Positions 1 through 64,000 of a DNA stretch of 64,000 nt are shown one piece after another; the stretch's first letter is position 1, and every line of letters begins with the position of its first letter. Origin of the DNA: Clostridium pasteurianum DSM 525 = ATCC 6013. Lineage in GTDB: Bacteria > Bacillota > Clostridia > Clostridiales > Clostridiaceae. Both the position numbers and the translations under genes were made by a program. The stretch is taken from contig NZ_CP009268.1 in assembly GCF_000807255.1 (NCBI RefSeq), positions 2,634,384 through 2,698,383 on the forward strand. The letters run 5' to 3'. A model generated the notes under the pieces. It was not told the DNA's origin, made no database searches, and saw only the letters and a program-made list of their open reading frames with translations.

Positions 1-297
1 CTTATTTTGCCCTATAATATTTATAATATTATTATCTACTGTCCCCAATAAAAATAATAATACAAAAGTACTTATGCAATAATATGTTCTCCTAATTTTC
101 ATTCTATTTTCATAAGTTATTGAGGGTTGCATATACCACATTACATTCACAAAAACCAGCAATGAATAACACATAACTATAATATACCAGTTTTCTTTTG
201 CAAATGTGTTCTTAAACTTAATTAAATAAAATGTAATAAGTACAGGAAGCAAATTTATTAAAAGATACATGTGTTTTTTATTTTTCACTTTCACCAC
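1..297 (-). CDS. Partial membrane protein of unknown function (3' end outside window)
   Basis: An open frame on the minus strand runs from an in-frame stop at 301-303 to the left edge without interruption, giving about 99 visible codons. The start is uncertain: GTG at 297, 294 or 288 are all possible, and the one at 288 has a GGTGA sequence just upstream. The product begins with a short basic stretch, then hydrophobic segments at about residues 10-24, 36-52 and 75-90, so it looks like a polytopic membrane protein. I do not recognise the family. It lies beyond the terminator of the tRNA-Leu unit and is probably transcribed separately. Confidence 0.4.
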   Translation of the reverse strand, partial: MVKVKNKKHMYLLINLLPVLITFYLIKFKNTFAKENWYIIVMCYSLLVFVNVMWYMQPSITYENRMKIRRTYYCISTFVLLFLLGTVDNNIINIIGQNK

Positions 298-490
298 ATC
301 CTACACTGACTTAATATATACATTATAATATATTATTTTAAGATTTTGCACAAAATTTTGCTTATCTCTCTTTAATCTTATATATTCAGCAAGTAATTCT
401 CATAAATATTGATATCACTTTATTGACTTGTGAAATTTTTTTAAAGAATTATCTTTAATGGTTTGCTGTATTACTTTTCGAATTAAAGCT

Positions 491-521
491 AACAAAAAAC
501 TACCCATCTTAATGAGTAGTT
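491..521 (-). terminator. Rho-independent terminator after tRNA-Leu
   Basis: On the minus strand, arms AACTACTCAT and ATGGGTAGTT (one G-T pair) enclose a four-base loop and are followed by a run of Ts. It starts six bases after the encoded CCA of the tRNA, so it ends the tRNA transcript. Confidence 0.8.
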
Positions 522-526
522 CCATC

Positions 527-610
527 TGGTGCAGGTGACGGGACTTGAACCCGTACGTCTTCGACACACGCCCCTCAAACGTGCCTGTCTGCCAATTCCA
601 GCACACCTGC
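527..610 (-). tRNA. tRNA-Leu (anticodon GAG), CCA encoded
   Basis: The minus strand gives an 84-base class II tRNA. The acceptor stem GCAGGTG pairs with CACCTGC, followed by discriminator A and an encoded CCA. The anticodon stem CACGT/GCGTG carries the loop TTGAGGG, so the anticodon is GAG, reading CUC/CUU. A long variable arm and the T-arm sequence GGGTTCAAGTCCC are present, as expected for tRNA-Leu. A canonical promoter lies about 300 bases upstream (911-939) and a terminator directly downstream. Between promoter and gene lie two decayed copies of the 5' half of this same tRNA, described separately. Confidence 0.95.
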
Positions 611-836
611 ATAATATTCAATTTTTTATTTTAACGAGGGTTTTTCACAATTTTAACTTCAACTTTGGCACTGACATAACGCCATCCCAAACGTGCCTGT
701 CTGCCAATTCCAGCACACCTGCATAATATTTAAATTTTTATTTTAACGAGGATTTTTTACTATCTTTACTTCAACTTTGGCACTGACATAACGCCATCCC
801 AAAGTAGCCTGTCTGCCAGTTCCAGCACTCTCGCAT
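579..836. repeat. 112-bp tandem repeat carrying the 5' half of tRNA-Leu
   Basis: The 5' half of the tRNA-Leu gene, from acceptor stem to anticodon stem, recurs with a strict 112-bp period: the same GCCTGTCTGCC string sits at 583, 695 and 807. The second copy (691-722) is identical through the 5' half but diverges after the anticodon stem. The third (803-836) has several substitutions, including in the acceptor stem. Both extra copies lack the T-arm and 3' acceptor strand, so neither can be a working tRNA. They lie inside the leader of the real tRNA. The likely origin is unequal recombination in a former tRNA array. Confidence 0.85.
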
Positions 837-910
837 ATTTAATTTTTACTAAAAAACAACTATCTCTATTAAATAAGTATTTTCATATACTGTAAATAAT
901 CACGATATAG

Positions 911-939
911 ATTATATTATATAGATTTGATTTCGTCAA
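911..939 (-). promoter_or_regulatory. Sigma-A promoter of the tRNA-Leu unit
   Basis: Minus strand: -35 TTGACG (934-939), 17-bp spacer, perfect -10 TATAAT (911-916). The transcript would start near 904, run through both decayed tRNA copies and then the intact tRNA-Leu. Confidence 0.8.
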
Positions 940-1009
940 TAGTTTTTTGCATATCTAAAAACATAGTTGTTACTAAAAAACAAATCATATTATATATTTA
1001 AACTAAAGT

Positions 1010-1044
1010 GAGCTTTGATATTGAAATGTAGAATATCAAAGCTC
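1010..1044 (-). terminator. Hairpin terminator after the polA-coaE-transglycosylase unit
   Basis: A 12-bp inverted repeat (GAGCTTTGATAT and ATATCAAAGCTC) with a short loop lies 46 bases after the transglycosylase stop. The T-rich tail is weak, so it may act as a terminator or as a 3' stabilising hairpin. Confidence 0.5.
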
Positions 1045-1089
1045 GGCTTTAAATTATTTACAATATCAATTTAAAAACTTATTTTCAAA

Positions 1090-1644
1090 CTAATTATTAC
1101 TATAAAGCCATCTATATATATTATAGTTCACCCTTATTTTCTTAACATACTTGTCCGTCTCAGGGAAAGGTATATAGTGAATATTTTTTCCATCCTTTGA
1201 GTGATCTTTATTGTTGAGCCAAGATCTAACATTACCTCTTCCACCATTATAGGCAGCAGATACCAAGTCCCAGTTGTTAAACTCCTGTCTAAGATTATCC
1301 AGATACCAGCATCCCATTCTTATACTGTATTCGGGATCATATAACTTATCAGCACTGAAGCCCTTAAGTCCCATTTTTTCTGCGGCCCATTGCCCTGTTT
1401 CTTCAGTTATCTGCATTATTCCATAGGCATTTTTATTAGATTTAGCTTCTGGATTAAAATTACTTTCTGTTTTTGCAATAGCAGCTACATAGTAGGGACT
1501 CAAATTATATTTACTTGAATATTCATATATATATTTAGAATATTTCATAGGATAATAATGTTTTCCTATTGTTTTTACATTTAATGCTGCAACTATTACT
1601 ATAACCACTATAACAAAAATGAATAGTAAACTTTTTCCTTTCAT
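1090..1644 (-). CDS. Membrane-anchored lytic transglycosylase (SLT domain)
   Basis: This 184-residue protein has an N-terminal membrane anchor (about 5-22) and a goose-lysozyme-like SLT domain (about 35-165). The hallmark motifs are AKTESNF with the catalytic Glu at position 60, AYGIMQIT at 73-80, and the AAYNGG motif near 130. The family cleaves peptidoglycan between MurNAc and GlcNAc, leaving 1,6-anhydroMurNAc. The domain would act outside the membrane. It has a GGAGG ribosome binding site and follows coaE by 8 bp, so it is the last gene of a polA-coaE-transglycosylase operon. Confidence 0.9.
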   Translation of the reverse strand: MKGKSLLFIFVIVVIVIVAALNVKTIGKHYYPMKYSKYIYEYSSKYNLSPYYVAAIAKTESNFNPEAKSNKNAYGIMQITEETGQWAAEKMGLKGFSADKLYDPEYSIRMGCWYLDNLRQEFNNWDLVSAAYNGGRGNVRSWLNNKDHSKDGKNIHYIPFPETDKYVKKIRVNYNIYRWLYSNN

Positions 1645-1652
1645 TGTTCCTC

Positions 1653-2249
1653 CTACAATATATTTATAGATGTCAATAGTTTTTCAACTTGACTTTCAGT
1701 ATAGTCTATACTTACACTGGTATCTATTATAACATCTACATATTTTTTCTTTTCTTCCAAGGGCATCTGAGCATTTATTCTGTTGATTACCTGCTGAAGG
1801 TTCATTTTATCTCTTTCCATAACTCTTTTTATTTGTGTTTCTCTATCAACCCAAGCTAGAATATTCAAATCCATATCATTATTTATTCCCGTTTCAATTA
1901 GTATTGGAGCATCAAGGACACAAATATTTTCCTTTAAATCCTCATATAGTTTAATATGCTTGAATATGTCCTTTTTAATATAGGGCATTATTATTTCCTC
2001 TAATTTTTTTCTTCTAGCATAGGAGGCAAATACATAATCTCCAAGCTTTCTTCTTAAAAGTTTTCCATCTCCATCAAAAAATTCTATTCCAAATTCCTGT
2101 TTTATTTCTGATAGTAATTCAGGATAAATATTTAAAACTTCTCTTGAAATAACATCTGCATCTATAACAGGAATAGATCTCTCTTTAAACATCCTAGCTA
2201 CAGTACTCTTTCCACTTCCAATTCCACCTGTGAGTCCCACCTTTAACAT
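1653..2249 (-). CDS. coaE: Dephospho-CoA kinase
   Basis: The protein phosphorylates the 3'-OH of dephospho-CoA, the last step of CoA synthesis, in the cytoplasm. The P-loop GGIGSGKST is at about residues 7-15, followed by the VIDADVISRE segment and VLDAPILIETG, all typical of CoaE. At about 198 residues it is full length. I chose the ATG at 2249 because GGGGA lies six bases upstream; an ATG two codons earlier is also open. It sits between polA (22-bp gap) and the transglycosylase, and the polA-coaE order is common in Firmicutes. Confidence 0.95.
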   Translation of the reverse strand: MLKVGLTGGIGSGKSTVARMFKERSIPVIDADVISREVLNIYPELLSEIKQEFGIEFFDGDGKLLRRKLGDYVFASYARRKKLEEIIMPYIKKDIFKHIKLYEDLKENICVLDAPILIETGINNDMDLNILAWVDRETQIKRVMERDKMNLQQVINRINAQMPLEEKKKYVDVIIDTSVSIDYTESQVEKLLTSINIL

Positions 2250-2270
2250 AATCATTCCCCAATTCTTTAT

Positions 2271-4895
2271 TTATTTTGCTTCATACCAAGTTTCCCCTAT
2301 ATTTATATCAACTTCTAATGGAACCTTTAGTTCAATTGCATTCTCCATTTCTTCTTTAACTAATTTTTTCACAACCTCAATCTCATCCTTATATACATTT
2401 AAAATCAGTTCATCATGAACCTGAAGTATAATAGTACTCTTTAAATTTTCTTCTTTAAGTTTGTTATATACCTTTACCATAGCTAACTTAATTATATCTG
2501 CTGCACTTCCCTGTATTGGAGTATTCATGGCCAGTCTTTCTCCAAAAGATGCTACCATTTTATTTCTGGCCTTTATTTCAGGTATATATCTTCTCCTATT
2601 TAATATAGTGGTAACATATAAATCTTCCTTTGCCTTAATTACAATATCCTCAAGGTATTTTTTTACATTAGGATATCTTTCAAAATAAGTATCTATATAT
2701 TCCTTTGCCTTACTTTTTGGTATTTTAAGATCCTGTGCAAGACTGAAATCCCCTATACCATAAACTATACCAAAATTAACTGCCTTTGCATTACTTCTCA
2801 TAAGAGGTGTAACCTGATCAATTGGCACATTAAATACTTCTGAAGCAGTCTTTGTATGTATATCACTGTGATGTTTAAAGGCATTTATTAAATTTTCATC
2901 ATTGGCAATATGGGCAAGAACTCTTAATTCTATCTGTGAATAATCTCCAGATAAGATTACACATTCAGAATCATCAGGTATAAATACCTTTCTTATCTCT
3001 CTTCCCATTTCGTGCTTTATAGGTATATTTTGGAGATTAGGTTCCGTACTTGAAAGTCTTCCTGTAGTGGTAACCGTCTGATTGAAACTTGAATGTATTC
3101 TATCATCAGAATCAATAACAGTTTTAAGGCCCTCCACATAAGTGGAATACAATTTTGTAAGCTGCCTATAATAAGTTATATTATCTATTATAGGATGCTT
3201 ATCTCTTAATTTCTCAAGTACCTCTGCATTAGTGGAATATCCTGTCTTTGTCTTCTTGATTACAGGCAAATCAAGCTTTTCAAATAGAATTTTACCTAGC
3301 TGTTTTGGCGAACTTATATTAAATTCTTCCCCAGACAGACTGTAAATTTCCTCTTTAGTCTCCTGTATTTTTTCACTAAATTTCTCTCCTAGTTCATTGA
3401 GCTTTAATTTATCAATTTTAAAACCTCTTGCTTCCATAGATGATAGCACTTCTATTAAAGGTTTTTCTACATTGTAAAATAACTCCTCCATATTTAATAA
3501 CTTTATCTTTTCACTTAAATCTTCGTAGATAGGCTTTAAATATTGGATTTCTTTTACTCTAAGAAGTTCATCTTCATCTTTTATATCTATATTTAAATTA
3601 TCTCTTATTAGTCCATTAAGTCCATATTCACTTTGGGCTGGATCAATGAGATAAGCAGCTATCTTTGTATCAAAAATCAATCCTTTTAGTGAAACATTTA
3701 TTTTTGCCAATATAGTATAAGGTATTTTTGAATCATGAATGACTTTTTCTATATTTTCATCTTCAAAAATTTTTTTCAAAACACCTATTAATTCTTCCGA
3801 ATCACTGTTAAAAATTTCAGCATAATCAATTATATAATTTCTATCCCCTGTATTTAAATATATTTTCTTTATACTGCTCTTAGAATAAATTTGCTCATCT
3901 TCATTTTCAAATAAAATATACAATATATCCTTTATTGAATTTGCTGCTTCTTTAAGTTTTTCTATAGTATCTATAAGTTTATATTCTACTTTTATATCCT
4001 CTAAAGATTCCTGCCCATCTTCCTTAGAGGAAACTGGAATCTTATTCATGAGACTTTTAAATTCAAGCTTCACAAACATTTTCCTTACAGCTTCTACATC
4101 GAATTTCTCCTTGGATTTTATGTCTTCTAAATCTATCTCTATTGGAACATCCGTTACTATAGTAGCAAGCTTTTTACTAAATACCGCCTGCTCTCTATAC
4201 TCCTTAAGGTTTTCTTTGATCTTTTTACCACTTAAATTATCTATATTCATAAGAACATTTTCAATGCTGCCATATTCCTTTATAAGCTTAAGTGCTGTCT
4301 TTTCTCCAATACCAGGTACTCCTGGAATATTATCCGAACTATCTCCCATAAGACCTTTCACATCTATAAACTGTTTTGGAGTAACTCCATAATCCATAAG
4401 CATTCTATCTTTATCATAAATTTCTTTTTCTGTCATTCCCTTTTTATTTATGACTATCTTTACATTATCCTCTGCCAGTTGAAGAGCATCTTTATCCCCT
4501 GTAACTATATAAACTTCTATCCCCTGATTTCTGGAGAAAGAAGCAAGAGTTCCTATTAAATCGTCTGCCTCAAAGCCTTCTATTTCAAATATGTTTATAG
4601 CAAGCTTTTCTAAAAGTTCCTTTACTACTGGAAACTGTTCTGAAAGTTCTGGAGGCATTTTCTTTCTGCCAGCCTTATAATCTTTATAATCCTTATGCCT
4701 AAAAGTAGGTGCCTTTTTATCAAAAGTTGTAACTATATAATTAGGTTTAAGTTCTTCCCTCATTTTAAACAGCATATTTATAAATCCATAAATAGCATTA
4801 GTATTTAAACCTTCTGAATTATTTAAGGCAGGTATTGCATAGAAAGCTCTATTCATAAGACTATTGCCATCTAATATAAGCAATCTTTCCATCAT
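2271..4895 (-). CDS. polA: DNA polymerase I
   Basis: At 874 residues this is full-length Pol I. The N-terminal 5' nuclease domain (about 1-290) has LLILDGNSLMNRAF and the acidic cluster around GFEADDLIGT. The central 3'-5' exonuclease-like domain (about 300-480) lacks the catalytic DxE; the matching segment reads YILFENEDEQ, so proofreading is probably absent, as in other Firmicute enzymes. The polymerase domain has motif A SGDYSQIELR, motif B RSNAKAVNFGIVYG and motif C QVHDELI. Its roles are Okazaki-fragment maturation and repair synthesis. It is the first gene of the polA-coaE-transglycosylase unit. Confidence 0.97.
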   Translation of the reverse strand: MMERLLILDGNSLMNRAFYAIPALNNSEGLNTNAIYGFINMLFKMREELKPNYIVTTFDKKAPTFRHKDYKDYKAGRKKMPPELSEQFPVVKELLEKLAINIFEIEGFEADDLIGTLASFSRNQGIEVYIVTGDKDALQLAEDNVKIVINKKGMTEKEIYDKDRMLMDYGVTPKQFIDVKGLMGDSSDNIPGVPGIGEKTALKLIKEYGSIENVLMNIDNLSGKKIKENLKEYREQAVFSKKLATIVTDVPIEIDLEDIKSKEKFDVEAVRKMFVKLEFKSLMNKIPVSSKEDGQESLEDIKVEYKLIDTIEKLKEAANSIKDILYILFENEDEQIYSKSSIKKIYLNTGDRNYIIDYAEIFNSDSEELIGVLKKIFEDENIEKVIHDSKIPYTILAKINVSLKGLIFDTKIAAYLIDPAQSEYGLNGLIRDNLNIDIKDEDELLRVKEIQYLKPIYEDLSEKIKLLNMEELFYNVEKPLIEVLSSMEARGFKIDKLKLNELGEKFSEKIQETKEEIYSLSGEEFNISSPKQLGKILFEKLDLPVIKKTKTGYSTNAEVLEKLRDKHPIIDNITYYRQLTKLYSTYVEGLKTVIDSDDRIHSSFNQTVTTTGRLSSTEPNLQNIPIKHEMGREIRKVFIPDDSECVILSGDYSQIELRVLAHIANDENLINAFKHHSDIHTKTASEVFNVPIDQVTPLMRSNAKAVNFGIVYGIGDFSLAQDLKIPKSKAKEYIDTYFERYPNVKKYLEDIVIKAKEDLYVTTILNRRRYIPEIKARNKMVASFGERLAMNTPIQGSAADIIKLAMVKVYNKLKEENLKSTIILQVHDELILNVYKDEIEVVKKLVKEEMENAIELKVPLEVDINIGETWYEAK

Positions 4896-5146
4896 CTAAT
4901 CACTTCTCCATTCTCGGACTTTCTTTGTTAAAATCTTCATCTCATCATTATCACTAGGACTTTTAAAGTTTTATATTAAAAATACTGCTAAGAGTATATT
5001 TCCCTAATATATTAATTTTAAAGTTATAAACTAAAATATATATTACCACATTTATTATCACATAACAAAACTATTAATAACTAGATAATTAAATGTAAAT
5101 ATATTGTAAAAATTTCACTTCATATCTATTTTATAAATTAGATATA

Positions 5147-5176
5147 TTTACTATAATACTTATTATAGACTATAAT
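5147..5176 (+). promoter_or_regulatory. Putative promoter of the gene at 5213
   Basis: The -35-like TTTACT (5147-5152), an 18-bp spacer and a perfect -10 TATAAT (5171-5176) lie about 30 bases before the start. The rest of 4896-5146 is AT-rich, and I see no gene or structure in it. Confidence 0.4.
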
Positions 5177-5212
5177 ACAATAAATAAAAACTTAGAAATT
5201 GAGGTGTTTTAC

Positions 5213-5848
5213 TTGATAAAGGATGACTATAATTCAAAAATATCCAAAGAATTTCTTTCTGTAATAAAACAAATAAAGAATGTTAAAAATTTAAGATTAG
5301 AAGCTTTTACCTTAATTGATAAAGCCTTCAAAAGATTTCTCGGTTTCAGTTCCAGCTTTGTAAATTCTGTTTCTGAAAAAGATCTCTTAAATCTTATGAA
5401 AAAAGGCGATAAAATTCAAGGTATACAATGTGCCATTGCAGCAGTATTTCTATTTGAAGAAGGAAATATCTTTTATGAAGAAGGAAACTATAATGAAGCA
5501 TATTTTAGATATTCAAAGGCTTTTAGTTTAATTTATACTATATTTTCCTTGGAACTTGAATGTGAATTAGAAGGTTATAAAGAACTTTCACAAGAAATTG
5601 CCAATGCTATGGAAAAGTTTGAAATTACTTCAGAGGATCAAGAAAAGCTATTTTATTTTTATAAATCACTGGGTGTATTCTCTAAAGCGGAGGACTATCT
5701 TTATGATCTTATAAAAGATCCTCAAAAAAAAGATTTTACAGAAAATAATCTTAAAGAATTTTACAGTGATCTTCTAAAAAAAAGTGATGAAGATCTAATA
5801 AAAGGTAATCTACCAAGAAATGAGATTTTAGAAGCTCTCAGAGCTTAG
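5213..5848 (+). CDS. Conserved hypothetical helical protein
   Basis: I do not recognise this family. The predicted protein has about 211 residues, is soluble and is rich in Lys, Glu, Leu and Phe. A YNEAYFRYSKAF segment near residue 105 resembles one tetratricopeptide-type helix pair, but there is no clear repeat series. There is no signal peptide or membrane segment. I place the start at TTG 5213, because GAGGTG (5201-5206) lies six bases upstream; the GTG inside that motif would leave no room for a ribosome binding site. It is a single-gene unit with its own candidate promoter and a strong terminator at 5858. Confidence 0.65.
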   Translation: MIKDDYNSKISKEFLSVIKQIKNVKNLRLEAFTLIDKAFKRFLGFSSSFVNSVSEKDLLNLMKKGDKIQGIQCAIAAVFLFEEGNIFYEEGNYNEAYFRYSKAFSLIYTIFSLELECELEGYKELSQEIANAMEKFEITSEDQEKLFYFYKSLGVFSKAEDYLYDLIKDPQKKDFTENNLKEFYSDLLKKSDEDLIKGNLPRNEILEALRA

Positions 5849-5857
5849 GCACATTCA

Positions 5858-5896
5858 AATAAATAGCTAGTCAGTATGCTAGCCTATTTATTTTCA
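5858..5896 (+). terminator. Terminator after the gene at 5213
   Basis: The inverted repeat AATAAATAGCTAG / CTAGCCTATTTATT has a short loop, ends in a T-rich tract and lies 10 bases after the stop. Confidence 0.65.
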
Positions 5897-5974
5897 TATA
5901 CCTTATTAAATAAATTATTATTTTTAATTTGTAATTTAATATCTAAACAATTTTATGAATGGGGATGACTATTT

Positions 5975-6607
5975 ATGTTTACATTGAGCTGTGAATTCAA
6001 AGATAATATACCTGTTTTTCATTGCGATACCTGTGGAAATTGTAAAAATTTTATAGAATCTACTTCTTATATAGGTATAAATAGAGGCTGCTGTTGGTAT
6101 TTTCCCAAGTATACCCTTATGGATATTAAAAATATAATAAACATAGGTAAAATAGATTTTATTTATTCACTTATAAAAAATGCAAATTCAAAAATATCTC
6201 AATACTTTATAGAAGTACAGGGTTTTTACAATAGTATTAAACATAAAGTATATTGTAAAAACAATAATCCTCAATTAGACTTTGACTCTAAATTATTCTT
6301 TAGAGTTTGTCCTTTTGTTGGCAAAAAAGGATGTACTATAGATTTTCAATTAAGACCTCACCCTTGTAACTTATACCTTTGCAGAGAAATTATAAAAAAA
6401 TCTGGTGAATCCTATAAAAAATATTCTAGAGAGAGAAAAGACTATTACTCCTACTGTAACTATTTCAATAATAGTTTAAAGTATGAATTTATGGATAAAG
6501 ATATTCATTTTTTTAAAGATTTTTCAAAATCCTTAAAAATTATCAAAGCTTTTAACATACCTGCTTATGAACCAATTAAACTTCCTAAAATAAAAGGAAC
6601 CCTTTAA
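5975..6607 (+). CDS. YkgJ-type cysteine-cluster protein (putative metal binding)
   Basis: This 210-residue cytoplasmic protein has the arrangement of the zinc/iron-chelating UPF0153/YkgJ group. An N-terminal cluster HCDTCGNCKNF is followed by GCCWYFP, a middle CPFVGKKGCTI and then HPCNLYLC. The spaced cysteines suggest a bound metal or iron-sulfur cluster; the biochemical role of the family is not established. It begins at an ATG behind GGGATGA. It stands alone, with a strong hairpin downstream and no functionally linked neighbour. Confidence 0.75.
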   Translation: MFTLSCEFKDNIPVFHCDTCGNCKNFIESTSYIGINRGCCWYFPKYTLMDIKNIINIGKIDFIYSLIKNANSKISQYFIEVQGFYNSIKHKVYCKNNNPQLDFDSKLFFRVCPFVGKKGCTIDFQLRPHPCNLYLCREIIKKSGESYKKYSRERKDYYSYCNYFNNSLKYEFMDKDIHFFKDFSKSLKIIKAFNIPAYEPIKLPKIKGTL

Positions 6608-6650
6608 AAACCTACTTATCTAATTGTTGTTTTTAATAACAAAATAACCA

Positions 6651-6699
6651 AAAGCTGTCTTATAATACATATATCATGTATACAATTATGAGACAGCTC
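6651..6699 (+). terminator. Terminator hairpin after the cysteine-cluster gene
   Basis: Arms AGCTGTCTTATAAT and ATTATGAGACAGCT form a stem with one G-T pair. The tail is only moderately T-rich (CCACTTTTATA). Confidence 0.55.
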
Positions 6700-6792
6700 C
6701 ACTTTTATATATTTGATTGCTTTAATTTACTAAATAAAGCTTTATTTTAAAATTTTTTATATTGAATTAATCTATGCATAAATATAAATAAA

Positions 6793-6921
6793 TTGAAGCA
6801 AGTTCTTAATTCAGGTGGAGATTCTTTTACCCCATCTAAATTTTAGAACTGCAAATGCATGGCTTACTTGGCGTTGAACTCCCACTCGAAGAAGGGGGAG
6901 ACTTACGCCAAGTTAGTCAGG
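6793..6921 (+). repeat. Structured intergenic repeat, copy A
   Basis: This 129-bp sequence is nearly identical to 48311-48440. It folds into two long hairpins. The first has arms AGTTCTTAATTCAGGTGG and CCATCTAAATTTTAGAACT around a loop containing TTCTTTTAC. The second has outer arms ACTTGGCGT / ACGCCAAGT and a C-rich/G-rich inner stem. No coding frame is visible. It runs up to the stop codon of the convergent gene at 6922. It could be a small structured RNA or a non-autonomous mobile element; the sequence alone does not decide. Confidence 0.7.
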
Positions 6922-7821
6922 TTAAATTTCTTTAATCTCATTCTTTAAACTTCCTATTTTTTCAATGAAACATTCTACTACATCGCCATCCTTCAGTACT
7001 TTTACAGGATCAAATCCCATTCCCACTCCACTAGGCGTACCTGTTGCTATTATATCTCCAGCTTTTAAGGTTATTCCCTTTGATAGATCACTTATAATGT
7101 AGGGTATATCAAATATAAGCTTTTTAGTATTTGAATTCTGCCTTAATTCACCATTAACCTTAGAACCTATATTTAATTCTACTGGAAAGGGTATTTCATT
7201 TTTATGAACGATAACAGGGCCCATAGGACAAAAGGTATCCAAGCTCTTACCTTTAAACCACTGAGTATGTTTCCCCTGAAGATCTCTTGCAGAAACATCA
7301 TTAATTATGGTATAACCGAATATATAATCTTCTGCATTTTCTTCTTTTATATTTGATCCATCCTTTCCTATTATAACTGCCAGTTCAGATTCATAATCTA
7401 CTTGCTGTGTAACCTTTGTAGAAAATTTTATACTATCCTCTTGTCCTATAGCTGGGGATGCAATCTTAGTAAAATATATAGGATTTTCTGGAATATCTGT
7501 ACCAGTTATCCTGGTTATTTTTACCTCTCTTGCATGTTCTGCATAATTTTTTCCAAGGCAAAAAACGTTTCTTTCAGGATAAGGGATAGGTGCAGATACT
7601 TTAACTCTATCTACAGAAAATTCTTCTAAATTATCTCTATTTAAAAATTCTTCTATTTGATTTAATTTATTCTTATTTGAATACTTTATAAACTCCATCA
7701 TAGTTTCAGGTGGATTTTCTTCCCCTATATTTTTAAATATGTAGCTAAAATCTATGATATAGTTATCTTTTAATACTCCTATACTTTCTCTATCTTCCTT
7801 TACATAAGTAATAAATTTCAT
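6922..7821 (-). CDS. Fumarylacetoacetate hydrolase family protein
   Basis: This 299-residue protein has the C-terminal FAH fold (about 85-299). Characteristic motifs are FCLGKNYAEHAREV, the metal-ligand region DYESELAVIIG, NDVSARDLQ, and GDIIATGTPSGVGMGF. Members act on acylpyruvates, 2-hydroxyhepta-2,4-diene-1,7-dioate or oxaloacetate tautomers with Mg or Mn; the substrate here cannot be fixed. The N-terminal 80 residues are the usual extra domain of this subgroup. I use the ATG at 7821, which has AGGGGGAG at the right distance, rather than an upstream in-frame start. It is monocistronic, with no pathway genes nearby. Confidence 0.85.
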   Translation of the reverse strand: MKFITYVKEDRESIGVLKDNYIIDFSYIFKNIGEENPPETMMEFIKYSNKNKLNQIEEFLNRDNLEEFSVDRVKVSAPIPYPERNVFCLGKNYAEHAREVKITRITGTDIPENPIYFTKIASPAIGQEDSIKFSTKVTQQVDYESELAVIIGKDGSNIKEENAEDYIFGYTIINDVSARDLQGKHTQWFKGKSLDTFCPMGPVIVHKNEIPFPVELNIGSKVNGELRQNSNTKKLIFDIPYIISDLSKGITLKAGDIIATGTPSGVGMGFDPVKVLKDGDVVECFIEKIGSLKNEIKEI

Positions 7822-7946
7822 TTTATCTCCCCCTCTAACGATCAATTCTTAAGTATATTCCAACAATATAAATTTCCAATTATATAACGCTTTAAAAACA
7901 GCACCAATTATATAATAAAAATTTTTCAATCTAGTCCATCATACTC

Positions 7947-8300
7947 TTATAAATTACCTATACCATATCCCATAGAATATCCTACTATTCCTATTATAAT
8001 AGAAATGCCTATATAAAATACAGCATTTAATTTTCTATTATTCTTAAAAAGTGAGAATCCTTCATACATAAAAGTAGAAAAGGTAGTATAAGCTCCTAGA
8101 AATCCATCTCCAATAAAACTATAAATAGAATTATCGGAATTTATTGAAGTAAGTAGTCCCAATAAAAAAGCACCTGTAATATTTATAATAAAAGTCCCTA
8201 TAGGGAAAGTACTCTTAGTTTTTAAAATTATGATTTTGCCTAATTTATATCTGGATAAGCTTCCTAAAATGCCACCTATCCCTACCAGCATATATTCCAT
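7947..8300 (-). CDS. crcB: Fluoride channel, Fluc/CrcB subunit
   Basis: At 117 residues and four membrane segments it matches the CrcB/Fluc family, which exports fluoride passively through a dual-topology dimer. The family motifs GGILGSLSRY (N-terminus), GTFIINITGAFLLG and the central GAYTTFSTFMYE are all present. It has an AGGAGG site before its ATG. A second crcB lies 62 bp upstream in the same direction, which suggests a heterodimer of two oppositely inserted subunits. Both follow a fluoride riboswitch. Confidence 0.93.
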   Translation of the reverse strand: MEYMLVGIGGILGSLSRYKLGKIIILKTKSTFPIGTFIINITGAFLLGLLTSINSDNSIYSFIGDGFLGAYTTFSTFMYEGFSLFKNNRKLNAVFYIGISIIIGIVGYSMGYGIGNL

Positions 8301-8362
8301 ATTTATCCTCCTGATGATTTTATTTTAACATAATACCTTTAAATATTATCAATAAATACTAT

Positions 8363-8776
8363 TTACATCTTTAGATTGTACTTCTTTTGACTTAACTTTT
8401 TTAATATAAATTTTGATAGTATGGTAGCAGCACATATACTTAAAACACTTAAAAATAAGGATAAAAAAATATACATAAAAGCAGAGTAATATTCTCTCTT
8501 TAATATTAAATTAAATTCCTCTTTGCACAGTGAAGAAAAAGTAGTATAGGTTCCTAAAAGTCCAGTAGTAATACCTAATTTTAATTTTTCTTTTATATTA
8601 TATCCCTCCATTATTAAGGTAAATATAAATGCTAAAAAGAAACTTCCAGTTATATTAATAATTAGTGTGTTTACAGGTATTTGCCCATTATAGTTTTCAA
8701 ACTTTATATTTTTTACATAAAATCTAAGTATTGCTCCCAAAAATCCAAAGGCACCAATATACATATATTTTTTCAA
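8363..8776 (-). CDS. crcB: Fluoride channel, second Fluc/CrcB subunit
   Basis: This 137-residue protein has four predicted membrane helices and the motifs GAFGFLGAILRFY, NTLIINITGSFFLAF and GTYTTFSSLCKE. It is the promoter-proximal member of the crcB pair. The start is TTG at 8776 behind AGGAGGAG. The C-terminus is longer and more basic than in its partner. Its transcript begins in a fluoride riboswitch, so expression should rise when fluoride enters the cell. Confidence 0.93.
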   Translation of the reverse strand: MKKYMYIGAFGFLGAILRFYVKNIKFENYNGQIPVNTLIINITGSFFLAFIFTLIMEGYNIKEKLKLGITTGLLGTYTTFSSLCKEEFNLILKREYYSAFMYIFLSLFLSVLSICAATILSKFILKKLSQKKYNLKM

Positions 8777-8799
8777 ATTAAACTCCTCCTATTAAATGC

Positions 8800-8871
8800 A
8801 AAAAACTCCCACAGATAAAATCTGTAGGAGTCATCAGCATTTCAGCACTTAAAGGTGAACTCCATCACCTA
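8800..8871 (-). promoter_or_regulatory. Fluoride (crcB) riboswitch with intrinsic terminator
   Basis: The minus strand carries the conserved fluoride aptamer blocks: GGTGATGGAGTTCACC, a short linker, and TGCTGATGACTCCTAC. The 3' part overlaps a terminator, CTCCTACAGAT / ATCTGTGGGAG, followed by six Ts. By the known mechanism, fluoride binding stabilises the aptamer and prevents termination. A -10 TATAAT at 8879-8884 places the transcript start just before the aptamer. The first crcB starts 24 bases after the terminator. Confidence 0.93.
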
Positions 8872-8979
8872 TTTTTACATTATAACACTTTTTGTTTACC
8901 AATGAAAAGTTATTTTAACTTTATAACAATTTTTTTATATAAAATTTACAATTAATTATATAGGGATTTTATAAATAAA

Positions 8980-9630
8980 TTACATAATGGTTACATACCT
9001 TAATACAAGCCAATAATGGCAAAAGCTCCCTACAAGTACAAATATATGAAATATCTCATGAGCACCAAAATATTTGTTTTTTAATTTTGGACGATCCAGA
9101 CCATATATTATTCCTCCTACAGTATAGGCTATGCCGCCTATAACCAACCACATTATAGCAATACCTGTAAATACTCTTGCTAGTGGAAAGATTGCCACTA
9201 TTACAAGCCATCCCATAAATATGTAAAAGAAAGTTGAAAGCCATTTAGGTGCATCAAACCAAAAATTTTTAACCAGTATACCAAATACAGCTAAACTCCA
9301 TATGATAGTCAAAATAGTTAATCCAAGCTTTCCTTTTAATGCAATCAAACAAATAGGTGTATAGCTGCCTGCAATTAAAACATATATCATGGAATGATCT
9401 ATCCTTCTAAGTACTTTAATTACCTTTTGAGAAGCAGCAGTCAAATGATAAACTGTACTGGCACTGTAAAGCAATATTAAGCTTACTCCAAAAACTACGA
9501 AGGCACCTATATATTGAACATCACTTAATTTTAAAGCATATTTAATTAAAATGATTAATCCAATTATAGAAATACCCACTCCAAACAAATGTGTCAGTCC
9601 ACTAACAGGCTCTCTAAACTTTTTAAACAC
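8980..9630 (-). CDS. Hemolysin III / TrhA-type membrane protein (PAQR-like)
   Basis: The protein has about 216 residues and seven predicted membrane helices. Family hallmarks are REPVSGLTHLFG at the N-terminus, the SASTVYHL motif, RRIDHSMIYVLIAGSYTP, and the C-terminal HEIFHIFVLVGS. These His, Asp and Ser residues form the presumed metal site of the PAQR superfamily. Bacterial members have been linked to membrane homeostasis; true hemolysin activity is doubtful. I favour GTG 9630, eight bases after AAGGAG; an ATG seven codons earlier (9651) is possible. Confidence 0.85.
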   Translation of the reverse strand: MFKKFREPVSGLTHLFGVGISIIGLIILIKYALKLSDVQYIGAFVVFGVSLILLYSASTVYHLTAASQKVIKVLRRIDHSMIYVLIAGSYTPICLIALKGKLGLTILTIIWSLAVFGILVKNFWFDAPKWLSTFFYIFMGWLVIVAIFPLARVFTGIAIMWLVIGGIAYTVGGIIYGLDRPKLKNKYFGAHEIFHIFVLVGSFCHYWLVLRYVTIM

Positions 9631-10093
9631 AACACCCACTCCTTTATCCATATATTCATTACGTAGTTTTACATACTATGTAACAATATATTACTATTAT
9701 AATAATAATACATCTATATTGCAATACTCTTTATAAATAATATTATGCATTCTTATAATTTATATTCATATATACTTGTAAACTTATTTTTTATTATTTC
9801 CACATTTATTATGGATATCCAATTATAAATATACTTTTATTAATATGAATTTATCAATACTATATTGTATACTTATATATTAAGAAAAGGTTTACTCAAA
9901 TGGTTTAAAACTAAACTTACATATTGATTAATTTATAAATGCTTTCTATTCTGAATTTGAATTTTAAAACAATATTTAATTATAAAATTAGATACATTCA
10001 ATTTATTATTCTCACCTTCATATAAAAAAACTTTATATTTATATCTAGCTTCATAGTAATAAATACTATATAATAAACTACGAGGTGATTTAT
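9631..10093. other. Long AT-rich intergenic region without visible gene
   Basis: These 463 bases separate divergent genes. I find no open frame with a ribosome binding site, no strong hairpin and no convincing promoter pair, only short A/T tracts. The GAGGTG at 10082-10087 is the ribosome binding site of the next gene. Confidence 0.5.
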
Positions 10094-10693
10094 TTGGACA
10101 CAAATGAAGATAAAAACTTAGATGATATTCTCTCTGAAATTACTGAATTTAGCGAGCTAACTCTTAGTGATATTCCCAATATTGATTTGTATATGGATCA
10201 AGTGACTACTCTGTTTGAAAGTAAGCTCTCTTCTTTAAAAAGAAATAGTGAAGATAAAATAATGACTAAAACTATGATTAACAACTACGCTAAAGCTAAA
10301 ATCTTTCCACCTGTTAAAAGCAAAAAATATACTAAAGAACAAATAGTTCTACTATCTATAATATACACTTTAAAACAAAGTTTGTCATTATCTGATATAG
10401 GAAAAGTTTTTAAACCCCTATTGGAAGATATGTCGAAAGAAAGTAGCGAACTTATCTCTGTGGAAAATTTATATGATACCTTTTTAGAATTAAAAAGAGA
10501 AAATGAAAATAATTATAGTGAACATTTTTATTCTATTTTGGAGAAAAGTAAGAATAAATTAAAAAATATAGATCATGGTGACAACACTAAAAATGAATTA
10601 ATACTTATGGTATTAACTCTTATAGCTGAAGCTAACATAAATGTGCGTATGTCACAAAAAATAATAGACAGATTTTTTGATAATAAAAACTAG
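10094..10693 (+). CDS. DUF1836 domain protein
   Basis: This protein of about 199 residues matches the DUF1836 pattern: a short acidic N-terminus, then IPNIDLYMDQVTTLFE, a TMINNYAKAKIFPPV segment resembling a MerR-like winged helix, and YTKEQIVLLSIIYTLKQ. The family is widespread in Firmicutes, has unknown function and may bind DNA. I choose TTG 10094, six bases after GAGGTG, as for the gene at 5213. It stands alone, divergent from the hemolysin III-like gene, and ends in a strong terminator. Confidence 0.75.
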   Translation: MDTNEDKNLDDILSEITEFSELTLSDIPNIDLYMDQVTTLFESKLSSLKRNSEDKIMTKTMINNYAKAKIFPPVKSKKYTKEQIVLLSIIYTLKQSLSLSDIGKVFKPLLEDMSKESSELISVENLYDTFLELKRENENNYSEHFYSILEKSKNKLKNIDHGDNTKNELILMVLTLIAEANINVRMSQKIIDRFFDNKN

Positions 10694-10727
10694 TATCCAA
10701 TATTTAACTGGATACTAGTTTTTATTA
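10691..10727 (+). terminator. Strong terminator after the DUF1836 gene
   Basis: Perfect arms CTAGTATCCA and TGGATACTAG with a nine-base loop are followed by TTTTTATT. The stem overlaps the stop codon. Confidence 0.85.
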
Positions 10728-10820
10728 ATAGATCTTAATTATATATCTAAACCTTTTATTAAATTATTCTTTATAATTTAATAAATATAATCTAGGAAAT
10801 AATTTCTTGGATTATTCCCC

Positions 10821-12071
10821 TTATCTATATAGCGTTCCTATATCTTTTCTAAAATACATACCATCAAAATTTACATTTTTTATATCTTCATAGGTATTTT
10901 TAATAGCTTCTTCTATTGTATCACCAGTAGATACAATGGACATAACTCTTCCTCCAGAAGTCTTTAGAGAATCTTCTTGATACTTAGCTCCTGCTATAAA
11001 TACTTTATTGTCTTCCCCTTTAATCTCAATAGTTTTGTCAGTTTCATAGCTTCCAGGATATCCTTTAGAAGCTAGTACTACGCAGCAAGCGCCGCCTTTT
11101 TTCCACTTGATTTCCACATCATTAAGCTTTCCATCTATAGCAGCTAATATAATTTCAGTTAGATCAGTTTCCAGCATTGGAAGCACTGCCTGAGTTTCAG
11201 GATCTCCCATTCTTACATTGTACTCCAGTAAATATGTACCTTTTTTAGTAATCATAAGACCAAAGAATATAACTCCGCAGTAATCCATTTTCTCTTCCTT
11301 TATTCCAGTAAGAGTAGGCTTTAACATAGTCTCATTGAATTCTTTAATTACATCTTCACTGCAGTAAGGATTAGGAACTATAGCACCCATTCCACCTGTA
11401 TTAGGTCCCTTATCTTCATCGAAAATCTGTTTATGATCTTTAGCTGATATAAAAGGTACAATAACATTTCCATCTGTAACAGAAAGTATTGAAGCTTCTA
11501 CTCCATCAAGGAATTCTTCCATAACTACTTTTTTACCAGATCCCTTGAATACATCATTTACCATAAAATCCTTTAAGGTATTCTCAGCTTCCTGCTGAGT
11601 GTTACATATAACTACACCTTTACCTGCTGCCAAGCCATCTGCTTTTATAACTATTGGATAAGGACACTTTTTTGCATAGTCAAGGGCTTCTTCTACATTT
11701 TCAAAAACTTCATAAGCAGCTGTTTTAACTCCATATTTTTTCATAAATGCTTTAGCAAAAGCTTTACTTCCTTCAAGCTCCGCTGCTGCCTTTGATGGTC
11801 CAAATATCTTTAATCCGTTTTCTTTAAATACATCTACAATACCCTCTACCAGCTTTGCTTCTGGACCTACAACAGTTAAATCTATTTTTTCTACTTTTGC
11901 AAAATTTAATAATTCATCTATAGTATCTAAGTTTACATTTTCACATTTGTCTTCAAGATGAGTACCACCATTTCCTGGTGCACAATATATTTTATCTACA
12001 ATGGGGCTAAGTGCCATTTTCCATGCTATAGCATGTTCTCTACCACCATTTCCAATAAGTAAAATTTTCAA
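10821..12071 (-). CDS. purD: Phosphoribosylamine-glycine ligase
   Basis: This ATP-grasp enzyme makes GAR from phosphoribosylamine, glycine and ATP, step 2 of purine synthesis. The 416 residues match the family. Motifs are LLIGNGGREHAIAWK at the N-terminus, VVGPEAKLVEGI, the ATP-grasp lysine region VIKADGLAAGKGV, and GDPETQAVLPML. It starts at TTG 12071 behind GGAAGTGAT. It is last in the purE-C-F-M-N-H-D series, separated from purH by a 221-bp palindromic element, which may weaken or stop co-transcription. Confidence 0.96.
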   Translation of the reverse strand: MKILLIGNGGREHAIAWKMALSPIVDKIYCAPGNGGTHLEDKCENVNLDTIDELLNFAKVEKIDLTVVGPEAKLVEGIVDVFKENGLKIFGPSKAAAELEGSKAFAKAFMKKYGVKTAAYEVFENVEEALDYAKKCPYPIVIKADGLAAGKGVVICNTQQEAENTLKDFMVNDVFKGSGKKVVMEEFLDGVEASILSVTDGNVIVPFISAKDHKQIFDEDKGPNTGGMGAIVPNPYCSEDVIKEFNETMLKPTLTGIKEEKMDYCGVIFFGLMITKKGTYLLEYNVRMGDPETQAVLPMLETDLTEIILAAIDGKLNDVEIKWKKGGACCVVLASKGYPGSYETDKTIEIKGEDNKVFIAGAKYQEDSLKTSGGRVMSIVSTGDTIEEAIKNTYEDIKNVNFDGMYFRKDIGTLYR

Positions 12072-12113
12072 TTTATCACTTCCTTACTTTTAATAAAAAA
12101 TGATACAAAACTA

Positions 12114-12334
12114 GGAGAAAAGTGCGAAACACTTTTTTCAGTTGAAAGTTGATAGTGGACAGTGGAAAGTTAAAAACCAGTTAAGAGTTAGGGATGCTTT
12201 TTCTCCGTTATACTGCGAAAATGCTTTAGAATTAATTATTTAATTATTTTTTCGTAGTGTAACGGAGAAAAAATCTCCTTCACTCTCAACTTTCAACTCT
12301 TAACTCTCCACTGTATTTTTGTTTCGTCTTTTCC
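12114..12334. mobile_element. MITE-like palindromic element between purD and purH
   Basis: The imperfect terminal inverted repeats are GGAGAAAAGTGCGAAACA on the left and the complement of TGTTTCGTCTTTTCC on the right. Internally the two halves are complementary: a purine-rich block with GTGGACAGTGGAAAGTT on the left matches its complement on the right, and a central stem CTCCGTTATACTGCGAAAA / TTTTCGTAGTGTAACGGAG caps the fold. There is no coding frame. The terminal sequence AAAAGACGAAAC is shared with the shorter element at 54076-54145. It interrupts the purine operon without damaging a gene. Confidence 0.65.
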
Positions 12335-12352
12335 AACTATTGCACTTCTATA

Positions 12353-13855
12353 TTAGTGTTTAAAATGTCTTATTCCTGAAAGCACCATTGCAATACCATG
12401 TTTATTGCAGGCATCAATGGAATCCTGATCTCTTATAGATCCACCAGGCTGTATTATTGCCTTTATATTGTGTTTAGCTGCTTCTTCTACAACATCGTTA
12501 AATGGGAAGAAAGCATCCGATACAAGTAGGGTACCATCCTTTGCTCTATCAAGAGCTTCAATTGTTGGCCATATTCTGTTTACCTGTCCGCCGCCAATTC
12601 CTTTAGCCATTCCATCTTTAACTACTAGTATGGCATTGGATTTAACATATTTCACCACTTTCATTCCGAATAAGAGCTGCTTTAATTCTTCTTCTGTAGG
12701 CTTCTTCTCTGTTACATATTTCAATTCATCTATAAGCTTATCATCAGAACTCTGTACTAAAATTCCACCATCTACTTTAGCATACTCTCTATGATCCTGT
12801 GGCTTGTGCTCTGCCTTTATAACTCTTAAATTTTTCTTTGTCTTTAAAATTTCCAGTGCAACTTCATCGAAATCAGGGGCTATTACTATTTCAAGGAAAA
12901 TCTTCACAAGTTCTTCTGCAGTTGCTGCATCCAATTTTTTGTTAACGGCAACTATACCACCGAAAATTGATGTAGGATCACATTCAAAAGCACGAACATA
13001 GGCATCATGAATATTGTCAGCTATAGCTGCACCACAAGGAGAATTGTGTTTTAGTGCACAACACATTGGTTCTTCAAATTCACAAGCTACCTTCCAAGCT
13101 ATATCCATATCTTTTATATTATTATAGGAAAGTTCTTTACCGTTTAACTGCTGAAAGTCCTTCATAGCTCCTTTTGTAGCTGTGGATACATAATAAGCAG
13201 CACTTTGATGAGGATTTTCACCATACCTTAAATCCATAGATTTTTTATAGGACATATTAAGATACTCCGGATAAACTTCATCACCAAGCAAAAATCTGCT
13301 TACAGCTGCATCATAAGCAGCCATTAAGTTAAATACTTTACCTGCAAATTTCTTTTTGCTTTCAAAATCTACATCACCATTTTTATCTATCTGATTTATA
13401 GCATCTTCATAGTCATTAACGTCTGTAAGTACAACTACATCCTGAAAATTCTTTGCAGCCGCTCTTATCATAGTAGGGCCGCCAATATCTATAAATTCAA
13501 TTTTTTCTTCAAAGGTTAAATCTTCCTGAACTTTATCAAAGAAAGGATAAAGATTAACTACTACCATATCAATAGGTTTAATTCCTTTAGCTTTAATAGC
13601 TTTCATATGTTCAGTATTATCTCTTATGGCAAGTATGCCTCCATGGATGTTAGGGTGAAGAGTTTTTACTCTTCCATCCATCATTTCAGGAAATCCAGTA
13701 ACTTCTTCTACTTCTGTTACTGCTATGTTATTTTCTTTTAAATATCTGTATGTACCACCTGTTGAAATTATCTCTACATCCTTTTCAATGAGGAACTTAG
13801 CTAGATCAAGTACTTTGTCTTTATTATATACACTGATTAAGGCTCTTTTTATCAT
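12353..13855 (-). CDS. purH: Bifunctional AICAR transformylase / IMP cyclohydrolase
   Basis: This is the last step of IMP synthesis. The N-terminal MGS-like cyclohydrolase domain (about 1-200) has [10 protein letters not shown] and [12 protein letters not shown]. The C-terminal transformylase domain has the marker [13 protein letters not shown], the catalytic Lys-His in [10 protein letters not shown], and ends ISGIRHFKH-like. At 500 residues it is near the family length. I use ATG 13855, with GGAGGT nine bases upstream, rather than an upstream in-frame start that adds 12 unconserved residues. About 390 bases containing a structured element separate it from purN. Confidence 0.96.
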
Positions 13856-14093
13856 ATATTTATTACCTCCATTATCTATAGTTAAACTCAAAAATAATTA
13901 ATAATATAAAATTCAATTAAACTTAGTTAGAACAAAAATTTTCCATTAAACAAAATTTATTGATAATTTTGATCTAATAATTATTAACGTTTATTATTAA
14001 GCAATGCTGAAACTTTTATCCATAATATAAGACATCATGAAAGAAATAACTAGTTAGTATACTAATTTATGTTCTTTTCAGATGCCTTATTCT

Positions 14094-14225
14094 TGTGAAC
14101 TACTCTCCACTTACTTTGTTCAAGTAGGGGTTTTCGTGGTCAATACTCCTATTGTAGTAAGTTTGCCCACGCTAAACCCGTCGCACCGACGGTTATAATT
14201 TTTACCAGTTTCCGCTCTTGGAAAG
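14094..14225 (-). ncRNA. Structured sequence resembling an IS605/TnpB right-end RNA, no tnpB present
   Basis: The minus strand from about 14225 to 14094 contains a chain of hairpins: GCTCTTTCCAAGAGC; CCGTCGGTGCGACGG; a long-range CGTGG/CCACG pairing; and a stem of CCCCTACTT with AAGTGGAG. It ends in GAGTAGTTCAC. As I recall, the 3' end of guide-type RNAs in IS200/IS605 and IS1341 elements has such a layout and ending. No tnpA or tnpB frame lies next to it. It could be a decayed element end or an independent small RNA. The remaining bases of 13856-14243 hold no gene. Confidence 0.45.
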
Positions 14226-14243
14226 AGCCCACCGCACTTAGAA

Positions 14244-14861
14244 TTAATTATTTTCTATAATTACTTTTCTCTCATGAACTTTTACTTTACCTGTTTCTAT
14301 AAGTTTAATTGCCTCTGGTAATGCTTCATGTTCTTTTTCAAGGACCCTTTTCTGAAGCTCTTCAGCAGTATCCTCTGCAAATACTGGCACTGACTTTTGT
14401 ATGATAATTGGTCCTGTATCAGTCCCCTCATCTACAAAATGTACTGTACAGCCTGAAATCTTAACACCATATTCTATGGCCGCTTCATGCACATTTAAAC
14501 CATACATACCTTTACCGCAAAAAGAAGGTATAAGTGAAGGATGAATGTTTATTATTCTATTTTTAAACTTCTTAAGCAAATCACCCTTTATTATAGAGAG
14601 AAAGCCTGCTGTAACAATTAAATCTACATTTCTTTCCTGTGAAATTTTCAAAATTTCATCAGATAATTTGTCTCCATATTGCTTTTTTGATAAAGCCACA
14701 GCATATATATCATTTTCTTTAGCTCTTTCTATTCCATAGGCTTTTTCATTATCGCTAATTACTATTTCAATTTTACAATCCAAATATCCTGCCTTAACCT
14801 TGTCAATTATAGATTGCAAATTTGTGCCTCCGCCTGAAATAAGCACTGCTATTTTATACAT
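14244..14861 (-). CDS. purN: Phosphoribosylglycinamide formyltransferase
   Basis: The enzyme transfers the formyl group of 10-formyl-THF to GAR, step 3 of the pathway. Motifs are AVLISGGGTNLQSII at the N-terminus, NIHPSLIPSFCGKGMYG with the catalytic Asn-His, and GCTVHFVDEGTDTGPII with the catalytic Asp. The 205 residues are the normal length. Its start overlaps the end of purM by 13 bp, so the two are probably translationally coupled. Confidence 0.96.
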   Translation of the reverse strand: MYKIAVLISGGGTNLQSIIDKVKAGYLDCKIEIVISDNEKAYGIERAKENDIYAVALSKKQYGDKLSDEILKISQERNVDLIVTAGFLSIIKGDLLKKFKNRIINIHPSLIPSFCGKGMYGLNVHEAAIEYGVKISGCTVHFVDEGTDTGPIIIQKSVPVFAEDTAEELQKRVLEKEHEALPEAIKLIETGKVKVHERKVIIENN

Positions 14862-15844
14862 ACACCATTGCCTCCTGCTTTTACATAGCCAATTTCAAAA
14901 GCTTTTTCTCCAAATTCCTTTAATTCATTTATTACTGCATCTTTATCTTCTTCTTTTACACATAATACAAAACCAATACCCATGTTAAAAGTATTATACA
15001 TATCTTCCTCTTTTACTCCAAGAGACATCAAATATTTAAATATTTCTGGAAGTTCATAACTGTCTTTATTTATTACAGCTTGAAAATCCCCTTTAAACAT
15101 TCTTGGAATATTTTCGTGGAAACCACCGCCAGTTATATGGGCCATACCTCTTATTTCAAACTTCTCCATAAGTTTTAATACAGGTTTTACATATATTTTT
15201 GTTGGTTCAAGAAGAACTTCTCCAACTTTTTTACCATTAAAATCTATATCCATATCCGGTACTAATTTTCTTACAAGGGAAAACCCGTTGCTGTGAACAC
15301 CAGAAGATGAAATTCCTATAAGTACATCTTTATCTTGAATTTTACTTCCATCTATAATCTCATCTTTTTCAACTATACCTACAGAAAAACCAGCCAAATC
15401 ATAATCTCCATCTTTATAGAATCCTGGCATTTCAGCTGTTTCTCCACCTATAAGAGCGCTTTCTGCCTGAAGACAACCTTCTGATACACCCTTTACAATT
15501 TGTGATGCGGTTTCAGATTCAAGCTTACCGCAAGCCATATAATCAAGGAAAAATAACGGTTTTGCACCATGACATAAAATATCATTGACACACATTGCAA
15601 CACAATCAATACCAACTGTATCATACTTTTTCAGCTTAAATGCTATGGCAAGTTTTGTTCCAACACCATCTGTACCAGAAACAAGTACAGGATTTTTATA
15701 ATTCCCTAGAGCAAACATTCCTGCAAAGCTACCTAAATTGTTTAATACATTTTTTGAGTAAGTTTTTTTAGCATAATTCTTTATTTTGCTTACAGTTTCA
15801 TAGCCCTCTTCAATATTTACACCAGCGTCCTTATAAGTTACCAT
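14849..15844 (-). CDS. purM: Phosphoribosylformylglycinamidine cyclo-ligase (AIR synthetase)
   Basis: This ATP-dependent enzyme closes the imidazole ring, giving AIR from FGAM. Motifs are YKDAGVNIEEGYE at the N-terminus, VSGTDGVGTKLAIAF, GGETAEMPGFY and MAHITGGGFHENIPR. It has about 331 residues. The ATG at 15844 has GAAAGG ten bases upstream; a TTG six codons earlier (15862) would also be in frame. It follows purF and overlaps purN. Confidence 0.96.
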   Translation of the reverse strand: MVTYKDAGVNIEEGYETVSKIKNYAKKTYSKNVLNNLGSFAGMFALGNYKNPVLVSGTDGVGTKLAIAFKLKKYDTVGIDCVAMCVNDILCHGAKPLFFLDYMACGKLESETASQIVKGVSEGCLQAESALIGGETAEMPGFYKDGDYDLAGFSVGIVEKDEIIDGSKIQDKDVLIGISSSGVHSNGFSLVRKLVPDMDIDFNGKKVGEVLLEPTKIYVKPVLKLMEKFEIRGMAHITGGGFHENIPRMFKGDFQAVINKDSYELPEIFKYLMSLGVKEEDMYNTFNMGIGFVLCVKEEDKDAVINELKEFGEKAFEIGYVKAGGNGVCIK

Positions 15845-15864
15845 TAGTACACAACCTTTCAAAT

Positions 15865-17274
15865 TTATACTTCAAATCTTTCCTTTTCTACTTCCATAGG
15901 AGCAGATACAGGATACACCGCATTTAAACATCCAAGGCAAAAATTATTTTCCTTGCCTAAAGTCTTTAAAAGAGCATCTATGCTTAAATAGCCAAGACTA
16001 TCTGCACCTATAAACTCTCTTATTTCCTCTACCGTCTTATGTCCGCCTATAAGTTCTTTCCTAGAGGCTATATTTATTCCAAAATAACAAGGATACTTTA
16101 TAATAGGAGAGGATACTCTAAAATGTATCTCCTTTGCTCCTGCTTTTCTGAGTATATCTACTAGTTTCTTACTTGTAGTTCCTCTTACAATGGAATCATC
16201 GATAATTACTACTCTTTTTCCTTCAATATTTACTTTTAAAGGATTTAATTTTACTGCAACCGCCTTTTCTCTAAGCTCTTGCGTAGGTGATATAAAAGTT
16301 CTCCCCACATATCTGTTCTTTATAAGACCTATACCATAAGGTATACCTGAAGCTTTGGCATACCCTGCAGCTGCTGCAAGCCCTGAATCTGGTACACCAA
16401 TTACTATATCAGCTTCTACTGGAGCTTCTCTGTAGAGTTCTTCTCCTGCAAGTTCCCTTGAATTATAGACACTAATTCCATCTATAACACTATCTGGTCT
16501 TGCAAAATATATATATTCAAAAACACAAGTTTCACATTTGGTTTTTTCTGCAAAATTTATGCTTTTTATTCCCTCTTTGTCTATTATTACAATCTCTCCT
16601 GGATTTACATCTCTTACGAATTCAGCACCTACTGCATCAAGTGCACAGGTTTCAGAACACATTACATAACTATTATCATCAAATTTACCTATACAGAGAG
16701 GTCGTATACCGTTAGGATCTCTAACTCCGATTAACTTATCCTCTGTTAAGATAACAATGGCAAAAGAACCTTTAATGGCTTGAATTGCATCTGTTATAGC
16801 ATTTTCTATGCCTTTTGCTGCATTTTTAGCAATTAATTTAAGTACAACTTCCGTATCTATTGAAGTTTCAAATGAAGTTCCACCATACTGCAATAACTCT
16901 CTTATAATATCTGTGTTTACAAGATTTCCATTGTGTGCAAGAGCGATCGAACCCATTTCAAAATTACTAACTATAGGCTGGGCGTTACTAGCACAGCTTC
17001 CACCTGTAGTAGAATATCTTACATGACCGATAGCTGCATTTCCAATCATCTTATCAAGACTATCATTATCAAAAACATCCGTTACAAGTCCCATACCCTT
17101 ATGCACGTCAATATTACCATTATTACAAACTGCAATACCAGCACTTTCCTGTCCTCTATGCTGAAGAGCATAGAGTCCGTAATAGGTCAAATGTGATACA
17201 TCTATATTCTCTTTTGAAAAAATACCAAAAACACCACATTCCTCTTTAAGTTTATCTTGTTCTAAATCTATCAC
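15865..17274 (-). CDS. purF: Amidophosphoribosyltransferase (glutamine PRPP amidotransferase)
   Basis: This is the committed step of purine synthesis: PRPP plus glutamine gives phosphoribosylamine. A 12-residue propeptide precedes Cys13 in EECGVFGIF; its removal would expose the N-terminal nucleophile. The PRPP loop VVIIDDSIVRGTT is intact. Cysteines in KCETCVFEY, PCYFGINIASR and FCLGCLNAVYP match the iron-sulfur ligands of the B. subtilis-type enzyme, which make it oxygen-labile. The start is GTG at 17274 behind AGAGAGGGAG. It lies between purC and purM with short gaps. Confidence 0.97.
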   Translation of the reverse strand: MIDLEQDKLKEECGVFGIFSKENIDVSHLTYYGLYALQHRGQESAGIAVCNNGNIDVHKGMGLVTDVFDNDSLDKMIGNAAIGHVRYSTTGGSCASNAQPIVSNFEMGSIALAHNGNLVNTDIIRELLQYGGTSFETSIDTEVVLKLIAKNAAKGIENAITDAIQAIKGSFAIVILTEDKLIGVRDPNGIRPLCIGKFDDNSYVMCSETCALDAVGAEFVRDVNPGEIVIIDKEGIKSINFAEKTKCETCVFEYIYFARPDSVIDGISVYNSRELAGEELYREAPVEADIVIGVPDSGLAAAAGYAKASGIPYGIGLIKNRYVGRTFISPTQELREKAVAVKLNPLKVNIEGKRVVIIDDSIVRGTTSKKLVDILRKAGAKEIHFRVSSPIIKYPCYFGINIASRKELIGGHKTVEEIREFIGADSLGYLSIDALLKTLGKENNFCLGCLNAVYPVSAPMEVEKERFEV

Positions 17275-17299
17275 AGTAAACTCCCTCTCTTAAAAAAAT

Positions 17300-18010
17300 T
17301 TATTTTCCTGCGATTCTGTTTAATATTTCAACGTAAGCTTCCTTTACATTTCCCATATCTCTTCTGAATCTGTCTTTATCAAGTTTTTCATTAGTAGTTG
17401 CATCCCAAAGTCTGCAGGTATCTGGAGATATCTCATCTGCTAATAGTATTTCCCCGTCAGCAGTTTTACCAAACTCCAATTTGAAATCAATAAGCTTAAT
17501 ATTTTGTTTTAAGAAAAATTCCTTAAGTATTTCATTTACTTTATCAGTCATTGCATAAATAGTCTTTAATTCTTCAAAAGTTGAGAATCCTAGTGCAACT
17601 GCATGAGTATCATTAATTAATGGATCATCATAATCATCATTTTTATAACAAATCTCAAATACAGTAGTCTTTAATGGACTTCCTTCTTCCACACCAAGTC
17701 TCTTAGCCATACTTCCTGCTGCTACATTTCTTACTATTACCTCTAGTGGAACTATATCTACTTTTTTACAAAGCTGTTCTCTATCGTTTAGTTTTTCAAT
17801 AAAGTGAGTTTTTACACCATGTTTTTCTACAAGTTCAAATAACATAGAAGTTATGCTGTTATTTAATTCTCCTTTATCTTCTATCTGTCCCTTCTTAACT
17901 CCATTGAAAGCTGTAGCATCATCTTTATAATAAACTATAACTTCATCCTCTTTATCAGTAGCATATACCTTTTTTGCTTTACCTTCATATAATAATTCTT
18001 TCTTTGTCAT
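17300..18010 (-). CDS. purC: SAICAR synthase
   Basis: The enzyme joins CAIR and aspartate with ATP. The 236 residues begin [14 protein letters not shown]. The family motifs [25 protein letters not shown] and [14 protein letters not shown] are present. Its ATG overlaps the last base of the purE stop codon, so translation is coupled. Confidence 0.97.
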
Positions 18011-18489
18011 TATAATTCCACTCCTTCTTCATTTTCACTTATAAATTTACTTTTCATATCTTTTCTATATTGAATAAGTTTTTCTTTTAAATCTGGATAT
18101 TTTAATGATAACATTTGAACTGCTAACATTCCTGCATTGTAGCTGTTATTTATTCCAACAGTAGCTACTGGAATTGATTTTGGCATTTGAACTATTGATA
18201 AAAGTGAATCCAATCCATTAAGAGCTGCATTTATAGGTACTCCTATTACTGGAAGTGTAGTATGTGAAGCAATTACTCCTGGCAGATGTGCTGCAAGTCC
18301 TGCCCCTGCAATTATACAATCAAAGTCTTCAGCTTCTAGATCTTGTATTACCTGAGATAATTTTTCAGGAACTCTATGAGCTGATAGTATGTGAACTCTG
18401 TATTCAATATCAAATTCCTTAAGAGCCTTGGCAGCACCTTTCATTTTATCTACATCTGACTTACTACCAAATATTATTGCAACTTTCAT
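18010..18489 (-). CDS. purE: PurE carboxyaminoimidazole ribonucleotide mutase / AIR carboxylase
   Basis: This 159-residue protein has the PurE fold motifs [24 protein letters not shown] and [12 protein letters not shown]. It produces CAIR, either from N5-CAIR (class I, with PurK) or directly from AIR and CO2 (class II). No purK lies in this operon or window, so the class is open; the GSKSD..KM string looks closer to class I. It is the first structural gene after the guanine riboswitch leader. Confidence 0.95.
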
Positions 18490-18739
18490 TTATAATTTCC
18501 TCCTATACTATTAAACAAATTTTATTGTTTATTTTTTACAGAATTTATTGATAAATAATGATAATTACGTACAGACTAATAAATATTTGTCAGTTTTCCA
18601 ACAAAATATAACAAAAATCTTATTTAATTTTAAATATAAAATTAAAAATGCTCAAAAATGAAATTTGAGTAAATTCACTTAAGAGCCACTTTAATACAGA
18701 GAGCTAATATTTCTTAACCCTCCTGCTTTATAAATTTAC

Positions 18740-18803
18740 CCATAGCCAAAAAGTTTAAGGCTTTTTGTAGAAACTCCCGAACCCTATTATCAGGATTATA
18801 TGG
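18740..18803 (-). promoter_or_regulatory. Guanine-type purine riboswitch of the pur operon
   Basis: On the minus strand, P1 is CCATA/TATGG. The conserved junction blocks TAATCCTGATAAT, GGGAGTTTCTAC, a P3 stem AAAAAG/CTTTTT with the CCTTAAA loop, and GGCTATGG follow in order. The base at the specificity position before TATG is C, which indicates guanine/hypoxanthine rather than adenine. The aptamer lies 251 bases before purE. The linker has a weak CTCAAA / TTTGAG hairpin followed by T-rich sequence (about 18640-18670) that may be the terminator. Confidence 0.9.
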
Positions 18804-18837
18804 ATGCATATTTAATTTTACAATTATCCGCAAATAA

Positions 18838-18866
18838 ATATTATCACTAGAGTTATAAAAAGTCAA
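18838..18866 (-). promoter_or_regulatory. Promoter of the purE operon
   Basis: Minus strand: -35 TTGACT (18861-18866), 17-bp spacer, -10 TAATAT (18838-18843). Transcription would begin about 30 bases before the riboswitch. Confidence 0.75.
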
Positions 18867-19088
18867 TGTGTTTATAAATCTATTGACAATAACATTCGTG
18901 TATACGACGTACATTAAATTATTTTTAAGTCTCTTTATTCGTTATAAATATTACTCAAAATAACTTTTTAATAATATTCGATTCATATATTTATATATTT
19001 ATTAAAATATGCGCTTGAAATTATAAATTATATAATATTTATCTGTTAATAAAAAATCAAGCACATATTTTACATATTTATATCTTTT

Positions 19089-22000
19089 TTATTTAAAATA
19101 TTTTACTCCAGATTCAAATATTTTTTGATCCTTATTTCCAGGTATATTTTTTGCAATATTATTTCCTATTCTCTCACTATGACCCATTTTACCAAGTATT
19201 CTTCCATCAGGGCTTGTTATACCTTCGATAGCCTGCATAGATCCATTAGGATTAAAGTCAATATCATAAGTTGGATTACCTTTAAAGTTCACATACTGAG
19301 TAGCTACCTGACCATTTTCAAACAGCTTTTTAATTACTTCTTCTTTTCCAACAAATCTTCCTTCTCCATGAGATACTGGTATAGTATAAACTTCATTGCA
19401 GTTAACCTGACTGAACCAAGGTGATAGTGTAGAAACAATCTTTGTATCTACCATTCTGGATACGTGTCTTCCTATATTGTTATAAGTAAGCGTAGGACAA
19501 TCTTCATCTATATCCCTTATTTCTCCAAATGGTACAAGTCCTAACTTTATTAATGCCTGGAAGCCATTACATATACCAAGCATAAGTCCGTCTCTCTCCT
19601 TAAGAAGTTTCATTATACTCTCTGCAATTTTAGAATTTCTCAAAACTGAAGCAATAAATTTACCTGAACCATCAGGCTCATCTCCAGCACTAAAACCTCC
19701 TGGAAGCATGATCATCTGTGATTTATCAATTTCCTTTGCAATATAATCTACTGACTCTTTTATAAGTTCTGGAGTTAAATTTTTAAATACTTTAACACTA
19801 GTTTCTGCTCCTGCTTTTTCAAAGGCTCTTGCTGAATCATATTCACAATTTGTACCAGGGAATACAGGTATAAATACCCTTGGTTTTGCATATTTTATAA
19901 CAGGTGCTTTTGTACTTCTCTTATCCCAAACACCATTTTCTATCTTTTCGCTGCTTACCTGAGTTTTAGTTGGGAATACTGACTCTAAAGGTTTAGTCCA
20001 CTGTTCTAATAATTCCTCTATGCTGAATTCAATCTTATCATAATTGATATCAGCATTACTATTAGTTTTTCCAAGGACTATATAGTTTGCTCCATCCATA
20101 ACCTTCTTTATATTTTCTTCCTTATCTATTTCAAGAATTATAGATCCATAGCAATGTTCAAATAAAAGTTCTTCGGAAACATTTTTATTGAAGGTAAAAC
20201 CTATTTTATTTCCAAGACACATTTTCGTTATAGCTTCAGCAACTCCACCCTGTTTTACTGTATATGAAGAAAGTACCCTGCCTTTTTCAATAATTTTATG
20301 AATTCTCTTATAATTCTTTTTAAGTACTTCAAAATCTGGTAACTCATTTTCATCTCTTGCCGCTTTAACTAATACCACAGTATTCCCTGAATTTTTAAAT
20401 TCCTGAGATACCACTTTATTGGCATTCACTACATCCACTGCAAAGGCAACTAAAGTAGGTGGTACGTCCATGTCCTTAAAAGTACCTGACATACTATCTT
20501 TTCCGCCTATAGCTGGTATACCAAACATCTTCTGAGCATGATATGCTCCAAGTAGTGCTGCTAGAGGTTTTCCCCATCTTTCTGGTGTTTTCCCAAGTCT
20601 TTCAAAGTACTCTTGAAGAGTAAGTCTTATAGTATCATATCTACCGCCGCAAGATACTACCTTTGCCACAGCCTCCACTACTGCATAAACTGCTCCATGG
20701 AAAGGGCTCCAGCTTGATAAATTAGGATTATAACCATGAGCCATAATTGTTGCTGTATTGGTTTCTCCTTTTAACACTGGTACTTTGGCTATCATAGCCT
20801 CTGTAGGAGTCATCTGATATTTACCGGCAAAAGGCAAGAACACGCTTCCTGCACCTATAGTACTATCAAATCTCTCCACAAGACCCTTTTGACTGCACAC
20901 ATTTAAATTCTTTAATGTGGAGAACCACTTTTTCTTTACATCTTTAATTTTTTCATCTTTTTCAAAATAATTTAAAGATTTCTTTGGTTTTTTAACATAT
21001 ACATCTATTTCCTGTCTTACACCATTTGTATCTAGAAAATCTCTGCTTATATCAACTACATAACTATTTCTCCATCTGAGTTTTAATCTTCTGTCCTCAG
21101 TTACTACTGCCACTTTAACTGCTTCCAGATTTTCCTCAAGTGCCAAACTAATGAACTTATCTGCATCCTTTTCCGTTACAACTACAGCCATACGTTCCTG
21201 AGATTCTGATATTGCAAGTTCAGTTCCATCTAATCCCTCATATTTTTTTGGTACTAAATTTAAATTTATATCTAAACCATCACTTAATTCTCCTATAGCC
21301 ACGGAAACTCCACCAGCACCAAAATCATTACATTTCTTTATGAGCTTACTTGCTTCAGTATTTCTAAACAATCTCTGTATTTTTCTCTCTGTAGGTGCAT
21401 TTCCTTTTTGAACCTCTGCACCACAAGTAAGTATAGACTTTTCATCATGTTCTTTAGAAGAACCTGTGGCACCACCACAGCCATCTCTTCCTGTTCTTCC
21501 GCCAAGAAGTACTATAATATCACCAGATTGTGGTTTCTCTCTTACTACATTCTCCTTTGGTGCTGCTCCAATAACCGCTCCTACTTCTAATCTCTTGGCT
21601 ACGTAATTATCATGATATACTTCTGTTACCTGCCCTGTAGCAAGACCTATCTGATTACCGTAAGAGCTATACCCATGAGCGGCTCCTACAGTTATTTTTC
21701 TCTGTGGGAGTTTACCTTGAAGAGTATCCTCTATTTTTGTTCTAGGATCTCCACTTCCAGTTACTCTCATTGCCTGATACACATAAACTCTTCCTGAAAG
21801 AGGGTCTCTTATACAGCCACCTATACAAGTTGCTGCTCCACCAAAAGGCTCTATTTCTGTAGGATGATTATGAGTTTCATTTTTAAACATAATTAGCCAT
21901 TTTTCTTTTTTTCCATCAATATCAACTTCTTTTTCTATACTGCAGGCATTGATTTCATCGGAAGTATCCAAATCCTGAAGTTTTCCCTCTGCCTTAAGCT

Positions 22001-22850
22001 CTCTCATGGCCATAAGAGCTACATCCATAAGACATGTAGCCTTATCTTCTCTCTTTAAATTAACTTTTGAATTTTCATATTCTTCAAAGGTCTGCTTAAC
22101 AATTTTATTAAATTTACCCTTTTCAAATTCTACGTTATTTAACTTTGTGTCAAAAGTAGTATGTCTGCAATGATCTGACCAATAGGTATCAATTACTTTT
22201 ATTTCTGTGTAAGTTGGATTTCTCTTTTCTGTGTTTTTAAAATATTCCTGACAAAATTTGAGATCTGCAAGGCTCATGGCAAGACCTTCACTTATTCTGA
22301 ATTGTTCTAATGCTTCTTCTGACAGACTTGAAAACTCCTTCAGAATTTTTACATTTTCTGGTATTTCTGCTTCTGATTCCAAAGTATCTGGTTTTTCAAG
22401 AAGGGCTTCTCTAGAGTCCACAGGATTTATACAATAATTCTTTATATTTTTTATATCTTCTTCCTTAAGATCTCCCTCTAAAATATACAACTTAGCCGTT
22501 GCCACTTTAGAATCTTCATTTTGTGATAATATTCTAATGCATTGATCCGCGGAATCAGCTCTTTGATCATATTGACCCGGCAGGTATTCTACAGCAAAGA
22601 CAATATCATTATCTTTAATCTCTATTTTTTCATTAAATACATTATCTGTTACAGGTTCAGAAAATATTATTTTTTTTGACTTTTCAAATTCCTCATCTGA
22701 AATACCACTTATGTCATATCTGTTTAAAATTCTGATACTGGATAATTGTTTAATGTTAAGATTTTCTTTAATATCCTTTAATAATTCAAGGGCTTCAACA
22801 TTAAATCCCCCTCGTTTCTCTACAAATATTCTTCTAACAGTGTTATCCAT
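19089..22850 (-). CDS. purL: Phosphoribosylformylglycinamidine synthase (long single-chain PurL)
   Basis: The enzyme makes FGAM from FGAR, glutamine and ATP. At 1253 residues it is the long form that fuses the synthase with a C-terminal glutaminase (about 1000-1253). The glutaminase has the nucleophile in LGICNGFQALIKLG and a His-containing SHGEGRF motif. The synthase part contains NETHNHPTEIEPFGGAAT, GDPRTKIEDTL and IGGKDSMSGTF. The separate PurS/PurQ/PurL set of Bacillus is thus not needed. It is transcribed apart from the purE operon, and a candidate PurR-type site lies upstream. Confidence 0.96.
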   Translation of the reverse strand: MDNTVRRIFVEKRGGFNVEALELLKDIKENLNIKQLSSIRILNRYDISGISDEEFEKSKKIIFSEPVTDNVFNEKIEIKDNDIVFAVEYLPGQYDQRADSADQCIRILSQNEDSKVATAKLYILEGDLKEEDIKNIKNYCINPVDSREALLEKPDTLESEAEIPENVKILKEFSSLSEEALEQFRISEGLAMSLADLKFCQEYFKNTEKRNPTYTEIKVIDTYWSDHCRHTTFDTKLNNVEFEKGKFNKIVKQTFEEYENSKVNLKREDKATCLMDVALMAMRELKAEGKLQDLDTSDEINACSIEKEVDIDGKKEKWLIMFKNETHNHPTEIEPFGGAATCIGGCIRDPLSGRVYVYQAMRVTGSGDPRTKIEDTLQGKLPQRKITVGAAHGYSSYGNQIGLATGQVTEVYHDNYVAKRLEVGAVIGAAPKENVVREKPQSGDIIVLLGGRTGRDGCGGATGSSKEHDEKSILTCGAEVQKGNAPTERKIQRLFRNTEASKLIKKCNDFGAGGVSVAIGELSDGLDINLNLVPKKYEGLDGTELAISESQERMAVVVTEKDADKFISLALEENLEAVKVAVVTEDRRLKLRWRNSYVVDISRDFLDTNGVRQEIDVYVKKPKKSLNYFEKDEKIKDVKKKWFSTLKNLNVCSQKGLVERFDSTIGAGSVFLPFAGKYQMTPTEAMIAKVPVLKGETNTATIMAHGYNPNLSSWSPFHGAVYAVVEAVAKVVSCGGRYDTIRLTLQEYFERLGKTPERWGKPLAALLGAYHAQKMFGIPAIGGKDSMSGTFKDMDVPPTLVAFAVDVVNANKVVSQEFKNSGNTVVLVKAARDENELPDFEVLKKNYKRIHKIIEKGRVLSSYTVKQGGVAEAITKMCLGNKIGFTFNKNVSEELLFEHCYGSIILEIDKEENIKKVMDGANYIVLGKTNSNADINYDKIEFSIEELLEQWTKPLESVFPTKTQVSSEKIENGVWDKRSTKAPVIKYAKPRVFIPVFPGTNCEYDSARAFEKAGAETSVKVFKNLTPELIKESVDYIAKEIDKSQMIMLPGGFSAGDEPDGSGKFIASVLRNSKIAESIMKLLKERDGLMLGICNGFQALIKLGLVPFGEIRDIDEDCPTLTYNNIGRHVSRMVDTKIVSTLSPWFSQVNCNEVYTIPVSHGEGRFVGKEEVIKKLFENGQVATQYVNFKGNPTYDIDFNPNGSMQAIEGITSPDGRILGKMGHSERIGNNIAKNIPGNKDQKIFESGVKYFK

Positions 22851-22873
22851 ATTTTAATTCTCCTTATATAGAT

Positions 22874-22916
22874 ATTTACGAACAATAAATTCGCAATAAA
22901 TAATTTTATTCGTACT
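22874..22916. promoter_or_regulatory. Possible PurR-type operator upstream of purL
   Basis: ATTTACGAACAAT at 22874-22886 matches the Bacillus PurBox consensus AWWWCCGAACWWT with one mismatch. A weaker inverted partner, TACGAATAAA on the minus strand, lies about 20 bases away. Two inverted boxes at roughly this spacing are what PurR binds in Bacillus. Whether this organism has PurR is not visible here. Confidence 0.35.
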
Positions 22917-22996
22917 TAGCTATTATAATATATAAATTTTTATAAATAAACCCTTTGTCTCAAAATAATATTAGCATATTTTTATAAATAATTCTA

Positions 22997-23025
22997 TTGA
23001 CATTTATTTTTACATAAAGTAAAAT
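22997..23025 (+). promoter_or_regulatory. Promoter of the tryptophan transporter gene
   Basis: The -35 TTGACA (22997-23002), a 17-bp spacer and -10 TAAAAT (23020-23025) lie about 35 bases before the start. I see no T-box or other leader structure here. Confidence 0.75.
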
Positions 23026-23062
23026 TTAAAAATTAATTAAATTTTATAGGGAGTGGATTAAA

Positions 23063-23587
23063 ATGAGTTCAAAGAACAACCTCAGAAAATTAGTCACCAT
23101 AGCTCTTCTGCTAGCCATAGGAATGGTATTATATCAAATAACACCACCCTTTGTCATGGGTATGAGACCAAATTTTTTATTAGCAATGATGTTTATAGCA
23201 ATTATATTAGCTGATGATTATAAGCTAACTATTTTAATTGGATTAGTATCAGGTATTTATTGTGCAATTATAAGTACTTTCCCAGGGGGACAAGTAGGTA
23301 ATATAGTTGATAAACTCATTACCTGTCAGGTGGTTTTTCTTATGTTTAGAGCAATGAAAAACAGAGTACCAAAACAGATTATGGTTGCTATAATAGGATT
23401 TGTATGTACCGCAGTAAGCGGAACTGTTTTTCTCATAGTTGCCTCTATTGTAGCAGGATTACCATCTACCTTCACAGCACTTGTTCTAAGCGTAGTTGTA
23501 CCCGCTACTATAATAAATACTGTAGTATCTATAATTCTATATAATGCGGTAAATGTAAGCTTAAAGTATTCTGGTACATACAGATAA
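23063..23587 (+). CDS. trpP: TrpP-family tryptophan transporter
   Basis: This small membrane protein (174 residues, about five hydrophobic helices) matches the TrpP/YhaG family, which resembles ECF substrate-binding subunits. Characteristic are the N-terminal LVTIALLLAIGMVLYQITPP, GMRPNFLLAMMFIAI and STFPGGQVGNIVDKL. In Bacillus the homologue takes up tryptophan under TRAP control; here the leader is short and shows no clear regulator site. It has a GGGAG ribosome binding site and ends in a strong terminator. A tryptophan T-box occurs elsewhere in this window (57516-57946). Confidence 0.85.
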   Translation: MSSKNNLRKLVTIALLLAIGMVLYQITPPFVMGMRPNFLLAMMFIAIILADDYKLTILIGLVSGIYCAIISTFPGGQVGNIVDKLITCQVVFLMFRAMKNRVPKQIMVAIIGFVCTAVSGTVFLIVASIVAGLPSTFTALVLSVVVPATIINTVVSIILYNAVNVSLKYSGTYR

Positions 23588-23677
23588 GGATTTTTATTAT
23601 CTAAATTTAAGAGTTATTACTTTTATTGTTTAGTTAAATCTTAAACATAATAATTTAAAAGACTATTTTATAAAGAT

Positions 23678-23721
23678 GCTTTCTCACAATACACTCTCTT
23701 GTATTGTGAGAAAGCTTTTTT
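23678..23721 (+). terminator. Strong terminator after trpP
   Basis: Perfect 15-bp arms GCTTTCTCACAATAC / GTATTGTGAGAAAGC with an eight-base loop are followed by six Ts. Confidence 0.9.
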
Positions 23722-23797
23722 AACTATTTTAATATATTTCTAAATCAAATAAGAAATATAACAGAAAATTTATTATAATAAATTTTCTGAAAAATCA

Positions 23798-23866
23798 TTG
23801 ACTAAATTTAAAATTAGTCATATATTAAATATATAAACATATGAACATATGAGCATATGAACATAC
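23798..23866 (+). promoter_or_regulatory. Promoter and repeated operator of the metal-resistance unit
   Basis: The -35 TTGACT (23798-23803), a 17-bp spacer and -10 TATATT (23821-23826) form a near-ideal promoter. The inverted repeat TGACTAA-N8-TTAGTCA spans the -35 and the spacer. Just downstream, 23836-23866 holds a run of 10-bp units: ACATATGA-AC, ATATGAGC and ATATGAAC. These resemble the imperfect 12-2-12 ATATGAACATAT-type operators of ArsR/SmtB regulators, so the ArsR protein encoded next probably binds here and represses its own unit. Confidence 0.65.
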
Positions 23867-23893
23867 ATAAATTGTAATAAAGGAAGTGATCTA

Positions 23894-24265
23894 TTGAGTA
23901 ATAAAGAAATAGAAAACATAGAAAGCTGCAACTGTAATGTAATACATGAAGATATAATTACTAAAGTTAAAAATAATATGATTGATGAAGAACTGCTCTA
24001 TGATTTATCCGATTTGTACAAAGTATTTGGTGATACTACAAGAATTAAAATTCTTCACGTTCTGTCTATCTCAGAAATGTGTGTATGTGATATATCTGCA
24101 CTACTGGGCATGAAACAGTCTTCAGTATCACACCAGTTAAAAACATTAAGACAGGCTAAGCTGGTTAAGTATAGAAGAAGCGGCAAAGTAGTTTACTATT
24201 CTCTTGATGATAATCATGTAGTAGAAATTTTTAACCAGGGATTAGCACATATAACAGAAAAGTAA
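23894..24265 (+). CDS. ArsR/SmtB-family metal-sensing repressor (CadC-like)
   Basis: This 123-residue winged-helix protein has an N-terminal Cys pair (SCNCN, residues about 11-15) and the core metal motif MCVCDIS in the alpha-3 region. Together these match CadC-type sensors of Cd, Pb and Zn. The recognition helix is SSVSHQLKTLRQAKLV, and the wing is YRRSGKVVYYSL. The start is TTG 23894 behind GGAAGTGAT. It is followed 174 bp later by a Cd/Zn/Pb P-type ATPase, its expected target, and preceded by a repeat-rich operator. Confidence 0.9.
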   Translation: MSNKEIENIESCNCNVIHEDIITKVKNNMIDEELLYDLSDLYKVFGDTTRIKILHVLSISEMCVCDISALLGMKQSSVSHQLKTLRQAKLVKYRRSGKVVYYSLDDNHVVEIFNQGLAHITEK

Positions 24266-24439
24266 TATATTATCCTATATATCAACTTTATTCATATATT
24301 AACTTAGGATAAGGATGCATCCCTATATGAATTAATTTAATTCTAAATATACTCACTTTTATAAAGATATTTAAGATAATTTAGATAATTTAGATAAATA
24401 TAATAATATCTAAATTGCTTTAAGGATGGAGGGGTTACC

Positions 24440-26725
24440 TTGGACGCAAAGAAGAAAGAACTTATACTGGAGGGTCTATGCTGCCCCAACTGTGCAGCTA
24501 AGATAGAAAATAAATCAAAAAATATTTCTGGTGTAGAATCAGCCAATATGGACTTCGTATCTAAAAAATTAACATTGGAAATAAAAGATGAAAATGAAAT
24601 TATAAGAATATTAGATGAAACTAAGGATATTATAAAAAAACTAGAACCAGATGTTAAAATAATAGATACCAGCGCTAAAATTGATAGCACAAATATTCAT
24701 GAAGAAGCTAGTGCCAACAAGAAATTTAAAATTGCAGCACTTATTGCCGGTGTAATATTATATATAATTACTTTTTTTCTTTCAGATGCTTCTACCTTGA
24801 GACTTATTGTTTCAATTGCAGCTTATCTATTAATAGGTGGAAATGTATTAATGAAATCTTTAAAGAATATACTTCGAGGAGAAGTCTTTGATGAAAATTT
24901 TCTCATGAGTATTGCAAGTATTGGAGCCTTTGCAATTAAACAATACTCAGAAGGTATAGCTGTTATGCTTTTCTATGAAATTGGTGAAACTTTTCAGGAT
25001 ATGGCAGTGGATAGGTCCAGAAGATCTATAACAAAACTTATGGATATAAAACCTGAATTTGCTAATGTTAAAGTTAATGACAGCTTTAAAAAAGTACACC
25101 CAGAAGAAGTATCCATAGATGACATTATTCTTATAAAACCCGGTGAAAAAGTTCCCCTAGATGGAGTTATATTAGAGGGCACTTCCATGGTGGATACCTC
25201 TGATCTTACAGGTGAATCCCTTCCAAGAGAAGTGAGCTCAGGCAGTACAATACTGGGAGGTTTTATAAATCAAAATGGAGTTCTAACTGTTAAAGTTACA
25301 AAGCCTTTTACTGAATCCGCAGTATCTAAAATATTAGATCTTGTTCAAAACGCTAGCAGTAAAAAAGCTCAAACAGAAAACTTTATAACTAAATTTGCTA
25401 AATACTATACTCCTGTAGTTACACTTTCAGCTGTATTACTTGCTATTATACCTCCTCTAATAATTCCTGATGATACTTTCTCCCAGTGGATATATAGAGC
25501 TTTAGTTTTCCTTGTAGTATCCTGTCCTTGTGCCCTTGTAATTTCCATACCACTAGGATTCTTTGGAGGTATAGGGGGAGCTTCAAAGAAAGGTATACTG
25601 GTTAAAGGCAGCAATTATCTAGAAGCTCTATACAATGTAAGAACTGTAGTATTTGATAAAACCGGAACTTTAACAAAGGGTGTATTTAAAGTTACAAAAA
25701 TAAATGCCACAAATAATTTTACAGAGGATGAACTCTTAAAATATGCTGCACTGGCAGAAAACTATTCCAATCACCCTATAGCAAAATCTATTTTAAAATG
25801 TTATGAAGATAAGTACGGAAAACTTGAATCAGTACCTAATTCTCATATTGCTGCCTGCAAAGTTAAAGCAAAGTGCCAGAATATCATGCCAAATACTATT
25901 AACTTGAAAAAATTAAAAACTTCTTCTTCTGCAGGGAAAATATCAAAGAGTATATTAAATCCTTGCAAAAATACTAATATAAATACTGATACTTCAAATT
26001 ACAGTGAACTGGCAGGCTATGGAATAAAAACTACTGTAAATGGTAAAAACATTCTTGCGGGAAACTTAAAATTAATGAAAAAAGAAAATATAGCCTATGA
26101 AGATTCAAATACTATAGGAACTATAATTCATATAGCAGTAGATAATCTATATGCTGGATATATTGTAATATCTGATGAAATAAAAACTGATGCTGCAAAT
26201 ACTATAAAGGATTTGAAAACACTTGGCATAAAGAAAACAATCATGCTTACTGGTGATGCTGCCAAAGTTGGAACAGCCATAGGCAATAAACTCAATATAG
26301 ACGAGGTTTACTCTGAATTGCTCCCAAATGAAAAAGTAGATAAATTTGAAATACTCTATAGTATGAAATCACCTAAAGAAAAAATATTATATGTAGGTGA
26401 CGGAGTAAATGATGCCCCTGTTCTAGCAAGAGCTGACGTTGGCGCTGCTATGGGCGGCCTTGGTTCAGATGCTGCCATTGAAGCTTCTGATGTAGTAATT
26501 ATGACCGATGAACCTTCAAAGATAGTTACTGCTATAAAAATAGCAAGAAAAACTCAGTTTATTGTTTGGCAAAATATAATTTTTGCACTGGGAATAAAGG
26601 CTGTAATTCTAATTCTAGGTGCCCTGGGCTTTGCAAATATGTGGGAAGCTGTATTTGGAGATGTAGGTGTAGCCCTTATAGCCGTATTTAATTCCATGAG
26701 AGCTTTGAATGTGAAAAAGTTATAG
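24440..26725 (+). CDS. cadA: P1B-type Cd/Zn/Pb-exporting ATPase
   Basis: This 761-residue membrane pump has one N-terminal metal-binding domain with Cys15-Pro-Asn-Cys18. It has the TGES actuator motif, the SCPCALVIS intramembrane metal site, the phosphorylation motif DKTGTLTKG, the NHPIAKS nucleotide motif and the GDGVNDAPVLA hinge. The CPC site and ArsR partner fit Cd, Zn or Pb export. An unusual Ser/Asn/Lys-rich insertion (about residues 464-520) with three cysteines lies in the nucleotide-binding domain, between the NHPIA helix and the AGYGI motif. The start is TTG 24440 behind GGAGGGG. Confidence 0.93.
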   Translation: MDAKKKELILEGLCCPNCAAKIENKSKNISGVESANMDFVSKKLTLEIKDENEIIRILDETKDIIKKLEPDVKIIDTSAKIDSTNIHEEASANKKFKIAALIAGVILYIITFFLSDASTLRLIVSIAAYLLIGGNVLMKSLKNILRGEVFDENFLMSIASIGAFAIKQYSEGIAVMLFYEIGETFQDMAVDRSRRSITKLMDIKPEFANVKVNDSFKKVHPEEVSIDDIILIKPGEKVPLDGVILEGTSMVDTSDLTGESLPREVSSGSTILGGFINQNGVLTVKVTKPFTESAVSKILDLVQNASSKKAQTENFITKFAKYYTPVVTLSAVLLAIIPPLIIPDDTFSQWIYRALVFLVVSCPCALVISIPLGFFGGIGGASKKGILVKGSNYLEALYNVRTVVFDKTGTLTKGVFKVTKINATNNFTEDELLKYAALAENYSNHPIAKSILKCYEDKYGKLESVPNSHIAACKVKAKCQNIMPNTINLKKLKTSSSAGKISKSILNPCKNTNINTDTSNYSELAGYGIKTTVNGKNILAGNLKLMKKENIAYEDSNTIGTIIHIAVDNLYAGYIVISDEIKTDAANTIKDLKTLGIKKTIMLTGDAAKVGTAIGNKLNIDEVYSELLPNEKVDKFEILYSMKSPKEKILYVGDGVNDAPVLARADVGAAMGGLGSDAAIEASDVVIMTDEPSKIVTAIKIARKTQFIVWQNIIFALGIKAVILILGALGFANMWEAVFGDVGVALIAVFNSMRALNVKKL

Positions 26726-26754
26726 TTTTAATTATATAAAATTAATATAAACGC

Positions 26755-28670
26755 AAAAGAAGGGGCTGTCGCACTAAATAATTAGTGCGACAGCTTTTTT
26801 GCATAAAAATAAATCTCCCACTCGGAAGAGTGAAAGATTTATAGTAAAATTAACATATGACAAAATACATTAATTTACACAAAAATTATACTTTAAATCA
26901 TGAAAATTATCAATTAAAACTTCCACTAAATACGGAATACATGATTCCAGATAATGATTCGGTGCGTTTGCTAAGTCAGTTTGTAGAGGAGATGGATTTA
27001 ACAGATTTATATTTGACTTATTCCCGATTAAGGGAAAATCAGGCTACGCCTCGTCAGATGCTGAAGATTGTACTTTATTCTTACATGAATCATATATATT
27101 CTTCTAGGCAAATGGAAACCTCCTGCAAAAGAGATGTAAATTTCATGTACCTTTTAGAGGGTTCACCAGTACCAGATCATTATACCTTTGCAAGATTTCG
27201 TAGTATTCATTTTGCTCCGTGTTCAGAAATAATAATGGCTGAAATGACAAATTTTCTTTATGAAATTGGAGAAGTACTAGGGGATACTATATTTATTGAT
27301 GGTACCAAAATAGAAGCTTGTGCAAATAAATATACTTTCGTTTGGAAAAAAGCAGTATCAAAAAATTTGGATAGACTACTTTGCAAATTAGCTGAGTTTG
27401 TGTCTGAATGTGAAGAACTGTATGGAATAAAAGTTGTATATGAAGATATAGTAAAAGTAAAGCACATAAAGAAGCTACGCAAGAAACTTTACGCCTTGAA
27501 GCATGAAGAAAATATACAATTTGTACATGGACCTGGTAAAAGAAAAACTCTAATTCAACGTTCTATCGAGAAGCTTGAGTTATATCTTAATAAACTTAAA
27601 GAATATACACAGAAAATCCATACCTGCGGTAAGCGTAATAGCTATTCCAAGACAGATAAAGATGCAACTTTTATGAGGATGAAAGAAGATGCTATGAAAA
27701 ATGGTCAGTTAAAACCTGCTTACAATGTGCAGCATGGAGTTGATTCTGAATATATAGTGTGGCTTACTGTAGGTGATCAACCTGCGGACACCACAACGTT
27801 GATTCCATTTTTAAAAAGCATGGAAAACTTCTTGTATTTTAGATATTTAAAAATAACTGCAGACTCAGGCTATGAGAGTGAAGAAAATTATGTTTATATT
27901 AAAGAAAATGGATAGTTATCATATATTAAGCCAACAAGTTATGAAATATCGAAAACAAGAAAATATAAAAATGATATAAGCAGAATCGAAAACATGGATT
28001 ATACCGAATTGGGTGATTATTATACTTGCAAAAATAATAAGAAGCTAACAGTAAATAAAATAGTAAAAAGAAAAAGTAAGACTGGTTATATAAGCGAAAA
28101 AACAATATACACTTCTGAGGATTGCAGTAACTGTGAGCATAAGAGCAAATGCGTAAAAGGGCATAACTGTAAAACGCCATTAGAAGAAAGAGTTAAAAAT
28201 CTTGAAACTTTAAAGCTATTCAATATGCTTCGCAAAGAAAATCTTGAAAGAATTGTAAGTGAAGAAGGCTGCGAGTTAAGAATGAATCGAAGTATTCAGG
28301 CAGAAGGCTCTTTTGCAGAGATAAAACAGGATATGGGATTTCGTAGATATCTAAGTAAAGGTAAAAAGAATGTTTTGGCGGAAAGTATTCTGTTAGCTAT
28401 GGCACATAATATAAATAAGCTACATAATAAAATTCAGTCAGATAGAACTGGAACACATCTTTTTTCACTTAAAAAGAGTGCATAATTTTTAAATTTTAAA
28501 AACTCTGTAAATCAAAAAAAGCCTTAATATCAAAGGCTTATTAAAGTGCACCATTTTTTAATTATCGAGCTTATTGGGTGTTAAAATATTATTAAATTTT
28601 CTATGAAGCACACAAAAAACGCTGCCGCGTTAGCATATTTTTTTGTGCTAATGCGACAGCCCCTTCTTTT
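26755..28670 (+). mobile_element. IS1182-type insertion sequence
   Basis: Perfect 19-bp terminal inverted repeats, AAAAGAAGGGGCTGTCGCA at 26755-26773 and its complement at 28652-28670, bound a single transposase frame. Each end also has a subterminal hairpin: GCTGTCGCACTAA / TTAGTGCGACAGC on the left and a GCTGCCGCGTTAGCA / TGCTAATGCGACAGC stem on the right. Each is followed by Ts reading inward, so each can stop transcription entering from outside. No target-site duplication could be assigned with certainty. The left hairpin also serves as a terminator for cadA. Confidence 0.85.
26857..28485 (+). pseudogene. IS1182-family transposase with an in-frame amber stop
   Basis: The product is a DDE transposase of the IS1182 group. 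The N-terminal DUF772 region (RQMLKIVLYSYMN) is followed by the catalytic IFIDGTKIEACANKY, and a Cys cluster and the C-terminal ILLAMAHNINKLHNK part lie past position 28000. A TAG at 27913-27915 stops the frame after about 352 codons, but the next 190 codons continue in the same frame with family-typical sequence. There is thus one nonsense change and no frameshift. Without suppression this copy should be inactive. Confidence 0.85.
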
Positions 28671-28712
28671 ATTTAATAATCTTTATAATATCCATCTTTG
28701 CATAAATAATTC

Positions 28713-30875
28713 TTATGACTTGATTTTTTTAAATTTAACTATAACTTTAAATAGATCACCATCAATATTAATATCAATTGACCCCTGTTCCAGTTCAACT
28801 ATACTTTTAGCTATAGCAAGACCAAGCCCTGATCCTTCAGTACTTCTTGAACTATCACCTCTTTTAAATCTTTCAAATATTTCCTCAGCATTAAAATCCA
28901 GCTCATAGGCGGATATATTTTTAATTGTAAATACTATGTTCTCTTCTTGTTCCTCTAAATTTATATATACCCTTGTATTGGGTTGAGAATATTTTAATGC
29001 ATTGTTTATCAAATTATCAAATACTCTCCAGGTTCTCTTTCCATCTAAATTTGAATACATTTTTTCTTTCGATATATTTATTTTAAATATCAGATTTGAT
29101 TCTTCAATTTTATGATTTAGCTCTCCTAAGGCTTGTTTTAACAGAGAAGTAATATCTATCCTTTCTATATTCATTTCAATATTACCGCTGGAAAGCTTTG
29201 AGGCTTCAAATAGATCCTCTATGAGCACCTTAATTCTTTGAGATTTCTTATCCAATATACTTATATAATTTATTCTCTCCTGCTCTGTTATATCCTCAAC
29301 CTTCAGTAAATCCACATAATTTATTATGGAGGTTAGAGGTGTCTTTAAGTCATGGGATACATTAGTTATAAGCTCTGATTTTAGTCGTTCACTTTTAACC
29401 TGATCTTCCACAGCCTTTTTAAAACCAAGTTTCATATTATTTATATTATTTGCCAGCTTTGCCATGGTACTTTTACCTGAAATGTCAATTTCGTAGTTAA
29501 GATTACCACTTGTTATTTTATCTGTTCCATGTGCTATTTTGCAAAATTTTACAAAAGTTCTCATAACATAAATAAATATAATTAATATGTAAATAATGCA
29601 AACAATAGCTATAAAAAAGCTACTAATTTGTTGTATAAACATATAAATACATATAACTATACCTATACTTAAAATAGAAACTATTTTAAGTATACTTTTC
29701 TTATATTCTAGCAAATATTTAATTGTTAACAAAATATGATTTACTATTATACCTTTTATTTCGTGTTTCAAATTATCCTTATTTTTTATTATCATAATTA
29801 TATCAATCAATATAATTGATAAAACTAAAACAAAACTTGAAAGTAATGTAAGTCTTAAAAAATGGACAATGTCTAAAGGCACATAAAAGAAATATAAATT
29901 TTCCATATAAAAAACTACTGCTAGAAACAAAATTAAAACAATAATTATTTTTAAGGTTAAAGGTATTCTTCTTGTAAATGAAAATATTTTTTTCGCTAAA
30001 CTTGTATTCTGTAAAAACTTCTTATTATAAAGAAGATACACAAATAGTGCTGCAATTATTAAAATTACCGCCAATAGCATAACCTGTTCATTCATAATTC
30101 TACTTCTAACTGAATTATAGTATTCATAGTCTTTATATATATAACTATTCTTATCAATATCCTTTGGAATTATTATATAGCTATTAAGATAACTATTATT
30201 AAAGAAATTATTTTTAGTTTCTTCTAAATCATTTGGAAAGTGCATTGAGTACAAGGCATTATCTTTAATATAATTTTCGACTTCGTCATCAGACAAGGCA
30301 GGATTCATATTAGTATATACTTCATTAGCTTTAAAATTTCTAATATAATATTTAATATAAGTATTTTTCATAAGACTAATTTTTATATTTTCATAGTCAT
30401 TAGTTTTCCATTTAATAATTTCATCCCGTATTTCATCATAAGTCTTTGAATTTTTATTTCTAATATCTTCTCTTTTCTTTGTCATCTCTTCATTTAGATT
30501 TTTTGCAGCATCATAATTTCCTCTATTTATAGCTTCCACTATAAGATTATAGTAATTGTTTGTAGCTTCCTGCTGAGCGTTCATTATATATCTTTCATTT
30601 AGTGATAATGCAGAATTCACCTCATTATCACTGACCTTTTCATTATCAGATTTATTATCAAAATCCTTGTAATCAAAATAAAAACTCATAAGATTTTTAG
30701 AAAAAACATCTAACTCATGAGTAAATCTATCACTGCTAAAATAGGGTTCACTTTTATAAAAACTTCTGTTTTTATACACATCTGATATTAAAAATAGTGA
30801 AAATGACAACAAATAAATTAATAGTACTAATGTGCCGCCTAACACATACTTATTATTTCTCAATTTTGTACCCAA
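28713..30875 (-). CDS. Membrane sensor histidine kinase with large extracytoplasmic and multi-helix sensor
   Basis: At 720 residues this is long for the family. An N-terminal helix (about 12-33) is followed by an extracellular domain of about 230 residues. A block of roughly six membrane helices (about 265-440) and a HAMP-like linker come next. The kinase core has the phosphoacceptor in NVSHDLKTPLTSI, N-box NLINNALKYS and G-box GSGLGLAIA. The phospho-donor partner would be the OmpR-type regulator just upstream, which overlaps it by about 20 bp. That regulator is frameshifted. The start is TTG 30875 or 30863. Confidence 0.85.
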   Translation of the reverse strand: MGTKLRNNKYVLGGTLVLLIYLLSFSLFLISDVYKNRSFYKSEPYFSSDRFTHELDVFSKNLMSFYFDYKDFDNKSDNEKVSDNEVNSALSLNERYIMNAQQEATNNYYNLIVEAINRGNYDAAKNLNEEMTKKREDIRNKNSKTYDEIRDEIIKWKTNDYENIKISLMKNTYIKYYIRNFKANEVYTNMNPALSDDEVENYIKDNALYSMHFPNDLEETKNNFFNNSYLNSYIIIPKDIDKNSYIYKDYEYYNSVRSRIMNEQVMLLAVILIIAALFVYLLYNKKFLQNTSLAKKIFSFTRRIPLTLKIIIVLILFLAVVFYMENLYFFYVPLDIVHFLRLTLLSSFVLVLSIILIDIIMIIKNKDNLKHEIKGIIVNHILLTIKYLLEYKKSILKIVSILSIGIVICIYMFIQQISSFFIAIVCIIYILIIFIYVMRTFVKFCKIAHGTDKITSGNLNYEIDISGKSTMAKLANNINNMKLGFKKAVEDQVKSERLKSELITNVSHDLKTPLTSIINYVDLLKVEDITEQERINYISILDKKSQRIKVLIEDLFEASKLSSGNIEMNIERIDITSLLKQALGELNHKIEESNLIFKINISKEKMYSNLDGKRTWRVFDNLINNALKYSQPNTRVYINLEEQEENIVFTIKNISAYELDFNAEEIFERFKRGDSSRSTEGSGLGLAIAKSIVELEQGSIDINIDGDLFKVIVKFKKIKS

Positions 30876-31544
30876 TACCCCACACCACCTTTAAATATTT
30901 TGGGTCCTTAGTGTTTATTTCTATTTTTTCTCTTATTCTTCTTATATGTACTGCCACAGTATTCTCAGCATTGTAGGAAGGCTCCTGCCAAACTCTTTCG
31001 TAAATTTGTTCAATGGAAAATACCCTGCCTCTGTTTTCCATGAGTAGCTCTAAAATTTTGTATTCAATAGGTGTAACACGCACATCTTTTCCTTCAACTT
31101 GTACAGCTTTTGAAGATTTATCTAGTACTAAACCTCTTACCACTATTTTATCTTCACTATTTTTATAATTACCAAGATTAATATATCTTCTAAGCTGAGA
31201 ACGTACTCTAGCTACTAATTCCATGGGATTAAAAGGCTTAGTTATATAATCATCAGCCCCTATATTAAGTCCTAATATTTTGTCAGTATCTTCAGACTTT
31301 GCAGATAATATTATAATTGGTATGTTCTTATTTTCTCTAATTTTAAAAGTGGCTTTTATACCGTCCATTTTTGGCATCATTATATCCATTATGATAAGAT
31401 GAATTTCCTCTTCTTCTAGAAGCATTAAAGCCTCTAAACCATCCTTTGCAGATATATATTTATATCTTCACTTTTCAGATAAATTTTTATGGCATCTCTT
31501 ATTTCCTGATCATCATCAACTATTAGTATATTATATTTTTTCAT
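30853..31544 (-). pseudogene. OmpR-family response regulator, frameshifted near the N-terminus
   Basis: An ATG at 31544 opens with MKKYNILIVDDDQEIRDAIK, the expected acidic start of a receiver domain, but this frame stops shortly after codon 26. The rest of the receiver (phospho-acceptor in IIMDIMMPKMDG, then SAKSEDT and TKPFNP) and the winged-helix output domain continue in another frame from about 31464. A single missing base near 31463-31466 explains this. A truncated product from 31425 would lack the acidic pocket. A sequencing error in this A/T run is the main alternative. Confidence 0.8.
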
Positions 31545-31702
31545 ACAGCTTCCCCTTTTCTTCTAGCAATATATTATATCATAACATCTTTAATCCCTCC
31601 TTTTCAGCCTGTAATTAGATTATAGAATATGAAATTTACAATATACTCAATAAGATTCTTACAAATTTCTTAAGAAAAGCTTTATTGAAATTTTAGATAT
31701 GC

Positions 31703-31731
31703 AAAAAAGGAGTGTTCCCAAAACACTCCTT
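31703..31731 (-). terminator. Terminator after the HepT-MntA operon
   Basis: Perfect arms AAGGAGTGTT / AACACTCCTT with a short loop are followed by Ts on the minus strand. The rest of 31545-31833 shows no gene. Confidence 0.8.
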
Positions 31732-31833
31732 GAATAGCATCATAATATCTGTACTAATATTTATACTTTAATTATCTTTTAAAATTACTTCTTATATAAA
31801 AGTTTTAATTTCTGAAAAATAGATTAACTTTTA

Positions 31834-32247
31834 TTATATGTATTCCACTACTATTTTTATAAAATCTTCTATATCATTTAAATTATTATTTATAATATCA
31901 TATACTAGTGCTCTATCTAGTTTTAAATAATCATGAACTAAAATGTTTCTAAATCCTGCCATATTACAAAGATTATTTTTCAACTTTTCATCAATTATTT
32001 TATTTTCATGTAACACTAAAAATATATCTTTGTTATTCTCTGGTCTTCTATATCTCATATCTGCTATAACATGATTTGCTATATCGAGAATACATTCTAT
32101 GCTTAAATGAAGAAATCTTTCTGCAGATCCATATATCAATGGATCATTAATATATGTTTTCCTATCATATTTTGTTAAAGATTTAAGTATTCTCATATAT
32201 TCATTCAATTTATCTATCCTTGAAATCACAATTTCTCTTTTTACCAT
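31834..32247 (-). CDS. hepT: HepT-like HEPN ribonuclease toxin (type VII TA)
   Basis: This 137-residue, all-helical DUF86/HEPN protein has the catalytic RX4HXY motif as Arg100, His105 and Tyr107 in RNILVHDY. In characterised pairs, HepT cleaves RNA until the partner nucleotidyltransferase adds AMP units to the Tyr of this motif. The partner mntA lies 5 bp upstream in the same operon. The motif is intact, so the toxin is probably functional. A terminator follows at 31703. Confidence 0.88.
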   Translation of the reverse strand: MVKREIVISRIDKLNEYMRILKSLTKYDRKTYINDPLIYGSAERFLHLSIECILDIANHVIADMRYRRPENNKDIFLVLHENKIIDEKLKNNLCNMAGFRNILVHDYLKLDRALVYDIINNNLNDIEDFIKIVVEYI

Positions 32248-32252
32248 AAATT

Positions 32253-32678
32253 TTACCCTCTAAAATATTCCCCTTTTTTTATTTTTTCAATAATTACATT
32301 ATCGTATATATCGGAATAATATTTAAAATCAAAGTACTCTCTTAGAGATAAGGACTCAAAATCTCCTCTTTCATCATCATCCTTAATTACTATTCCATCA
32401 TGAATTATTTCATATTTTAATAGCAGTGAGGCATTGTTTAGTGAAACTATGTCTATATTCTTCTTAAAAAAAGATTTTCCTTCTTCTATAATCTCTCCTC
32501 TTATAAAAGCCTCTTCCAAATTTGTATAATTATTTTTAAAGTATACCGCTATATCTACATCACTATTTTTCGAAGCTTTTCCTGTTGCCTGTGATCCAAA
32601 AATATATGCAAATTTTATTGCGTATTTTTTATTTATATTAATGATAAAACGCTTGACTTCATCTATAATATTATTCAT
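32253..32678 (-). CDS. mntA: MntA-like nucleotidyltransferase antitoxin
   Basis: This 141-residue minimal nucleotidyltransferase has the GSX10DXD motif intact: Gly28, Ser29, Asp40 and Asp42 in GSQATGKASKNSDVD. It is the antitoxin of a MntA-HepT pair, which neutralises HepT by AMPylation. It is transcribed first and is followed closely by hepT. The start has GGTGGTGAT before the ATG. I see no other mobile-element features in this pair. Confidence 0.88.
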   Translation of the reverse strand: MNNIIDEVKRFIININKKYAIKFAYIFGSQATGKASKNSDVDIAVYFKNNYTNLEEAFIRGEIIEEGKSFFKKNIDIVSLNNASLLLKYEIIHDGIVIKDDDERGDFESLSLREYFDFKYYSDIYDNVIIEKIKKGEYFRG

Positions 32679-32991
32679 ATATAATCACCACCAAATTTGT
32701 TGTATATACATATTGTTATCCAAAGCTTATAATTAGATTTAGTAAAAGTACTATGCTAATTACTAATCTCATCCCTACTTAGGTTTACATTTACCTAATA
32801 ATACTATATCATATACATTTCTCTAATGAAATATAATAAGATTATTAATTTTCTAAATTACAGTTAACTCTTACAAAAAAATCACTGCATCAATTATAAA
32901 CTAATTACTGCATTGATTAGTTTGTAGCTTTTTAATTTTTTATCTTACTTTTAATCTCTTGTATAAATTGATTCTTTTCCATAACATAGTA

Positions 32992-33444
32992 TTATTTTAA
33001 CTGCCACATCTCATCAGCCTTAGAAAATAGTTGTTCTAAACCAGCTTTATGCTCTTCAAATTTTTGTATAACATATGTATCAGTTGTGTCTATTGGTTTC
33101 ATATTTTTATCCACATAGAGTTCATATGCTTCATTATCCTCTTGTATACTAAAACCATACTCATATCCACCTGATATCAATGGCCATATAATTAAAAGCT
33201 CACCTCTATTACTAGCTGATCTAGTTGATATTGCCAAATTCCCTGTATAATGTAAGTAATCTGGTTTTTTTACATGATAATTGTAACCATCTTTTAATAG
33301 AGAATGTACACCATCTCGATCTTTCGGTACAGCTTTTACAAATTTATTATATTTGATGGTTGTTATTAGAAACCAGCTAATATTTAGAGCTACAAATACT
33401 AATATGATAAATATAAAAATTCTTTTTCCAGTAATCTTCTTCAT
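32992..33444 (-). CDS. Membrane-anchored accessory protein of the lactococcin-972-type cluster
   Basis: This 150-residue protein has one N-terminal membrane helix (about 9-28) and an external domain of about 120 residues; I do not recognise the domain. Its start overlaps the ABC ATPase stop by four bases (ATGA), so it is translated with the transporter. Position and topology suggest an immunity or export accessory role, which is an inference. The 313 bases downstream (32679-32991) contain no gene, only a weak AAACTAAT / ATTAGTTT hairpin. Confidence 0.6.
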   Translation of the reverse strand: MKKITGKRIFIFIILVFVALNISWFLITTIKYNKFVKAVPKDRDGVHSLLKDGYNYHVKKPDYLHYTGNLAISTRSASNRGELLIIWPLISGGYEYGFSIQEDNEAYELYVDKNMKPIDTTDTYVIQKFEEHKAGLEQLFSKADEMWQLK

Positions 33445-34049
33445 AAATTCACCACTTTATTTCCTTGTTTTTTTATATTCTCATCATGGGTAACAAGTAT
33501 AATGGTTTTACCCTGTTTATTTAACTGTTTTAAAATATCAAGTACAGCTTCTGCATTCTTTTTATCAAGAGAACCTGTAGGCTCATCAGCCAATATAACA
33601 TCACACTTTTTTAGCATCAATCTAGCCAAAGCTACTCTTTGCTGCTCTCCTCCTGATAATGTATATATCTTTTTATTTAATTTGTCTTCTAAACCTATAA
33701 TACTCAAAGCATCTTCAATTGATAAATTTGTTTTGCAATCCTTACGAATTAATTTTAAGTTTTCTTTAACAGTCTTATTATCAACTAATGCAAAGTTTTG
33801 AAATAAAAAACCTATTTTTGTTCTGTAATAATTTAGATGATTCTTTTTATTTTTAATATCTATACCGTCAACTATTATTTTTCCATTATCAATTTTTTCA
33901 ATTGCACCAATCATATTTAATAAAGTTGTTTTTCCACAACCACTTGGTCCAGAAAATATAATAAAATCCCCATTTTCTATTGTTAAATTAAAATCTGAAA
34001 ATACTATTTTTTCATCAAATTTTTTATTTAAATTTTTTATTTCAATCAT
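33441..34049 (-). CDS. ABC transporter ATPase, lactococcin-972 bacteriocin group
   Basis: The 202-residue nucleotide-binding protein has Walker A SGPSGCGKTT, the Q-loop in FLFQNFALV, signature LSGGEQQRV, Walker B VILADEPTGSLD and the switch His in LVTHDE. Length and sequence fit the MacB/LolD-like subgroup that accompanies lactococcin 972-type bacteriocins. It overlaps the permease upstream and the anchored protein downstream by four bases each, forming a tightly coupled three-gene unit. Confidence 0.88.
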   Translation of the reverse strand: MIEIKNLNKKFDEKIVFSDFNLTIENGDFIIFSGPSGCGKTTLLNMIGAIEKIDNGKIIVDGIDIKNKKNHLNYYRTKIGFLFQNFALVDNKTVKENLKLIRKDCKTNLSIEDALSIIGLEDKLNKKIYTLSGGEQQRVALARLMLKKCDVILADEPTGSLDKKNAEAVLDILKQLNKQGKTIILVTHDENIKKQGNKVVNL

Positions 34050-36037
34050 AAATTTCCTCCTTTCAGTATGTTTTGAATTTTAGAATTTTCAATTTTATGT
34101 ATATAAAATGTAATAACAGATAGTTCTAATACTAAGATTCCTATTCCTCCAAAAGCTAAATAGTATACTTCTTCAGTTTTCAGTATTATAGCAACAATAA
34201 CAGCCATTATTATACTTGATATTGTAGTTATAATTGTCAACATAATAATTTTCCTATTTTTTTCTAAAATACTATATCCTAAGACTTTCTTAATAGAAAG
34301 CTCAATGGCATTCACTTCATACTCTAGTTTTATAATTGAGTTAATAATAATAAATTCCAATAGTAAAACTAAAATACTAAATACTAAATTAATATACAAA
34401 GCCTTTTTAGCTATAATCCACATATTCTCATATTTTTCCAACGAATTATTTTTTTCAATAAACTGCTCTTCTAAATTATGGTCTACTATAAATTTGTTAA
34501 ATTTATCAAATGCATCTTCTGATGATAGTTTATACATAACGTCTGCTAAATAATCTCCTTTTATTGAATCCTTATCACTACTCTGACTTCTAACTTGCTT
34601 ACCTGACATGTTATTATAAAGAATAACAGGGTTTTTAACTAAATCACTTCCATATATATAATCCTCGTCTATTCCAACAATATCTATATTATTATGGTAA
34701 TAAATCACACCATAATTGTAAACAAATTCAGTACCCTCTTTAGCTCGTATATCATTTTTTAGTAGATTAATAATGTCAGATTTATTTTTTGTTTTATCAG
34801 GTAATATAAAATAAAAATCTTTATCTAAATTAACATTGTTAATTTCATCTATCTTACTTGATAAATAAGCACGAGCATTTCTATTAGCTGAAATACCTTT
34901 TATACCTAAAAAATCCGAGATATTTTTTACTGAAGTTACGTGAAACTCTTCAAAGAATTCTCTATAAAATTCTGCATCTGCACTTGCAGATTTATCAAAA
35001 ACCCTATTATCAATAATGCCATTACTGTTTTCAATTTGCTTATACACAAACTCAATATAGTAATAATCTGAGTGGGCATCAAAAAAAGATTTTTGTTTAT
35101 AAAAACTATAAGATTGAGAAATTAAGGCTATATTACTAGATATTATAAAAATGGTAATAATAGTTGTCACTAATTTTAAAACATAATTAAGTGCTAACAA
35201 ATTTTTAGAACTTCTGCTGTTAGAAAAAACTTCTTTTACATCATAAAAATATAAATTTAAATACAATAAACTGTTGATACCTAATAAAATAATAAATGCT
35301 ATAATTGAAATTTTAAAATGAAACAATATGTAAGTATATCTTGATAAAATAGATAGTATTATTACAAAAGTTATTATGAATACTAGAGAATCTAAGAGAA
35401 CATTTTCTAAGATAATCTTACTTATTCTTTCTCCCATAGAGATCCTAACAACATTTTCTTTTTTTTGCTTGATAGCATCATAGTAAGACAATAATAAAAT
35501 AATACTAATGATAAGTAGCCATATAGCCATTGTATTATTTCTTGATTCCTTATCAGCATAGCCTTGTTTAGGATGATTGCCTGCATATTTATCAATTAAA
35601 TCCATCTTAAATTTATTAACTTGTTCCTTACTGCCAATAACATAATAATCATGTTGACTTTTAATATTAGGTATACTCTGAATATTATTAAATTTAAAAT
35701 TAGCATTCCCTAAAAAAAGACTTCTGTATTTTCTTCCAAATATATTTGAAATTTCGTTTATATGTTTTTCAGCTCCTGGGGTACAATAAATATCGTATTC
35801 AGTAAGAGAAATAGATGGATGAGACCTTATGAATGTAAATACCTGAACTCTATTTTTATTTGATGAATCAACTATATCAGCAATCATTTCTTCACTGGTT
35901 GTATTCCCTTGTAAATATAATGTAGTATTATTGTATTGAGTATAAAAATTATCTAAATAAAAAACATGGCTTTCCCCTATAATTAAAAAACCTATAAAAA
36001 TAATGAAAAAACTGATAATAAACTTAATTTTTTTCAA
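34046..36037 (-). CDS. Bacteriocin-associated integral membrane protein (ABC permease, DUF1430-like)
   Basis: This protein of about 663 residues has an N-terminal helix, a large external domain, and further helices near residues 170-290 and 545-650. This is the layout of the membrane proteins found beside lactococcin-972-type bacteriocins, thought to serve export or immunity. The start is TTG 36037, because GGAGGG lies at the correct distance before it; an upstream in-frame ATG at 36067 would place that ribosome site inside the gene. It lies directly downstream of the bacteriocin-like gene. Confidence 0.8.
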   Translation of the reverse strand: MKKIKFIISFFIIFIGFLIIGESHVFYLDNFYTQYNNTTLYLQGNTTSEEMIADIVDSSNKNRVQVFTFIRSHPSISLTEYDIYCTPGAEKHINEISNIFGRKYRSLFLGNANFKFNNIQSIPNIKSQHDYYVIGSKEQVNKFKMDLIDKYAGNHPKQGYADKESRNNTMAIWLLIISIILLLSYYDAIKQKKENVVRISMGERISKIILENVLLDSLVFIITFVIILSILSRYTYILFHFKISIIAFIILLGINSLLYLNLYFYDVKEVFSNSRSSKNLLALNYVLKLVTTIITIFIISSNIALISQSYSFYKQKSFFDAHSDYYYIEFVYKQIENSNGIIDNRVFDKSASADAEFYREFFEEFHVTSVKNISDFLGIKGISANRNARAYLSSKIDEINNVNLDKDFYFILPDKTKNKSDIINLLKNDIRAKEGTEFVYNYGVIYYHNNIDIVGIDEDYIYGSDLVKNPVILYNNMSGKQVRSQSSDKDSIKGDYLADVMYKLSSEDAFDKFNKFIVDHNLEEQFIEKNNSLEKYENMWIIAKKALYINLVFSILVLLLEFIIINSIIKLEYEVNAIELSIKKVLGYSILEKNRKIIMLTIITTISSIIMAVIVAIILKTEEVYYLAFGGIGILVLELSVITFYIHKIENSKIQNILKGGNL

Positions 36038-36094
36038 AAAAAAACCCTCCGGATCTTTAATTATCATTATGGATAATGATTATAATAATATATT

Positions 36095-36137
36095 ATTTTA
36101 CCATTAATATCATATACGTGAATACTAATGGTAAAAT
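36095..36137 (-). terminator. Hairpin between the bacteriocin-like gene and its transporter
   Basis: Arms ATTTTACCATTA / TAATGGTAAAAT enclose a 19-base loop. No long T-run follows on the minus strand, so partial termination or mRNA processing, giving more peptide than transporter, is more likely than a full stop. Confidence 0.5.
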
Positions 36138-36182
36138 TTTAAAAATTTAATACTTATCAATAAACATAGTGATATATTACTA

Positions 36183-36527
36183 CTAATATATTATTCCATA
36201 ATTTACTGCTGAACTTTTATGTGTAATCTCGATTTTCGCCCAGCTATTAGGACCTGCACTATCTCTACCAGATCCACCACCTCCATTTGAAACTGCTGCA
36301 TCATGCTGGTAGTCATAATGAATTGCATGTACATAATCTTCATTTATCCAAGATGTGTTATATCCATATATATATTTATACCTAGAACTAGTTACAGAAG
36401 CTTCCCAATCATTATTAAAGCTATGTCCTGCACTAGTTACCATATCAGTAGTAGCTTTGGCATTTGTATATGGAACAAGTATTGCTAAAAGAGCTAAAAC
36501 AGCAATTATTTTTTTTGATTTTTTCAT
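36183..36527 (-). CDS. Lactococcin-972-family bacteriocin precursor (putative)
   Basis: This 114-residue secreted peptide has a classic signal peptide (KKSKK, hydrophobic core, AKA cleavage site after residue 25). The predicted mature part of about 89 residues is rich in Ser, Tyr, Gly and Asn, with no Cys and a SNGGGGSGRDSAG segment. The layout and the neighbouring DUF1430-type permease and ATPase match lactococcin 972 clusters; that bacteriocin blocks septum formation through lipid II. Sequence similarity is weak, so the call rests partly on context. A 145-base leader carries a LytTR-type operator at 36679-36708, so agr control is likely. Confidence 0.65.
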   Translation of the reverse strand: MKKSKKIIAVLALLAILVPYTNAKATTDMVTSAGHSFNNDWEASVTSSRYKYIYGYNTSWINEDYVHAIHYDYQHDAAVSNGGGGSGRDSAGPNSWAKIEITHKSSAVNYGIIY

Positions 36528-36671
36528 ATAAAATTTCCTCCATAAATTAATATTTTGCTAATTTAATATGACAAAATAACTGTACAATCAAATTTTTGGA
36601 TTTCAAAATATTTTGTATAGATACGTACCTTACACATTTATTCTTACATAAAGTTCACTAAATTTAAACCT

Positions 36672-36708
36672 ATTATGTACAAACTGTTAATTTTCAAGCA
36701 TAAACTGC
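36672..36708 (-). promoter_or_regulatory. LytTR/AgrA-type operator and -10 upstream of the bacteriocin-like gene
   Basis: Minus strand: direct repeats GCAGTTTAT (36700-36708) and ACAGTTTGT (36679-36687) are separated by exactly 12 bp, the spacing of AgrA/ComE-type sites. A CATAAT -10-like hexamer (36672-36677) follows. The surrounding 85 bp are closely similar to the region upstream of the gene at 43666. The -35 region is poor, as expected for an activator-dependent promoter. Confidence 0.65.
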
Positions 36709-36808
36709 AATATATTTGTGATATCATTTCATGTTCTACTTAAGAGATATTGATAAATTATTAAGGGCTGTCATATGTTATTTCCACTGAGTATAGACTA
36801 ATTTTATG

Positions 36809-37489
36809 TTAGTCTGTCCAATTACCTTTCATATTCAATAGATAAAGTTTATTTTCATACATTCCAAAAGATAAATACATTGGCTGATATCTAACTGATA
36901 ATCTGGTTATCACTATATCATGTTCTCTCAACTGCAATGTATAATCATCCTCATAACCTAAGCTTTGAAGTATCTCCTTTGCTGCCTTAGAAGCCTCTTC
37001 TCTAACTGATTCGTTATTTAAAGCTGCACTGGATTTTGTATTAAAATCTAACATTTGAAAACCTAAAAGTTCACCACTTGGAGATATAAAATATTCACCA
37101 CCAGTATAGTAAGTTTTTTCAGATGGATTTTTTGCTCTTAATTCTAATCTCCAAAAATCCTTATTTCTTTGAAGTATATTTACCTTATAATCCTGAAAAT
37201 TGCTGCCAAAAAGTAGTTTTTCATATTTTTTTGCCATGTTTTCTGCATCTTTATCATTTTTTACTAATATAATACTTTTCACTTTAGTATCTTCTAATAA
37301 AGCTTGAATTTCAAAGCCGCTTATCTTATGGATTACACCTATATTCTTATTGTTAACACTCATCAACAGATAAGGTATTATTCTCCTGCTGAATATAACT
37401 GTCAGTATAACCACAAGAAACAGTGCTATTGTTATAAATAATGTATTATTACAGTAAATTATTTTCTTTTTATAATTCTGTTTCACCAC
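36809..37489 (-). CDS. Membrane-anchored protein of a two-component operon, function unknown
   Basis: This protein of about 226 residues has one N-terminal membrane helix (about 13-35) and an external domain of about 190 residues. I do not recognise the domain; the GEYFISPSGELLGF segment recalls PepSY-like folds. I place the start at GTG 37489, where AAGGGGA lies upstream inside the kinase gene; it overlaps the kinase stop by about 20 bp. Coupling to the kinase suggests a sensor-accessory role. The gene ends about 100 bases before the operator of the bacteriocin-like gene. Confidence 0.55.
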   Translation of the reverse strand: MVKQNYKKKIIYCNNTLFITIALFLVVILTVIFSRRIIPYLLMSVNNKNIGVIHKISGFEIQALLEDTKVKSIILVKNDKDAENMAKKYEKLLFGSNFQDYKVNILQRNKDFWRLELRAKNPSEKTYYTGGEYFISPSGELLGFQMLDFNTKSSAALNNESVREEASKAAKEILQSLGYEDDYTLQLREHDIVITRLSVRYQPMYLSFGMYENKLYLLNMKGNWTD

Positions 37490-38912
37490 CGCTTTTCCCC
37501 TTTTTAAAAATAATTGATACACAAGTACCTTTATTTTCCTCACTTTTAATATTCATAACAGCATGATGTAATACAACAATTTCATTACAAAGAGTTAAGC
37601 CAAGACCTGCACCATTGTGTTTACGAGTTCTAGATTTATCCACCATATAAAATGGTTCCATTATGTATGACAATTCCTTTTCGGGTATTCCAAAACCTTT
37701 ATCTATAATTTCAATAATAATTTTATCATCCTGTTCTTTACCCGCAAGATAGATTTCATCTCCATATGTGCTTGCCTTTATAGAATTATCCAGTAGATTT
37801 ATCAGTAGAGTTTTAAAAAGATCTCTTTCTATATTGAGAGAAATATCATCACAATGAATTTTAAGTTCAATATTCTTTTCCTTTAAACGTAATTTAAGAA
37901 TGTCATGCACCTGTTCAAATATAATATCCAATGGTGTAGTTTTAAGTTCAAGGTCCCCACTTTTTAGGTGAAACATAGTCATAAGCTTATGGGCCATAGA
38001 AGAAAGTCTTTTCCCTTCACTGGATATATAATTAAGTCCTTCATCCATTTCATAGGGTTCCTGCTTTACTGTACGCATAAGATCGGCATAGGCTATAATA
38101 GATGTAAGTGGCGTTTTTAATTCATGAGTAAAGTTTTCCACAAATCTCTGTCTCTGTTCAGCTATACTTTTAAGTTTCTTCTCTCTATTATCTATTGTTT
38201 CTGCCATAAGGTTTATTTGCTCAGTCAAGTGATAAATTTCATCATTTCCAACCAAAGGTACTCTTCTGGAATAATCCCCTTCTGATATGTGCTTAGTAAT
38301 AGTTTCAAGTTTTCTAAGAGGTTTAGTAAGTAAATATGAAATAATACCTAATATACCTGCAGCAAGAATACAAATTATAGAGCCAAACTCTATAAAATCA
38401 TTTATTTTTTTATTTTGATAGTTATATTCTTCAGTAATATTATTTATGGTATAAAGATTAAAGGAATCATCTCCAACTTTAAAGCTATTCCCAGCAATAA
38501 TCACTCTGTCCTTATCTAACTTATACATACCATAAGAAATATCTTTATCAAGCTTATTCATAGTATTTTCTATGTTATTTTTTATTGTATCACTGGTATT
38601 TGAAAAAATAATTTCATTATTGGAATTTGTTACTATAACCTGCCTTGAATTATCTCCTGTATGGGTAAGCTTTAATATAATATCTGATTGGTAAACCTTA
38701 TATATATCTGGTGAGTCTGCCAGTTGATTTTTCCAATAAACAAGACTGGTATATAGAGACTGCTGAAAGGATTGATGAGCTAAAAGTGCAACGGAATTTT
38801 CTCTTTTTACCATATCACTATAATCTCTGCTAAGCCATAGTATGCCAATCACATTGAAAGATAAGAATAGCACAATATATCCGCTAAGAAAAATTTTTTG
38901 CCAAAATCTCAT
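37470..38912 (-). CDS. Sensor histidine kinase (HAMP, HisKA, HATPase)
   Basis: This 480-residue protein has two membrane helices (about 8-30 and 172-195) around an external sensor domain. A HAMP domain (about 195-245) and a kinase core follow: H-box NFTHELKTPLTSI, N-box NLLDNSIKAS, DKGFGIPE and GAGLGLTLC. The regulator at 38916 ends 3 bp upstream. The stimulus is unknown; the ABC module upstream suggests a peptide or cell-envelope stress, which is an inference. Confidence 0.9.
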   Translation of the reverse strand: MRFWQKIFLSGYIVLFLSFNVIGILWLSRDYSDMVKRENSVALLAHQSFQQSLYTSLVYWKNQLADSPDIYKVYQSDIILKLTHTGDNSRQVIVTNSNNEIIFSNTSDTIKNNIENTMNKLDKDISYGMYKLDKDRVIIAGNSFKVGDDSFNLYTINNITEEYNYQNKKINDFIEFGSIICILAAGILGIISYLLTKPLRKLETITKHISEGDYSRRVPLVGNDEIYHLTEQINLMAETIDNREKKLKSIAEQRQRFVENFTHELKTPLTSIIAYADLMRTVKQEPYEMDEGLNYISSEGKRLSSMAHKLMTMFHLKSGDLELKTTPLDIIFEQVHDILKLRLKEKNIELKIHCDDISLNIERDLFKTLLINLLDNSIKASTYGDEIYLAGKEQDDKIIIEIIDKGFGIPEKELSYIMEPFYMVDKSRTRKHNGAGLGLTLCNEIVVLHHAVMNIKSEENKGTCVSIIFKKGKSGGETEL

Positions 38913-38915
38913 ATT

Positions 38916-39566
38916 TTACTCCAATCTATAGCCTGTTTTAAAAATTGTTTTAATTTCATTTTTCCATCCTAATTTTTTTCTTATGCGCTGCACATGAGCA
39001 TCTATAGTTCTTGTTTCTCCCATAAAATCATAACCCCATACCTTTTGCATGAGAACTTCTCTTGTCAAAGCAATATGCCTGTTCTTTATGAATAAAATCA
39101 ACAATTCATATTCCTTAGGCAGCAATTCTATCTGTTTACCATTCTTTATAACTTCATGACTATCTAAATTAATTTCTACATCACCATAAACAATTTTATT
39201 TGTAAGTTTGTTATTTCTGTTTAGTACAGCTCTTATACGTGCCAATAATTCCTGATATTCAAAAGGTTTTGTAATATAATCATCTGCACCTAATCTAAAA
39301 CCCTGAAGCTTATCTGTCAGTTCATCCTTAGCTGTTAAAAAGATTACAGAAATATTCTTAGGTTTAAGAATTTTTATCAAATCAAAACCATTTAGATAAG
39401 GAATCATAACATCCAATAATACTAAATCGAATTTATCTGTTTCAATTTTATGTAAAGCCTCTTGTCCATTATAAGCTGTTTCTGTATCATATCCGGCTAC
39501 TTTTAAATATTTGCATATTACATTTGAAATAGGTATTTCATCTTCCACTACTAGAATATTGTTCAT
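38916..39566 (-). CDS. OmpR/PhoB-family response regulator
   Basis: The receiver domain (about 1-115) has acidic residues in VVEDE, the phospho-acceptor in LVLLDVMIPYLNG and the TKPFEYQ lysine. The C-terminal winged helix has the LLPKEYELL and RTIDAHVQRIRKKL motifs. The 216-residue start at ATG 39566 has AGGTGAT upstream; an earlier in-frame start at 39599 lacks a site. It is first in the regulator-kinase-anchored protein operon, which is separated from the ABC genes by a terminator. Confidence 0.92.
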   Translation of the reverse strand: MNNILVVEDEIPISNVICKYLKVAGYDTETAYNGQEALHKIETDKFDLVLLDVMIPYLNGFDLIKILKPKNISVIFLTAKDELTDKLQGFRLGADDYITKPFEYQELLARIRAVLNRNNKLTNKIVYGDVEINLDSHEVIKNGKQIELLPKEYELLILFIKNRHIALTREVLMQKVWGYDFMGETRTIDAHVQRIRKKLGWKNEIKTIFKTGYRLE

Positions 39567-39680
39567 TGAATCACCTGCTTTTTTCATAGATATGTACAAT
39601 ATTATAGCATTTACTGTTACGTCAGACAGACTTTTTATTTAAATTTTACAAAATAAATACATCCTAGCTTTTTGGGTAAC

Positions 39681-39711
39681 TTAAAAAGGGATGTTGAAAA
39701 AGCATCCCTTT
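39681..39711 (-). terminator. Terminator after the ABC transporter operon
   Basis: Arms AAAGGGATG / CATCCCTTT with a nine-base loop are followed by TTTTTAA on the minus strand. It separates the ABC operon from the downstream two-component operon. Confidence 0.75.
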
Positions 39712-39831
39712 CTCTTATAAACTGCTCTTCTAAATTGTATATTGATTACCAAAGTATACTACTATGAACATCTTTCACTATTTCCCGTTACCTATGATTC
39801 AAAAATATATAGAAATTTTGTTGCATATTTC

Positions 39832-40476
39832 TTATCTAAGGACAGTGAGTACCCCTGAATCCATTTCACTTACAGTATCGCAAAGCATTTCAATGTCTTC
39901 TGCACTGTGGCTGGCAAGTATAATGGTTTTCCCTTCATCCCGTAGTTTAATCAATAATTCACGCATATCCTTTACCCCATGTTTATCAATGCCGTTTAAT
40001 GGTTCATCCAATAGTAAAATAGATGGATTCTCCATTATAGCCTGAGCCATACCTAATCTTTGACGCATCCCGAGAGAGTATTTCCCTACCCACTTTTTAC
40101 TTTCAGGATCAAGTCCAACTCGCTTTATAACTGATTTAATATCTTTTTTATCAATAATATTATTAATAGAAGCAAGAAATTTCAGATTTTTATAACCATT
40201 ATAATTTGGTAAAAACCCTGGAGTTTCTATAATTATCCCTACATCTTTAGGAACATCTGTATCCTTTCCAATCCTTTTGTCATTTACAATTATTTCGCCA
40301 GAAGTTATAGGTACAAAACCACATATACATTTTAAAAGCATTGTTTTACCAGAACCATTTCGTCCAATTAAACCATGTATCTTGTTTTTCTCAAAATTTA
40401 TAGAAACATTTTTTAAAACCTGATTTTCTTTAAATGCTTTGCAAACATCATTAACACATACTGCCAAATTATTCAT
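39832..40476 (-). CDS. ABC transporter ATPase (BcrA-like)
   Basis: This 214-residue ATPase has Walker A GRNGSGKT, signature YSLGMRQRLGMAQ, Walker B ILLLDEPLNGID and the switch His in LASHSAED. It is of the short type that serves drug or lantibiotic self-protection exporters. It follows two permease genes and a lipoprotein gene in one direction and ends before a terminator. The substrate is unknown. Confidence 0.85.
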   Translation of the reverse strand: MNNLAVCVNDVCKAFKENQVLKNVSINFEKNKIHGLIGRNGSGKTMLLKCICGFVPITSGEIIVNDKRIGKDTDVPKDVGIIIETPGFLPNYNGYKNLKFLASINNIIDKKDIKSVIKRVGLDPESKKWVGKYSLGMRQRLGMAQAIMENPSILLLDEPLNGIDKHGVKDMRELLIKLRDEGKTIILASHSAEDIEMLCDTVSEMDSGVLTVLR

Positions 40477-40514
40477 GCACGATTCCTCCTTTATTTTTAT
40501 GTTCTTTCAAAATT

Positions 40515-41369
40515 TTAAACTGGCGGAAGCACTTCTATCTGCCGCTTACGTACTGATATAACTGAAATGACGCTTAGCACTATTATACCAATGATAAAGA
40601 ATATGTAAGCATAAAGGTTTGTAGGCCTTGGTGACATTCCCGTTGGGTCAAGTATTGTTAACCGCGCCATGGAGGATGGTGAAAAATGATAGTAGTAATA
40701 AGGCAAGCTATTTGCAACTACGAAATCAAATAGCACAATAGAAGAACCAACTATGGCACCAATTGAACGCTTTAAATAAATATTTATTATAAACATCACA
40801 AGTCCAACCATAGTACCTGCACACCATTGTAGTAGAAAGCTTAGTAAAAGAGCTTCTATGGGAGTATATTGCAATTGTATATTATAACTTATTGGTAAAA
40901 GTATTCCATATTTTTGACCTGCATTTGTTTGAGCTAAAGTGCCAAGCACTTTTCCCCAACCATTACTTAAAAATAAGCTTGGAGATAATATTAATATACT
41001 TATAATCACAATAAATAAAAAATAAATAGCTGTACCCAACATTATATATAGAACCTGACCTGCACCCCAAGGTATACGTCCACTTCTTACCATAAGATAG
41101 GTCTGACATTCATCCATAAAGGGTGCATCACAGAAGAGGAAGACTATACCCAGCATCATTAGCATCTGTGTAAAATACCAGTTTGATATATATGGAAATA
41201 ACCAAGGTGCAACTCTATAATTTACAATTTTAGAAAAACTTAATATAGGATTGACATAGTTCCATAGCATCAAAAAAAGTAATGCAGCTAAAATATAAAT
41301 TCGAGGATTTGATGCCCATTTTCTAATGTTATTAATGGATATAAAAAAAGTTTTTTGTAAATTAGCCAT
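40515..41369 (-). CDS. ABC-2-type permease subunit
   Basis: The protein has about 284 residues and six predicted helices, plus a conserved CDAPFMDECQTYLMVRSGR loop between helices 2 and 3. It pairs with the similar protein encoded upstream, overlapping by 8 bp. The start is ATG 41369 behind AGGAGG; an earlier in-frame start would run into the ribosome site. It presumably forms the membrane part of an exporter with the ATPase at 39832. Confidence 0.75.
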   Translation of the reverse strand: MANLQKTFFISINNIRKWASNPRIYILAALLFLMLWNYVNPILSFSKIVNYRVAPWLFPYISNWYFTQMLMMLGIVFLFCDAPFMDECQTYLMVRSGRIPWGAGQVLYIMLGTAIYFLFIVIISILILSPSLFLSNGWGKVLGTLAQTNAGQKYGILLPISYNIQLQYTPIEALLLSFLLQWCAGTMVGLVMFIINIYLKRSIGAIVGSSIVLFDFVVANSLPYYYYHFSPSSMARLTILDPTGMSPRPTNLYAYIFFIIGIIVLSVISVISVRKRQIEVLPPV

Positions 41370-42144
41370 TAGATAACCTCCTTTTTCCACTATTCACAAA
41401 TAATAAACCAATACAAATTATAAGTATACTATACAACACTGTAGCATATACCAAACTAAAAAAAGTTCCCTTTATTATAAAGCTTCCTTCAGCTATTCTA
41501 TTTAATCTTAACCATACAGGAAATTTGTAGGTGACTATATTGATCAAAGAGGATGCAATAAAAGGTGTGCACAATGCAACATATTTATTGGGAAGATAAG
41601 CGGATGCGCAAAGTCCTACAACAGACCAAAATGCACCTGTAAGGAAAGCAAGATATACATATACTGCAAAATACATAATATAATGCCCCTGCGAAAGGTA
41701 AATACCACCTAAAGTTTGAGTAGCAAAAGATTCAAAATTTGCTGCAGAGGTTGAAACAAGTTTTATCCATGGCATCAGGGATATAAAAAACAATATCATT
41801 CCTATGGCTATAGCACAGCCAGAGGATAATGCACAGCTAATAACCTTTGAGACACCATAATTTTTTATACCACTGCGTACTGCTATAAATTTTATATATT
41901 GACTATTCCAATCAGTACAAAAACTATTAGTGTATGGTAATACACATAATATTATTACCAAAGCACCTATACCACTTGCTTCAGAAGCATATTTGAAAAG
42001 ATAAAGACCGTCTGACGCAATTTTCATTTCATTCCATGAAGCTGCATAGTAAAAAATACATACGGCAATTACAGATGCCCAAAAACCATAGGATATAAAA
42101 GCTCTCCGTATATCCATGAATATAGTGTGAATAATACGATTCAT
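41362..42144 (-). CDS. ABC-2-type permease subunit, second
   Basis: The protein has about 260 residues and six hydrophobic helices. A DWNSQYIKFIAVRSGIKNYG loop after helix 2 parallels the CQTYLMVRSGR loop of its partner, so the two permeases are distant paralogues that probably form a heterodimer. The start is ATG 42144 behind AGGAGGA, ten bases after the lipoprotein stop. Confidence 0.75.
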   Translation of the reverse strand: MNRIIHTIFMDIRRAFISYGFWASVIAVCIFYYAASWNEMKIASDGLYLFKYASEASGIGALVIILCVLPYTNSFCTDWNSQYIKFIAVRSGIKNYGVSKVISCALSSGCAIAIGMILFFISLMPWIKLVSTSAANFESFATQTLGGIYLSQGHYIMYFAVYVYLAFLTGAFWSVVGLCASAYLPNKYVALCTPFIASSLINIVTYKFPVWLRLNRIAEGSFIIKGTFFSLVYATVLYSILIICIGLLFVNSGKRRLSNG

Positions 42145-42154
42145 AAAAATCCTC

Positions 42155-43291
42155 CTAACGAATTTCCTTTCCATCTACTGCATTGATACGAACATTAGTA
42201 TAAATTTGTGTCTCTTCTTTCCCTTTACTTTCTCTCTGATTAATATTAAAAAGCCATGTAGGTATTAATTCTATATTTCGATTTTCCCCTTTTGAATTAG
42301 TTACTACAGGTGAATACACTAAAGATATACCAGACACTACTATTTTATCTGATAATATCACGTCAGAATATTTTTTTTCAATACTGATAAGTGCCTGAGA
42401 TATTGTAATTAAAGGTAAATTACTTTTTTTTACGGATTTCTCACGATATACTGTACCATTTATAAAAAAAGATTGTATACCATTTTTAGAAATAAGTATA
42501 CTTACCTCACTACCTTCTGCCTGAATATCAGTATTTGTAACTGCATAACCAAATGGATCACAAGGAATACTTCTAATAGAGTTACGAAAAAATATATAAT
42601 AGCTGTCATCTTCGTTGCTCCAGTTATCTTTCAGTCTTATCTTTCCCATATCTACAAAATCCTTAAAAGCTTTATCCTCCCTAAGAAGTCGCTCCTGCTC
42701 TTGCTTAATAGTTTTATTGTCTAATGCATAAACAGTAGGCGAACCATAAGGAATAATACTTAGCTCCATCAAAACTTTACGTGCCTCTTCAATTGCTTTT
42801 TCCTTTGTCATAAATGGAAGTTCTTGAGATTTAAATTTATTAAGATTACCACTTTGTAATGTGTTAACAATGGTATCAATATGTTTTGATAAAGGTGTAT
42901 TAACTTTAAATGGAGCTTTAAAAGGAATATCAAGTATTCTTCCCCCAATAGAATATTGTGTACTATATGGAGATTTTTCTTTTTTTACTACACTAGAACC
43001 TAAAAATATATCACATAGCTTTTTTTCGTCAAATACAGCATCTTCAACTTGTAATATAGATGCATTATTTATATTTGGCTTGTCTACCACAGCATCTACC
43101 ACTATATTATTTCCTAGTGATGCCTTATATTTTCCCGACTGATCTGCACTTAATTCTTTACCACTTACCTCTGTACTATTATTTTTTGTACTTTTATCCG
43201 TTTTTATAATTTCCTCAGTGGTACATGCTGAAAACGTGAGAATAAAAAAAATTGTTGTTAAACTTAATAAGGCCTTGTTTAATTTTAACAT
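42155..43291 (-). CDS. Lipoprotein of the ABC operon, function unknown
   Basis: This 378-residue protein has a lipoprotein signal with lipobox LTFSAC at about residue 23, so it is probably anchored to the outer face of the membrane. The rest is an external domain that I do not assign to a family; its layout recalls the YycH/regulatory lipoproteins of Firmicutes. It is first in the operon with two permeases and an ATPase. The role might be substrate capture or protection. A candidate promoter lies at 43336-43363. Confidence 0.7.
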   Translation of the reverse strand: MLKLNKALLSLTTIFFILTFSACTTEEIIKTDKSTKNNSTEVSGKELSADQSGKYKASLGNNIVVDAVVDKPNINNASILQVEDAVFDEKKLCDIFLGSSVVKKEKSPYSTQYSIGGRILDIPFKAPFKVNTPLSKHIDTIVNTLQSGNLNKFKSQELPFMTKEKAIEEARKVLMELSIIPYGSPTVYALDNKTIKQEQERLLREDKAFKDFVDMGKIRLKDNWSNEDDSYYIFFRNSIRSIPCDPFGYAVTNTDIQAEGSEVSILISKNGIQSFFINGTVYREKSVKKSNLPLITISQALISIEKKYSDVILSDKIVVSGISLVYSPVVTNSKGENRNIELIPTWLFNINQRESKGKEETQIYTNVRINAVDGKEIR

Positions 43292-43335
43292 TAGCTTAAT
43301 GAACCTCCCGCTTTGTAAATGAAATTTATAAGTAA

Positions 43336-43363
43336 TTTATAATCACTTGTATTATGGTATCAA
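43336..43363 (-). promoter_or_regulatory. Candidate promoter of the lipoprotein-ABC operon
   Basis: Minus strand: -35 TTGATA (43358-43363), 16-bp spacer, -10 TATAAA (43336-43341), about 45 bases before the start. Confidence 0.45.
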
Positions 43364-43610
43364 TTTACTTTTATAAAGTTTTCATGGAAATGTTGTGAAA
43401 TTGTAAAAATTATTTATTATATAGAAATTTATATATTTTTTGTACATTACTACAACCGTTAATATAACAATAAAAAAGGTACTATCGTTATCATCAATGT
43501 TTTCTTATAAATAAATTAAAATTCATAAGAATATAATAATTTTTTATGATTTATTCATTCTTACATAATTAAAAAATTAATAAAATCTTAAATAGGTTTA
43601 AGATTTTTAT

Positions 43611-43650
43611 CATAAAAAATAAATGATCAAGCTGCTAGTAAGCTTGACCA
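43611..43650 (-). terminator. Terminator after the DUF2712-like gene
   Basis: Arms TGGTCAAGCT / AGCTTGATCA with a seven-base loop are followed by TTTATTTTTT on the minus strand, directly after the stop. The rest of 43364-43610 is AT-rich without a gene. Confidence 0.85.
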
Positions 43651-43665
43651 CTTATTTTATTGTTA

Positions 43666-44049
43666 TTATGGTGTCCAACGACCAGCTACATGCACATAGT
43701 AAGGACTAGCTGAATCTTGTTGACCTTTAAGTCTATAATAATCACCAGCATATCCTGTTGATATATAATTCAATGTAAAACTTATATTTGCATTAGCCCA
43801 CTTAGTTTCAGTTTTTATATTATCAGCAGAATCTCTTACACGAAACCATGTTTTATCACTGTTTATAAAATTGCTGCTCGTAATACTTACATAAGCTCGT
43901 TGTTCACTATCTGCCTTATGCACAAAGCTAGAATAACCAGATTGTCCTGGATTAAGTGTAAAATCAAATAGAGCTGTATCAGCAAAAGCTGGTACACTTA
44001 TTGCTAATATTATAAGAGAAACAATACCTGACATAATTAATTTTTTCAT
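43666..44049 (-). CDS. Secreted DUF2712-like protein under agr-type control
   Basis: This 127-residue protein has a clear signal peptide ending AFA (cleavage after residue 23). The mature part of about 104 residues has no Cys and alternating aromatic and polar residues typical of a small beta-rich secreted protein (FDFTLNPGQSGYSS, YYVHVAGRW). It resembles DUF2712 proteins, which have no known function and often occur near bacteriocin or agr genes. It shares its upstream operator block with the bacteriocin-like gene at 36183 and stands divergent to agrB. A role as a secreted effector or bacteriocin is possible but unproven. Confidence 0.7.
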   Translation of the reverse strand: MKKLIMSGIVSLIILAISVPAFADTALFDFTLNPGQSGYSSFVHKADSEQRAYVSITSSNFINSDKTWFRVRDSADNIKTETKWANANISFTLNYISTGYAGDYYRLKGQQDSASPYYVHVAGRWTP

Positions 44050-44224
44050 GTTTACCCCTCCATCATAATAATTTTATACCTAATCTGTATTGTTTATTAA
44101 CTAGCATAAAATATACAGTAAAAGGATCTGATTTAATAAAACAGTGTAACTTTATAGAAAAATATTTTTATGTACTGCTTATCTACAAATTTATTTTCAC
44201 ATAAAAATCACCAAATTTAAACCT

Positions 44225-44261
44225 ATTATACACAAAACGTTAATTTCTAAACATAAACTGC
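44225..44261 (-). promoter_or_regulatory. LytTR/AgrA-type operator and -10 upstream of the DUF2712-like gene
   Basis: Minus strand: GCAGTTTAT (44253-44261), exactly 12 bp, then ACGTTTTGT (44232-44240), then a perfect -10 TATAAT (44225-44230). The block from about 44180 to 44262 is highly similar to 36630-36710. The rest of the 176-base leader shows no strong hairpin. Confidence 0.65.
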
Positions 44262-44280
44262 AGTATATTTTTTAAAAATA

Positions 44281-44310
44281 ACTGTTTATGTTCAAAAAAT
44301 GACGTTTCAT
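44281..44310 (+). promoter_or_regulatory. LytTR/AgrA-type operator upstream of agrBD
   Basis: Plus strand: ACTGTTTAT (44281-44289), exactly 12 bp, then ACGTTTCAT (44302-44310). It points to agrB, 70 bases away, and lies back-to-back with the operator of the divergent gene. A -10-like TATACA is at 44321-44326; no good -35 exists, as expected for activator dependence. Confidence 0.6.
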
Positions 44311-44380
44311 GCCTTGCTCATATACATTTGTTTAAATTTTTAGTATCTTAGAAGTCAAATGATACATAAAAGGTGATAAA

Positions 44381-44950
44381 ATGATAAATAAATGTGCATT
44401 CAAGATAACTGAATATATAAAGTACAATAGTGATATAAGCAATTCTGATGATTTAGATAAAATAAATTATGTATTACAGGTTATTTTAGGCGAACTATTT
44501 AAGATAATCATCTTAATTTTAGTATTTTCTATTTTAGGAAGGTTACATTATTTCTTATTTTCTATGATTGTTTTAATTTCCACTAGGATTTTCATAGGTG
44601 GTTACCATTGTAAAACTACTCTGAGGTGTTTATTATCTTCAGCATTCTTTTTTATAATTACATCTTTGATAGTTTCTTCATTTTCTAATGTTAATGCATT
44701 AGTTTATTATGGAATTTCAATATTGAGTATACTGATAATCATTTTATATGCACCTTTTCCGAATTTTAAAAGGCCTGTTAAAACAGAAAAAAGAAGGTAT
44801 AATTTAAAATTGATATCAGTTTTTTCTGTGTTGACTTGGATATGTATTTTGTTATTTAAAGTTGATAATCCAAGCTATTTAAATTGTGGATTCTCTACAA
44901 TTTTATTAGAAGTTCTTCAAATTTTTCTACTGGGAGGTGAAAATAAATGA
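44381..44950 (+). CDS. agrB: AgrB peptidase, autoinducer-processing membrane protein
   Basis: This 189-residue membrane protein of the AgrB family cuts the AgrD C-terminal tail and cyclises the signal peptide. The catalytic His76 and Cys83 lie in GGYHCKTTLRC with the conserved six-residue spacing. Four to five hydrophobic helices follow. Its stop codon overlaps the agrD start (ATGA). An AGGTGAT precedes the ATG. It is divergent from the DUF2712-like gene, with a LytTR-type operator between them. Confidence 0.93.
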   Translation: MINKCAFKITEYIKYNSDISNSDDLDKINYVLQVILGELFKIIILILVFSILGRLHYFLFSMIVLISTRIFIGGYHCKTTLRCLLSSAFFFIITSLIVSSFSNVNALVYYGISILSILIIILYAPFPNFKRPVKTEKRRYNLKLISVFSVLTWICILLFKVDNPSYLNCGFSTILLEVLQIFLLGGENK

Positions 44951-45087
44951 TTAATAAAAAACTACATAAATCCATCTTAAATAAGGCAGGCTTTTGTTTA
45001 ATTGCTGTAGCCAGCTTTATAACTGTGTCTAGTTCTTTATTCCTTCTAGGGGAACCTACCCCGCCTAAAAGTTTATATAATGATTAA
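44947..45087 (+). CDS. agrD: AgrD autoinducer peptide precursor (Ser-type)
   Basis: This 46-codon gene overlaps agrB by four bases and has GGGAGGTG as ribosome site. The product has an amphipathic N-terminus (KKLHKSILNKAG), a central hydrophobic part, the segment VSSSLFLL, and a charged, Pro-rich tail GEPTPPKSLYND. This is the AgrD plan. In known precursors a Cys, or rarely Ser, followed by four residues forms the (thio)lactone ring just before the acidic tail. Here that position is Ser30 with LFLL, predicting a lactone. The only Cys (17) is in the N-terminal part. Confidence 0.88.
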   Translation: MINKKLHKSILNKAGFCLIAVASFITVSSSLFLLGEPTPPKSLYND

Positions 45088-45216
45088 TTTTCTACATTAT
45101 TTCCTTTCAGCCTAGGTATATACGATATTCTTATTTTAAATCTAGTGGAAGTCTTTTACTTTCACTAAATAGAATTTATCCTGTTACAGCGACACGTTCC
45201 TAGATAATTTATCTAA

Positions 45217-45246
45217 ACTTAGTTGGAGTTCGAACTCCAACTAAGT
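45217..45246. terminator. Perfect 30-bp palindrome between convergent agrD and agrC
   Basis: ACTTAGTTGGAGTTC and its exact complement form a 14-bp stem without spacer. Lying between convergent genes, it could end transcription from both sides, though T-runs are lacking. The preceding hairpin at about 45137-45175, with TCTTTTAC in its loop, resembles the first hairpin of the repeat family at 6793 and 48311. Confidence 0.5.
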
Positions 45247-45262
45247 AAGATTCATTGATGAT

Positions 45263-46531
45263 TTAAATGATAATTTTAAAGACAGTGTAATCTTCATCAA
45301 AAAACATTTGAATGTCACCACCTTTTCCTTTCACTATTTTTTTCACATTGTACAGTCCATATCCTCTATTTTTACCTTCCTTAGTAGAAAACCCACTTTT
45401 AAATATACTATTAATCTGTTCTTCTTTTATGGGTATTCCATTATTTTTAACTTCTATTATACTTTTATTATTTTCAATTAATATGTTCAAAATAACTGTT
45501 TTAATATTATTTTTATATTCCTCTTGAATCTGTACCGCTTCAAAGGCATTATTTAAAAGATTGCCAAGTATATCTGATATTTCATAATCTCGCAACTTAT
45601 TTTCTAAATACTTATCTTTTACATTGTATAAAAACTTTATTTTAAGTCTTTCTGCTTCACATTTCTTATTATATACTATAGCTTTTATTATTGTATTATT
45701 TATGTATAATATATCTTCTATATTTTTATTTGCAGAAATTGATGATTTAATATATTCTTTTAATTGACTTTTTAACAGTTTTTCATCCGTTACTTCAATC
45801 ATTCCATTTATGGTATTTATATAATTTTTAAAATCATGCTGTTTTCTCTTAACTTCATCAATGGTAGCCTCTATAATGGAACTATATTCCTTTTGTACTT
45901 CTAACACCCTTTTTTCTTCTATAATTTTTGATATATATATAAACAAATATATCTGTACTAAAAAGATTATTACTAAACATACTATGTAAATCATCACATT
46001 ATATAAAATAATATTTTTATTATATTCCCATATTATCTTGGATATTATTAAACACATTCCAATATTTATGGAAAAATAGTATATAACTTTAGAATCTATA
46101 ATTTGTATACTTTTTTTTCTTTTATTGAATATTAAATAGTAACCCAATATAGCTATAATTAAAATAAGTATATTGATTGTAATATCACTCATAAATCTTT
46201 CTGAATACATTTCATTAATATATTGCTGTAGAAAAAATATACCTATTAATTGCAGTATAATAAGAACTGCACCTAATATTACAAATTCAAGAATTGTTTT
46301 AATTAATTTTTTACAGTACAAAAATTTAATTGCAAATATGGTAATCAAAAATCCAAAAACAGTATTAATATCCATCAAATCAATAAAGGTTACTGCTATT
46401 GAACTTATAAAAATTACAGATAGATTTTTTGACAGGTTACTTTCTTCTTTTAAGAAAAGTTTAGACCACAAAAATATAATTGTAATCAATTCAATAAAAA
46501 TATTGCTAAAAGTTTTAATAAATTCAATCAT
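45263..46531 (-). CDS. agrC: AgrC-type sensor histidine kinase (GHKL)
   Basis: This 422-residue protein has about six N-terminal membrane helices (1-205), the typical peptide-sensing domain of AgrC-like kinases. A coiled linker and a kinase core follow: phospho-acceptor His in RKQHDFKNYINT, N-box NLLNNAFEAVQ and G-box GYGLYNVKKIV. It should bind the cyclic peptide made by AgrB from AgrD. It follows agrA by 24 bp in the same operon and converges with agrBD. Confidence 0.9.
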   Translation of the reverse strand: MIEFIKTFSNIFIELITIIFLWSKLFLKEESNLSKNLSVIFISSIAVTFIDLMDINTVFGFLITIFAIKFLYCKKLIKTILEFVILGAVLIILQLIGIFFLQQYINEMYSERFMSDITINILILIIAILGYYLIFNKRKKSIQIIDSKVIYYFSINIGMCLIISKIIWEYNKNIILYNVMIYIVCLVIIFLVQIYLFIYISKIIEEKRVLEVQKEYSSIIEATIDEVKRKQHDFKNYINTINGMIEVTDEKLLKSQLKEYIKSSISANKNIEDILYINNTIIKAIVYNKKCEAERLKIKFLYNVKDKYLENKLRDYEISDILGNLLNNAFEAVQIQEEYKNNIKTVILNILIENNKSIIEVKNNGIPIKEEQINSIFKSGFSTKEGKNRGYGLYNVKKIVKGKGGDIQMFFDEDYTVFKIII

Positions 46532-46555
46532 TCTATCCCCCTTGGTTAATATAAT

Positions 46556-47290
46556 TTATTTTCCTTTTAATTTTTCCAAAACACTATTTTTAAATTTATA
46601 TCCCAAAAGAGCTTTTTTACTGGATTTTTCAAAGTAAAGCTCACTTAATCTGGAATCTATCTTTTCAATAAACTTTATATAATTAATATTTACTAAAAAA
46701 GATTTATAACTTTGAATTATATAATTACAGTTTATAAGCTTCAATATATTTTTTAAGGATACTTTCTTTAAGGTGTAACTGTCCCTTATAGTATTTACTA
46801 TGCATGTCCTCATACTGCTTTCAATAAAGATTATTTCATCAATATAAAATTTCATGCTGACTCCGCTTTTTAAGTCAAGAAATACAGACTTTCTTTCCTT
46901 TTCCTGAACAGAATTATTTTTAGCATGAGCACTAAATTTTTTAATCATACTTATAATCTCATCTTTATCATAGGGCTTAACAATATAATCATAACAATGT
47001 GCCTGTTTAAAAGCCTGAGTTAAATATTCTACATGAGTAGTTAAAAAAACCATCCAACTGAATTCATATCTAGATATTTTTCTAAGGTCAAGAGCAAGCT
47101 CTAATCCTGAAGAATTTTTTAAAGAAATGTCTATAAAAAATAAATCTATATGTACATTATTTGAAATTTTTAATGCCTGATCTTTATCCTGAGCTTCATG
47201 TATATTAAATTCAGCATCTATCATGTATAGCATTTTCTTTAAATTTTCACATTGTTTAATATCATCTTCTGCCACTAGAATATTTTTCAC
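46556..47290 (-). CDS. agrA: AgrA-type LytTR response regulator
   Basis: This regulator of about 244 residues has a receiver domain (phospho-acceptor Asp in LFFIDISLKNSSG, CYDYIVKPYDKDE) and a C-terminal LytTR DNA-binding domain (about 140-244, with FIESSMRTCIV and SYKSFLVNINYI). LytTR proteins bind direct repeats 21 bp apart, which are present at three sites nearby. I choose GTG 47290, eight bases after AGGTGA, over an upstream GTG inside that site. It is the first gene of agrAC. Confidence 0.9.
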   Translation of the reverse strand: MKNILVAEDDIKQCENLKKMLYMIDAEFNIHEAQDKDQALKISNNVHIDLFFIDISLKNSSGLELALDLRKISRYEFSWMVFLTTHVEYLTQAFKQAHCYDYIVKPYDKDEIISMIKKFSAHAKNNSVQEKERKSVFLDLKSGVSMKFYIDEIIFIESSMRTCIVNTIRDSYTLKKVSLKNILKLINCNYIIQSYKSFLVNINYIKFIEKIDSRLSELYFEKSSKKALLGYKFKNSVLEKLKGK

Positions 47291-47542
47291 TAGATATATC
47301 ACCTGCCTGTAGTAATACTAATTTAATATTTTTAACAATAAAAATATCTATTTAACAATTTTTCTATATTTATATACTATCATAGCTTTTATTATATTTA
47401 AAATACACTTTTTGCCAATATATAATCAAAACAATTACATATTAACAATTTTTATTTATTATGGAACTCTATTTTATTGACAAAATCTAAGCCCAATTTA
47501 AATAAAATTCATAAATTAAGCCTAGACTTATTAAAAAATTCC

Positions 47543-48196
47543 TTAAAAAAATATTTCATAAATTCCGATAAGTATAAGTATAATGCCTGCTGCAGGTGCA
47601 GCCAATTTTCCAAGCCAGCGGTGTACATATTCGTGTCCCAGCTTTATACCTATCCAAATTGCAAATAGACTTACAAGAAATGCAACTATTGAAGTGATTA
47701 CAGGATTGATCCCTGCCATGCCGGCTCCAATACCATTTGCCATATTATTTACTGCCAGGGCAATTCCCAGCACCAAACTCTCTTTAACACTAATATAACC
47801 AGAAAAATCCCAGTCAGCTAAAAATGGATTTTCTAAAACCTTTGGAATCCTGCCGAAAAAAGAGTAACTGCTGAGACCTGTCCCTGAGGTTTTTTCCTTT
47901 TCTTCTGCTGAAGACTTCTTCATATTGTTTTTTATTTCCCCTATACAGATCCAAACTCCTACTATTATTATAATTGCCGATCCCATATATCCAGCAATTT
48001 TAGGGTTTAAAATAGCTGATATTCCCTTACCTATATACATTGACATAAGAGTTCCAATACCTCCTATCAATGCTATAAGTATATTTGATAAAAAGGGTAT
48101 AAGTATATTTCTTGTACCATAGGAAATCCCAACAGCTAAACTATCCGTATTACTAACTATTGCTATAAGTAATATTACTACAAACCATAAGCCCAT
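47543..48196 (-). CDS. ytaF: YtaF-type sporulation membrane protein (MntP-like)
   Basis: This 217-residue protein has six predicted helices in two repeats, with NTDSLAVGISYG in the first and ALAVNNMANGIGAGMAG in the second. This is the arrangement of the MntP/YtaF family; YtaF proteins are named from Bacillus sporulation, and the relatives MntP export Mn. A soluble loop (about 90-125) is rich in Lys, Glu and Ser. It is monocistronic with a GGGTGG ribosome site. Confidence 0.8.
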   Translation of the reverse strand: MGLWFVVILLIAIVSNTDSLAVGISYGTRNILIPFLSNILIALIGGIGTLMSMYIGKGISAILNPKIAGYMGSAIIIIVGVWICIGEIKNNMKKSSAEEKEKTSGTGLSSYSFFGRIPKVLENPFLADWDFSGYISVKESLVLGIALAVNNMANGIGAGMAGINPVITSIVAFLVSLFAIWIGIKLGHEYVHRWLGKLAAPAAGIILILIGIYEIFF

Positions 48197-48310
48197 AACC
48201 AGCTTCCACCCTTCATATTACTACCTATGAGTTAGTATATGACGCTAGTTATTTATTGGTTACCTATTACTATTTAGCAATAATGCTTTCTATAATTTAC
48301 CAAAGTAAAA

Positions 48311-48440
48311 TTGAAGCAAGTTCTTAATTCAGGTGGGGATTCTTTTACACCATCTGAATTTTAGAACTGCAAATACATGGTTTACTTGGCGTTGAGCCCC
48401 CACTTGAAAAAGGGGGAGACTTACTCCAAGTTAATCAGGT
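48311..48440 (+). repeat. Structured intergenic repeat, copy B
   Basis: This 130-bp copy of the sequence at 6793-6921 is in the same orientation, with scattered, often compensatory, changes. The second hairpin keeps CCCCCACTT...AAGGGGG although the outer arms differ slightly. It lies between divergent genes (ytaF and the coiled-coil gene) and shows no coding frame. Retention of pairing despite drift suggests function at the RNA level or mobility through folded single strands. Confidence 0.7.
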
Positions 48441-48506
48441 GAAAAATAATGCTTCAAAATTGCTTATTAATAATATATAATTAGAATATCGGAGGTGATT
48501 CGTAAA

Positions 48507-48902
48507 TTGGATAAATATGAGCAGTTGTTACAAACATTAGTTACTGAAATCAGTGGAATTAAAAATGAACTTGGCGGCATTAAAAGTGAAATCAGTAACA
48601 TTAAAGAGGATATATCCGACTTAAAATCAGGTCAGCAAAGACTTGAAGGAAATCAGCAAAGGCTTGAAGTAAATCAACAAAAACTTGAAGAAAATCAGCA
48701 AAAATTTCAAACTGACATGAACGAAGTTAAGTCAGATATAAAAGAACTAAAAGCTATCGTGTCCGACTTAGAACCTAAGAATGCTAATCGTCATTTAGAA
48801 ATTGAACAGGACTTAACTGAAATAAAAAATAACTTAAAAAAATTAGAAGTTGTAACAGGTTTAAACTGTGTAGATATTACATATCTAAAATCTGTAAAAT
48901 AG
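48507..48902 (+). CDS. Small coiled-coil protein, unknown function
   Basis: This protein of about 131 residues has continuous heptads. The N-terminal part has NELGGIKSEISNIKEDISDL, followed by four near-repeats of the type QQRLEGN / QQRLEVN / QQKLEEN. It has no signal or membrane segment. Similar short coiled-coil proteins are common and unassigned in Clostridia. The start is TTG 48507, nine bases after GGAGGTG; a GTG within the site would be too close. Confidence 0.65.
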   Translation: MDKYEQLLQTLVTEISGIKNELGGIKSEISNIKEDISDLKSGQQRLEGNQQRLEVNQQKLEENQQKFQTDMNEVKSDIKELKAIVSDLEPKNANRHLEIEQDLTEIKNNLKKLEVVTGLNCVDITYLKSVK

Positions 48903-48978
48903 TAAGGAGGGAAATAATCCCTCCTTTTTATCCGTTCCTATATAGTACGCCTAAATATTGCTATCTTTACATTCATAA

Positions 48979-49225
48979 TAATAAAGCTTAAAATAACCTT
49001 CATAGGCTTGCTATGTGAATTGTAGAGATATCCTCGAATAAATTATTAGAAAAACTTACCTTGGCGACTTTGAAATTCGTTAAGTGACTTTTACTGTTTA
49101 AACGAAGTGAGTTTAAAAGTCATAGAATTTCAAATTAAGCCAAGGTTAGCTTTTCTTAATGAAATGAAGGATATCCTAAATCACATAGCAAGCCTGCTTT
49201 TGAAGGTTATTTTAAAGCTTATTCT
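48979..49225. repeat. 247-bp nested palindrome (MITE-like) downstream of metH
   Basis: Both arms are complementary in order from outside in: AGCTTAAAATAACCTTCA, AGGCTTGCTATGTGA, GATATCCT, ACCTTGGC, TTTGAAATTC, TGACTTTTA and a central GTTTAAACGAAGTGAGTTTAAA. The whole forms one long interrupted hairpin that ends four bases from the metH stop. There is no coding frame. It may work as a bidirectional terminator between the convergent genes and looks like a non-autonomous element or structured RNA. Confidence 0.7.
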
Positions 49226-49228
49226 CAT

Positions 49229-52200
49229 TTACTTATAAATCAATATTGTATTTAATACTCTTTCTATTTCTCTATATTCTTTATTATTTCTCTTTGCATA
49301 ATCATCTACCTGATCCTTGCCTATCTTGTTTATATCAAAATATTTTGCCTCTTTATTTCCAAAATAAAGTCCACAGGTACTGGCTACAGGATTCATCATA
49401 TAGCTGTCAGTTAAATTTATTCCCAATTCCCTTTCTGGGTCTAAAATATCAAAGAGCTTTGTCTTTTCTGCATGATCTCTTAAGGATGGATAACCAAAGG
49501 CTGGTCTTATTCCCATGTAATCGCCCTTCAGCACCTTTGAAATTTCTATATTTTCATGAGGAGAATATCCCCAATAGTTCTTTCTTACTTCCATGTGAAG
49601 ATATTCAGAAAAAGCTTCTGCTAATCTGTCTGCAAGAATTTTTACCATGGCAGCTCCATATTCATCGCCTTTTTCTTTCAGTCTGTTTGCATATTCAGCT
49701 GCACCTATACCAGCCGTAGCAATAAATCCACCTATATAGTCCTTTATTCCACTTTCCTTAGGGGCTACATAATCAGAAAGACATCTATATACATTTTTCT
49801 TTGAAACCTCCTGCTGTCTTAGCATATTAAAGGTTTCAGCTTTATCACCACTATATAATTCAATATTATCTCCTACGGAGTTCGCAGGAAAAATTCCAAA
49901 AACAGCATTAGCAGTGAGTATATTTTCTCTTTCTAAAATGTCCAGCATATCATTAGCATCCTTGTAAAGTTTCTTTGCCTCTTCACCATATTTAGGATCT
50001 TCCATAATTTTAGGATATATCATTCCCATATCCCAGGCAATGAAGAAAAATGTCCAATCTATATACTTTCTAAGCTCCTTTATTGGAAAGTTGAGAAATT
50101 TTTTAATTCCAGTAAAGTTTGGAGTTTCCACAATATCCTTATTCCAGTCAAGTTTTAATGACTTTTCTCTTGCTTCTTCTATAGTTACAAGCTTTCTATC
50201 TATTTTAGAATAATTTTCTCTTATATTTTTATATTCTTGTTGTACTTCCTTTATATATGCTTCTCTCTTCTCTGGATCAACTAATTTTTTTGCCGCTTCC
50301 ACTGCTTTTGAGGCATCTGTAGTATGAACTACTCCATTAGAATACTGTGTTTCAATTTTTAATGCTGTATGAGTTTTAGAGGTAGTTGCTCCACCTACCA
50401 TTAAAGGTATTTTAAAGCCCTGCTGCTCCATTTCTTCAGCAACATTTGCCATCTCTTCTAAGGATGGAGTTATAAGCCCACTAAGTGCTATTATATCTGC
50501 CTTTTCCTTTTTTGCAGTTTCCAAAATAGTTTCTGCAGGTACCATTACTCCAAGGTCAACCACTTCAAAATTGTTACAGGAGAGAACTACTGATACTATA
50601 TTTTTACCTATATCATGTACATCACCTTTAACCGTAGCAAAGACAACTTTTCCCGCACTGGTGCTGCCTCCCTCTTTCTTTTCCTCTTCAATATAAGGTA
50701 GTAAAAAACTCACTGCTTTTTTCATAACCCTAGCACTTTTAACTACCTGAGGAAGAAACATCTTTCCCTCTCCAAATAATTTACCTACAGTTTTCATTCC
50801 ATCCATTAAAGGTCCTTCTATTACTTCCAATGCTCTATGGTGCTGAACTCTGCATTCTTCTACATCTTCATCAATATACTCAACTATCCCCTTTACAAGA
50901 GCATGAGTTAATCTTTCTTTGCAATCTTTATCTCTCCAGGAATGTTTATTGTCATTTTCTTTTCCCTCTGCAGCCTTATAATTTTCTGCAAATTCTACCA
51001 GTTCCTCTGCTGCATTTGGTGTTTTATTCAATACTACTGCTTCTACTTTTTCAAGAAGATCCTTATCAATTTCATCATATATTTGAATCATTCCAGGGTT
51101 TACAATTCCCATATCCATACCCGCTTTTATAGCATGATACAGGAATACTGAATGCATTGCTTCTCTTATAACATTGTTTCCCCTGAAAGAGAAGGATAAA
51201 TTACTTACCCCTCCGCTCACCTTTGCATAAGGAAGATTTTCCTTTATCCACTTTGTAGTATTTATATAATCTACTGCATAATTATTATGTTCTTCTATTC
51301 CCGTAGCAATGGCCAAAATATTAGGATCAAAGATAACATTGCAAGGTAAAAATCCTACTTTATTTACTAGTATGTCATAGGCTCTTTTACATATGGAAAT
51401 TCTTCTCTCATAAGTATCTGCCTGACCTTTTTCATCAAAGGCCATAACTACAGCTCCCGCTCCATATTTTTTAATCAATTGAGCCTGCCTTATAAATTCT
51501 TCTTCTCCTACCTTTAGACTTATGGAATTTACTATAGCTTTACCTTGAATTGCCTTAAGTCCAGCTTCAAGCACTTCAAACTTTGAAGAATCTATCATTA
51601 TTGGTACTCTTGAGATTTCCGGTTCACTGGCAACAAGTTTTAAAAATGTGTCCATTTCCGTTTTAGCGTCTAAAAGAGCATCATCAAAATTTACATCTAT
51701 AATCTGTGCTCCATTTTCCACTTGGTTTTTAGCTACCGTTAGTGCTTCTTCGTATTTCTTTTCCCTTATAAGTCTTGCAAATTTTGCAGAACCGGCTACA
51801 TTTGTTCTCTCTCCCACATTTACAAAATTATTTGATTTATTTATCTTTAGAGCTTCAAGACCGCAAAAGACAGTTTCCATTTCAAGTTCTGGAATTCTTC
51901 TCGGCTGTACATCGCTGACGGCTTTACTTATGGCTTTAATATGGTCAGGTGTAGTTCCACAGCAGCCACCTACAATATTAATGTGCCCTTCCCTTGCAAT
52001 TTCTTTTACAAATGCTGCAGTATCGTCAGGATGTTCATCATATTCTCCCATGGAATTAGGCAGACCTGCATTAGGATAAAAACTTATATATTTATTTTGA
52101 GTTTTTGACAACTGCCTTATAAAGGGAATAAGATCCTTTGCTCCAAAAGAACAATTGAGTCCTATAATGAGTACATCCTCATCTCTCATAGTCTCTGCAA

Positions 52201-52876
52201 AAGCTTCAAGAGTCTGCCCAGATAAAATTCTTCCGCTTTTATCTGCAATAGTTCCTGAAATCATTATAGGAAGTTTTATTCCCTTTTTTTCAAATGCATT
52301 TTTTGCAGCAAATATGGCAGTTCTTGCATTTAGAGCATCAAATATAGTTTCTATAATTATAAAATCCACACCACCATCTATAAGTCCTTCTATCTGATCT
52401 CCATAAGCCTTTGAAAGTTCATCAAAAGTTACATTTCTAAAGCCTGGATTTTCTACATCTGGTGAAAGGGAAGCCGTTCTATTTGTAGGTCCTACAGAGC
52501 CAGCTACAAAACGAGGTTTTTCAGGATCTTTGCTGTTAAAATCATCAGCTACTTCTCTTGCAAGCCTTGCTCCATTAAAATTTATCTCATATATTTTATC
52601 TTCCATACCATAATCACTTTGAGAGATGCTGGTTCCATTAAAAGTATTTGTTTCAACTACATCCGCACCAGCTTCAAAATATTGCCTATGTATTTCTTTT
52701 ATTATCTCTGGTTTTGTAATGTTTAATATATCATTGTTTCCCTTCTGATTTATATTACACTGAAGGTTTCCTCTATAATCTTCTTCTTCCAGTCTAAAGC
52801 TTTGAATACAAGTACCCATTGCTCCATCAAGTATCACAATTTTTTTATCAAGTAAATCTTTAATACTGCACTTCAT
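49229..52876 (-). CDS. metH: Cobalamin-dependent methionine synthase
   Basis: The enzyme transfers the methyl group of methyl-THF to homocysteine through methylcobalamin. Four modules are visible in about 1215 residues. These are a homocysteine domain with zinc ligands in [10 protein letters not shown] (about 1-330), a pterin-binding domain (about 345-620, [11 protein letters not shown]), a B12 domain with the His ligand in [10 protein letters not shown] (about 740), and a C-terminal AdoMet activation domain ([12 protein letters not shown]). The start is ATG 52876 behind AGGGGGC. An S-box leader controls it. Confidence 0.95.
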
Positions 52877-52965
52877 AAATAGCAAGCCCCCTAACCTGTA
52901 AATAACGTAAATTTAATATTATAAATAGACTAAACATCTTATATAGATTTTCCAAGTGTAAAATC

Positions 52966-53127
52966 AAAAATAAAAACTGCCTCTCCTAAGAAAAGCAGTA
53001 AATAACGCATACTCACTTCTTCTCTTATCTTTCAGAAAACCTCTGCTGGAATTAACACCGCCACATTTTCCATTAAATGCCGGTTGTCGGGTTTCATAGG
53101 GCCAGTCCCTCCACCTCTCTTGATAAG
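52966..53127 (-). promoter_or_regulatory. SAM-I riboswitch (S-box) of metH with terminator
   Basis: The minus strand has the S-box signature: CTTATCAAGAGAGGTGGAGG, GACTGGCCC, ATGAAACCCGACAACCG, GGTGTTAATTCCAGCAGAG, closed by P1 CTTATC / GATAAG (53024-53127). A terminator follows at 52966-52999: stem ACTGCTTTTC / GAGAGGCAGT with loop TTAG, then TTTTTATTTTT. With SAM bound, transcription should stop; at low SAM, metH is expressed. Confidence 0.95.
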
Positions 53128-53163
53128 ATTAAAAATTAAAATTATTAAATTTCTTTATTTCAT

Positions 53164-53192
53164 ATGATATATATTTTTCACATAACTGTCAA
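53164..53192 (-). promoter_or_regulatory. Promoter of the metH S-box leader
   Basis: Minus strand: -35 TTGACA (53187-53192), 17-bp spacer, -10 TATCAT (53164-53169). I see nothing else between here and 53391. Confidence 0.8.
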
Positions 53193-53391
53193 TGGATTTT
53201 ACAAAAATTATTAATAGAATTTTATTTAAATTTATTTTACTTAGCATTATCAGTATTATATTATGTATATATTTTTATAACTTCACTTTATATGTTAAAC
53301 TTAAAATATAAAATTCTAAAGCTTGACAATTTAATTATATGATTTATGCTTATGATAATTAATAAAAACAAATAATACATGGAGGTTTTGA

Positions 53392-54030
53392 ATGAGCACT
53401 TCAATAATGCTAATAAGACACGGAGAAACTGAATGGAATGCCTTAGGAAAATTTCAAGGAAGTAAAGATATAGATTTGTCAAAAGAGGGTATATTACAAG
53501 CAGAATTTTTAAAGAACAGATTTAAAAAAAATTTTGACTATATATATTGTAGTCCATTAAAGAGAGCTTTAAAAACTGCAAAAATCATATCAGAGGATAT
53601 GAATCTTCACCCCATAATCTATCCACAATTACGTGAAATAGATTTTGGTGAATGGGAAGGTTTAACTGTAAAAGATATAAAAAATAATTACCCTGAACTA
53701 TTTAAGCTCTGGCTGATAGATGATACTACAGGTCCTCTTTGCGGCGGAGATGGCAGCCTAAAGAAAGCCAGTATAAGAGCCACAGATGCCATTTTAGAAA
53801 TCGTTAAAGAAAACAAGAATAAAAATATTGCAGTAGTTGCTCATGGAGGTATCATAAAGGCAGCTTTGATAGGTATCTTTAACTGGAATATGAGTATGTA
53901 TCACAAAATTCGTCTAGGTAATACTTCTATAACCAGATTATACTTTGATGATAATATGAATCCTCTTATATTGTGTTTAAATGATACCAGTCATCTTCCT
54001 GATGATTATAATATAAAGTCATATGTTTAG
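53392..54030 (+). CDS. Histidine phosphatase superfamily protein (phosphoglycerate mutase / alpha-ribazole phosphatase-like)
   Basis: This 212-residue protein has the phosphohistidine motif LIRHGETEWN at the N-terminus, the Arg motif SPLKRALKTA, the Glu motif LREIDFGEWEG and the second His in VVAHGGIIKA. Members range from cofactor-dependent phosphoglycerate mutase to the cobalamin pathway phosphatase CobC. Length and FGEWEGLT fit the CobC/GpmB side, and the neighbouring metH needs cobalamin, but the substrate cannot be set from sequence. It has a GGAGG ribosome site. Confidence 0.85.
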   Translation: MSTSIMLIRHGETEWNALGKFQGSKDIDLSKEGILQAEFLKNRFKKNFDYIYCSPLKRALKTAKIISEDMNLHPIIYPQLREIDFGEWEGLTVKDIKNNYPELFKLWLIDDTTGPLCGGDGSLKKASIRATDAILEIVKENKNKNIAVVAHGGIIKAALIGIFNWNMSMYHKIRLGNTSITRLYFDDNMNPLILCLNDTSHLPDDYNIKSYV

Positions 54031-54075
54031 TTAATACAAAGCAATATAGATTTATTGCCTCTAAGCCATAGTGGT

Positions 54076-54145
54076 GAGAAAAGACGAAACAAGAATCAAA
54101 GTATAAAGTTCAAAGAACAAATATAGAAAAGTTTCGTCTTTTCTT
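54076..54145. repeat. Short palindromic element with AAAAGACGAAAC ends
   Basis: GAGAAAAGACGAAAC and its complement GTTTCGTCTTTTCTT flank about 40 bases. The ends match those of the MITE-like element at 12114-12334, so this is probably a shorter relative. Lying between convergent genes, it can also act as a terminator for the phosphatase gene. Confidence 0.6.
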
Positions 54146-54180
54146 AAATTATTAAAATTTTATCATTAAACCTGAAAATA

Positions 54181-55869
54181 TTAATCCTCCGGCAATACAT
54201 CCTTATATTCCGGATACCAAGTTGCATCACTGACAGCTTTTTTTACATCTTTAATTTCAACAGTATTAATTTCTTCTTCTAAAGCTGCTTCTATGACTTT
54301 TACAGCTACAGCCTGTGAAACCTGATGGAGTTTTTCAACTTCTGGTAGAAGTGGAGCACCCTTTTCACTTAAATCCACAAATTCAGCTACAGCTTTTGAT
54401 GATGCCTCAAGCAATCTTTCACTTATATATTTAGGTTTTGCTATCATAGCACCAAAACCAAGACCTGGGAATAATAGAGCATTATTTGCCTGACCTATTT
54501 TATAAGTAGTACCCTTATATTCTACAGGTTCAAAGGGACTGCCTGTAACTACAAGTCCTCTTCCTTCAGTCCATTCTATCAAGTCCTTTGGAACTGCCTC
54601 TGCAAGATTTGTTGGATTTGATATAGGCATTATAGCTGGTCTTTCCACTCCTTTAGCCATCTCCCTTATCACTTCTTCCTTGAAAGCACCAGATACTCCA
54701 GAGCATCCTATGAGCATAGTAGGTTTTACTATCTTAACCACATCAAGCAATTCCACATTTTTATCTTTGAATTCTAAAAATTCACTTCGCTTTCTTGCGT
54801 AGGGTTTTTGAAAATCTATTACTGTATTCATGTCTTCAATAAGAAGTCCATATCTATCAATACACCAAAATCTATTTCTAGCTTCCTCTTTTGATAATCC
54901 TTCTCTTTCCATAGCTGCAGAAATCTGATTTGCTATACCTATACCTGCTGTTCCTGCTCCAAATATCACTATCCTTTGTTCTTTCAAAGGAGTATCTGAG
55001 GCTTTACTCATAGACATAACTGCAGACACTATCATAGCACCAGTACCCTGAATATCATCATTAAAAGTTAGAATATTATCTTTATATTTTTCCAGAACTT
55101 TATGTGCATTTTCTCTTCCAAAATCTTCCCAGTGTATTAGAACCTTAGGGAATTTTTTTAATGCTGTTTTTACAAATTGGTCTATAAAATCATAGTATTT
55201 ACTACCCTGTATCCTCTCATGAGGAGTTCCAAAATAAAATTCACTTTCAAGAAGTTCTTTATTATCTGTTCCTACATCTAAAACTACCGGCAGTACTTTA
55301 GATGGATCAACTCCTGCTGCTGCAGTATAAACAGCAAGCTTACCTATAGATATGTCTATTCCATTTACTCCCCAGTCACCAATCCCAAGAATACCTTGAG
55401 AATCCGTAATAACCATTACTTCAATATCATCCTCATTAAGACTTAAATTATCAAAAGCCTTATCCATATTTTCTCTATCATCTATAGATAAATAAAAACT
55501 ATCCATTGGGCTCTTAAATTCTTCACAATATTTTTTTACTCCTGTACCTATAGTAGGAGTATATATTATAGGAAGCATCTCTTTTATATGAGAAGTAACT
55601 ACCTTGTAAAAAAGTGTTCTGTTTATGTCATATAAATCCATTAAAAATAGATGCTTTGAAAAATTATCTGGTTTTACTTTAAACTGTTTATAGCATCTCT
55701 TTTCCTGTTTTTCTATAGTTTCAACCTGTATAGGCAATAATCCTTCCAATCCAAGTTTTTTTCTTTCCTCTTTTGAAAAAGCAGTTCCTTTATTTAAAAA
55801 AGGATTATTCAATAACTCTCTACCCTTTAATTTTGTATGTATTGTATTTTTTTTTGTTAAAATACTCAT
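54181..55869 (-). CDS. NAD(P)-dependent malic enzyme (long, SfcA/MaeA type)
   Basis: The enzyme decarboxylates malate to pyruvate. At 562 residues it is the long eukaryote/SfcA-like form rather than the short bacterial form. The N-terminal malic domain has YDINRTLFYKVV and the catalytic Tyr in PIIYTPTIGTG. The metal-binding HWEDFGRENAHKVL and the Rossmann motif VIFGAGTAGIGIA follow. The start is ATG 55869 behind GAGGTGA. It is monocistronic. Confidence 0.93.
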   Translation of the reverse strand: MSILTKKNTIHTKLKGRELLNNPFLNKGTAFSKEERKKLGLEGLLPIQVETIEKQEKRCYKQFKVKPDNFSKHLFLMDLYDINRTLFYKVVTSHIKEMLPIIYTPTIGTGVKKYCEEFKSPMDSFYLSIDDRENMDKAFDNLSLNEDDIEVMVITDSQGILGIGDWGVNGIDISIGKLAVYTAAAGVDPSKVLPVVLDVGTDNKELLESEFYFGTPHERIQGSKYYDFIDQFVKTALKKFPKVLIHWEDFGRENAHKVLEKYKDNILTFNDDIQGTGAMIVSAVMSMSKASDTPLKEQRIVIFGAGTAGIGIANQISAAMEREGLSKEEARNRFWCIDRYGLLIEDMNTVIDFQKPYARKRSEFLEFKDKNVELLDVVKIVKPTMLIGCSGVSGAFKEEVIREMAKGVERPAIMPISNPTNLAEAVPKDLIEWTEGRGLVVTGSPFEPVEYKGTTYKIGQANNALLFPGLGFGAMIAKPKYISERLLEASSKAVAEFVDLSEKGAPLLPEVEKLHQVSQAVAVKVIEAALEEEINTVEIKDVKKAVSDATWYPEYKDVLPED

Positions 55870-56006
55870 TGGTTCACCTCATTATTCCATTATGTGGATA
55901 TTTTATAGTTTTTCTTAAGGTTTATAAAAATTAACATCCATTATTATAATACAATATTTTTATCATTTTTCATATTAAATTAATTCATAGATTTAAATTA
56001 ATTTAA

Positions 56007-56558
56007 TTATTTGTTGAAACTTATTTCTTTAATAGTATTACCCTCTAAATCCTTAACTTTAAAAATGTCATCGTCTAGAATTCCATAGGAATTAGGATTA
56101 CCTTCTTTTGGCATGCTGATAGATCCCGGATTAATTACAAAAATATCATTTTGCTTTTCAGCTAAAGGTATATGAGTATGACCATATATTATAGCATCAC
56201 CGCTATTTAAATAAGGTAATTTATCTCTATTATATACATGTCCGTGAGTTAAAAACAATCTTCTATTGTTATATAAAAATATAGAATAGGTATCCATTAC
56301 AGGATACTCCAGTACCATTTGATCAACTTCACTATCGCAATTTCCACGTACAGCTATAATTTTATCTTTATATGTATTTAAAATCTGTGATACTTCTTTA
56401 GGATTATAATCCTTCGGCAGTGGATTTCTTGGTCCATGGTATAATTCATCCCCTAAAATTATTATATAATCAGCTTTTTCACTTTCATATATTTCTAAAA
56501 TCTTTTTTAGATAGTATAGTGAGCCATGTATATCGGAAATAAAAAACAATTTATTCAT
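56007..56558 (-). CDS. YfcE-type phosphodiesterase (calcineurin-like)
   Basis: This 183-residue metallophosphoesterase has the metal motifs ISDIHGS, ILGDELYHGPRN, VRGNCDSEVD, LTHGH and YGHTHIP in order. E. coli YfcE hydrolyses phosphodiesters in vitro; the natural substrate is unknown. It is a single gene with no metabolic partner. Confidence 0.88.
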   Translation of the reverse strand: MNKLFFISDIHGSLYYLKKILEIYESEKADYIIILGDELYHGPRNPLPKDYNPKEVSQILNTYKDKIIAVRGNCDSEVDQMVLEYPVMDTYSIFLYNNRRLFLTHGHVYNRDKLPYLNSGDAIIYGHTHIPLAEKQNDIFVINPGSISMPKEGNPNSYGILDDDIFKVKDLEGNTIKEISFNK

Positions 56559-56761
56559 TAAATATCACAACCTTTATATATTTTAATATTACCTGTATCA
56601 TGAATAGCCACCGTAACATTTATTTTGAAAGTTTGAGATAACAGCTAAATGTCACTAGATATTTCATGTGTACTTATTATATATTACAACAATTTTCTAA
56701 AATATTCAGCTGATTTTTCATAACCAATAGCAAAATAAAAATGACCCGCCCTTTGCGTTAT

Positions 56762-57454
56762 TTATTGCTTAATCTTAACTACTAGCATTTCATTTCCAGC
56801 TTTTATAAATTCGTAATTAACTTTCACTATATTAATTTCATAATTATTAAAAGCTTTATCTTTCATAAATTTCTCAATAAAAGGAGATCTTTGAGCTTTT
56901 AAATTGGCAATTGGAAATATTCTTATCTCTTTCTTTGTTATTCTTATAATCTCATTAATAATTTGTTTGTGAAATTCATAGCTCATATGTTCATCATATA
57001 AAAACAAAAAGTGTGATATAAGCGATATATCAAATTGATTTCCTTTAAAATTATTACTAGGAAATTCTGAACTTATATATCTATCTTCCTTATGCAATTT
57101 AAAGTCTTTTATAAATCCTCTATATGCTCTTTCACGATGACTTTTTAATTGTTCAATATCTTTAAAAAAGTTCCATTTATATAGCTCCTTTATTGTTGAC
57201 ACTTTCTCCATGGTTTCTTCCAAATCTTTTGCACATTTTTCTTCTATTTCCTCAGGATTGAATGCATAAACTCTATCCGCAGCGGTAACATTATATCCTT
57301 TTGCATTTGCTTCTGCACAAAACGAACTTACTCCTGAGGCTACATCTAATATTCTTTCGCTTTTACTAAAGTCTTTTAAATCAAACATTTTATAGTACTC
57401 TTCAAAAGTCCTCCCTATGAGAACAAAATCATTTAATTGTAATTTTTTATTCAT
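56762..57454 (-). CDS. Class I SAM-dependent methyltransferase-like protein behind a tryptophan T-box
   Basis: This 230-residue protein has the Rossmann motif ILDVASGVSSFCAEA (about 34-48), an acidic loop AADR, and a DISLISHFLFLY segment at the motif IV position. It is a weak but recognisable methyltransferase; the substrate is unknown. The middle (about 70-140) is rich in Lys and Glu. The ribosome site is GGAGGT. Control by a Trp-specific T-box suggests a role linked to tryptophan supply, which the sequence of the enzyme does not itself show. Confidence 0.75.
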   Translation of the reverse strand: MNKKLQLNDFVLIGRTFEEYYKMFDLKDFSKSERILDVASGVSSFCAEANAKGYNVTAADRVYAFNPEEIEEKCAKDLEETMEKVSTIKELYKWNFFKDIEQLKSHRERAYRGFIKDFKLHKEDRYISSEFPSNNFKGNQFDISLISHFLFLYDEHMSYEFHKQIINEIIRITKKEIRIFPIANLKAQRSPFIEKFMKDKAFNNYEINIVKVNYEFIKAGNEMLVVKIKQ

Positions 57455-57515
57455 CCTTTACCTCCATAAAATTATATTTCAGTTTTATAATTTAATTTTA
57501 ATTCATCTATAGAAT

Positions 57516-57946
57516 AAAAAAAGGCCACTTCATCCTAAAATGGGACGAAGTGACCGTGGTGCCACCCATATTTTTTGATTTATAATAAGATAATTATCCT
57601 TAAAGTTAACTTTTTATTTAATGCCTTAAACGCTTCATGAACTAGCATTAAATAAGCCAAAATTAAAAGCCATAGAAACAAAAAAACATTTCATCCAATA
57701 AGGACAAAATGGTTATTTTGCTATACCACCTTAATATAAAGCAATCTTCATCAGGTACAGATTTTACTCGATACCCTGTCTTTTTAACGGTAGACTACCG
57801 TTTACTGCTACTACTATTTCGCATCACACCTCAGAGATCCATTCAATATAGACTATAGTACTTGGCTCCCACCATTCCAAACTCGCTTTAACTAATTTTC
57901 TATATCTACTACTTCTCTTCATTGGCTTTAATTTTCATTTTTCTAT
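57516..57946 (-). promoter_or_regulatory. T-box leader, tryptophan specifier, with two terminator/antiterminator modules
   Basis: Minus strand: stem I has the conserved distal AAAGCGAGTTTGGAATGGTG, and a specifier loop TTGAATGGATCTCTGAG with the codon TGG (57839-57841), meaning Trp. A first T-box-like sequence AAGGTGGTATAGC (57720-57732) precedes a terminator (57679-57712). About 110 bases later a second, canonical T-box GGGTGGCACCACGG (57554-57567) precedes a second terminator (57516-57553, stem CACTTCGTCC / GGATGAAGTG, seven Ts). TGGC in the second fits the ACC-end of tRNA with discriminator G, as in bacterial tRNA-Trp; the first has TGGT. Confidence 0.88.
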
Positions 57947-57975
57947 ATCATATATCTGATTATGTTAAATGTCAA
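57947..57975 (-). promoter_or_regulatory. Promoter of the T-box leader
   Basis: Minus strand: -35 TTGACA (57970-57975), 17-bp spacer, -10 TATGAT (57947-57952), just ahead of stem I. Confidence 0.8.
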
Positions 57976-58071
57976 TACTATATATATAATCTCAAAAATT
58001 ATTTAAGCATCTAAAAGCAAAGAAAAAAACAAAATATACTAAACATGCTAATCGGTTATTTTTTATATGTT

Positions 58072-58275
58072 CTACTGCATTTCAATATTTTCCAAAGAAT
58101 ATATAGATTTTTCAATATCATTATCATTAGCTGCAAAAGAAAATAAACTCAGCATACCCAAGAAAAAAACAGCTATACTTGCTTCTCTAGAAATTTCTCC
58201 ATACACATATAAATATATACCTGCAAAAATCCCCATAAATACCACAGTTAAAAGAATCTCATATTTTTTTAACAT
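58072..58275 (-). CDS. Small two-helix membrane protein
   Basis: This 67-residue protein has two hydrophobic segments (about 6-27 and 32-50) and an acidic C-terminus. The family is unknown. It starts 3 bp after the DUF1858 gene, with its ribosome site GGAGAG inside that gene, so the two are co-translated. The pairing may indicate a membrane-linked redox function, but this is speculation. Confidence 0.65.
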   Translation of the reverse strand: MLKKYEILLTVVFMGIFAGIYLYVYGEISREASIAVFFLGMLSLFSFAANDNDIEKSIYSLENIEMQ

Positions 58276-58278
58276 TTT

Positions 58279-58473
58279 TCATCTCTCCTCAGATAAATTT
58301 AATTGATAAATCAATTCCTCAACATCAAGTCCATGAACTGCTGCTGCTTTTTCTACACTTTCAAACTTAGCAGAAAGACAATCATTGCAATATAGCCCAA
58401 ATTCCATCAAAACTTCAAGCTTTTCAGGATAATGTTTAATTATCTTTCCTATAGTTATATCTTTTGTTATCAT
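58279..58473 (-). CDS. DUF1858 domain protein with CxxC
   Basis: This 64-residue protein matches DUF1858, a domain associated with hybrid-cluster-type redox proteins: DITIGKIIKHYPEKLEVL, then GLYCNDCLSA with a CxxC pair, and a C-terminal LDVEELIYQLN helix. The free domain may bind a metal or act as a thiol redox protein. It is the first gene of a two-gene unit with the membrane protein at 58072. The region upstream to 58795 is AT-rich without a visible gene. Confidence 0.8.
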   Translation of the reverse strand: MITKDITIGKIIKHYPEKLEVLMEFGLYCNDCLSAKFESVEKAAAVHGLDVEELIYQLNLSEER

Positions 58474-58795
58474 AATATCACCCTTTCAATACTCAATCTA
58501 TCTATGATAATTGTTCTAGTTCAAGATAAAATAAATTCATTTTATCAAGTTATATTACTTTAAAAAACATTTTGCAAATAAAATCATTCTATATTATAAT
58601 GCAAATAATTTCATTTAATATATTTATTAACTATATGGAATTTTTTATCTATATAGTTATGTTTTATATCATTTTATATTATTATATTTAGTATTTATAT
58701 AAAAATCAAGTGAGTTTTATAAATTTCTAATTTTTTTACTGTATTTTTTATTCATTTATTAATACAACTCATTAATAATAGTCAAAATACCAATG

Positions 58796-58846
58796 ATATG
58801 AAATACATTTCATATTGTTGACAAAATAATAAATTAATTCTAAAAT
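58796..58846 (+). promoter_or_regulatory. Operator palindrome and promoter of the TetR gene
   Basis: The 20-bp inverted repeat ATATGAAAT-AC-ATTTCATAT (58796-58815) ends two bases before a -35 TTGACA (58818-58823), 17-bp spacer and -10 TAAAAT (58841-58846). The position suggests autoregulation by the TetR protein. Confidence 0.7.
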
Positions 58847-58864
58847 TTAAGTGGGTGATAATAT

Positions 58865-59464
58865 ATGAGTAAAGGAATACGTATACCTGTACAAAAAAGA
58901 TCTATTGAAAAGCGAAAAAAAATAATTGATACTGCTACTAAAATATTCAATGACAAAGGATATTTAAATACCACTACAGCTGAAATAGCCAAAGAGGCAG
59001 GCTTAGCCACAGGAAGCGTATATGCTTATTTTAAAGATAAAAAGGATATTTTTGTTGAAGTCTTAAAATTATACAGTAATTCTATATATAACAATACAAT
59101 AAAAAATTTAAATAAGATAAAAAATAAAAATGATCTAATATCCTTAGTAGATGTTATTGTAAATTCAGTGCTTGAAAACCATAAATTTTCTCCAAGATTT
59201 CATCAAGAAATTGCCATGCTAGCCTGTACAGATACTTACATTAAGAATTGTTATAATGAACATCAGAAAATTCAAATAGATAAATATATGGAAAAACTTT
59301 CTGAATACACCTCTAGTTTTTCCAACATAAAAGAAAAATTATTTTTAGTATACGCTTTAATTGAAGGAATGTGTCATGAAGTTCTTTATAATAAAGATTC
59401 AAATTTTAATAAAGATATTTTAGTTATAGAATGCAAAAAATTTGTCATTAAAATGCTCAAATAA
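58865..59464 (+). CDS. TetR-family transcriptional regulator
   Basis: The 199-residue regulator has an N-terminal helix-turn-helix (about 15-60): KRKKIIDTATKIFNDKGY, TTAEIAKEAGLATGSVYAYF and KDKKDIF. The C-terminal all-helical ligand domain is not assignable. No efflux or metabolic gene lies next to it in the same direction, so its targets may be elsewhere. A candidate operator precedes its own promoter, and a long perfect hairpin follows. Confidence 0.88.
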   Translation: MSKGIRIPVQKRSIEKRKKIIDTATKIFNDKGYLNTTTAEIAKEAGLATGSVYAYFKDKKDIFVEVLKLYSNSIYNNTIKNLNKIKNKNDLISLVDVIVNSVLENHKFSPRFHQEIAMLACTDTYIKNCYNEHQKIQIDKYMEKLSEYTSSFSNIKEKLFLVYALIEGMCHEVLYNKDSNFNKDILVIECKKFVIKMLK

Positions 59465-59469
59465 TTAAC

Positions 59470-59518
59470 AAATACTATATTTAAATTTAATAGACAATTA
59501 AATTTAAATATAGTATTT
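59470..59518. terminator. Long perfect hairpin after the TetR gene
   Basis: AAATACTATATTTAAATTTAAT and its exact complement form a 22-bp stem with a five-base loop, six bases after the stop. It could stop transcription from both directions, including from the small gene at 59551. Confidence 0.7.
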
Positions 59519-59550
59519 GCCATAAACCTTCTATCATTTAAGCATAAAGA

Positions 59551-59670
59551 TTAATTATTTTTTACTTCTATATAAGATTTATTTTTGCTAATCAAAGTAC
59601 ATATTGTTACAATTAAAGATAAAACTGTAATAATACCTAGAATAGAAGCAATAACTTTTCCATTTTTCAC
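59551..59670 (-). CDS. 39-residue single-helix membrane peptide
   Basis: A GTG start at 59670 behind GAGGTGG opens a 39-codon frame. The product is MKNGK followed by one hydrophobic helix (about 6-28) and a basic, polar tail KNKSYIEVKNN. I recognise no family. The good ribosome site, the compact helix and a following hairpin make it more than a chance frame, but similar-sized toxins or regulators cannot be told apart. Confidence 0.45.
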   Translation of the reverse strand: MKNGKVIASILGIITVLSLIVTICTLISKNKSYIEVKNN

Positions 59671-59803
59671 AATAACCACCTCTAACAATCTTATATTTAT
59701 ACATATTATATCATAATTAGACTAACTTCATTACAAAATAATTTTTGCACTTTAAAAAGTAATCTATATGAGAATATTAAAAATAGAAAATATTTAAATA
59801 TTT

Positions 59804-60196
59804 TTACCCTCTTATTATATTTACATAAATATTTCTTCTTCTTGGTCCATCAAATTCACAAAAATAAATTCCCTGCCAGGTGCCAAGCATTAATTTACCA
59901 TTTTCTACAATCACACTGCAAGATGATCCCATGAGTGACGCCTTTATATGTGCATGAGAATTTCCTTCTCTATGTAAATATCCATCTTCAACTGGAAATC
60001 TTCTATTTAGAGATGATAGCATATCTGTCACTACATCCGGATCAGCATTTTCATTTATAGTTATTCCTGCAGTGGTATGAGGAACAAATACAGTAACAAT
60101 ACCATCATTAACATCATTTTTTCTTACAGCATCTCTAACCAAATTTGTTATATTAATAAATTCCTGATTTTTATTAGTTTTTATCTCACATTTCAA
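59804..60196 (-). CDS. YjbQ/UPF0047 family protein
   Basis: This protein of about 130 residues matches the YjbQ fold: VTVFVPHTTAGITINENAD, DGYLHREGNSHAHIKASLMG and MLGTWQGIYFCEFDGPRRR. The three conserved His are the presumed metal or catalytic site. E. coli YjbQ shows weak thiamine-phosphate synthase activity; the true role is unsettled. I prefer TTG 60196 behind GAGGGTGG; an earlier in-frame start adds ten unconserved residues. Confidence 0.85.
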   Translation of the reverse strand: MKCEIKTNKNQEFINITNLVRDAVRKNDVNDGIVTVFVPHTTAGITINENADPDVVTDMLSSLNRRFPVEDGYLHREGNSHAHIKASLMGSSCSVIVENGKLMLGTWQGIYFCEFDGPRRRNIYVNIIRG

Positions 60197-60447
60197 AATA
60201 CCACCCTCTTGATTTATATTTAACATAAAATTATATTACTATTCCCTATTATATTTTAACACTAAATTACAATTTATTTTATCTTACTATTTATTTTATA
60301 ATAAAAAAGCGGCCACAGCCGCGTTATTTCGCTTCGCTCAACTTCTTTTGGGCGAAGCCCTTTAATTAGACCCATTTCTTAGCATATCTATTTCATAATA
60401 TTTTTATAAAGCTAAAACCTTTGCGAAGCATATTGATGCTCCGCATT

Positions 60448-60717
60448 TTAATACTCATAAGTTATACCATGAACTCCGTCATATTTTCTTGGTTTCATTA
60501 TAGCTCCGCATTTCTCGCAACTAAATGTAGGAGGTTCAATTACATTTTCATCATCTATTTCATCAAACATCTCAACTACATCCCTTGGTATATATTCTTC
60601 CACTCCACATTCTGTACATATATATAAGACTCCGTCTTCTTCAATTAAATTTTCTTTCAATTTAGCTTTATATTTTGCCCTTTGTTTATCTTTTATTTTT
60701 TTATTCTTTTTAGCCAT
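60448..60717 (-). CDS. Zinc-ribbon companion protein of the IS91-like element
   Basis: This 89-residue protein has a very basic N-terminus (KKNKKIKDKQRAKYKAKLK), then two CxxC pairs, CTEC and CEKC, about 40 residues apart, which form a likely zinc ribbon. It lies 15 bp after the transposase and is followed by the element-end hairpin with a T-run. It may assist the transposase or bind DNA; this is inferred from position and charge. Confidence 0.65.
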   Translation of the reverse strand: MAKKNKKIKDKQRAKYKAKLKENLIEEDGVLYICTECGVEEYIPRDVVEMFDEIDDENVIEPPTFSCEKCGAIMKPRKYDGVHGITYEY

Positions 60718-60732
60718 AATAACTACCTTCCT

Positions 60733-61959
60733 TTATACATATAATGGCTCTATTTTATCACGAATTATTCCCTTAATCACACCATAATTGTACATTATCT
60801 CTTCAATTTTTATTTTGTTTTCACCTATTATTTTCTCTTTAAATTTTTCTCTTACACTTACATTTTTATAGTATATATCATGAAATTTCATCTGTGTTCC
60901 ACACTTTTCACATTTTAATGGATTCACTCCAAATGTAAGAAGTATTCTTGTTTGCCAATTATTAATTTTTCTTTTGAACTCAGCAACTTTTTCATTTACC
61001 AACTTAAAAAATTTATTTTTATGTCTTGTGTTTTTAGCATATATTCCATAATATCTTATCATCTTAAAATTCTTTTCTGGTATGTGTCTTATTACTCTAC
61101 CTATAAAATCAATAACATCTATTTCCTCTACAACTTCTTCACCATCTTCATGTCTTTCATAACGAAAAGTTACTTTTTTACCATCATACTTTATTATTCT
61201 TGATTCAGCGATAGCTGGTCTTGCTGTATATCTTCCAACATACTTTCCTGCTTGCTTTGCTGTTTTTATTTCACCTTTTCCATATACATAAAATCCATTC
61301 TCTAACCTTTTATATAGCTTATTTTTTAATTTTTTAAATTCTTTTTTTCCACTTTTAAGATTAATTCCTATTTCGTCTAACAATATTTTTTGCCATCTTT
61401 TCCTTAGTGCTGTATAATTTATATGTTTTGTATTCCTCCAAATTGTAATTTCTCCAGCACCACCTTCGGTGACAATTAAGTGAACATGTGGATTCCATTT
61501 TAAGTCTCTTCCAAAAGTATGAATTACTGAGATTATTCCTGGTGTAAAACATTCTTTTTTATTTAAATCTCTAAACCAGCTCATAATTGCTTTTGCTGAA
61601 CATTTAGGTAATAATGATAATAGTTTTCTATCCCTAGCAAAATATATTCTAAGTTCCTGTGGAATTGTAAATACCATATGTCTATGCTTTGAGTTAATAA
61701 GTCTTGCCACCATTTCATCAGACCATTCTTCAGATTTTTTCTTACCACATGAGGTACAAAATCTACTTTTACAGCTAAATCCAACTCTTTTTATATGACC
61801 ACAATTTTCACACTTAAACTCAATAAATCCATTATCTAAGGATTTACAATTAATCATCTTATCAACTTCTCTACTTATGTTAGCTCTAATTTTCCCTTTA
61901 TATATCTCACTGAATTTTTCCCAATTATCCACAAATATTTGTTTTATAACACCTTGCAT
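60733..61959 (-). CDS. IS91-family HUH transposase
   Basis: The protein has about 408 residues. An N-terminal zinc-binding domain has CENCGHIKRVGFSCKSRFC. The HUH motif is WNPHVHLIV. The catalytic tyrosine region KYVGRYTARP carries two Tyr in the pattern of Y2 enzymes. A further CEKCGTQM pair is near the C-terminus. All motifs are intact, so the element may be active. The start (ATG 61959 or a few codons before) is not certain. Confidence 0.88.
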   Translation of the reverse strand: MQGVIKQIFVDNWEKFSEIYKGKIRANISREVDKMINCKSLDNGFIEFKCENCGHIKRVGFSCKSRFCTSCGKKKSEEWSDEMVARLINSKHRHMVFTIPQELRIYFARDRKLLSLLPKCSAKAIMSWFRDLNKKECFTPGIISVIHTFGRDLKWNPHVHLIVTEGGAGEITIWRNTKHINYTALRKRWQKILLDEIGINLKSGKKEFKKLKNKLYKRLENGFYVYGKGEIKTAKQAGKYVGRYTARPAIAESRIIKYDGKKVTFRYERHEDGEEVVEEIDVIDFIGRVIRHIPEKNFKMIRYYGIYAKNTRHKNKFFKLVNEKVAEFKRKINNWQTRILLTFGVNPLKCEKCGTQMKFHDIYYKNVSVREKFKEKIIGENKIKIEEIMYNYGVIKGIIRDKIEPLYV

Positions 61960-62109
61960 AATCATCACCAATCACTAAATTTGCTAATAATTATATCAAA
62001 AATCCTATTCCAAAATATTACTTGTAATATTTTCCTCAAACTTCTAACATTAGATTTTTCAAGCCCTGCCGGGCAATATTTTTATACAAAAAATTTTTAA
62101 ATTCCTAAT

Positions 62110-62146
62110 ATATAAAAATAAAACGCTTGATTTTCATCAAACGTTT
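62110..62146 (-). terminator. Terminator after the NlpC/P60 gene
   Basis: Arms AAACGTTTGAT / ATCAAGCGTTT (one G-T pair) with a short loop are followed by TATTTTTATA on the minus strand. Confidence 0.75.
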
Positions 62147-62158
62147 ATTAGTCTTACT

Positions 62159-63382
62159 TTATTTTACTCTTCTAGCTGTTAAATAATCACTTCTAGTTAA
62201 TGGTGATATCTTTATTACATCTCCTGTACGAGGTGCATGTATGTACATATTATTACCAGCATACATACCTACATGATGAGGGTCACCCCAACTTCCAAAG
62301 AAAATCAAATCACCCGGTTGAAGCTGATCTCTTGACACAGCTACTCCATCATTTATTTGATCATAGGTAGTTCTTCCAATGGATATTCCAAATTTTGCAT
62401 ACACATATTGAGTAAATCCCGAGCAATCAAATCCAGGATTTGGAGATGTTCCTCCCCAAACATATGGAGTTCCTAAAAAGTTAGAAGCATAAGCTATAAT
62501 TGAATTACCTGAAGAATTAGAAGGTACTGCTCCACCTCTATTTATACTTATATTGTTATTACTACTTGCGGTAATATTTTTTGCTGAACTTGTCTGATTT
62601 CCTGAATTATTGGAGTTTGAAGCTGCCGCTGCTTGCTGCTGTGCCGCCTGTTCAGCTGCTCTAGCCTCAGCTGCTTTAACTTCTGCAATTTTTTGCTTTA
62701 TTCCATCAATTTGAGCTTTTGTAGAAGTGCTTAATTCAATTGCTGCGCTTTCCTGTGCTCTTGCTTCTGCAATAAGAGGCTGTTGTTCTGATTTCTTATT
62801 ATTTAACTCATTTACTTTTTTCTCATTTTCAACTTTTAATACAACTAATTTTTCTTTATCCCTTTCAAGCTTGTCCTTTTTATCCTGAATTGCTTGCCTT
62901 CTCACACTTAAATTAGATATTATCTTATCATTAAATTTTGCTACACTTTTTATTGTTTCAACCTTAGAAACAAAATCGCTTACACCTTTAGAATCCAATA
63001 AAATATTTATGTATTCACTATTGCCACTAATGTACATGGCTCTCATTCTCTTATTATAGAGTTCTTTTTCAGCCTTTATATCCTGTTCTGATCTTTCAAT
63101 ACTCTTTCTTGCATTATTTATACTGTCTTCTGTTTTAGCTATCTTATTTTTTGTATTATCAATTTCAGCCATATTCTTCTGAATTTCATTATCCAGCATC
63201 TCTATTTTTATTTCTATATCATTAATCTTCTTTTGTGCCTCATTTATCATATTCTGACTTTGCTTATATTTATCTTGTGATTGATTGAGCTGATCATCTA
63301 AAGATGGCGCGGCTAAAGTTCTAACATTAGCTGTAAAAACTATTCCTAATGCTAAAATAACAGAAAGTATTCTCCTATTCAA
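62159..63382 (-). CDS. Secreted NlpC/P60 peptidoglycan hydrolase with coiled coil (PcsB/CwlO-like)
   Basis: This 407-residue protein has a signal peptide (cleavage near LAA, residue 25) and a long coiled coil (about 28-225). An Ala/Gln- and Asn/Ser-rich linker (about 225-290) leads to a C-terminal NlpC/P60 domain: catalytic Cys in NPGFDCSGFTQYVYA, His in DPHHVGMYAG and YIHAPRTGD. The family cuts D-Glu-meso-DAP bonds in stem peptides; coiled-coil members are usually activated by FtsEX at division or elongation. The start is TTG 63382 behind GGGGGAT. Confidence 0.9.
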   Translation of the reverse strand: MNRRILSVILALGIVFTANVRTLAAPSLDDQLNQSQDKYKQSQNMINEAQKKINDIEIKIEMLDNEIQKNMAEIDNTKNKIAKTEDSINNARKSIERSEQDIKAEKELYNKRMRAMYISGNSEYINILLDSKGVSDFVSKVETIKSVAKFNDKIISNLSVRRQAIQDKKDKLERDKEKLVVLKVENEKKVNELNNKKSEQQPLIAEARAQESAAIELSTSTKAQIDGIKQKIAEVKAAEARAAEQAAQQQAAAASNSNNSGNQTSSAKNITASSNNNISINRGGAVPSNSSGNSIIAYASNFLGTPYVWGGTSPNPGFDCSGFTQYVYAKFGISIGRTTYDQINDGVAVSRDQLQPGDLIFFGSWGDPHHVGMYAGNNMYIHAPRTGDVIKISPLTRSDYLTARRVK

Positions 63383-63706
63383 ATTTTTATCCCCCTATGT
63401 ACTTAATATTAAAATTCTCAGTGTTATATAGATTTTTGTTCTATCTAATGCTCAGAAATCGTTATCTAAATACTTATCCACTACTTGTTCTCGTTCTATA
63501 AAAAAATATTGTAAACAAGCAATTTATCGGATAAATACCCTAATATGTTAATTATAACTTATCTTATCAAATGTTTGTTAAGAAAATATGAAGATTTAAT
63601 AAATATTTTGAAGAATACACCTATATTTTATATATTTATAGATCATTATCAACAAAATTCTTAATAATTTGTTCTATATGTATCACCAATCTATATAATA
63701 TTAAAA
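63383..63706. other. Intergenic region upstream of the NlpC/P60 gene
   Basis: These 324 bases are AT-rich. I see no gene, clear riboswitch or strong hairpin. A TATAAT on the minus strand near 63555 may be a -10 for the hydrolase, but no proper -35 accompanies it. Confidence 0.4.
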
Positions 63707-64000
63707 TTAAAAATCCATCTTCAAAGTATTATCTTTAAGCCATTGATGCCTTTTCTTATAATCTGGTAAAATGGAATGTACTAAATCCCAATACTGTTTT
63801 GAATGGTTTTTTTGAACCATATGACACATTTCATGAACTACTATATAATCCAAAACATCTTCTCTAGCCATAACACATCTCCAATTAAAAAGAAGTGAAT
63901 CTCTATATGTACAGCTCCCCCATCTCCTCTTTTGCTCTTTTATCTTAACTTCTAGAGGAACTTTATCAAAAAATTTCTGATAAAAATTAATTCTCTTGAT
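63707..64000 (-). CDS. YgjP/DUF45-type metallopeptidase, partial (5' end outside window)
   Basis: The last 97 codons of this gene are visible. The zinc motif is VVHEMCHMVQKNHSKQYW: HExxH with the third ligand His downstream, and it is preceded by the typical RRWGSC motif and FNWRCV. The C-terminus IKDNTLKMDF-like tail ends at TAA 63707. Proteins of this family are putative zinc-dependent peptidases, function undetermined. Confidence 0.85.
   Translation of the reverse strand: MKRINFYQKFFDKVPLEVKIKEQKRRWGSCTYRDSLLFNWRCVMAREDVLDYIVVHEMCHMVQKNHSKQYWDLVHSILPDYKKRHQWLKDNTLKMDF

Follow-up and report, generated by a model that had tools for sequence, protein, structure and literature searches.

A LytTR-type operator set probably joining an agr locus to two bacteriocin-type cassettes in Clostridium pasteurianum

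The closest described systems are the following. The agr P2/P3 region of Staphylococcus aureus contains paired direct repeats and two diverging promoters, and its signal genes are autoregulated (PMC4227749, PMC8748961). Operators of the LytTR/AgrA type are defined as two repeats of 9 to 11 nt, 11 to 13 nt apart (PMC4847170). Autoregulated promoters of the LytTR Regulatory Systems carry 9-12-9 repeats (9-bp repeats separated by 12 bp), with a strong bias toward 10 bp before the -35 element and 13 to 17 bp from there to the -10 element (PMC6193735). VirR boxes of Clostridium perfringens are paired direct repeats of 12 bp (PMC2688746), and the bacteriocin regulon pln of Lactobacillus plantarum is governed by quorum sensing, its DNA repeats being bound by two response regulators (PMC2714321). 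Clostridium acetobutylicum has agrBD and agrCA in two units, and the neighbouring gene CA_C0082 is agr dependent in reporter assays; the same report describes the roles of agr systems in clostridia as little known (PMC10301443).

The window, i.e., the whole stretch of 64,000 bp analysed here (positions 2,634,384 to 2,698,383 of the single 4,352,101-bp contig), encodes an agr system, recognized by domain matches as agrB, an agrC-type kinase, and agrA with a LytTR domain. AgrB is encoded on the plus strand (44381..44950; Pfam ID PF04647, 127.9 bits against a cut-off of 23). It is followed by agrD (44947..45087, plus strand), which overlaps the agrB end and codes for a 46-residue peptide with the likely ring SLFLL before GEPTPP; its match to TIGR04223 (18.9 bits) lies 0.1 bit below the NCBIfam cut-off of 19, and by eye it resembles the AgrD of relatives. 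Convergent with agrBD, on the minus strand, are the gene for an AgrC-type histidine kinase (45263..46531; HATPase/GHKL over cut-off) and agrA (46556..47302), the presumed binder. The AgrA-type gene that an earlier note on this DNA had placed at 46556 is borne out, as both the receiver (PF00072) and the LytTR (PF04397) domains score over cut-off. A perfect 28-base palindrome (45218-45245) separates the two convergent units. The residue five positions before GE or GQ is Ser in 20 of 33 AgrD peptides and Cys in the other 13 (3 of 36 loci gave no peptide); the window AgrD has Ser five before GE, so that its signal may be a lactone rather than a thiolactone.

The genome as a whole contains 5 AgrB matches (E ≤ 0.001) and 8 LytTR matches; in C. 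autoethanogenum, a single agrB has been reported (PMC8748961). One agrB of the genome is followed by a 45-aa AgrD-like open reading frame (ORF) and then by a 619-aa gene; a published arrangement unites an agrB, a 57-aa AgrD ORF, and a kinase (PMC5367854). Locus L192 (C1:208501-228000) encodes an AgrA/AgrC-like pair and, close to it, a double-glycine peptide, a C39 exporter, and a large helicase-like protein, the last resembling an anti-phage model at a score far below the cut-off; composite LytTR sites occur in this region as well.

Three candidate operators of the LytTR type, S1 to S3, can be read directly from the sequence. S3 (44281..44310, plus strand; ACTGTTTAT-12-ACGTTTCAT) precedes agrB and is the candidate operator of agrBD. 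S2 (44232..44261, minus strand; GCAGTTTAT-12-ACGTTTTGT) is back to back with S3, the first repeats of the two lying 19 bp apart. S1 (36679..36708; GCAGTTTAT-12-ACAGTTTGT) also lies on the minus strand. Each consists of two repeats within the range of 9 to 11 nt separated by 11 to 13 nt, and each continues with 10 bp, a -35-like hexamer, 17 bp, and a -10-like hexamer, in agreement with the geometry given in PMC6193735. The predicted core promoter of S3 (44321..44349, plus strand), placed by column alignment with the sites of other genomes, has TATACA (44321-44326) and TATCTT (44344-44349). That of S2 (44193..44221, minus strand) would comprise TTTAAA (44221-44216), 17 bp ending in TGT, and GAAAAT (44198-44193); that of S1 (36640..36668, minus strand), TTTAAA (36668-36663), 17 bp again ending in TGT, and AAGAAT (36645-36640). 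All these hexamers are weak (4 of 6 positions or so), and a generic sigma-70 promoter scan of the region gives chance-level counts (79 versus 82.5).

S1 and S2 are identical at 60 of 72 positions. Counted in blocks of ten bases, 7 to 10 positions are identical between about -10 and +80, and 2 to 6 beyond, the similar block being about 90 bp long; what is shared includes the complete first repeat, the -35-like TTTAAA, and the TGT preceding the -10. This common promoter block is probably a copy. The earlier note had listed three 9-12-9 direct repeats, without giving strands, the first two in similar blocks and the third ahead of agrB; the repeats lie exactly at the positions given there, the likeness of the S1 and S2 blocks is as just described, and S3 does precede the agrB start at 44381 on its strand.

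A genome-wide motif search had been proposed in the earlier note. The degenerate pattern derived from S1-S3 matches the 4,352,101-bp genome without mismatch at three places only, those of S1-S3, a circular result, and with up to two mismatches it occurs at random frequency (143 matches versus 149 for the reversed control). The test was therefore moved to a model derived from other genomes. A search with an AgrA alignment retained 80 related loci, 55 of which (L074-L128) were analysed; agrB was found in 35 of these. Among the 18 periods tried upstream of agrB in these 35 loci and the window, 21 comes out best in 20 of 36 cases (ties counted), and the next period in 5. For the window's own agrB, this crude test favours 26, not 21.

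A first, harsher position-weight model of the repeats only, from 23 sites, ranks S3 first, S2 ninth, and S1 859th; a second repeats-only model, from 17 of these sites (6 near-duplicate or weak ones dropped), places S3 and S2 first and fourth, with S1 much further down (score 1.9). Iterated models yield 61 distinct sites scoring at least 19, one of them S3 and one elsewhere in the same genome. Their common design is TCYKTTYATG, 11 bp, ACGTTTYRTG, 9 bp, a -35 like TTGAAT, 17 bp, and a weak -10, with the tenth base, G, counted into each repeat. Leaving out both sites of the C. pasteurianum genome gives a cross-species model of 59 sites. With repeats plus promoter, it places S3, S2, and S1 at ranks 1, 2, and 3 of 127,858 window positions, and the same ranks result from all 72 columns. 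The repeats alone give ranks 1, 2, and 21 for S3, S2, and S1, respectively, and the promoter part alone gives ranks 626, 89, and 21. Of the 59 training sites, each left out together with its close relatives, 57 still score at least 10; such a score also occurs in 4 of 500 random 320-bp stretches and at 4 of the 127,858 window positions.

The comparison with relatives shows an operator scoring at least 10 upstream of agrB in 22 of 35 loci, many of which supplied training sites; the other 13 fall below 10. Among these, L085 scores low because its ORF start was set too far upstream, the site being present, and L113 scores 5.6, with a weak site seen by the repeats-only model. The remaining 11 include the locus of C. 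acidisoli (L101), a member of the same genus, as well as loci of C. drakei (L103), C. carboxidivorans (L126), and C. liquoris (L109). The distance from the end of the second repeat to the agrB start is about 70 bp in many loci. Across 206 genomes of the family, an exact pattern has 36 matches in 15 genomes, versus 10 matches in 9 genomes for the reversed control. AgrA of the window type (E ≤ 1e-30) is encoded in 12 of these 15 genomes, compared with 73 of all 206 (Fisher p = 3e-4) and with 2 of the 9 control genomes; 3 of the 15 lack it. Only this link to AgrA is partly independent, because the pattern was designed from loci that lie partly in these genomes and 3 of its matches are those of C. 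pasteurianum itself.

Copies of the operator also precede genes other than agrB. They are found ahead of a class II bacteriocin-like peptide with a double-glycine leader (L161; 22.1 bits, below the Pfam cut-off of 27.1), a C39 peptidase exporter (L085), an M13 peptidase (L099), a choline-binding-repeat protein (L176), a polysaccharide deacetylase (L163), a thioredoxin-like protein (L188), an ABC ATPase (L081), and further unnamed secreted proteins and lipoproteins. Pfam searches with 10 such target genes left 3 without a family. For 11 of the 61 sites, including the agrB artefact of L085, no gene was found in reach, and some other assignments of sites to genes are spurious ORFs. The earlier reading of the repeats as LytTR-type operators is strengthened by this conservation before agrB in many relatives and by the copies before secreted-protein or bacteriocin-type genes. 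Operators of agr loci and of targets differ at 3.38 of 20 positions within a genome, versus 4.94 between genomes (permutation p = 1e-4; 9 genomes, two of them close relatives, with the agr-locus operator of L098 taken by position because no agrB was found there). Of the nine agr-locus operators, S3 is the one that S1 and S2 resemble most. S3, for its part, resembles the target sites in 6 of the 8 other genomes more than it does S1 and S2.

Two near-identical strong composite sites lie at 6071-6142 and 6900-6971 of L191, a locus of the same C. pasteurianum genome, on the minus strand, with no recognisable gene downstream; they possibly serve small peptides or RNAs. Among the genome matches of the three-site pattern with up to two mismatches, an identical 30-mer, ACTTTTTATGTGTGACGACGTGCTTTTTGT, occurs at at least 8 places, e.g., 11998, 52525, 61967, and 1556712, and is probably part of a repeated element.

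The gene behind S2 (43666..44049, minus strand) codes for a secreted 127-aa protein that belongs to no Pfam or NCBIfam family at E ≤ 0.001 and 0.05, respectively, and is bacteriocin-like by context only. The earlier note had called it DUF2712-like; this did not hold, as no Pfam DUF2712 match was obtained at E ≤ 1 for the S2 protein and its three homologues, in searches where HMMER filters discard most matches above E of about 0.1. Its cassette continues on the minus strand with a lipoprotein-like gene (42155..43291) and two permease-like genes (41362..42174 and 40515..41390, neither with an NCBIfam match), all named by eye and from gene order, and an ABC ATPase (39832..40476), whose nearest NCBIfam model is the lantibiotic-protection ABC protein TIGR03740 (189.5 bits, below the cut-off of 309.75). 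Homologues of the S2 protein are found in three other genomes of the 206 (E = 9e-21, 3e-10, and 8.9e-4, the third being weak). In L199 and L200, the homologue heads a like order of lipoprotein-like gene, two permease-like genes, and ATPase, and in L201 the lipoprotein gene is absent. Directly upstream of the homologue in genome G019 is the best-scoring site of its 16-kb contig (10.8); the best sites of the corresponding contigs of G141 and G115 score 6.5 and -0.6. A structure model of the S2 protein, made from two sequences, is unusable for a comparison with the lactococcin 972 fold (mean pLDDT of 34.8).

Between the S2 gene and the lipoprotein gene are 374 bp with a hairpin (43627-43647, minus strand), which lies just behind the S2 gene, is soon followed by a T-rich stretch, and may limit read-through into the ABC genes. 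The stretch between the S2 and S1 cassettes (37470-39599) encodes a HisKA histidine kinase and an OmpR-type regulator, which possibly form a sensor of bacteriocin stress.

The gene behind S1 (36183..36527, minus strand) belongs to the mediterrocin family (NF052268, 120.5 bits against a cut-off of 40). An earlier assignment as lactococcin-972-like gives way to this family, the lactococcin match being weak (16 bits, cut-off 32.1). Mediterrocin itself has been reported as a bacteriocin of Mediterraneibacter gnavus, whose cluster includes a probable immunity protein and an ABC protein (PMC12345188). The cassette in the window combines the mediterrocin-family protein with a DUF1430 membrane protein and an ABC ATPase, the last recognized by eye only. 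The bacteriocin-associated membrane protein, probably for immunity (34046..36067, minus strand), matches PF07242 (DUF1430; 32.2 bits, cut-off 28.2) and, below the cut-off of 189.35, TIGR01654 (37.6 bits). The ATPase (33441..34049, minus strand) was named from its motifs, and the gene order is alike in L193 and L194. Both the S1 and S2 cassettes are thus read as bacteriocin type, that of S2 from context only. In genome G018, the mediterrocin promoter carries no such site, the best score within 15 kb being 2.7 and not upstream, and the cassette of G128 is cut off at the contig end; control of the mediterrocin cassette by agr therefore looks like a local acquisition via the block shared by S1 and S2, on the strength of one comparison.

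The helical phasing of back-to-back operators is the least expected result. Fifteen such pairs, from the window and from L074, L075, L082, L085, L090, L098, L099, L121, L122, L161, L172, and L179, have gaps between first repeats of 8, 8, 9, 16, 17, 18, 18, 18, 19 (the window), 24, 27, 37, 37, 38, and 39 bp, that is, about 8 bp plus multiples of 10, except for 24. Against uniform gaps, with the period free from 9.5 to 11.5, the permutation p is 4e-4, and it is 2e-3 after homologous pairs are merged to 13, values that are optimistic because the genomes are related. The partner site scores only 11 to 14 in 4 of the 15 pairs; the other 11 alone also give p = 4e-4. With such gaps, all four half-sites would share one face of the DNA. 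A tentative extension, possible rather than likely, is that back-to-back operators might act as one cooperative unit, in which two AgrA pairs would touch and fire signal and weapon genes together, and that such promoter blocks might be copied to recruit new bacteriocin cassettes.

From the sequence, geometry, conservation, and gene content, we infer binding, activation, and a signal as follows. AgrB would process AgrD to a cyclic peptide, which at high cell density would activate AgrC, and AgrC would phosphorylate AgrA. A pair of AgrA molecules would occupy both 9-bp repeats from the same side of the DNA and, with a weak -35 element 10 bp downstream, recruit RNA polymerase. At S3 this would give positive feedback on agrBD, and at S2 and S1 it would turn on the two bacteriocin-type cassettes, and the promoter block, probably a copy, would have brought the mediterrocin cassette under agr control. 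Crowding would thus probably turn on both signalling and weapons. The agrCA unit lacks such a site and is therefore probably not autoregulated through it. We assign a probability of about 0.8 to the reading that S1-S3 serve as operators of AgrA (46556-47302), S3 for feedback on agrBD and S2 and S1 as switches of bacteriocin-type cassettes.

Several other explanations were weighed against it. The random genome frequency of the three-site pattern with two mismatches (143 versus 149) is what would be expected if the repeats had arisen by chance in intergenic DNA rich in AT; the model built on other genomes, however, puts the three sites at ranks 1 to 3 of 127,858, and the period of 21 stands out among 18 periods over 36 loci, which makes chance extremely improbable. 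It is a less remote, if still unlikely, idea that only S3 and S2 function and that S1, as a drifting copy of the promoter block, has lost its binding. The second repeat of S1 departs most from the cross-species model, repeats-only models rank S1 21st and 859th, and the mediterrocin promoter of G018 does without such a site. Against drift, S1 keeps 60 of 72 positions of S2, including the first repeat, TTTAAA, and the TGT before the -10, and it ranks third when the promoter is included.

The neighbouring AgrA is, we infer, the natural binder of S1-S3, and the main competitor for this role is a second AgrA-like regulator (C1:218665-219384), 44% identical to AgrA, which could also bind them. Should another LytTR regulator, this paralogue in particular, be the main or an additional reader of S1-S3, the bacteriocin cassettes would answer a different or a second signal. 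The paralogue lies near a double-glycine peptide and a C39 exporter, five sites of this composite design (scores of 19 to 26) occur within the 37.5 kb around it, and the genome offers 8 LytTR matches to choose from. Yet S3 precedes the agrB of the agrA locus, as in relatives, the repeats of S1 and S2 are nearest to S3 among the nine agr-locus operators, and eight 3-kb loci of the same genome (those of the seven other LytTR genes, including the paralogue, and of one other agrB) contain no composite site above 10.8. Such a role for another regulator is accordingly rather improbable, and AgrA of the agr locus is preferred.

S1-S3 provide a defined operator that is found before agrB in many clostridial loci and that suggests a regulon made up of secreted proteins and bacteriocins. 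It could serve as a ready reporter for an agr signal, and it illustrates how a copied promoter probably drew a bacteriocin cassette into a quorum circuit. Among the papers listed in searches of the open-licence PMC literature, there was no clostridial AgrA operator of the S1-S3 kind, no link between agr and mediterrocin, no agr/bacteriocin regulon like that of S1-S3, and no operator phasing.

As in the agr P2/P3 region of S. aureus, the locus combines paired direct repeats, diverging promoters, and signal genes that would be autoregulated. Here, in contrast, agrBD and agrCA are separate convergent units, and a bacteriocin-type gene takes the place of the regulatory RNA as divergent partner. 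The repeat consensus of staphylococcal AgrA presumably differs from the repeat sequence of S1-S3. VirR of C. perfringens is a LytTR-type regulator, and the inducing peptide of the plantaricin system is linear, not a cyclic AgrD product. The VirR boxes are likened here by description: they are paired direct repeats, as in the window, but with repeats of 12 bp (PMC2688746). The plantaricin (pln) system shares the quorum control of bacteriocins via repeats bound by response regulators (PMC2714321). C. acetobutylicum shares the arrangement of agrBD and agrCA as two units and an agr-dependent neighbour gene; its target, CA_C0082, is lanthipeptide-synthetase-like, and the operator is left undefined in the portions of the report used here (PMC10301443). 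The 9-12-9 repeats with 10 bp to the -35 have the geometry most often tabulated for the LytTR Regulatory Systems, which pair the regulator with an inhibitory membrane protein, whereas here it is paired with a kinase and a cyclic peptide (PMC6193735). Since the geometry is the tabulated one and quorum control of bacteriocins is known in lactobacilli, S1-S3 are, by the features tested, a LytTR operator set that would work like the known ones. The type of switch is a known one; its set of targets seems to be new.
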